Shown piece after piece: positions 1-23,644 of a stretch of 23,644 nt of DNA. The notes beneath the pieces are model-generated. The model saw only the letters and a list, made by a program, of their open reading frames with translations, made no database searches and was not told the origin of the DNA. Position 1 is the first letter of the stretch; each line of letters begins with the position of its first letter. A program made the position numbers and the translations under genes. Source of the DNA: Deltaproteobacteria bacterium (GTDB lineage Bacteria; Desulfobacterota; Desulfobacteria; Desulfobacterales; B30-G6); assembly GCA_003647375.1 (NCBI GenBank), contig QMMS01000032.1:1-23644 (forward strand), given 5' to 3'.

Positions 1-53
1 AAAAAAGCGAGATGCTCAACGCTCGAATCGATGAAATACGGGATGCCCTATAA

Positions 54-248
54 GTAGATACCTGGGTCCTAAGGGCCCGGCACTGATTCAACCCTATAAG
101 GGATTAATATTATGCACATTCAGCGTGTGATAAATTCTAAATTCGAATATCGAAATACGAAACAAATCCAAATATCAAATGCTCAAATGATTCAAACATA
201 GTGCTTGAACTTGCATCTCCAAGATCTTGTTTTTATCATTCGAATTTG
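54..248 (+). repeat. Long intergenic repeat, copy 1 (uninterrupted)
   Basis: This segment matches 23331-23644 in the same orientation and nearly base for base. Shared blocks include GTAGATACC at the start, GGCACTGATTCAACCCTATA and ATGCACATTCAGCGTGT. The AT-rich part (from about 144) repeats short units such as CGAATAT, CGAAATA and CGAAACA every 7 to 9 bases. The sequence continues to about 300 with the reverse-complement flavour (TTCGAATTTGG, TTTCGAATTTTG), so the whole could fold back on itself. Copy 1 lacks the 123-bp element found in copy 2; the corresponding empty site is the TA at 199-200. Function is unknown. Confidence 0.85.
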
Positions 249-331
249 GTTCATTAGGTATTGTTTAGGATTTCGAATTTTGTGCTTCGGATTTAAGTAA
301 CTTCCGCCATCGGTATAGCCAAATATCTCTG

Positions 332-355
332 ACCTGGCCCAGAGGACCAGGTTTT
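332..355 (+). terminator. GC-rich hairpin plus T-run before the CNB-PilZ operon
   Basis: ACCTGGCC (332-339) pairs with GG-A-CCAGGT (344-352) around a CAGA loop, with one bulged A, and is followed by TTTTAA. The form is that of an intrinsic terminator. It could end a gene left of the window or act as a leader attenuator for the operon that starts at 392; the sequence does not decide which. Confidence 0.5.
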
Positions 356-391
356 AAATGACGGAATAAAATCACATGTGGGGAGTCAACA

Positions 392-1555
392 TTGAATAAT
401 CAAAACGAGAGCCAGAAAAACATCATTCAGAAAATTGTCGAAGGATCCCTGCGGCTGTCCACAACAGAAGAATTTGAAAAGCTGATTGAGCAGTTCGATG
501 ACAACGCGGATATTCACAGGGAATACGCGGATTTTCTCGTCCAGAAAAAAGAGACCGATACTGCCTATCAGGTGTATAGCAAAACAGCCGATCTTTACAT
601 TCAAGCCAACAAAGCACTTCAGGCAATCGTTGCCAAAATCCGTGCGTGGAGCATTGTCAAACCCAACCATGAACAAGGGCGATCCTTCCACGCGGCCATT
701 CGAAAAACAGCTTTGGGTGAATCGCCGCTCCAGGCTTTTTTTGCCGAAATGTCCTACCCCGAATTTATCGGTATCATGCTGAGAATGATTCGTGTCCGAT
801 TCCCGGCTGATCAGTTTGTGATTAAATATGGAGACCCCGGGAACGACATCTACTTTATTGTTTCGGGGACAATCGAAGAGAGGACACATGTATCTGCGGA
901 TAAACGGGGAGCGTCACCTAGTACCTCCGTCAAATTCCTATCCGATAATGATATTTTTGGAGAAGCCTTTCCCCTGGAACAGTTCAATGTTTCCAAGTCG
1001 GATATTAAAACCCTCACTGCTGTGGAACTCGTAAAAATAAGAAAACCGATTCTGACGGATATCCTTAAAAAACATAAAGGCATCGAAAAACTTCTCGAAA
1101 ATCTTTACAAAGGCCCTTCTGGAGACGCCAAAGAAAGAGCCTGGACAAGCGTCAGACGTTCCGTCAGGCATGAAATCCCCATCAAGATCAATCTGAAAAT
1201 ATTTCTGGCGGACGATAAAACCGAACTCGATTCGGTGGGGTATACAAGGGACATATCACTGGGAGGCGCCTGCATCGAATTAGAGAATAAACACTGGAGT
1301 GTCAAACAGAAAACAGTGGTAGATTTAGACACGATGTTACAGCTCTATCTACCCAATGTCGACGAAACCCTCGAAATTATGGGAACCGTTCTCTGGGTCA
1401 GAAAAGATAAGCAAGGAAACAAAGACCTATCGCTCATCGGTATTCAGTTTAAAACATTGTCTGATGCCGACAGAGACTTTCTGGATGAATACTGTTTCGG
1501 GAGCGACGGAGAGCAAAACCTGATTTGGGACCTGTGGGAAACGTACGTGAAATGA
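392..1555 (+). CDS. Cyclic-nucleotide-binding-like / PilZ domain protein (paralogue A)
   Basis: 387 residues. Residues about 25-110 look like a helical, TPR-like region. Residues about 123-240 match a CRP-type cyclic-nucleotide-binding fold (VIKYGDPGNDIYFIVSGT at 143-160, then DNDIFGE). The C-terminal PilZ domain begins at SVRRSVRH, with the c-di-GMP motifs RxxxR (R255, R259) and DISLGG (D287, S289, G292) intact. The phosphate-binding cassette is off-consensus: where CRP has RSA, this protein has K202-S203-D204, so cAMP binding is doubtful. No DNA-binding domain or membrane segment is seen, so it is probably a cytoplasmic c-di-GMP receptor. The start is a TTG with GGGGAG six bases upstream; gap-free alignment with the paralogue at 2486 supports it. 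It is the first gene of a three-gene operon. The process it controls is unknown. Confidence 0.88.
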   Translation: MNNQNESQKNIIQKIVEGSLRLSTTEEFEKLIEQFDDNADIHREYADFLVQKKETDTAYQVYSKTADLYIQANKALQAIVAKIRAWSIVKPNHEQGRSFHAAIRKTALGESPLQAFFAEMSYPEFIGIMLRMIRVRFPADQFVIKYGDPGNDIYFIVSGTIEERTHVSADKRGASPSTSVKFLSDNDIFGEAFPLEQFNVSKSDIKTLTAVELVKIRKPILTDILKKHKGIEKLLENLYKGPSGDAKERAWTSVRRSVRHEIPIKINLKIFLADDKTELDSVGYTRDISLGGACIELENKHWSVKQKTVVDLDTMLQLYLPNVDETLEIMGTVLWVRKDKQGNKDLSLIGIQFKTLSDADRDFLDEYCFGSDGEQNLIWDLWETYVK

Positions 1556-1565
1556 AAGGAACCCT

Positions 1566-2489
1566 GTGAAAGAAGCGAACAATCTCAATAAAAAACCGAG
1601 CCCAACCATTTGGGCTGTCGGTGGTGGCAAGGGAGGCGTGGGAAAAAGTGTTATCAGCACGCTGCTTGGTTTCTGGCTCTCTCAGATGGGCAAACGGACT
1701 GTCCTGATCGATGTCGATTTTGGCGGGGCAAATCTCCACACCATGCTGGGGATAAAGAGCCCACCAAAAACCATCAATGACTACATCACCAAGAAATACG
1801 ATCATCTTGAAGAAATCTGCATTGAAACGGGCATTGAAAATCTGCGCTTGCTGAGCGGTGCCAGCGAGATTCTGTCTTTAGCCAATCTCCAGTTTGCTCA
1901 GAAAGTAAAAATCATGCAAAGTATTTCGCAACTGGACACCGATATTGCGATACTCGATTTAGGTTCGGGCACCTCGTACAATGTTCTCGATTTCTTTCTT
2001 ATGGCCCACAGGAAGATCGTGGTGTTGACACCTCAACCAATTTCGATTCAAAACGCTTATGCCTTTGTCAGAAATGCTGTGTATCGCAAGTTAAGCAGGT
2101 TAAGCAGTCAAAAGCCGGCCCTTCTCGCTACGATCAAAACGGCTATGGATCCAAAAAACAATATGAATGTCCGGACCGTGAAGGACCTCCTCAAAGCGGT
2201 GCAGGAAAACAACAGCGAAGAAGACATGAATCTGCTCAGCCGGGAGATCCAGGAAATACGTCCAGCTCTCGTGACCAACATGACGAAAAGCCCGAGAGAC
2301 CGGGAAGCCGGACGTATCATTCAGCTCGTTTCACAAAAATATCTGATGATTCACCCGACAATTTTAGGAAGTATCATGCGGGACAATCAGATAGACAACA
2401 TGATATCCGGCATGGCGCCCCTGACCGCCATCGACCGGTCCAGCGAAGCCATTGCAGGGGTGTATAATATAGTAGCCGACCTGATATGA
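1566..2489 (+). CDS. MinD/FlhG-like P-loop ATPase
   Basis: 307 residues of the SIMIBI MinD/ParA class. The deviant Walker A is KGGVGKS (22-28), with the lysine expected for membrane- or partner-regulated dimeric ATPases. LIDVDFGGAN (48-57) is the switch I region and ILDLGSG (129-135) the Walker B/switch II equivalent. FlhG proteins usually have an N-terminal DQAxxLR motif that activates FlhF; here the N-terminus is only MKEANNLNKK. MinD usually ends in an amphipathic membrane helix, and the C-terminus VYNIVADLI shows none. It is therefore neither a standard FlhG nor a standard MinD. The GTG start has AAAGGAA upstream. It follows paralogue A by 10 bp and overlaps paralogue B by 4 bp (ATGA), so co-translation with the PilZ proteins is likely. 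A role in positioning or counting a cell-surface structure is inference from the family. Confidence 0.9.
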   Translation: MKEANNLNKKPSPTIWAVGGGKGGVGKSVISTLLGFWLSQMGKRTVLIDVDFGGANLHTMLGIKSPPKTINDYITKKYDHLEEICIETGIENLRLLSGASEILSLANLQFAQKVKIMQSISQLDTDIAILDLGSGTSYNVLDFFLMAHRKIVVLTPQPISIQNAYAFVRNAVYRKLSRLSSQKPALLATIKTAMDPKNNMNVRTVKDLLKAVQENNSEEDMNLLSREIQEIRPALVTNMTKSPRDREAGRIIQLVSQKYLMIHPTILGSIMRDNQIDNMISGMAPLTAIDRSSEAIAGVYNIVADLI

Positions 2490-3649
2490 TTTTTCAAACT
2501 GAATATAAACGCAGCATCCTGAACAGAATCGCTGACGGGTCATTGAGCCTCACATCCGAAAAAGAATATCAAGATCTGATGTCTCTTTTCCCGGACAAGG
2601 GTGACATTTACAGAGCCTATGGCGATTTTCTATCGGAGCGCAAAAAAAAGAACGATGCTTTCCAGAGTTATACCCGTGCCACCCAGAATTTTCTGGGTGA
2701 ATATAAGACATTTCAAGCGATTGTATCGAAAATACTGGCCTGGAGTATTTTCAAACCTACCCACGCAGAAGGCCGTTCATTTCATTCAGCGTTGCGATTC
2801 GGTATAAAAGAGGAATCTCCTCTCCACTTTCTTTTTGTCAACATAACCTACCAGGAACTCATAGCCCTCATGCTGAGACTGGTAAGGGAGCGGTTCGATG
2901 CCGGCCGGACGATCATCCGTACCGGCCAGACCTGTAGCGATGTTTTTTTCGTTGTTTCAGGCACGCTAGAGGAAAAAGTCGTACAGTTGGTCAACGCCCA
3001 GGAAAACAGATCGGAACCATTGACGCAGCATATTTTTGACAATGATATTTTCGGTGATGTTTTTCCAATCCAAAAAAAAACAACATCCCTATCGGATATC
3101 AAAACGCTCACCCCGGTAGAAGTGGTCAAGATCAGCAAAACTGCTCTCGCCGAAACCTGTCAAAAATATCCCCATCTGGAACAGCTTTTAATAAAACTGT
3201 ACAAGGGCCCTCCCAGCAGAGAACATGGACGATCATGGCCAAGCGTCCGCCGGTCAACCCGACATGACAACCCGGTTCGTGCCACGATGATGCTGGCACT
3301 GCGCCGGGGAAACGCCGCTCCGGTCGCTTTCGAAGGCGTGAGTCGGGACATCTCGTTGGGTGGCGTCTGTATTGATCTGGGGTTGAAATATGGCTCCATG
3401 CGAACGGAAGCCTTATCGGATACCAAGTCGATCGTGGAGATCAAATTACCATCCGGCGATGGTACTTCCATTCCAGGCTGGGTAATATGGAGCAAAAAAA
3501 TAAAAGAACCCGGCGGCACGAGTATCATCATCGGCATCAAATTTGAACCACTATCCAACGATGCACGGGATTTCCTGAAAGTCTATTGTTTTGGATATGA
3601 AAGTGAACATAGTTTGATGTGGGGGTTGTGGGAAGATTACCTCGCCTAA
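2486..3649 (+). CDS. Cyclic-nucleotide-binding-like / PilZ domain protein (paralogue B)
   Basis: 387 residues, the same length as the protein at 392. Landmarks fall at identical residue numbers: GRSFH 96-100, VSGT 157-160, DNDIFG 185-190, SDIKTLT 203-209, LYKGP 238-242, SVRRS 253-257. Domain order is helical N-terminus, CNB-like domain (about 123-240), then PilZ with RxxxR (R255, R259) and DISLGG (D288, S290, G293). The phosphate-binding cassette is more degenerate than in paralogue A (FGD instead of FGE; L202-S203-D204 in place of RSA). PilZ residues that bind c-di-GMP are kept. It starts with ATG inside the MinD-like gene's stop (ATGA overlap). A tandem duplication with the ATPase caught between is the simplest origin. 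The stop codon lies inside the left arm of an inverted-repeat element (3646-3767). Confidence 0.88.
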   Translation: MIFQTEYKRSILNRIADGSLSLTSEKEYQDLMSLFPDKGDIYRAYGDFLSERKKKNDAFQSYTRATQNFLGEYKTFQAIVSKILAWSIFKPTHAEGRSFHSALRFGIKEESPLHFLFVNITYQELIALMLRLVRERFDAGRTIIRTGQTCSDVFFVVSGTLEEKVVQLVNAQENRSEPLTQHIFDNDIFGDVFPIQKKTTSLSDIKTLTPVEVVKISKTALAETCQKYPHLEQLLIKLYKGPPSREHGRSWPSVRRSTRHDNPVRATMMLALRRGNAAPVAFEGVSRDISLGGVCIDLGLKYGSMRTEALSDTKSIVEIKLPSGDGTSIPGWVIWSKKIKEPGGTSIIIGIKFEPLSNDARDFLKVYCFGYESEHSLMWGLWEDYLA

Positions 3650-3767
3650 ATATTTTACGAGGCGATCTTACCGCATCTGCTGCGTCAGATGCCATACCGC
3701 ATAGTCCACTATAGCGGAACAGCATCTTCCTTGCAGCTACGGCAACCTCACCTCGTAAAATACTTAG
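3646..3767. repeat. 122-bp inverted-repeat element at the 3' end of paralogue B
   Basis: CTAAATATTTTACGAGG (3646-3662) is the reverse complement, with one mismatch, of CCTCGTAAAATACTTAG (3751-3767). The pairing continues inward with more mismatches for roughly 20 further bases, giving a long imperfect terminal inverted repeat. The left arm contains the TAA stop of the preceding gene. It has no coding capacity. It is either a MITE-like element or a strong transcript-end hairpin. Confidence 0.75.
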
Positions 3768-3818
3768 GTTGGATTATATACTTCAGATTAGAAAATATCG
3801 TTCGGAAATGGAGGGTGC

Positions 3819-4059
3819 AATTCGAGCATTTCATAGGCCTGATCAGTTCTGGCGTAAGGCATTTCAGCCTGAAGCCGTAGTGTTCTACTGCGAAGGCTGA
3901 ACCGCAATAGCGAGCATGTGCCCAGTGGCTTGCCGCGGGGAATGCGAGCGAATCCGAAATAGACAGAATTCCTTACGGTCGAAGATTACTCTCAGTTTGC
4001 TTCGAGAATCTTCAATAACGCAGTGCCGGGGCAGATCAGGTCTATGAAATGCTCGAATT
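3819..4059. repeat. 241-bp miniature inverted-repeat element with internal hairpins
   Basis: AATTCGAGCATTTCATAGGC at 3819 is matched in reverse complement at the right end (GCTCGAATT ends at 4059); the terminal repeat runs about 26 bp through CCTGATC. Inside, TTCAGCCTGAAGCCGTAG pairs with CTACTGCGAAGGCTGAA (about 3862-3902), and GAAGATT pairs with AATCTTC (about 3980-4014). No open frame of note is present. The right end abuts the TAA stop of the PilZ gene on the minus strand (4060-4062). The whole gene-free stretch 3650-4059 is explained by this element, the 122-bp element and about 50 bp between them. Confidence 0.8.
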
Positions 4060-4416
4060 TTAGGCGATGGGTATGGTATCCTTGAATGTCTCGAAACAGT
4101 TTCGAATGGCTTTCTTGGTGTCAGGCATGAGACTCACATATTTACAGCCAATACCCCGCTTTCCCTGGCTAACCAGTTTGGCTTTGAAGCGAATCGTGTT
4201 TTCTTCCGTTGGTAACCGCATGCTCACATCTATCAGGATATCGAGTTTTAACTTTCTCTTCGTAGCCAACTCAAAAAAGAATCCTCCCAGGCTGATATCC
4301 GTTACCTTTACCACCTGATGGATTCCCCGGATGGTGGCTTTACAGTGAAAATCCAGTCTCGGATGCTTTCGTCGCTCGGAGCCGCCGGTAGAATCATTAT
4401 TTTCAATATCGACCAT
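4060..4416 (-). CDS. Single-domain PilZ protein
   Basis: A 118-residue protein made of one PilZ domain. SERRKHPRLDF carries RxxxR (R22 and R26 when numbered from the upstream TTG at 4434), and VTDISLGG supplies the DxSxxG motif. IGCKY near the C-terminus matches the usual last strand. A cytoplasmic c-di-GMP receptor is the likely role; the partner is unknown. I chose ATG 4416 because GAGGA (4432-4428) sits about 11 bases upstream. The in-frame TTG at 4434 would overlap that ribosome site and lies in the arm of a perfect hairpin. It converges on the CNB-PilZ operon but is too different to be part of that duplication. A sigma70-like promoter is visible at 4520-4548. Confidence 0.85.
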   Translation of the reverse strand: MVDIENNDSTGGSERRKHPRLDFHCKATIRGIHQVVKVTDISLGGFFFELATKRKLKLDILIDVSMRLPTEENTIRFKAKLVSQGKRGIGCKYVSLMPDTKKAIRNCFETFKDTIPIA

Positions 4417-4433
4417 ATCGACATCATTCCTCA

Positions 4434-4477
4434 ATAAAAATCGTTATACGATTTTTATGAAATGCGACTTTGTCGCA
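4434..4477. repeat. Two mini-hairpins in the pilZ leader
   Basis: ATAAAAATCG (4434-4443) and CGATTTTTAT (4449-4458) form a perfect 10-bp stem around TTATA. TGCGA (4463-4467) and TCGCA (4473-4477) pair around CTTTG. Read in the gene direction, the first hairpin ends against the GAGGA ribosome site of the PilZ gene. Confidence 0.8.
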
Positions 4478-4519
4478 ATATTTGAAAACTGACCTGCGTC
4501 ATGACGCCACTAGTGTTTA

Positions 4520-4548
4520 TTTCTACCTAATCTGATCTCTCAAGTCAA
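4520..4548 (-). promoter_or_regulatory. Candidate sigma70 promoter of the PilZ gene
   Basis: On the minus strand TTGACT (4548-4543) is followed after 17 bases by TAGAAA (4525-4520). The -35 is good and the -10 moderate. The implied leader of about 95 nt contains the two mini-hairpins. Confidence 0.5.
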
Positions 4549-4593
4549 TACTGATGGTCTCGCAAAAAGTCAGAAAAGCTACTTTTTACGAGA

Positions 4594-4738
4594 GTGTTTT
4601 GTGTTTGGTGTTTTGTGTTTGGTGTTTGGTGTTTGGTGTTTGGTGTTTGGTGTTTGGTTTTTAGTGTTTTGGAGTCTAACAGCTTGGTATATCATAATAT
4701 ATTCCATGCTAAATACAAAATACTAAACACCAAATACT
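4594..4738. repeat. Heptamer tandem array with inverted counterpart
   Basis: GTGTTTK is repeated nine times without a break from 4594 to 4656 (two early units end in T, the rest in G) and decays into GTTTTTAGTGTTTTGG. At 4709-4738 the opposite strand reads AGTATTT, GGTGTTT, AGTATTT, TGTATTT in perfect 7-base phase. The two arrays face each other across about 35 bp and could form a snap-back structure. Copy number is probably variable. Confidence 0.9.
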
Positions 4739-4769
4739 TGATGAATTCGACTTTTTCCGAATTCATCAA
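4738..4769. terminator. Perfect 12-bp hairpin at the 3' end of pfp
   Basis: TTGATGAATTCG (4738-4749) pairs with CGAATTCATCAA (4758-4769) around an 8-base loop and overlaps the pfp stop codon. There is no U-run on the pfp-sense strand, so it may stabilise the transcript end rather than terminate it. Confidence 0.5.
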
Positions 4770-6874
4770 TACGACTGCCCGAATATTTTTATGGCATTCA
4801 ATACCAGCGTGATGGGTCGACTCTCCTCGCTTTTGCCTGCAAAGCGGATGGGGCCTGAACACCGGTAGTCATCTTCTGCAGGACCGGCCGCAAGCCACTT
4901 CTCCCTGGATGCTTTGGCAGCCTGAAAAGCGGTGGAATGGATGTCCACGACGCTTTTCTCGATCACGAGGGCCAGTTTGCCTTTGCGTTCCTCCAGGTGC
5001 ATCAGCGGCGCAATCGGAATGCCGATGGGCTCCCATAACGCAAAATCTTTCTCCAGGTTCTTGATGCCTGCCATCTGCCCGGTACTTCCGTTGGCAATCA
5101 GGCTGAAAACCGTCCATCCCAGATTATACGTGTAATTACAGTCAAACCGGGTGGGATTGTTTCCCCGCCCGTCATAGCCGTAAAAATGGGCTTGGGTTTT
5201 AAATTTTGGAACCGATTTCCGGTACATATTTCCTACCGGCACGGGAATGTCATCGGATTTTTGGATCAGACCCGCTCGTAGGAGTACCCGCTTTAGCGTT
5301 TTAATACTGATAATCGATTTCTTTACCATCAGAAACTTGTCGCCCGGATAATTCCTGAAAATCGCCTTGCCATAGAGATCCGGGTCCAACCCGCCCCTGG
5401 TCATGCTTTTCCGGTATACATCCTGGTCGATACCCACCTTGTAAACACCCTTTTCTTTCAGGATATTGAGGTAGTCCTTCACCAGACCCATGACAACCTT
5501 GTCCGTCTGCACCTGTGAGAACTGAAAGTTTCCATGACTGTCCCGTTCAATTAAAAGACCCTCCTGGAAAAATTCCGGAATGTCGTTGAACAGATCGTCA
5601 TCCCTCCGATTCCACACGGCAACCCCACCCTCTTCTACTGAACGGCGCGCCAAATGTCTCAGGAATTCCAGTTTGCCTTCCAGGAGCGGGTAAGCTGTAT
5701 GGAAATCTGAATCGTGGGTTTGATTGTATTTCGCGATAATCGTGCTCAGTTTTATAATGAAAACCTGTATCTCGTTTACAAACTCCAGGATACCCTCGGG
5801 TATCACGATGACGCCGTAGTTCTTGCCGAAAGCAGCCCGCCTGACAATGCCATCGCATATCACACGGGAAAGATGCCGGAGGGTTATGCCATAAGCAAGG
5901 TAGTCTGTTTCCCCTCTCTTTTCAGCTGCCTGGATGCGCTGGTTATCTGTATAGTCGGCCAGTTCTTCTCCGATGAGCGTTATGTTGGCGTGGGTCTGCA
6001 GAGCGACTTCAAGTGCCAGGTGACTGGCAACCCGTCCCATAACCTTGCAGATATGCCAGTATTTGACATCCGAACTGCTGTCGGTACACAGGTTGCCCAC
6101 CGAGTTGGCAAACGCCCTTGCCGCTGTATGAAAACCAAAGGACATGGCACACAGCACCTGCCCCCGGGCGTCTTTGACTTGAATATCACCGTCAATGGTT
6201 TTCGGAACCCCGATGACCTGAATATTGTCCTTAAACATCTCCTGGGCCAAAAATGCCGCATTGGTGTTTGAATCGTCTCCCCCGACCACCACCAGAGCAC
6301 TCAGGTTCAACGCCTGGCATGTCTCCCTGGAAAGCGCCATTTTTTTGGGCGTGTCGATCTTGGTACGACCCGTTTTGATCATGGTAAAGCCGCCCAGATT
6401 TCGATATCGGTCCACAAGTTCATCGTTTATTTCTGTGACATCATTTTCCACAATACCTTCCGGTCCGAGCAGAAACCCGTAAACCCTGTTTTCCGGATTC
6501 GCCTTTTTTGCCGCATCGTAAACACCTGCAATGACATTGTGACCACCCGGGGCAGGACCGCCGGAGAAAACAATACCGATATTGCGCTGCTTTTCGTATG
6601 TTGTCTTAAGCGCTTCGTCCGACGCATTTTCGCCCACGACTTTCTGCACCACGTTACCTATGATGGCCGGCAAACTTTTTCGGGCTTCCCGATCGAAATG
6701 GAACTGGTACGTGTCCTCGGGAATCAGTCGGGTGTATGGCTGGTGAAAAACCTCGCAGACAAGTGGCACATGGGCTCGTCGTTCGATCATTTCCTGACTG
6801 TCACGACCGATAATCTTTCCTATCTCCGGGTTTTTCATCAGTTCGTCAACTGAGATGCCTTGTGAATCCTGCAT
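4766..6874 (-). CDS. pfp: Diphosphate--fructose-6-phosphate 1-phosphotransferase (PPi-PFK)
   Basis: 702 residues. It interconverts fructose 6-phosphate and fructose 1,6-bisphosphate using pyrophosphate, reversibly, in the cytoplasmic glycolysis/gluconeogenesis pathway. Motifs in order: FSGGPAPGGHN (103-113) in the phosphate-donor loop; GGDDSN (198-203), where the second Asp marks PPi-dependent enzymes (ATP-dependent ones have Gly); PKTIDGD (224-230) with the PPi-binding lysine and catalytic aspartate; MGR (279-281) for sugar phosphate. It belongs to the long PFP clade (plant PFP/spirochaete type) and is longer than the usual 550-615 residues, with extra sequence in the middle and C-terminal parts. 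ATG 6874 is preferred because GGAGG sits six bases upstream; ATG 6904 has no ribosome site. It appears monocistronic, with a strong promoter at 6922-6951. Confidence 0.93.
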   Translation of the reverse strand: MQDSQGISVDELMKNPEIGKIIGRDSQEMIERRAHVPLVCEVFHQPYTRLIPEDTYQFHFDREARKSLPAIIGNVVQKVVGENASDEALKTTYEKQRNIGIVFSGGPAPGGHNVIAGVYDAAKKANPENRVYGFLLGPEGIVENDVTEINDELVDRYRNLGGFTMIKTGRTKIDTPKKMALSRETCQALNLSALVVVGGDDSNTNAAFLAQEMFKDNIQVIGVPKTIDGDIQVKDARGQVLCAMSFGFHTAARAFANSVGNLCTDSSSDVKYWHICKVMGRVASHLALEVALQTHANITLIGEELADYTDNQRIQAAEKRGETDYLAYGITLRHLSRVICDGIVRRAAFGKNYGVIVIPEGILEFVNEIQVFIIKLSTIIAKYNQTHDSDFHTAYPLLEGKLEFLRHLARRSVEEGGVAVWNRRDDDLFNDIPEFFQEGLLIERDSHGNFQFSQVQTDKVVMGLVKDYLNILKEKGVYKVGIDQDVYRKSMTRGGLDPDLYGKAIFRNYPGDKFLMVKKSIISIKTLKRVLLRAGLIQKSDDIPVPVGNMYRKSVPKFKTQAHFYGYDGRGNNPTRFDCNYTYNLGWTVFSLIANGSTGQMAGIKNLEKDFALWEPIGIPIAPLMHLEERKGKLALVIEKSVVDIHSTAFQAAKASREKWLAAGPAEDDYRCSGPIRFAGKSEESRPITLVLNAIKIFGQSY

Positions 6875-6921
6875 GCATAACCTCCATTTTCCCATCTGAT
6901 TCATAAATAGTACGGAATGGT

Positions 6922-6951
6922 ATAATATCCGTTGGAAAGGGTCCCTGTCAA
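6922..6951 (-). promoter_or_regulatory. Sigma70 promoter of pfp
   Basis: Minus strand: TTGACA (6951-6946), an 18-base spacer, then TATTAT (6927-6922). Both boxes are close to consensus. Transcription would start near 6915, giving a leader of about 40 nt before ATG 6874. Confidence 0.7.
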
Positions 6952-7011
6952 GGTGTTCGTAACAATCGTTTTAACAAAGAATCCTTTACTTTATCTATCG
7001 CATAATATATT

Positions 7012-7172
7012 ACCTGAACTGAGCGATTTTTATCTCGATCTGCACCAATTTCTTGCGGATCAAGGTTTCGCAAAAAGCCTCGACAGATCCACCGGTATGT
7101 CTACGTTTTTTGCGAACCCTCCTCCATCAAGATCTCGGCACATCTCTTCGGAAATAATCACTCAGTTCAGGT
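7012..7172. repeat. 161-bp inverted-repeat element between pfp and the ABC operon
   Basis: ACCTGAACTGAGCGATTTTT at 7012 is mirrored by AATAATCACTCAGTTCAGGT ending at 7172 (18 of 20 complementary). The centre is nearly self-complementary: GGTTTCGCAAAAA (about 7072-7084) faces TTTTTTGCGAACC (about 7108-7120), with GACAGAT and ATGTCTA further in. There is no coding capacity. The rest of 6875-7268 is the pfp promoter and leader and an AT-rich run up to the binding-protein gene, for which I found no convincing promoter. Confidence 0.8.
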
Positions 7173-7268
7173 ATTAATATTTTTCGCCATTTCATTCGAT
7201 TTTGGAAAAAACGCGTTGTGCAGCGTTTACTGGTATTGGATGACATTCAAACAAAAAGGAGGTTGCAA

Positions 7269-8096
7269 ATGAAAAAGGGTTTATTGTTCGGATTGGCTGT
7301 ATTCCTGTTCGCAGGGATTTTTTTCTCCACCACGGCCATGAGTGCCGACATTGAACTGGCAAAAAAGTCTCATGTTGAAAAAATTCTTCAAAGAGGGGAA
7401 TTGCGTGTTGGTTTCGAATCCGGTTATGTGCCCTTTGAAATGACGGATAAAAAGGGTAACTTCATCGGTTTTGACATGGATTTCGGCAGAAGGCTCGCCA
7501 AATCAATGGGTGTAAAGTTCGTACCCGTCAACACCGCTTGGGACGGCATCATTCCCGCCCTCATGACCGATAAGTTCGATATTATCATGGGCGGTATGAC
7601 CATTACGCAGGAAAGAAATCTCAAGATTCTTTTTGCGGATCCTTACATCGTAGTGGGACAATCCATTCTGCTGAACAAAAAGCATGAAGGAAAAGTTCTG
7701 TCCTTCAAAGACCTGAATGATCCTAAATTTATCCTGACATCCAGGATGGGTACCACCGGCGAGCAGGCCATAAAGAAATACATCCCAAAAGCCACCTACA
7801 AAGGATTTGAATCCGAAGCAGAGGCCGGCCTGGAAGTTATCAACGGCAAGGCCGATGCCTTGGTCTACGATCTGCCTTTCTGTGGTTTCCTCTATGGCAG
7901 CCAGGGCAGAGGAAAAACCGTTTTCCTGAACGAGCCGTTTACGTATGAGCCGCTGGCATGGGCCATCAATAAAGGCGATCCGGACTTCCTCAACTATCTG
8001 AATAATTTCCTGCGGCAATCCAAAGGAGACGGATTCTATGAAAGAATATACGACAAGTGGATCATAGGCTCTGACTGGAAAAAGGAACTCCAGTAA
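7269..8096 (+). CDS. Polar amino-acid ABC transporter, periplasmic binding protein
   Basis: 275 residues of the SBP_bac_3 family. The first 26 residues form a classic Sec signal (MKKG, hydrophobic stretch, cleavage expected after AMSA). The mature part opens with VEKILQRGELRVGFESGYVP, the usual first strand and ligand loop, followed by GFDMDFGRRLA, WDGIIPALMTDKFDIIMGGM and FADPYIVVGQ, all typical of glutamine/arginine/histidine-type receptors. The exact ligand cannot be read. ATG 7269 is chosen because AAAGGAGG lies six bases upstream and the signal peptide starts there. It heads a three-gene operon with permease and ATPase; a hairpin behind it (8130-8172) would let the receptor be made in excess. 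Confidence 0.93.
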   Translation: MKKGLLFGLAVFLFAGIFFSTTAMSADIELAKKSHVEKILQRGELRVGFESGYVPFEMTDKKGNFIGFDMDFGRRLAKSMGVKFVPVNTAWDGIIPALMTDKFDIIMGGMTITQERNLKILFADPYIVVGQSILLNKKHEGKVLSFKDLNDPKFILTSRMGTTGEQAIKKYIPKATYKGFESEAEAGLEVINGKADALVYDLPFCGFLYGSQGRGKTVFLNEPFTYEPLAWAINKGDPDFLNYLNNFLRQSKGDGFYERIYDKWIIGSDWKKELQ

Positions 8097-8129
8097 TCAT
8101 CGAATTGTCAAGATAATTGATTAACAGTA

Positions 8130-8172
8130 AACAGGCTGGCTATCTTCATTCTATGGGTGGCCGGCCTGTTTT
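8130..8172 (+). terminator. Attenuating hairpin after the binding-protein gene
   Basis: AACAGGCTGGC (8130-8140) pairs with GCCGGCCTGTT (8160-8170), giving a stable GC stem with a 19-base loop and a short T-run. It lies between the receptor and permease genes, where partial termination is common in ABC operons. Confidence 0.65.
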
Positions 8173-8217
8173 GTAAGAAACCCTATTCTTAAAATTTAAA
8201 ACGCTCATCACAGGTTA

Positions 8218-9243
8218 TTGAAAAAGAAAACTATGAACGCAACCGGGAAAAATCAACGGGCAATTAGACCTGCTTCATACAATATGTGGGTAGGCGTATT
8301 CGTTGTGTTTATACTATTTGTGGCCGGGCTTTTTTTGTATGCGACACAGAAAATCGAATATGTTTGGCGCTGGAATCGCATGCCTATTTACTTTGTCTAC
8401 CAAGACACGATTGAGATCAATTCCGAAATCGCAGGTGAAGTTGACACGATTGTCAGGAAAGCAGAGGAAACCACGGTTGCGGTTAAAGGCGAAACGGAAA
8501 CCGTTTTATACACGGTCCCGACAGAAGGCTTAGCAGTTGTCGAAGGGGAGATCATATCTCTCGGAGATAATATAGGCGTATATGAAAAATGGAAACCCGG
8601 TTTGCTGTTGATCGGCCTATGGCTAACGCTGAAACTGAGCCTCATGGCTACAATTTTTGGTATTCTTATCGGTGTGGCAGGGGGACTTGCAAGAATTTCA
8701 TCGAATCCGGCCTTAAAATGGACAGTCATCATCTATGTTGAAATTATACGCGGATCACCGTTGATGGTACAAATTCTCATCTGGTATTTTGTCCTTGGAA
8801 CGGTTATCAACGACATCCTTGCCACGTATGGCCTGGGACGGCTTTCCGCCTTCTGGTACGGCGTTGCCTCACTATCCTGTTTTGCCGGCGCCTACGTTAC
8901 GGAAATTGTCAGAGCCGGCATACAATCTATTCATCGCGGTCAGACCGAAGCAGCAAGATCGCTGGGCATGACCTATGCCCAGTCTATGCGGTACATTATT
9001 CTACCTCAGGCGCTTCGACGCATTCTGCCGCCCCTTGCGGGACAATTTATCAGCCTCATCAAAGACTCGTCGCTTTTAGGTATTATCGCCATTCGCGAAT
9101 TGACCAAAGCAGCAAGAGAGGCCGTATCGGCCAGTCTGCAGCCGTTTGAAATCTACCTGGTCGTGGCGGTACTTTATCTGGTTTTGACCTTTTCCCTTTC
9201 CATGTTCGTTCAACACCTTGAGAGGAGGAGTGCCATAAAGTGA
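8218..9243 (+). CDS. Polar amino-acid ABC transporter, permease with extracytoplasmic insert
   Basis: About 341 residues of the HisM/GlnP permease class. TM1 is at about 24-43. A polar, beta-rich stretch of about 80 residues follows (about 45-127) before the conserved [20 protein letters not shown] segment that normally comes soon after the N-terminus. Further membrane segments follow at about 166-195, 210-232, 275-295 and 312-331. The EAA loop that docks the ATPase is [20 protein letters not shown] (244-263). The insert is unusual for the family, and its [12 protein letters not shown] start recalls biotinyl/lipoyl-like barrels only faintly. The start is unsure: TTG 8218 has a weak AGG nearby, and ATG 8233 is an alternative with no clear ribosome site. 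The stop overlaps the ATPase start by 4 bp. Confidence 0.9.
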
Positions 9244-9971
9244 TTGATGTTCAAAACATTTACAAGACTTTCTTTGTACCGCATGAAGTCAAAGCGCTTG
9301 TCGATGTATCCTGTAAAATAAAGGCCGGCGAAGTCGTGGTTGTCTGCGGACCTTCCGGGTCGGGGAAAAGCACCCTGTTACGATGCATGAACCGGCTTGA
9401 AAGAGCGGAATCAGGCCATATCGTCATTGACGGCATCGATGTTCTCAGCCCGAAAACCAATATCAATAAAGTCCGTGCTGAAGTGGGAATGGTCTTCCAG
9501 TCCTTCAATCTTTTTCCCCATAAAAACGTTTATGAGAACGTTACTATAGCCCAGCTCGTGGTCAGAAAAAGATCCAAGCAGGACACCCGGGAAAAAACCA
9601 ATTTCCTCCTTGATAAAGTCGGAATTTCCGACAAGGCAAAGGCCTACCCGGACAATCTTTCCGGGGGGCAACAGCAGCGTGTCGCCATTGCCCGGGCATT
9701 GGCCATGGATCCGAAGGTGATACTGTTTGATGAACCCACGTCAGCCCTGGACCCGGAAATGATCGGTGAGGTCCTCGATGTCATGAAAACACTGGCGCAA
9801 GAAGGCATGACCATGGTTGTGGTCACGCACGAGATGGGATTTGCCAAAGAAGTGGCAGACCGCGTTATATTTATGGATGCCGGTGCCGTTGTCGAGGTGG
9901 GTACACCCGAGCATTTTTTCGAAAACCCAGAACACGACCGGACCAAGCTATTCTTGAGCCAGATTCTTTAA
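9240..9971 (+). CDS. Polar amino-acid ABC transporter, ATP-binding protein
   Basis: 243 residues, full length for the GlnQ/HisP class. Walker A GPSGSGKS (37-44), Q-loop Q87, signature LSGGQQQR (140-147), Walker [10 protein letters not shown] (160-168) and switch histidine H197 are all intact, so it should be an active ATPase on the cytoplasmic side of the permease. Start is GTG 9240 inside the permease stop (GTGA overlap), with the strong ribosome site GGAGGAG nine bases upstream within the permease gene. This is the last gene of the operon; the mini-hairpin array starts shortly after its stop. Confidence 0.94.
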
Positions 9972-9974
9972 CCT

Positions 9975-10074
9975 GCTTCGCGTCACATGCACTTCGTGCG
10001 TTATTATGCCCTACGGGCGTCATTTACACTTCGTGTGACATTTGTCCTATCGGACGATATTTGCGCTTCGCGCG
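9975..10074. repeat. Array of mini-hairpins, about 18.5-bp pitch
   Basis: Five clear short palindromes follow one another: GCACTTCGTGC (9989-9999), GCCCTACGGGC (10008-10018), ACACTTCGTGT (10026-10036), GTCCTATCGGAC (10044-10055) and GCGCTTCGCGC (10063-10073). A decayed one (TGCTTCGCG) precedes them near 9974. Centres are 18 to 19 bases apart. Stems differ while the apex is CTTCG, CTACG or CTATCG, and spacers are similar (ttattat, catttac, acattt, atattt). It is not a CRISPR array, since the repeated feature is structure rather than sequence. Confidence 0.85.
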
Positions 10075-10191
10075 TAATTCATTGTAGCTCTTAGCTGAAC
10101 CTAAAACTTAGCACTTAAAACCTAAAACTGATTGTTAAATCCACATCTTGTGTCTAAAATCCGAATTTGGCACTCTCCCTTGTGTTTTTTC

Positions 10192-10220
10192 TTTACATCA
10201 CCCCCATTCCTTGTTATAAA
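10192..10220 (+). promoter_or_regulatory. Candidate sigma70 promoter of smc
   Basis: TTTACA (10192-10197), a 17-base spacer and TATAAA (10215-10220). The expected start near 10227 gives a leader of about 55 nt that contains the hairpin at 10233-10259. Confidence 0.6.
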
Positions 10221-10232
10221 TTCTTATTCACA

Positions 10233-10259
10233 AATAACAATCGCTACACGATTGTTATT
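10233..10259 (+). promoter_or_regulatory. Perfect 11-bp leader hairpin upstream of smc
   Basis: AATAACAATCG and CGATTGTTATT form an uninterrupted stem around CTACA, eight bases before the AGGAGA ribosome site (10268-10273). It may affect smc translation or mRNA stability; this is inferred from position only. Confidence 0.65.
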
Positions 10260-10282
10260 ACCGTATCAGGAGAACACCTTTC

Positions 10283-13200
10283 ATGAAGCTGAAAAAATTG
10301 GAAATACTGGGATTCAAGTCTTTTCCGGAAAAGGCGGCCATCGCGTTTCCCCAGGGTATTTCTGCTGTCGTCGGCCCCAATGGCTGCGGCAAAAGCAATA
10401 TTGTTGACGCACTCCGCTGGGTGATGGGTGAACAGAGTGTCAAGCAGCTGCGTGGCAAGCACATGGAAGATGTTATATTTTCCGGCACCAAAGGCAAACC
10501 GCCCTTGAACATGGCCGAAGTCTCCCTGACTTTGCTCAACGACAACGGGTCAGCCCCCGAAGAACTCAAAGACTTCACCGAAATCAACGTAACGAGACGA
10601 CTCTACCGATCAGGAGAGAGTGCCTACTTTATCAATCGACAGCCCTGCCGCTTGAAGGACATCCATAACGTCTTCATGGGAAGTGGTATGGGAGCCAAGA
10701 CCTATGCCGTCATTCAGCAAGGCAACATCGGGATCATTACGGACGCCGGCCCTGATGAGCGGCGCCTGTATATAGAAGAGGCCGCCGGGGTCACGCGATA
10801 CAAGAACCGAAAAAAAGAAGCCCTGCGCAAGGTTGCTTCAACACACCAGAATCTCTTAAGGGTGAGCGACATCATAACGGAAGTCAAACGGCAAATGGCG
10901 GGTCTGAAGCGACAGGCCCGAAAAGCCGAGCGGTATAAAAAATACTCGGACCGGCTCAAGATCCTCAACATTCACCTGGGGATCCATTACTATGATGAAT
11001 ATGCCGAAAAAATAGCCGGCACCAGCCGGCTGCTTCAAACACGAAAAGACGACGATCTCCAGCATACTTCCCAGTTAAAGACAATCGATGCGGCGGTCGA
11101 AGAAATTAAATTGAAACGCTGGGAAAAGAACCAGGAAATATCGGCCCAGAAGTCGCAATCATTCGAGGCCCAGCGTAAAATAGACCGGGTAGAAACGGAC
11201 ATCGGCCACCTGCGCAATGAGATCGAACGGTATGCGCATGAGGTGATCGGACTTGAAACAGCCAAAAACGGCCTGGAAGAAAAAAATACCAGCATCATCG
11301 AAGAGATCGATGTCGTCGAAAAAGAATATACGTCTCTATCTGCCGAAAAAAAAGTGGCCACATCCCAGATCGATGCAAAGCAGGTGGAATATCAGCACAT
11401 ACGCGACCGGCTCACACAACTGAATCAACAGATAGAGGTGAGCAAATCAGCCCTCATGGAGATGGTTGCCGAGGAAGCACGGTACAAAAATACCTACCAG
11501 AATGCCTCCAACAACAAAGAAAATCTGGCCCGGCGGCGGAACCGCATAGACCAGGATATCGAAACTGCCGAACAGCATGTCCAGGAAGCAAAACAATCTG
11601 TTCTGGTACATGAAAAAGATATTTCCCTTCTCCGTGAAAGCCTGACAGTATTAAAAAATAAGCTCACAACCATTGAAAGCCGGGTCAACACCAAAATAGA
11701 AGCCCTGAGCCGTCAGGTTAAACAGACGCAATCTACGGAAATGGAACGTAATCAGATCCGGTCACAGGTCTCGGCGCTGAAGAAATTGTCCGAAAGCTAC
11801 GCCTGGTACCGCGACGGTGTTCAGGCAATTATGCGCATTCACCAGGACCTGCCGGAAAATAAGACGCCAGGTTCTGAAAACCCGGAACCACAGAAATCCG
11901 GGGTCGACACCGGGTTTTCTAAAGATATTATGGGATTGATGGCAGAAGTCATCGAACCGGATCCGACGTACGAAACAGCGGTGGAATCGGTTCTGGGAGA
12001 TGCGTTGCAGTATATCATCGTCAAGGATCAGGACACAGGCATGCAGGCCATCGACTACCTCCAGGCCACAGGCGAGGGCCGGGGCGGTTTTATTCCCATA
12101 CCGGGCATCAAGCCCGTATCGCCGAATACCCAGGACGGCACCGAGTCGTCCCGAAAACTACTGCAGCATGTGTCTGTGAAACCTGGTTTTGAAAATGTCG
12201 CCCATGCGCTCCTGGGACATGTCTTTGTTGCCGACAACCTGACCGCGGCCCGTACCCGTTTCAACCGAAATGGCCGCGTTCAGACGATTGTCACCAAAGA
12301 CGGCAACATCATTTCTCACCAGGGTGTCTTTCTGGGCGGCAGCAAGGAAAAATTGTCCAACATTCTCACCAAAAGACAGGAACTGAAGGGACTGACCCGC
12401 CAGGCGGCACAACTCGACAAGAAAGTTGAATCTGAAAGAAAGGCCCGGGAAGCTCTCGGAAAAGAGGTTCGAAAGCTGGAAGAGACCCTGCAGCAGCATA
12501 TCGAAAAGAAAGAGAATGTCCTGGTTGAAGAAAGAGAGGCCGAAAAAAATCTTTACAAGGCCGCTGAGGAATTGAAACATTCCCGACGCCATCTGGAAAT
12601 GCTGCTCCTCGAGCGGGAACAACTCATCGGAGAAGAAAACAATATCGATGTCGAGATAAGCAAATTTCAAAAGGCCATTACAGAAATAGAGAAAAACGTT
12701 CGCAATGCCCAAAATACCGTCACAGATACCAATCAAAAAATAAGCGGCGTCACGGAGACCCTCGAAAGCGCCAACCAGCAGATTATCGATCTGCGCCTCA
12801 AGCACACGTCACTCATCGCAAGCGTTGAAAACAACCATAATACCCTGAGACGTCTAAAGGATTTCTGGCAGGATGGTTTAAAAAGACTGGAGCAGCTCAC
12901 CCGGGACATCACCATCAAAAAAGAAAAACGCATCGCATTGAAGGAAAACAACAAGCACTTAGATGACGAACTGTCCCAAATGTATACGCAGTTCAAACAA
13001 CTCAAAGAGGTACTTCAACAGAACGAGGCAGATTACCTGACCATTGACGAAGAGTTACAGGAAAAAGACGGTATTGTTTCGAACATCCAGAAGGCCAGGG
13101 AAACCACGCTCCAGAATATTCGCCTGCTTGAACTGGAGCAGTCACAGCAGACCATCAAACAGGAGAATATCGCCAACCGCCTCCAGGAAAAATACTTTCA

Positions 13201-13921
13201 GACTATCGACCAGCTGAGGCTACAGGTTGAAAAAATGCCTGAGGGCACCCCCTTGCCGGTCAGAGACATGGAAGAAGAAAAAGAAAGCCTGGGATCCAGA
13301 ATTGCCAGAATCGGGGACGTCAACTTGGGTGCCATCGATGAATACGATGAGCTGAAAACCCGCTACGATTTTCTCATCGAACAGCAGGAAGACCTTGACA
13401 CGGCCATCCAGGATCTTCACAAGGTCATCAAAAAAATCAACCGGATTACCCAGGAGCGTTTCATCAACACGTTTAATGCCGTCAATGAAAAACTTGCCGA
13501 AGTCTTTCCACGTCTGTTCGAGGGCGGCACGGCCAAACTGATCCTGACAGACCCGGACAAGCCCCTGGAGACGGGTGTGGAATATATGATTCACCCGCCA
13601 GGCAAAAAACTGACGCGCATGAGTCTCCTCTCGGGTGGCGAGAAGGCCATGTCCGCCATCGCTTTTATCTTCTCCATTTTCCTTATAAAGCCGACGTCTT
13701 TCTGTCTCATGGATGAAATCGACGCCCCCCTGGACGATGCCAACGTTTTCCGCTTCAATGACCTGTTGAAGGTGATCGGCCGGAAATCGCAGATCATCAT
13801 GATCACTCACAACAAACGATCCATGGAATTCGCAGACACCCTGTTTGGTATCACCATGGGCGAAAAAGGCGTGTCCAAGGTTGTCTCGGTGAACTTCGAC
13901 AGGCAGGCGCAGGCCAACTAA
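10283..13921 (+). CDS. smc: Chromosome segregation ATPase SMC
   Basis: 1212 residues, normal for bacterial SMC, the condensin core ATPase that with ScpA/ScpB compacts and helps separate chromosomes. The N-terminal head has Walker A GPNGCGKS (31-38). A long coiled coil follows, then a hinge at about 530-690 (MGLMAEVIEPDPTYETAVES, GRGGFIPI, VFLGGSKEKLSN), a second coiled coil, and the C-terminal head with signature LSGGEK (1116-1121) and Walker B LMDEIDAPLDDAN (D1144, E1145). All catalytic motifs are intact. ATG 10283 has AGGAGA ten bases upstream and gives the standard KLKKLEILGFKSF beginning. ftsY follows after about 107 bp, an arrangement known in other proteobacteria. Confidence 0.97.
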   Translation: MKLKKLEILGFKSFPEKAAIAFPQGISAVVGPNGCGKSNIVDALRWVMGEQSVKQLRGKHMEDVIFSGTKGKPPLNMAEVSLTLLNDNGSAPEELKDFTEINVTRRLYRSGESAYFINRQPCRLKDIHNVFMGSGMGAKTYAVIQQGNIGIITDAGPDERRLYIEEAAGVTRYKNRKKEALRKVASTHQNLLRVSDIITEVKRQMAGLKRQARKAERYKKYSDRLKILNIHLGIHYYDEYAEKIAGTSRLLQTRKDDDLQHTSQLKTIDAAVEEIKLKRWEKNQEISAQKSQSFEAQRKIDRVETDIGHLRNEIERYAHEVIGLETAKNGLEEKNTSIIEEIDVVEKEYTSLSAEKKVATSQIDAKQVEYQHIRDRLTQLNQQIEVSKSALMEMVAEEARYKNTYQNASNNKENLARRRNRIDQDIETAEQHVQEAKQSVLVHEKDISLLRESLTVLKNKLTTIESRVNTKIEALSRQVKQTQSTEMERNQIRSQVSALKKLSESYAWYRDGVQAIMRIHQDLPENKTPGSENPEPQKSGVDTGFSKDIMGLMAEVIEPDPTYETAVESVLGDALQYIIVKDQDTGMQAIDYLQATGEGRGGFIPIPGIKPVSPNTQDGTESSRKLLQHVSVKPGFENVAHALLGHVFVADNLTAARTRFNRNGRVQTIVTKDGNIISHQGVFLGGSKEKLSNILTKRQELKGLTRQAAQLDKKVESERKAREALGKEVRKLEETLQQHIEKKENVLVEEREAEKNLYKAAEELKHSRRHLEMLLLEREQLIGEENNIDVEISKFQKAITEIEKNVRNAQNTVTDTNQKISGVTETLESANQQIIDLRLKHTSLIASVENNHNTLRRLKDFWQDGLKRLEQLTRDITIKKEKRIALKENNKHLDDELSQMYTQFKQLKEVLQQNEADYLTIDEELQEKDGIVSNIQKARETTLQNIRLLELEQSQQTIKQENIANRLQEKYFQTIDQLRLQVEKMPEGTPLPVRDMEEEKESLGSRIARIGDVNLGAIDEYDELKTRYDFLIEQQEDLDTAIQDLHKVIKKINRITQERFINTFNAVNEKLAEVFPRLFEGGTAKLILTDPDKPLETGVEYMIHPPGKKLTRMSLLSGGEKAMSAIAFIFSIFLIKPTSFCLMDEIDAPLDDANVFRFNDLLKVIGRKSQIIMITHNKRSMEFADTLFGITMGEKGVSKVVSVNFDRQAQAN

Positions 13922-13939
13922 CTAATCAGGCAGACAGGC

Positions 13940-13990
13940 TGTAGGCTATTAGACTGTAGGTTATGCGTGTAAAACGCCTAACAGCCTACA
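13940..13990 (+). repeat. Inverted repeat between smc and ftsY
   Basis: TGTAGGCTATTAG (13940-13952) pairs with CTAACAGCCTACA (13978-13990), 12 of 13, with a small inner stem GCGT/ACGC. The arms are made of near-repeats (CTGTAGG occurs twice on the left). No T-run follows. It may separate or tune smc and ftsY expression. Confidence 0.65.
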
Positions 13991-14028
13991 AAAATCCTAA
14001 ACAACCTGGAGTGAGTAAAATAATTTTT

Positions 14029-14964
14029 ATGAACGTAAATCCATCAACCCACTCAGATAAAAAAGGTTTTTTCAGTCGTCTCAAGCAAGGACTCTCCAAG
14101 ACACGCGAAATCCTCACCACAGACATCGACGAACTCTTTACGGGCAACCGAAAGATAGACGACGAGCTATTGGAAGAACTGGAAGAGATGCTGATCACCT
14201 CCGATATCGGCGTGTCCACCGCCATGGACATCATGGATACGATCTCCAAAGACGCTTCCGAAATCAAAAACGCCCATGACCTCAAACAGGTTCTCAAGGA
14301 TATAATCGGCGGCATTATCGGTCAATCAACGCCCATCCAAGAGACTGCGCCGGCAAAACCCCACGTTGTCATGGTTGTGGGTGTCAACGGTGTGGGTAAA
14401 ACCACCACCATCGGCAAACTAGCGGCAAGGCAGACCGCCCAGGGTAAGAAAGTGCTTATTGCAGCGGCCGACACTTTCCGTGCTGCTGCCATCGAGCAGC
14501 TCACGATCTGGGCCGAAAGGGCACACGCCGACATCGTCAAACATAAGGACAATGCTGACCCCTCGGCCGTCGTCTTCGACAGTATCGAAGCTGCGCTTTC
14601 ACGCAATATGGATATTGTTTACATCGATACGGCAGGCAGGCTTCACACGAAAATAAACCTGATGGAAGAGATCAAGAAGATCAAACGGACCATTGCTAAA
14701 AAATTACCCCAAGCCCCCCACGAAATCCTCTTGGTGCTGGATGCCACCACCGGTCAAAATGCCATCTCCCAGACCACACTGTTCAACGAGGCCCTGGACA
14801 TCACCGGCCTCGCCCTCACCAAGCTGGACGGCACTGCCAAAGGCGGTATTGCCGTGAGTATCTGCAGCACGTTGAATATCCCTCTGAAATATATCGGTGT
14901 GGGGGAACAGATCGACGACCTGCAGGATTTCGATCCCGAGGCGTTTGTGGAAGCGCTCTTCTAA
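14029..14964 (+). CDS. ftsY: Signal recognition particle receptor FtsY
   Basis: 311 residues. FtsY is the SRP receptor GTPase that brings ribosomes making membrane proteins to the Sec translocon. A short N-terminal region precedes the N domain, and there is no long acidic A domain as in E. coli. The helical N domain (about 12-100) is followed by the G domain with G1 GVNGVGKT (118-125), DTFRAAA (148-154), G3 DTAGR (200-204) and G4 TKLDGTAKGG (264-273). All GTPase motifs are intact. I start at ATG 14029, with GGAGTGAG about 13 bases upstream. The in-frame ATG at 13963 lies inside a hairpin, lacks a ribosome site and would add 22 atypical residues. GTG 14011 is a less likely alternative. Confidence 0.95.
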   Translation: MNVNPSTHSDKKGFFSRLKQGLSKTREILTTDIDELFTGNRKIDDELLEELEEMLITSDIGVSTAMDIMDTISKDASEIKNAHDLKQVLKDIIGGIIGQSTPIQETAPAKPHVVMVVGVNGVGKTTTIGKLAARQTAQGKKVLIAAADTFRAAAIEQLTIWAERAHADIVKHKDNADPSAVVFDSIEAALSRNMDIVYIDTAGRLHTKINLMEEIKKIKRTIAKKLPQAPHEILLVLDATTGQNAISQTTLFNEALDITGLALTKLDGTAKGGIAVSICSTLNIPLKYIGVGEQIDDLQDFDPEAFVEALF

Positions 14965-14994
14965 TGTCATATTGTGGAATCGTTTTTGCTATCC

Positions 14995-15010
14995 CAACGC
15001 ATCGGCGTTG
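14995..15010 (+). other. Small hairpin between ftsY and the KAS III gene
   Basis: CAACGC and GCGTTG pair around ATCG. An AT-rich stretch follows, but the T-run is 12 bases away, so it is a weak terminator candidate only. Confidence 0.35.
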
Positions 15011-15052
15011 CGATATATATATTTTTCGGACTTTTAAAAAATAAGGACCATC

Positions 15053-16192
15053 ATGTCATCAGTAAAACCATATTCCGTCGTCATCAGCGGCACCGGTCTG
15101 TATACACCTGAAAACGTCATCACCAACGAAGAATTGGTTACCTCTTATAACCGCTGGGCAAATCAGTATAACACTGAGCACTCGGTGGAAATCGAAAAGG
15201 GCGAACTCGAGGCAAAACCCCTGTCCTCAGTTGAATTCATTGTCAAAGCTTCAGGAATCCAGCAGCGTTTTTCCTACGTAAAGAAGGGGATTCTGGACAT
15301 CGGGCGGATGCGTCCGCTCATACCGGAGCGCCCGGAGGAATCGCTTTCCACCCAAGCGGAGATATCACTCTACGCCGCCAAGGACGCTATCAAAGCCGCC
15401 GGTAAAAACTCTGCAGACATCGATGCGGTGGTTGTCTCCTGTGCCTACACGCAGCGATCCTATCCGTCCATTGCCATTGAAGTACAGAACGAATTAGGGA
15501 TCAATGGATTCGCTTTCGATATGCTGGTCGCCTGTTCGGCTGCCACCTTTGCTCTGCATCGAGCCTATGAGATGGTGATTGCCGGCACAGCCCGCTGCGT
15601 TCTTTTGATCAACCCGGAGTTGACCTCACCCCAGGTCAACTACTGCGACCGGGACAGTCACTTTATCTTTGGGGATGTAGCTACCGCCACGATCGTGGAA
15701 CGGTCAGACACCTGTGTAGCCCCCCAGAGTTACGAAATCCTCAGTACCAAGGCGATGACGCAGTTTTCCAGCAATGTCCGTTCCAATATGGGTTATCTCA
15801 GCCGTGTCAACGATGTGGACCCTTTCGGTGCCGACAAGCTTTTTCATCAGAACGGCCGCAGAGTATTCAAGGAGGTATGCCCCATGGCCGAGCAGCATCT
15901 CCGCAGCCATGTGGAAAGCCTGGGATTCACCATCGCTGACATCAAGCGTTGGTGGCTGCACCAAGCCAACATCAATATGAATCAGATGATTATCCAGCGA
16001 TTACTTGGACGGAAAGCAACCTTTGAAGAGGCACCCATCATTCTTGACCGCTATGCCAACACCGCTTCAGCCGGTTCAATAATTGCTTTTCACCTGTACA
16101 AACAGGATCTGGCAAACGGCGACCTCGGGGTAATCAGTTCTTTTGGCGCGGGATACTCCATCGGGAGTCTCGTCGTTCGTAAATCCAATTAG
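15053..16192 (+). CDS. Beta-ketoacyl-ACP synthase III family (long FabH-like)
   Basis: 379 residues, longer than housekeeping FabH (about 320) and like the long FabH-type enzymes found in pseudomonads. KAS III enzymes start fatty-acid chains by decarboxylative condensation of an acyl-CoA with malonyl-ACP. The Cys-His-Asn triad is readable: C161 in MLVACSAATF, H303 in WLHQANINM, N336 in YANTASAG. The N-terminal insert relative to short FabH (about 30-60, RWANQYNTEHSVEIEKGELE) is characteristic of the long subfamily. The C-terminal SSFGAGYSIGSLVV is the usual last strand-loop. ATG 15053 has AAGGA about six bases upstream. The substrate is not predictable; a role in priming with a non-acetyl acyl group or in a side pathway is possible. 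The M20 amidohydrolase gene follows by 40 bp and is probably co-transcribed. Confidence 0.88.
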   Translation: MSSVKPYSVVISGTGLYTPENVITNEELVTSYNRWANQYNTEHSVEIEKGELEAKPLSSVEFIVKASGIQQRFSYVKKGILDIGRMRPLIPERPEESLSTQAEISLYAAKDAIKAAGKNSADIDAVVVSCAYTQRSYPSIAIEVQNELGINGFAFDMLVACSAATFALHRAYEMVIAGTARCVLLINPELTSPQVNYCDRDSHFIFGDVATATIVERSDTCVAPQSYEILSTKAMTQFSSNVRSNMGYLSRVNDVDPFGADKLFHQNGRRVFKEVCPMAEQHLRSHVESLGFTIADIKRWWLHQANINMNQMIIQRLLGRKATFEEAPIILDRYANTASAGSIIAFHLYKQDLANGDLGVISSFGAGYSIGSLVVRKSN

Positions 16193-16232
16193 TGATTCGA
16201 TGTCCTCAATCTTACAGGTAAGGAATGACTAA

Positions 16233-17399
16233 ATGAGCGATATCCATCAGCGTCTCAAAGAACACAGGGATCTCATCATCCAAACCCGTCGTGACCTGCA
16301 TCGAATCCCTGAAACAGCCTTTACAGAAAAGAAAACGGCAGCATATCTGAAACAATACCTGAGTGGAATGGATCTCGAAATAGATTCCGATATCGCCATA
16401 ACCGGTATCGTCGCTATGATGAAAACCGGGAGACCAGGCCCGACCATTCTTTTTCGAGCGGATATGGATGCACTGCCCATTGCGGAATCAACCGATCTCC
16501 CCTTTGCATCCACACATGACGGCGTGATGCACGCCTGCGGTCACGATGGGCACATGGCCATGGTGCTGGGTGCAGCGACCGTTTTAAACCATTTCCGCGA
16601 GAGGCTCTGCGGCAATATAAAATTCCTTTTTCAACCTGCCGAAGAAGGTCCCGGTGGTGCCAAACCCATGATCGAGGCCGGTGTAATGAATCATCCACAG
16701 GTGAACTTTGCGTTTGGTTGCCATGTGTGGCCGGATATTCCCGAAGGTACTATTGGTGTTCGATCAGGGCCTTTCATGGCAGCCATGGATCGTTTTGATT
16801 TAAAAATTATCGGAAATGGTGGACATGGGGCCATGCCGCATGTGTGCGTGGACGCGCTTGAAGTGGGAACGCAGGTGGTCAGTGCGTTTCAGCGTGTCGT
16901 GAGTCGACAGTCGGATCCCCTGAAACCGACCGTTGTCACAGTTGGTACCTTTAGAGCAGGAACAGCATTTAACATCATTCCAGGTGTGGCCGAATTGAGT
17001 GGTACCACTCGAACATTCGATGCAAGTATTTGGGAGCAATGGGAGTCACGCCTGTACACGATAGTCAAAGGCGTGTGCGATTCCATGGGCGCCGATTTCG
17101 AGTTGACCTACACCCAGGGATATCCCGTGACCATAAACGATGCCGAGATGTCGGAATTGGTGAAAAAATGTGCTGCCACCGTCGTAGGGGAAGATCGCGT
17201 CGTCACACCCCAAAAGACCATGGGCGGTGAAGATTTTTCCTTTTTCCTGCAGAAGACCAAGGGCTGCTTTTTCGCTCTCGGCGCCGGTCGCAAGGGCGGT
17301 GCTTCGGTTCACAACCCCGAATTCGATTTCAACGAGAAAATTCTCCTGACGGGTGTGGAAACCTATTGCCGAATCGCCCTTGAACTCCTTTCAAAATAA
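16233..17399 (+). CDS. M20D-family amidohydrolase (hippurate/N-acyl-amino-acid hydrolase type)
   Basis: 388 residues, the usual length for M20D metallohydrolases, which cleave N-acyl amino acids or related amides using two metal ions. Metal- and catalysis-related residues are visible: FRADMDALP (74-82), HACGHDGHMAM (100-110, with C102 and H104), PAEEGPGGA (135-143, E137/E138) and H164 in CHVWP. The dimerisation-domain motif GGHGAMPH (196-203) and the C-terminal MGGEDFSFFL complete the fold. The protein lacks a signal peptide, so it is cytoplasmic. ATG 16233 has AAGGAA about eight bases upstream. Substrate cannot be read from sequence; hippurate, indole-acetyl amino acids or N-acetyl amino acids are all possible. 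Confidence 0.9.
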   Translation: MSDIHQRLKEHRDLIIQTRRDLHRIPETAFTEKKTAAYLKQYLSGMDLEIDSDIAITGIVAMMKTGRPGPTILFRADMDALPIAESTDLPFASTHDGVMHACGHDGHMAMVLGAATVLNHFRERLCGNIKFLFQPAEEGPGGAKPMIEAGVMNHPQVNFAFGCHVWPDIPEGTIGVRSGPFMAAMDRFDLKIIGNGGHGAMPHVCVDALEVGTQVVSAFQRVVSRQSDPLKPTVVTVGTFRAGTAFNIIPGVAELSGTTRTFDASIWEQWESRLYTIVKGVCDSMGADFELTYTQGYPVTINDAEMSELVKKCAATVVGEDRVVTPQKTMGGEDFSFFLQKTKGCFFALGAGRKGGASVHNPEFDFNEKILLTGVETYCRIALELLSK

Positions 17400-17519
17400 T
17401 AGGCTTTCAAACCGACTTCCTATTCCTCCTATAAATACCAATAGAGGGGACGTTGTTTACAAAGCATACAAAATAGGGAATAAAATGGGATGAGAAAGAG
17501 CAACAAGTAAGGGATGCAT

Positions 17520-17801
17520 TTAATACGTCACTTCAAATAATTCGAACTCACCTGTATATTTCTGCCAGGTGACATCCACTTTTCTGACCCGCGCATGGGG
17601 AGGCCCTTTTTGGCACCACGCGAGTGTACCCTTTACATCGGCTTCCTCACCCTCCAACACAGCTTCCACCGAACCGTCCATTTTGTTCCGCACCCAACCG
17701 TTCACGCTGTGGCTCCTGGCGGCACGCTGAGTTTCCACCCGAAAAAAGACGCCCTGGACCCTGCCTGTGATGATGGCGTGGGCTCTGATCTTGTTTTCCA
17801 T
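17520..17801 (-). CDS. acyP: Acylphosphatase
   Basis: 93 residues, the standard size of this small ferredoxin-like enzyme that hydrolyses carboxyl-phosphate bonds such as acetyl phosphate and 1,3-bisphosphoglycerate. The phosphate-binding loop is GRVQGVFFR (13-21) with catalytic R21, and GWVRNKMDGSVE holds the catalytic asparagine N39. Both residues are in their usual places, so an active enzyme is expected. The ribosome site is weak (GGGG a few bases upstream). It converges with the M20 gene and lies downstream of the ligase gene on the same strand, separated by a snap-back repeat. Confidence 0.93.
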   Translation of the reverse strand: MENKIRAHAIITGRVQGVFFRVETQRAARSHSVNGWVRNKMDGSVEAVLEGEEADVKGTLAWCQKGPPHARVRKVDVTWQKYTGEFELFEVTY

Positions 17802-17843
17802 GATTACCCCGTTGGAACCTCGACCCCTTTACCCTGTATACAT

Positions 17844-17938
17844 GTTTATTGTGTTCGTTGTATTTATTGAGTTGCACTTGGCAAACGGTATATAGTCGCC
17901 AATACTTGCCATTTCAACAACCCAACAAACTCAATAAA
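17844..17938. repeat. Snap-back low-complexity repeat between ligA-like gene and acyP
   Basis: TTTATTGAGTT (17863-17873) is the exact reverse complement of AACTCAATAAA (17928-17938). A second, looser arm GTTTATTGTGTTCGTTG (from 17844) also resembles the reverse complement of CAACCCAACAAACTCAATAAAC (split here only for naming; it ends at 17938). The arms are built from 7-9-base variants of (C)NAACAA. The right arm ends just before the ligase stop codon. Confidence 0.7.
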
Positions 17939-17940
17939 CA

Positions 17941-19776
17941 CTATCCCTTCTCGATGATTTCGAGATATTCTCCTTCGGATAGGATAGTGACATTCAGAGA
18001 ACGCGCCTTCTCGATCTTGGCCGCCCCCACCTTCTCGCCGCACACCAGCATGTCCGTGGTTCTGCTCACCGCTGTCTGCATCCTGGCGCCCAATTGCCGC
18101 GCTTTGGACTGCATGGCTTCCCGGCTGCCCTGCTGCATCTTGCCGGTAAAGACGATTCCCTTTCCGGCAAGGGGGCTGTCGGCTGCCGGCATCTCATGAA
18201 CAAGGGGCGTTTTCACAAGATTGAAATCGAGAGCCAGCATGTGGTCGATGGTGTTTCTGAGATCTTGAATACCCTCCTGAATGGACAGACTCGTTATCCC
18301 ACCAAAACCGTTGATGTCTTCGATGCTGTCACGATCCGCTTCCAGGAGATCTTCGAATGTCATATGGGAAAGCAGCTTCCGGCTGTCCCCCGTTCCCAGG
18401 TTCGAAATACCGAAAGCTGCCAGAAACCGCCAGTCTTCCACGGGTTTGGTCCGGCTGATTTGCAATGCTTTGGTTAGATTTTGGGACTGTACCGGGCCAA
18501 ATTCAATGCCGATGAAATCCGCTTCGGTCAAGGCATAGATCTTCTCGAGGGTGTCGAACCCGTTGGCTACCATCTTCTGGATACTTTTGATACCGAACCA
18601 GTCGGCTGTTCCAAGGGTTTTAAACCAGTGGCTGATACGTTGTTCGATCTGGGCTCTGCAGAAACGGTTGGGGCACCTCAAAAAATCGTTCTGCCAGGTC
18701 AGGCGGGTCTTGCACACCGGGCAGTCTTCAGGAAGTACCACCACATCCGACGTCCGGATGACTTTTTCCAATTTGGGAATCACCTCTCCACTGCGGATGA
18801 TCTCGATCTCTGCGCCCCTGCCAATACCTTCCTTGGAGACCCTGCCGGCGTGATGGGCAGTCACCCGCTTGATGGTTGCGCCGGAAAGAAGCACGGGCCG
18901 AACCTCCATGACGGGTGTAACGTTACCGGTTCTCCCCACCTGCCAGGTGACCTCCTCTACCACCGTCACGGCAGTGTCACCCTTTGACTTGATGGCGATC
19001 TGCCAGCGGTAATGGTGGGCGGTGGCTCCCATGACCTCTCTGATCTCCGGATTGACCACCTCGGCAACCGCACCGTCCATGGGGTAGTCTGTCTGACCGG
19101 CCAGGTCCGCTACAATAATACTCATACGGCTCAGCATCGCATCCGCATTTCCCTCCCAGGAGGGAAGTCTGCTGTAGGGCACAAAATGAACTGCCTGGTC
19201 CCTGAGTGCCTTTTGAGCAAATTCATTCAACGTGTCCGACGAGACAATGCCCACTACCATGTTGCGGGGATGCTCAAATTCACCGGACAGGTGTTCGTCA
19301 AAATAAGATTTACGGATAACGATCTCGCCGGTGCCGAGACCCCGTCCCCCGCTGGGAACAACACCTTTTTGAAAAGCACTGCTGATCTCGTACCCGATCT
19401 CACCGTTGCCGCGGGAGGCAAAGACCTGCCCATCGTCCCGCCCGGCCAGACCGTCCAGCTTCGGTGTCACCCGGTAAATGACCTCCCCGGCACCTATCGC
19501 CTCAGCTGCTTTGGACACCCGGGCAACAAACCGCTCAAGTGCCTCTCCGGTATAGGCCTTGTCCGTGGACAGCATGGGAACCGGATGCCGAATTTCCCTT
19601 TTGCCGGAAAATGCCTCGGGCTCCACAGCGTGCAGAAAGGGATGCTCAGGATCGAGGCTGCGCAATTCCTCCACCAGCCGGTCGTACTCGGCATCGCTGA
19701 CAATGGGCGAGCCTTTTCGATAGGCCTCGTTGTAAACCTGCAGGGTTCGGGCAATTTCATTCAGCATGTCCGTCAT
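17941..19776 (-). CDS. ligA: Divergent NAD-dependent DNA ligase (LigA-like)
   Basis: 611 residues versus about 670 for typical LigA, which seals nicks using NAD. Domain order is canonical: Ia-like start (SDAEYDRLVEEL, 27-38), nucleotidyltransferase with TPKLDG (K106 as AMP-accepting lysine), OB fold (WQVGRTGNVTPV, IEIIRSGEVIP), Zn finger (C352, C355, C368, C373), helix-hairpin-helix region and BRCT (about 535-611). By eye against E. coli LigA, several conserved positions differ: motif IV DGVVVKV reads DGAVAEV, so the lysine (K290 in E. coli) is E239; the arginine after PRNAAAGSLRQ is missing (PRNMVVGIVSSD); the R before LPYxIDG is not seen; and RGDG is RGNG. It may be an unusual ligase or a paralogue with another role. 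ATG 19776 has GAGGGA upstream and overlaps the nucleoside phosphorylase stop by 4 bp. Confidence 0.85.
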   Translation of the reverse strand: MTDMLNEIARTLQVYNEAYRKGSPIVSDAEYDRLVEELRSLDPEHPFLHAVEPEAFSGKREIRHPVPMLSTDKAYTGEALERFVARVSKAAEAIGAGEVIYRVTPKLDGLAGRDDGQVFASRGNGEIGYEISSAFQKGVVPSGGRGLGTGEIVIRKSYFDEHLSGEFEHPRNMVVGIVSSDTLNEFAQKALRDQAVHFVPYSRLPSWEGNADAMLSRMSIIVADLAGQTDYPMDGAVAEVVNPEIREVMGATAHHYRWQIAIKSKGDTAVTVVEEVTWQVGRTGNVTPVMEVRPVLLSGATIKRVTAHHAGRVSKEGIGRGAEIEIIRSGEVIPKLEKVIRTSDVVVLPEDCPVCKTRLTWQNDFLRCPNRFCRAQIEQRISHWFKTLGTADWFGIKSIQKMVANGFDTLEKIYALTEADFIGIEFGPVQSQNLTKALQISRTKPVEDWRFLAAFGISNLGTGDSRKLLSHMTFEDLLEADRDSIEDINGFGGITSLSIQEGIQDLRNTIDHMLALDFNLVKTPLVHEMPAADSPLAGKGIVFTGKMQQGSREAMQSKARQLGARMQTAVSRTTDMLVCGEKVGAAKIEKARSLNVTILSEGEYLEIIEKG

Positions 19777-20519
19777 GTCAATCCCTCGCAGAGCTTTTTG
19801 ACAGTACCGGCCGCATCTTTCCGTCCTTGCTTGAATTGCTCACTTTTAAATCCCGGTTTCCAGGTCAGGCTGGAAAGCTCGTCAGACACCACCAGGAGGC
19901 CGCCCACATCCATATCATAGAATTTACCCACCGATAAAAGAGCTGACAACTCCATCTCGACTGCCAGGACACCTCTTTCCTGAAAGGATAGAACCGCTTC
20001 CCGGGTTTCCCGAAATGCCGCATCGGTGGTCCACACCAGGCCCTCATGATATGTCATCCGGTCCGATTCCAATGTCTGCCGCGTCTGTTCCAGGATAAGA
20101 TTCGACGGTGGGACAATATCCATTGTCTCTCGCAGGTAGTGAAGAGAAGTCCCCTCGTCCACCAATGCACCGACAGGAACAATCATGTCACCGATGTGGA
20201 CGTCTTTCGATATGGCACCGCACCATCCCATAAAAATAATCCGGGTAACCCCCCAGGCGACAAGCGTTTCCAGGATCATGGCTCCATAGGGCGCACCGAT
20301 AAAGGGTCCGCACAGGGACATGCCGGCTATTCGGCCGGATCCAACAGCAAGGTTGGCAGTGTAGAGATGCCGGTTGCCCTGGTCTTCAAAACCCATGAGA
20401 CCTTTCAGCAATTGGAAATCAGGTGTGGTTGCCGCCATCACGGAGACAGGCCCGAGTTCGGGTGTGTTCCGGGTCTTGACGGGTCTAACCACAGGTGAGG
20501 CGTCAGGAGAGAGTTGCAT
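19773..20519 (-). CDS. Nucleoside phosphorylase (purine/uridine phosphorylase family)
   Basis: 248 residues of the PNP_UDP_1 family, which split nucleosides into base and ribose 1-phosphate using phosphate. MGWCGAISKDVHIGDMIVP carries the family's phosphate and ribose-binding glycine-rich loop, GVLAVEMELSALL is the ribose-binding EME motif, and LVVSDEL has the base-site SD pair. Uridine phosphorylase-like or AMP nucleosidase-like substrates are both possible; the base specificity is not clear. ATG 20519 is chosen because GGGA lies five bases upstream; the in-frame TTG at 20534 has no ribosome site at a proper distance. Its last bases overlap the ligase start (ATGA), so the two are translated together. 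A candidate promoter lies in the miniature element just upstream. Confidence 0.87.
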   Translation of the reverse strand: MQLSPDASPVVRPVKTRNTPELGPVSVMAATTPDFQLLKGLMGFEDQGNRHLYTANLAVGSGRIAGMSLCGPFIGAPYGAMILETLVAWGVTRIIFMGWCGAISKDVHIGDMIVPVGALVDEGTSLHYLRETMDIVPPSNLILEQTRQTLESDRMTYHEGLVWTTDAAFRETREAVLSFQERGVLAVEMELSALLSVGKFYDMDVGGLLVVSDELSSLTWKPGFKSEQFKQGRKDAAGTVKKLCEGLT

Positions 20520-20540
20520 CGTATCCCATTGCAAGATTAC

Positions 20541-20569
20541 ATTATTATCCTGGCAACTAAATAGTTCAA
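20541..20569 (-). promoter_or_regulatory. Candidate promoter inside the miniature element, driving the nucleoside phosphorylase-ligase unit
   Basis: Minus strand: TTGAAC (20569-20564), a 17-base spacer, then AATAAT (20546-20541). The -35 and most of the -10 belong to the end of the 123-bp element. The implied leader is about 15 nt, short but possible. Confidence 0.4.
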
Positions 20570-20665
20570 TGCGTCATGCCGGACTTGATCCGGCATCCAG
20601 TACCTTGCTGGATTCCCGCCTGCGCGGGAATGACAGCCTTAACATATTTAATTGCCGGAGTAATA
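20543..20665. mobile_element. 123-bp miniature inverted-repeat element, copy 1
   Basis: The ends TATTATCCTGGCAACTAAAT and (reverse-complemented) TATTACTCCGGCAATTAAAT pair at about 17 of 21 positions, with TA at both extremes. Inside are the stem ATGCCGGA-CTTGA-TCCGGCAT (20576-20596) and ATTCCC-N8-GGGAAT (20612-20631). The latter matches the published form of the neisserial dRS3 repeat. There is no coding capacity. A second copy of identical length lies at 23475-23597. Confidence 0.85.
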
Positions 20666-20910
20666 GTAAAGAATCCAAGTCCAGAAAGCAAGGCATTGGT
20701 TTGCCCCTATAAGGAGCTTTTTCTCCAAGAGTGTGATCCAAAGAATTCAGGAATAACAAAAAAAACTTGAACGTCGAATGTAGACGGCAGTCGTGAAGCG
20801 CAGGCGCTTGTGTTGTGTGTTACTTTGTCCCTTTATAAAATAAGATAGAATACTATATTCGATGTTCAGCGTTCGAACAGATGTTGGACGTTCATCTTTA
20901 CTATTGGCTT
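20666..20910. other. Gene-free remainder between the miniature element and the PC4-like gene
   Basis: No coding sequence is convincing. Visible structure is limited to a perfect palindrome AAGCGC-AG-GCGCTT (20796-20809), a small GGAG/CTCC stem near 20711-20725, and scattered TTCGATGTTC / GAACGTCGAATG fragments of another degenerate inverted repeat (about 20769-20898). With the element at 20543 it fills the stretch 20520-20910. Confidence 0.6.
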
Positions 20911-21168
20911 TTATACCGGTGCGGCCAGTCCCGTCAACGTCTCCTTCACCTCATCGATCACGTCATACAGCCACAGCACATCTTCCACGGTCAACCGGCC
21001 GGCTTTCATGGGTGCCCTCTCGCCTCCCCCATCCTTCTTCATGAGAATTCGCGGTCCAATCTGTACCTTGGGCTGTCCTTCGTTATATTGATTGATGGAG
21101 ATGATGAGGCCGGTTTCTTCACACCGCCATGTTTTCAGTACCTTATCCTTTTCAGGGTCAAACGGCAT
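20911..21168 (-). CDS. Small conserved protein, PC4-like ssDNA-binding fold suspected
   Basis: 85 residues. I do not recognise a named family with certainty. The layout resembles PC4/Sub1-type coactivator domains: strands around LKTWRCEETGLIISINQYNE and PKVQIGPRILM, then a lysine-rich loop, then a PMKAGRLTVEDVLWLYDVID helix like the closing helix of that fold. If right, it would bind single-stranded nucleic acid. The strong ribosome site GGGAGG lies six bases before ATG 21168. It begins 12 bp after the glyS stop, so it is co-transcribed with glyS. Confidence 0.7.
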   Translation of the reverse strand: MPFDPEKDKVLKTWRCEETGLIISINQYNEGQPKVQIGPRILMKKDGGGERAPMKAGRLTVEDVLWLYDVIDEVKETLTGLAAPV

Positions 21169-21180
21169 CGCTATCCTCCC

Positions 21181-23262
21181 TTATGAGGCCGACAATTTTG
21201 AAAAATCGGCAAATTTATCGAAAAGTTCGGCAATAACACCGAGAAGTGCCAGTCGGTTATGCCTGACACCCTTGTCTTCAGCCATGACGAGGACTCCGTC
21301 AAAAAAGGCATCCACACGATCCCGCAGTGACGCAATTTCCAACAGTCCTTCTTCAAAACGGCCCTTTTTTAGATGAGCCAGAGCCCGGCGCTTGACATCT
21401 TTAAACACCGCATAAAGATCGCTTTCAGATGGATGCTCAAACAACTGTTCATCGACCTCAGCACCTTCGAATCCATCTGCTTTACGGATAATGTTGACCA
21501 CACGTTTAAACGCAATGGCCAGAGGCTCGAAATCCGGCGCCCCCTTCAGCCTCTCAAGGGCATTGACCCTGCTCCACACCTCGGGCACACTGTCTGCCCC
21601 GGTACTGATGACAGCGGCGATAACATCCTTTGAACATCCTTCGCCCATCAGCTGACGGGACATGCGGTTATTCAAAAAGGTGAGAACCTTTTCGGCTGTC
21701 TCTTCAATATCATTTCGGTTTTTCTCTGAAAAGAGTGCCAGCGATTTCAAGATGATGTCTTTCAACGGAATCGACAGTCCCTTGTCCCGCATAATATTGA
21801 TAATGCCGATACCCTGTCGCCGGAGCGCATAAGGATCGGAAGCGCCGGTGGGCACAAGGCCTACCGAGAAACACCCGCAGATGGAATCGATCTTGTCGGC
21901 AATAGCCAGAACAGCGCCGGTCAATGTTTCCGGGAGAGGGCCCCCCGAATAGGTCGGCCGGTAATGTTCCTCGATGGCCGAGGCTACATCCGCAGGTTCT
22001 TTGGAAAGCGTAGCATAAACACGGCCCATGATCCCCTGCAGCTTGGGAAATTCCACCACCACCTGACTCACCAGGTCTGCCTTACACAAACCGGCCGCCC
22101 GTACCACACGTTCATGAAAGGTTGAATCAGCGGACACCATCCCTGCCACATGGGCACCGATTTTCATGACCCGCTGGATCTTTTCCGCCATGGTGCCGAG
22201 GGCGGCCTGAAAAAGAACCCCCTGCAGACGTTCATTCCACGGACCGAAAAGCGTCTTTACATCGCTCTGGTAAAAGAATTGTGCGTCCGCAAGCCGTGCC
22301 CGCAGTACCCGCTCATGCCCTCTTGCCACCAGTTTTAAATCCTTGGTGCGGGTATTGTTGACAGCAATAAAATAGGGCATCAGTTTCCCTGCACCATCCA
22401 CCACGGCAAAATATTTCTGGTGTTCCCGCATGGCCGTAATCAGGATTTCACGGGGGATGTCCAGAAAATCTTCATCGAATCTGCCGGCGGTTGCCACCGG
22501 ATACTCCACAAGGTTGGTGACGATATCGAGCAAGTCCTCGTCCGGCAGGACATTGCCGCCAACACCCGCGGCGGCGGCTTCGATTTCGCGGGCTGTTTCC
22601 TTTTTTCGCGCCTCCATATCCACCACCACATGGACGGACTGCAGTCTGTCCACATATTCTCCTGGTTCGGTGATTTTAATTTTAGACGGATTCATAAAGC
22701 TGTGGCCGAAAGTAGTCCGACCACTCTTGATATTACCCAGTTGAAACGGCACTACCTGCGGCCCCAGCAAGGCCAGGATAGAATGGATGGGACGGGCAAA
22801 GGTGATGTTCAGTTCACCCCATTTCATGGTTTTTGGAAAAGGTATGGCCAGAATGGCCTCCGGCAGCATCTTCTTTAAAATGGTTCGGGTCGCCAGACCC
22901 CGTTCAACGACCTTGGCGCACACATAGGATCCCTTTTCCGTCTTTTTCACCTTAAGGACGCTGATATCCACGCCGACCTTCTCGGCGAACTTCCGAATCG
23001 CCACGGTGGGGTTACCGGTACTATCGTAGGCCACTTTCTCCGGCGGCCCCAGTACCTCCGTCGTCATGGTCTTCTGCCGTGTGGCAACGTTATCGATCAC
23101 GACGGCCAGATGCCTCGGTGTACCGTACAGTCTGGCGTCCCCATGCGCAATACGGGCAGCACTCAGTTTATTTTTGAGGTTCGTCGACAGCGCTTTCAGT
23201 GCCGGCATTATGTAACCAGCCGGTATTTCCTCGGCACCAATTTCAAGCAATAGTTTCTCCAT
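21181..23262 (-). CDS. glyS: Glycyl-tRNA synthetase beta subunit
   Basis: 693 residues, full length for the beta subunit of the bacterial alpha2-beta2 glycyl-tRNA synthetase; it binds tRNA-Gly while the catalytic site is in GlyQ. The N-terminus MEKLLLEIGAEEIPAGYI and RLYGTPRHLAVV are family hallmarks. The HD-like core (ALGTMAEKIQRV, LCKADLVSQVVVEFPKLQGI, YATLSKEPADVA, IADKIDSICGCF, GASDPYALRRQGIGI) is intact, and the C-terminus is the anticodon-binding helical domain. ATG 23262 has AGGGGA five bases upstream, next to a perfect hairpin. glyQ is not directly upstream: the 382 bases to the window edge hold only repeats. Confidence 0.96.
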   Translation of the reverse strand: MEKLLLEIGAEEIPAGYIMPALKALSTNLKNKLSAARIAHGDARLYGTPRHLAVVIDNVATRQKTMTTEVLGPPEKVAYDSTGNPTVAIRKFAEKVGVDISVLKVKKTEKGSYVCAKVVERGLATRTILKKMLPEAILAIPFPKTMKWGELNITFARPIHSILALLGPQVVPFQLGNIKSGRTTFGHSFMNPSKIKITEPGEYVDRLQSVHVVVDMEARKKETAREIEAAAAGVGGNVLPDEDLLDIVTNLVEYPVATAGRFDEDFLDIPREILITAMREHQKYFAVVDGAGKLMPYFIAVNNTRTKDLKLVARGHERVLRARLADAQFFYQSDVKTLFGPWNERLQGVLFQAALGTMAEKIQRVMKIGAHVAGMVSADSTFHERVVRAAGLCKADLVSQVVVEFPKLQGIMGRVYATLSKEPADVASAIEEHYRPTYSGGPLPETLTGAVLAIADKIDSICGCFSVGLVPTGASDPYALRRQGIGIINIMRDKGLSIPLKDIILKSLALFSEKNRNDIEETAEKVLTFLNNRMSRQLMGEGCSKDVIAAVISTGADSVPEVWSRVNALERLKGAPDFEPLAIAFKRVVNIIRKADGFEGAEVDEQLFEHPSESDLYAVFKDVKRRALAHLKKGRFEEGLLEIASLRDRVDAFFDGVLVMAEDKGVRHNRLALLGVIAELFDKFADFSKLSAS

Positions 23263-23273
23263 AATGTCCCCTT

Positions 23274-23314
23274 ATAAATTCGCTTTGCGAATTTATCATA
23301 CGCGGCTCTGCCGC
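23274..23314. repeat. Two mini-hairpins in the glyS leader
   Basis: ATAAATTCG (23274-23282) and CGAATTTAT (23288-23296) form a perfect 9-bp stem around CTTTG. GCGG (23302-23305) and CCGC (23311-23314) pair around CTCTG. The first touches the AGGGGA ribosome site of glyS (23267-23272). Confidence 0.8.
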
Positions 23315-23330
23315 TTAATTATTTACAGGT

Positions 23331-23644
23331 GTAGATACCCGGGTCCAAAGGGCTCGGCACTGATTCAACCCTATAAGAGTTAACGTTATGCACATTCAGC
23401 GTGTAATAAATACTAAATCCGAATATCGAAATACGAAACAAATCCAAACATCAAATGCTCAAATGATTTAAACATATTAACCTGACGACTAAATAGCCAT
23501 CTCCGTCATGCCGGACTTGATCCGGCATCCAGTGTCTTTCTGGATTCCCACCTCCGCGGGAATGACAACTGTGGGGTATTTAACCGCCGGAGTAATAGTT
23601 TGCAACTTGTATCTCCAAAGGCTTGTTTTGATCATTCGAATTTG
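23331..23644 (+). repeat. Long intergenic repeat, copy 2 (interrupted)
   Basis: It matches 54-248 in the same orientation, interrupted by the 123-bp element at 23475-23597, and runs off the window. Outside the element, differences are scattered single bases and one- to two-base indels. Confidence 0.85.
23475..23597. mobile_element. 123-bp miniature inverted-repeat element, copy 2, inserted at TA
   Basis: It has the same length and organisation as 20543-20665: ends TATTAACCTGACGACTAAAT and GCCGGAGTAATA, inner stem ATGCCGGA-CTTGA-TCCGGCAT (23508-23528) and ATTCCC-N8-GGGAAT (23544-23563). Comparing with the empty site (AAACATAGTG, TA at 199-200), the insertion lies between AAACA and GTTTG with TA on both sides. 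That fits a two-base TA target duplication, as for IS630/Tc1-mariner-type elements. Confidence 0.85.

Follow-up and report, generated by a model that had tools for sequence, protein, structure and literature searches.

Rows of short hairpins with changing but paired stems: a candidate REP/BIME-like repeat family near the Desulfobacterales

Selection on cruciforms or hairpins formed by chromosomal DNA has long been suspected and rarely shown. Two kinds of described systems come close to the locus that we present here. Among the repeats, CGTC REPs are defined by an unpaired CGTC tag (or TGTC, CCTC), a stem of 8-9 bp and a loop of 4-5 nt (Di Nocera et al. 2013, PMC3733652). According to the same survey unlike dimer partners are preferred in most families, for which its authors see no obvious explanation, although protection from SbcCD-type clearance is suggested. 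Among the structures, DNA mini-hairpins whose GNA or GNNA loop sits on two or more G-C pairs are described as extraordinarily stable, with a Tm of 78 C for GCGAAGC (PMC4686876). Hairpin extrusion in phage N4 requires the closing C:G pair as well as the G and A of the loop, the non-conserved stem bases are free provided that the hairpin is kept, and with magnesium the cruciforms were observed at superhelix density -0.035 (PMC4496689).

We have analyzed a row of short hairpins flanked by an ABC-type ATPase gene, which stops at 9971, and an smc-like gene, which starts at 10283. The window, i.e., the whole stretch of DNA that was analyzed, comprises 23,644 bp with 49% GC. Its features around the row are the following.

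9240-9971, + strand: ORF of 243 aa, the upstream neighbour, which we take from its motifs to be an amino-acid-type ABC transporter ATPase
9975-9981, + strand: decayed first unit GCTTCGC, recognised from the sequence and followed by GTCACAT at 9982-9988
9989-9999, + strand: hairpin unit 1, GCAC-TTC-GTGC, with a GAA loop on the - strand
10008-10018, + strand: hairpin unit 2, GCCC-TAC-GGGC, with a GTA loop on the - strand
10026-10036, + strand: hairpin unit 3, ACAC-TTC-GTGT, with a GAA loop on the - strand
10044-10055, + strand: hairpin unit 4, GTCC-TATC-GGAC, with a 4-nt loop, GATA on the - strand
10063-10073, + strand: hairpin unit 5, GCGC-TTC-GCGC, with a GAA loop on the - strand
10081-10097, + strand: half pivot ATTGTAGCTCTTAGCTG; the complete elements of relatives continue into an inverted pivot copy and reverse units
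10098-10128: AACCTAAAACTTAGCACTTAAAACC motif adjoining the array, present too in L001 at the orthologous site that lacks an array, and outside the array family
10283-13921, + strand: ORF of 1212 aa, the downstream neighbour, with homologous loci found, presumably an SMC-like protein (named from its motifs)

The five palindromes and one decayed copy reported in a preliminary description are all present, the five being perfect, with 4-bp stems and a pitch of 18-19 bp, and the array runs past the right end given there (10074), up to the half pivot. Chance can be ruled out as the origin of this array. When the 114-bp region was shuffled 20,000 times (dinucleotide shuffles) and the whole window 60 times, no chain of five hairpins with 4-bp stems at a spacing of 17-20 bp appeared, the largest chain being 3 in both cases, so that the shuffle comparison named beforehand as a possible refutation, run in an adapted form, went in favor of the array. 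In a looser scan of 81 sequences (1.24 Mb), with a spacing of 14-26 bp, the window gave a chain of 7, and there were one chain of 6, 17 of 4 and 142 of 3, versus one of 5, 11 of 4 and 97 of 3 in one shuffle of the same set; since the shuffled set also yields many, short loose chains are frequent by chance. The chain of six lies in another relative (L039:13891-14009), is GC-rich and has a type of spacer unlike that of the array family. The fold of the array gave z values of -1.79 (+ strand) and -0.60 (- strand) as RNA and of -1.53 and -0.34 as DNA, the latter with ViennaRNA parameters that give no bonus to GNA loops, so that the computed DNA folds omit it. The bulk folding energy is unexceptional and the signal is therefore one of periodicity and covariation, not of stability. 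The array is real, non-random and unusually rule-bound. Another of the early proposals, a meaningful recurrence of this apex in other parts of the window, did not hold: outside the array there are 10 apex hairpins versus 10.4 expected (30 shuffles), and a window-wide apex family was rejected at this chance-level count.

Several other repeats were seen along the window. At 4594-4669, 4709-4738, 10098-10128 and 23408-23438 there are arrays that repeat every 7 or 14 bp (GTGTTTG, AAATACA, AACCTAA, AAATACG). A periodic array of the CCTAAAACTTA type abuts the hairpin arrays in the window and in L170, and is present too at the array-less orthologous site of L001. Two long perfect hairpins outside the array, at 4434-4458 and 23274-23296, have stems of 11 and 10 bp and TAT and TTT loops. 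At about 20571-20635 we found CGTC-ATGCCGGA-CTTGA-TCCGGCAT-CCAG and then CTGG-ATTCCCGC-CTGC-GCGGGAAT-GACA, which by its sequence resembles a CGTC-type REP pair in which two unlike stems face one another. In the closest relative (L001:1340-1490) the site of the array is occupied by another palindromic element, the inverted pair TTAGGTTTTAAGT ... ACTTAAAACCTAA.

Among the smc-like loci found, the gene closest to that of the window belongs to the MAG Ww484 (L001, identical at 90%), and Desulfobacterales or Desulfobacteraceae are named for many of the 80 loci kept; the host lies near the Desulfobacterales. A stem-free pattern, in which only the apex and the spacer were fixed, matched 13 of 146 relatives, four of them with at least three matches (G001, G002, G017 and G018) and nine with one, the latter judged on the matched string alone. 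A covariance model (R1) was built from the first pattern matches and itself scores base pairs. At E 1e-5 it matched the same four and none of the others among 58 relatives (G002, the centre of that search, is counted among the 58), and no match at this level was found in the single-match relatives G025, G035, G058 and G066. At E 0.01 there were at least 36 R1 matches in G001, 50 in G002, 75 in G017 and 15 in G018, all lower bounds, 150 candidates being scored per genome. A strict two-unit pattern matched only one of 395 genomes from the whole phylum, G002 itself. The smc genes of the four array genomes are 90, 65, 64 and 62% identical to that of the window, and the best other smc locus 60%, among the best 80 of 125 loci, where G017 and G018 are not shown. 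Judged by smc, the four genomes with the family are thus those nearest to the window among the ones compared; still closer genomes may have been missed, because 80 of the 125 loci were kept, without G017 or G018. The loci L002-L077 contain no cluster of three or more units in 1.18 Mb. A phage or plasmid origin found no support either: 24 matches of a one-and-a-half-unit pattern in viral contigs had no arrays in the ca. 90 bases inspected at each side, 80 viral matches of a 15-mer contained one match apiece and no three-unit chain by script, the sole viral match of the strict pattern (L366) had no cluster by the detector, and blastn of the window array against phages and of the element at L307 against plasmids gave no match.

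The general organization could be established on 80 fetched stretches (20 from G001, 20 from G002, 30 from G017 and 10 from G018), which cover all the array contigs among the matches listed, except contig C245 of G017. Together with the one in the window, our unit detector found 61 clusters of at least three units (60 in the stretches), of which 30 have a single orientation, 29 are '+ then -' and two '- then +'. The sequence ATTGTNGC (at most one mismatch, within 60 nt) was located at 50 of 91 inner array ends versus 2 of 91 outer ends, and the window array has it at 10081. Since ATTGTNGC marks the inner ends and full elements are seen in relatives, the complete element is a row of units, a pivot palindrome and an inverted row, and the window array is the left half of such a composite element. 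The unit has an 18-bp consensus, RNNC-TNC-GNNY plus a GTNATTT spacer, and the pitch is 18-18.5 bp in 160 of 175 same-orientation neighbours. In seven of the 61 clusters there is an overlap with an ORF of at least 80 aa. Like BIMEs, these palindromes are multi-copy, mainly extragenic, clustered and inverted. Judging from its sequence features, the family is best filed as a lineage-specific, dispersed, non-coding extragenic repeat of REP/BIME type. No published account of it was recognised among titles and beginnings of abstracts, a coverage that leaves most subscription journals outside.

The apex deserves a separate description. In the 209 units with at least two of the three free pairs the loop is TNC in 185, and the complementary strand reads GAA (108), GCA (57), GTA (13) or GGA (7), the commonest other loop being AAA (9). 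Of the conserved apex reported in the preliminary description, the first and last bases of the loop are indeed kept; the motif as a whole is better read as C-TNC-G, i.e., C(GNA)G on the other strand. The units follow the sequence rule of C(GNA)G mini-hairpins, with GNA in the loops just counted and a closing C-G pair that was demanded by our anchors and patterns, so that its constancy is not an independent result. Unit 4 of the window, GATA on the - strand, fits GNNA. In '+ then -' elements the strand with GNA points, 5' to 3', away from the pivot at both sides. The best reading of the apex, from these loops, would be the rule for hyperstable DNA mini-hairpins together with the loop rule for extrusion in N4, both read from the other strand.

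Several copies in G017 have a common left end and differing flanks, hence the family disperses. The site upstream of smc carries an array in the window and in G017 and none in G001, G002 and G018. In L284 (G002), L320 (G017) and L328 (G018) we found a common terminator-like palindrome followed by GCGGCTTCGCCGCTATTT, itself a hairpin with a TTC loop; downstream of it there is an array in G002 and none in G017 and G018, and this palindrome with GCGGCTTCGCCGCTATTT is possibly a seed or target for array insertion. As a separate observation, a 347-aa protein next to one array (L281, L314 and L330) is 99.1-99.7% identical across three genomes, and the other proteins compared there 60-79%.

The main evidence for a maintained structure comes from the stems. 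A stem-blind pattern gave 27 distinct two-unit sequences with 208 of 216 cells paired. We analyzed 24 of them (three were left out): 97.4% of 192 cells were paired versus 70.8% in shuffles, 54 cells versus 17.0 differed on both sides from the commonest pair, and the covariation was 0.745 versus 0.238, none of 500 shuffles being as high in any of these measures. Sliding the partner out of register reduced pairing to 15.6-63.0%. The remaining two of the five covariation measures were not above the shuffles (pairs with any two-sided change, 6 versus 5.6; further pair types, 11 versus 13.1). With two-sided anchors, in which nothing but the closing C, the closing G and the ATT spacers is set, all three free positions are paired in 162 of 225 units, when 19.3 are expected with permuted arms (maximum 34 in 2000 permutations); one-sided anchors pair less (180/282 and 160/268). 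The controls gave 3/67 with two-sided anchors, and 3/183 and 53/374, a set including 80 viral loci picked by the GCACTTCGTGC pattern that account for 44 of the 53 and possibly for one of the first 3. Because the 80 stretches were picked with R1, which scores pairs, pairing fractions obtained on them lean high, and the pattern-based set, free of that bias, is the fairer test.

Orthologous sites show the same. There were 27 locus pairs with related genes, of which 10 were aligned, providing 22 aligned units. Here 27 cells were unchanged, 22 had changed on both sides and were paired, 10 were paired in one species and seven in neither. The 22 two-sided changes that stay paired compare with a mean of 9.1 and a maximum of 20 for permuted arms (5000 permutations). 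Among the 18 units with a differing stem, 10 are fully paired in both species. The clearest case is the pair L293/L331, where the flanking 847-aa protein is 92.9% identical and yet all three units counted have new paired stems. The initial suggestion that stems change with their pairing kept is therefore borne out, between units as well as at orthologous sites, and the loss of pairing in orthologous arrays that had been named as its refutation was not what we saw in an adapted form of that comparison: pairing is mostly kept. Such pairing under changing stems implies selection for structure or a copying process.

A second rule, a new observation of this analysis, is that neighbours avoid each other's stems. 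When adjacent units were defined by apex and spacer only, none of 131 pairs had identical stems versus 14.0 expected (minimum of 5000 shuffles, 3), and 20 versus 47.0 differed at one position at most. The figures are 0/68 versus 10.7 for fully paired adjacent units and 0/57 versus 8.3 for distinct pair types per genome, reached by about one of 5000 shuffles. In detector runs there was one identical neighbour in 165 versus 15.9 with genome-wide shuffling (0/1000 as low), and versus 3.9 when shuffling within runs (43/1000 as low), a weaker exclusion. The depletion of identical stems appears at lag 1 only, with none at lags 2 to 4, and concerns the two inner free positions, whose identity is 0.195 and 0.27 versus 0.337 and 0.453; the outer one has no depletion (0.5 versus 0.445). 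Across the pivot, stems at mirror positions were identical in 1 of 49 cases versus 5.05 expected (65 of 2000 shuffles as low), a depletion that we count as weak because the 31 elements include one false window pair and near-duplicate copies. Dimers do repeat in tandem at L281 (GTG-GGC), hence the missing identical neighbours do not mean missing duplication. As each unit is a palindrome, identical neighbours could cross-pair over the 7-nt spacer and unlike ones cannot, and avoidance of this cross-pairing may be the reason for the exclusion. The rule bears on the unlike partners of REP dimers, left unexplained by the REP survey (PMC3733652).

Could the hairpins act in transcripts, as stabilisers of mRNA 3' ends, RNase sites or attenuators? 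Of the 55 clusters with ORFs at both sides 42 are in tandem, 10 in convergent and three in divergent gaps, while 31 of 171 array-free ORF pairs of the same stretches are divergent (22 of 90 when the gap is at least 100 bp). This scarcity is a REP-like depletion, and it is also what transcribed 3' elements would lead one to expect. However, in tandem contexts 93 units are sense and 104 antisense, and the single-orientation arrays divide into 9 and 11; the sense strand has G-U hardly more often than A-C (20 versus 17, with a detector that counts G-T as paired on the unit strand); and the 29 '+ then -' clusters hold both orientations. The window hairpins have no T run after them, the spacer GTNATTT being found instead, and no Rfam family matched the window at gathering scores. 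The lack of strand bias relative to genes disfavors a strand-specific RNA, and an RNA element is in our opinion quite unlikely; a Rho-independent terminator was rejected on the same spacer, the lack of a T run and the lack of strand bias. Strand data and divergent-gap depletion together point to a DNA fold or a by-product of replication. Mobilization as a REPIN by a RAYT (a Y1 transposase) recognising the hairpins would fit the inverted paired organization, the dispersed copies and the presence of Y1 matches in each of the four array genomes (3, 6, 7 and 3). Yet none of these 19 matches lies on the array contigs listed, none of 10 fetched Y1 loci, four from array genomes, has an array cluster, and Y1 matches appear also in the six array-less relatives searched. 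The tag disagrees as well: in the 162 fully paired anchor units the stem is followed by GTA (56), GTC (53), GTT (17) or others and then by the anchor-required ATT, and GTAG is absent. With neither the tag nor an array-flanked RAYT found, a GTAG REP or REPIN was rejected, and movement by a RAYT is very improbable. The family was not assigned to the CGTC REPs either. Fully paired units do read CGTC (32) or TGTC (21), but the first base is paired, so there is no unpaired CGTC, TGTC or CCTC tag, the stems have 4 bp and the loops mostly 3 nt.

The most serious competitor is mutation alone, with template switching and slippage in hairpins keeping and rewriting the stems of functionless arrays. Template-switch-like patterns that create or fix hairpin stems have been reported for RNA genes (PMC8794818), and the rewritten stems at L293/L331 and a site where the number of detected units differs (10 versus 3, L288/L332) would be accounted for. 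Nevertheless, template switching alone would hardly keep the outer bases of the loop while the middle one varies, and duplication of single units should give the identical neighbours that are missing among the 131 pairs, even with dimers repeating at L281. We consider this explanation unlikely. Template switching seems not to predict the loop rule or the neighbour exclusion, and in our view copying and selection therefore act together. Our preferred reading, which we hold to be probable, is a repeat of REP/BIME-like kind that is maintained as DNA hairpins folding independently of each other, template switching being a likely source of the compensated stems. We infer that the feature maintained is the DNA fold. 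When the region becomes single-stranded, as in the lagging-strand template, or negatively supercoiled, each unit would snap into its own C(GNA)G mini-hairpin, and with neighbour stems too unlike to cross-pair into a longer hairpin the row would fold as separate beads. Pairing may be renewed in part by template switches that copy one arm from the other and would leave multi-base compensated changes, and in part by selection. The elements would be dispersed and replaced in the way of other miniature repeats, with a putative enzyme moving them.

What the host might gain is a guess, a supercoil buffer between genes or a docking site for a hairpin-binding protein. The idea advanced at the start, a regular platform for proteins on double-stranded DNA, seems to us a poor fit, a pitch of 18-18.5 bp not being whole helical turns and the stems, in which such a protein would read the bases, being precisely the variable part. 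A more novel but doubtful reading is a genome-encoded DNA folding code, in which the arms of hyperstable mini-hairpins would match within a unit and not those of the neighbour, so that supercoiled or single-stranded DNA forms a string of beads for a putative hairpin-binding protein. In any case the family offers many natural variants in which the effects of stem, loop and neighbour are separable.

Compared with described systems, the hairpins of the N4 virion RNA polymerase promoters resemble ours in being small, with a C:G closing pair, a G...A loop and stem bases that are free as long as the hairpin is kept; those of N4 are promoters, whereas the present ones form rows (PMC4496689). The LIMP/HyLIMP elements of Lobosphaera mitochondria are also dispersed intergenic palindromes, and HyLIMP has a conserved loop with complementary stem changes, but their stem is built of short repeats, they belong to an organelle and are described without rows of separate hairpins (PMC4524435). 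With GTAG REPs, BIMEs and REPINs with their RAYTs the family has in common dispersed extragenic palindromes, clusters and inverted organization, and the Thauera GTAG-1 repeats even have 5-bp stems and arrays; it differs in having no GTAG tag, no flanking Y1 found and stems rewritten in each unit (PMC3733652). The CGTC REPs are, as the survey presents them, short extragenic palindromes often in inverted pairs, without a known dedicated transposase, mostly between tandem and convergent genes and with unlike dimer partners (Di Nocera et al. 2013, PMC3733652), all of which recalls the window family, some of whose units read [CT]GTCATT. The family departs from them in its 4-bp stems (versus 8-9), its loops of 3 nt (versus 4-5), a CGTC or TGTC present in 53 of 162 units and its regular 18-bp rows.
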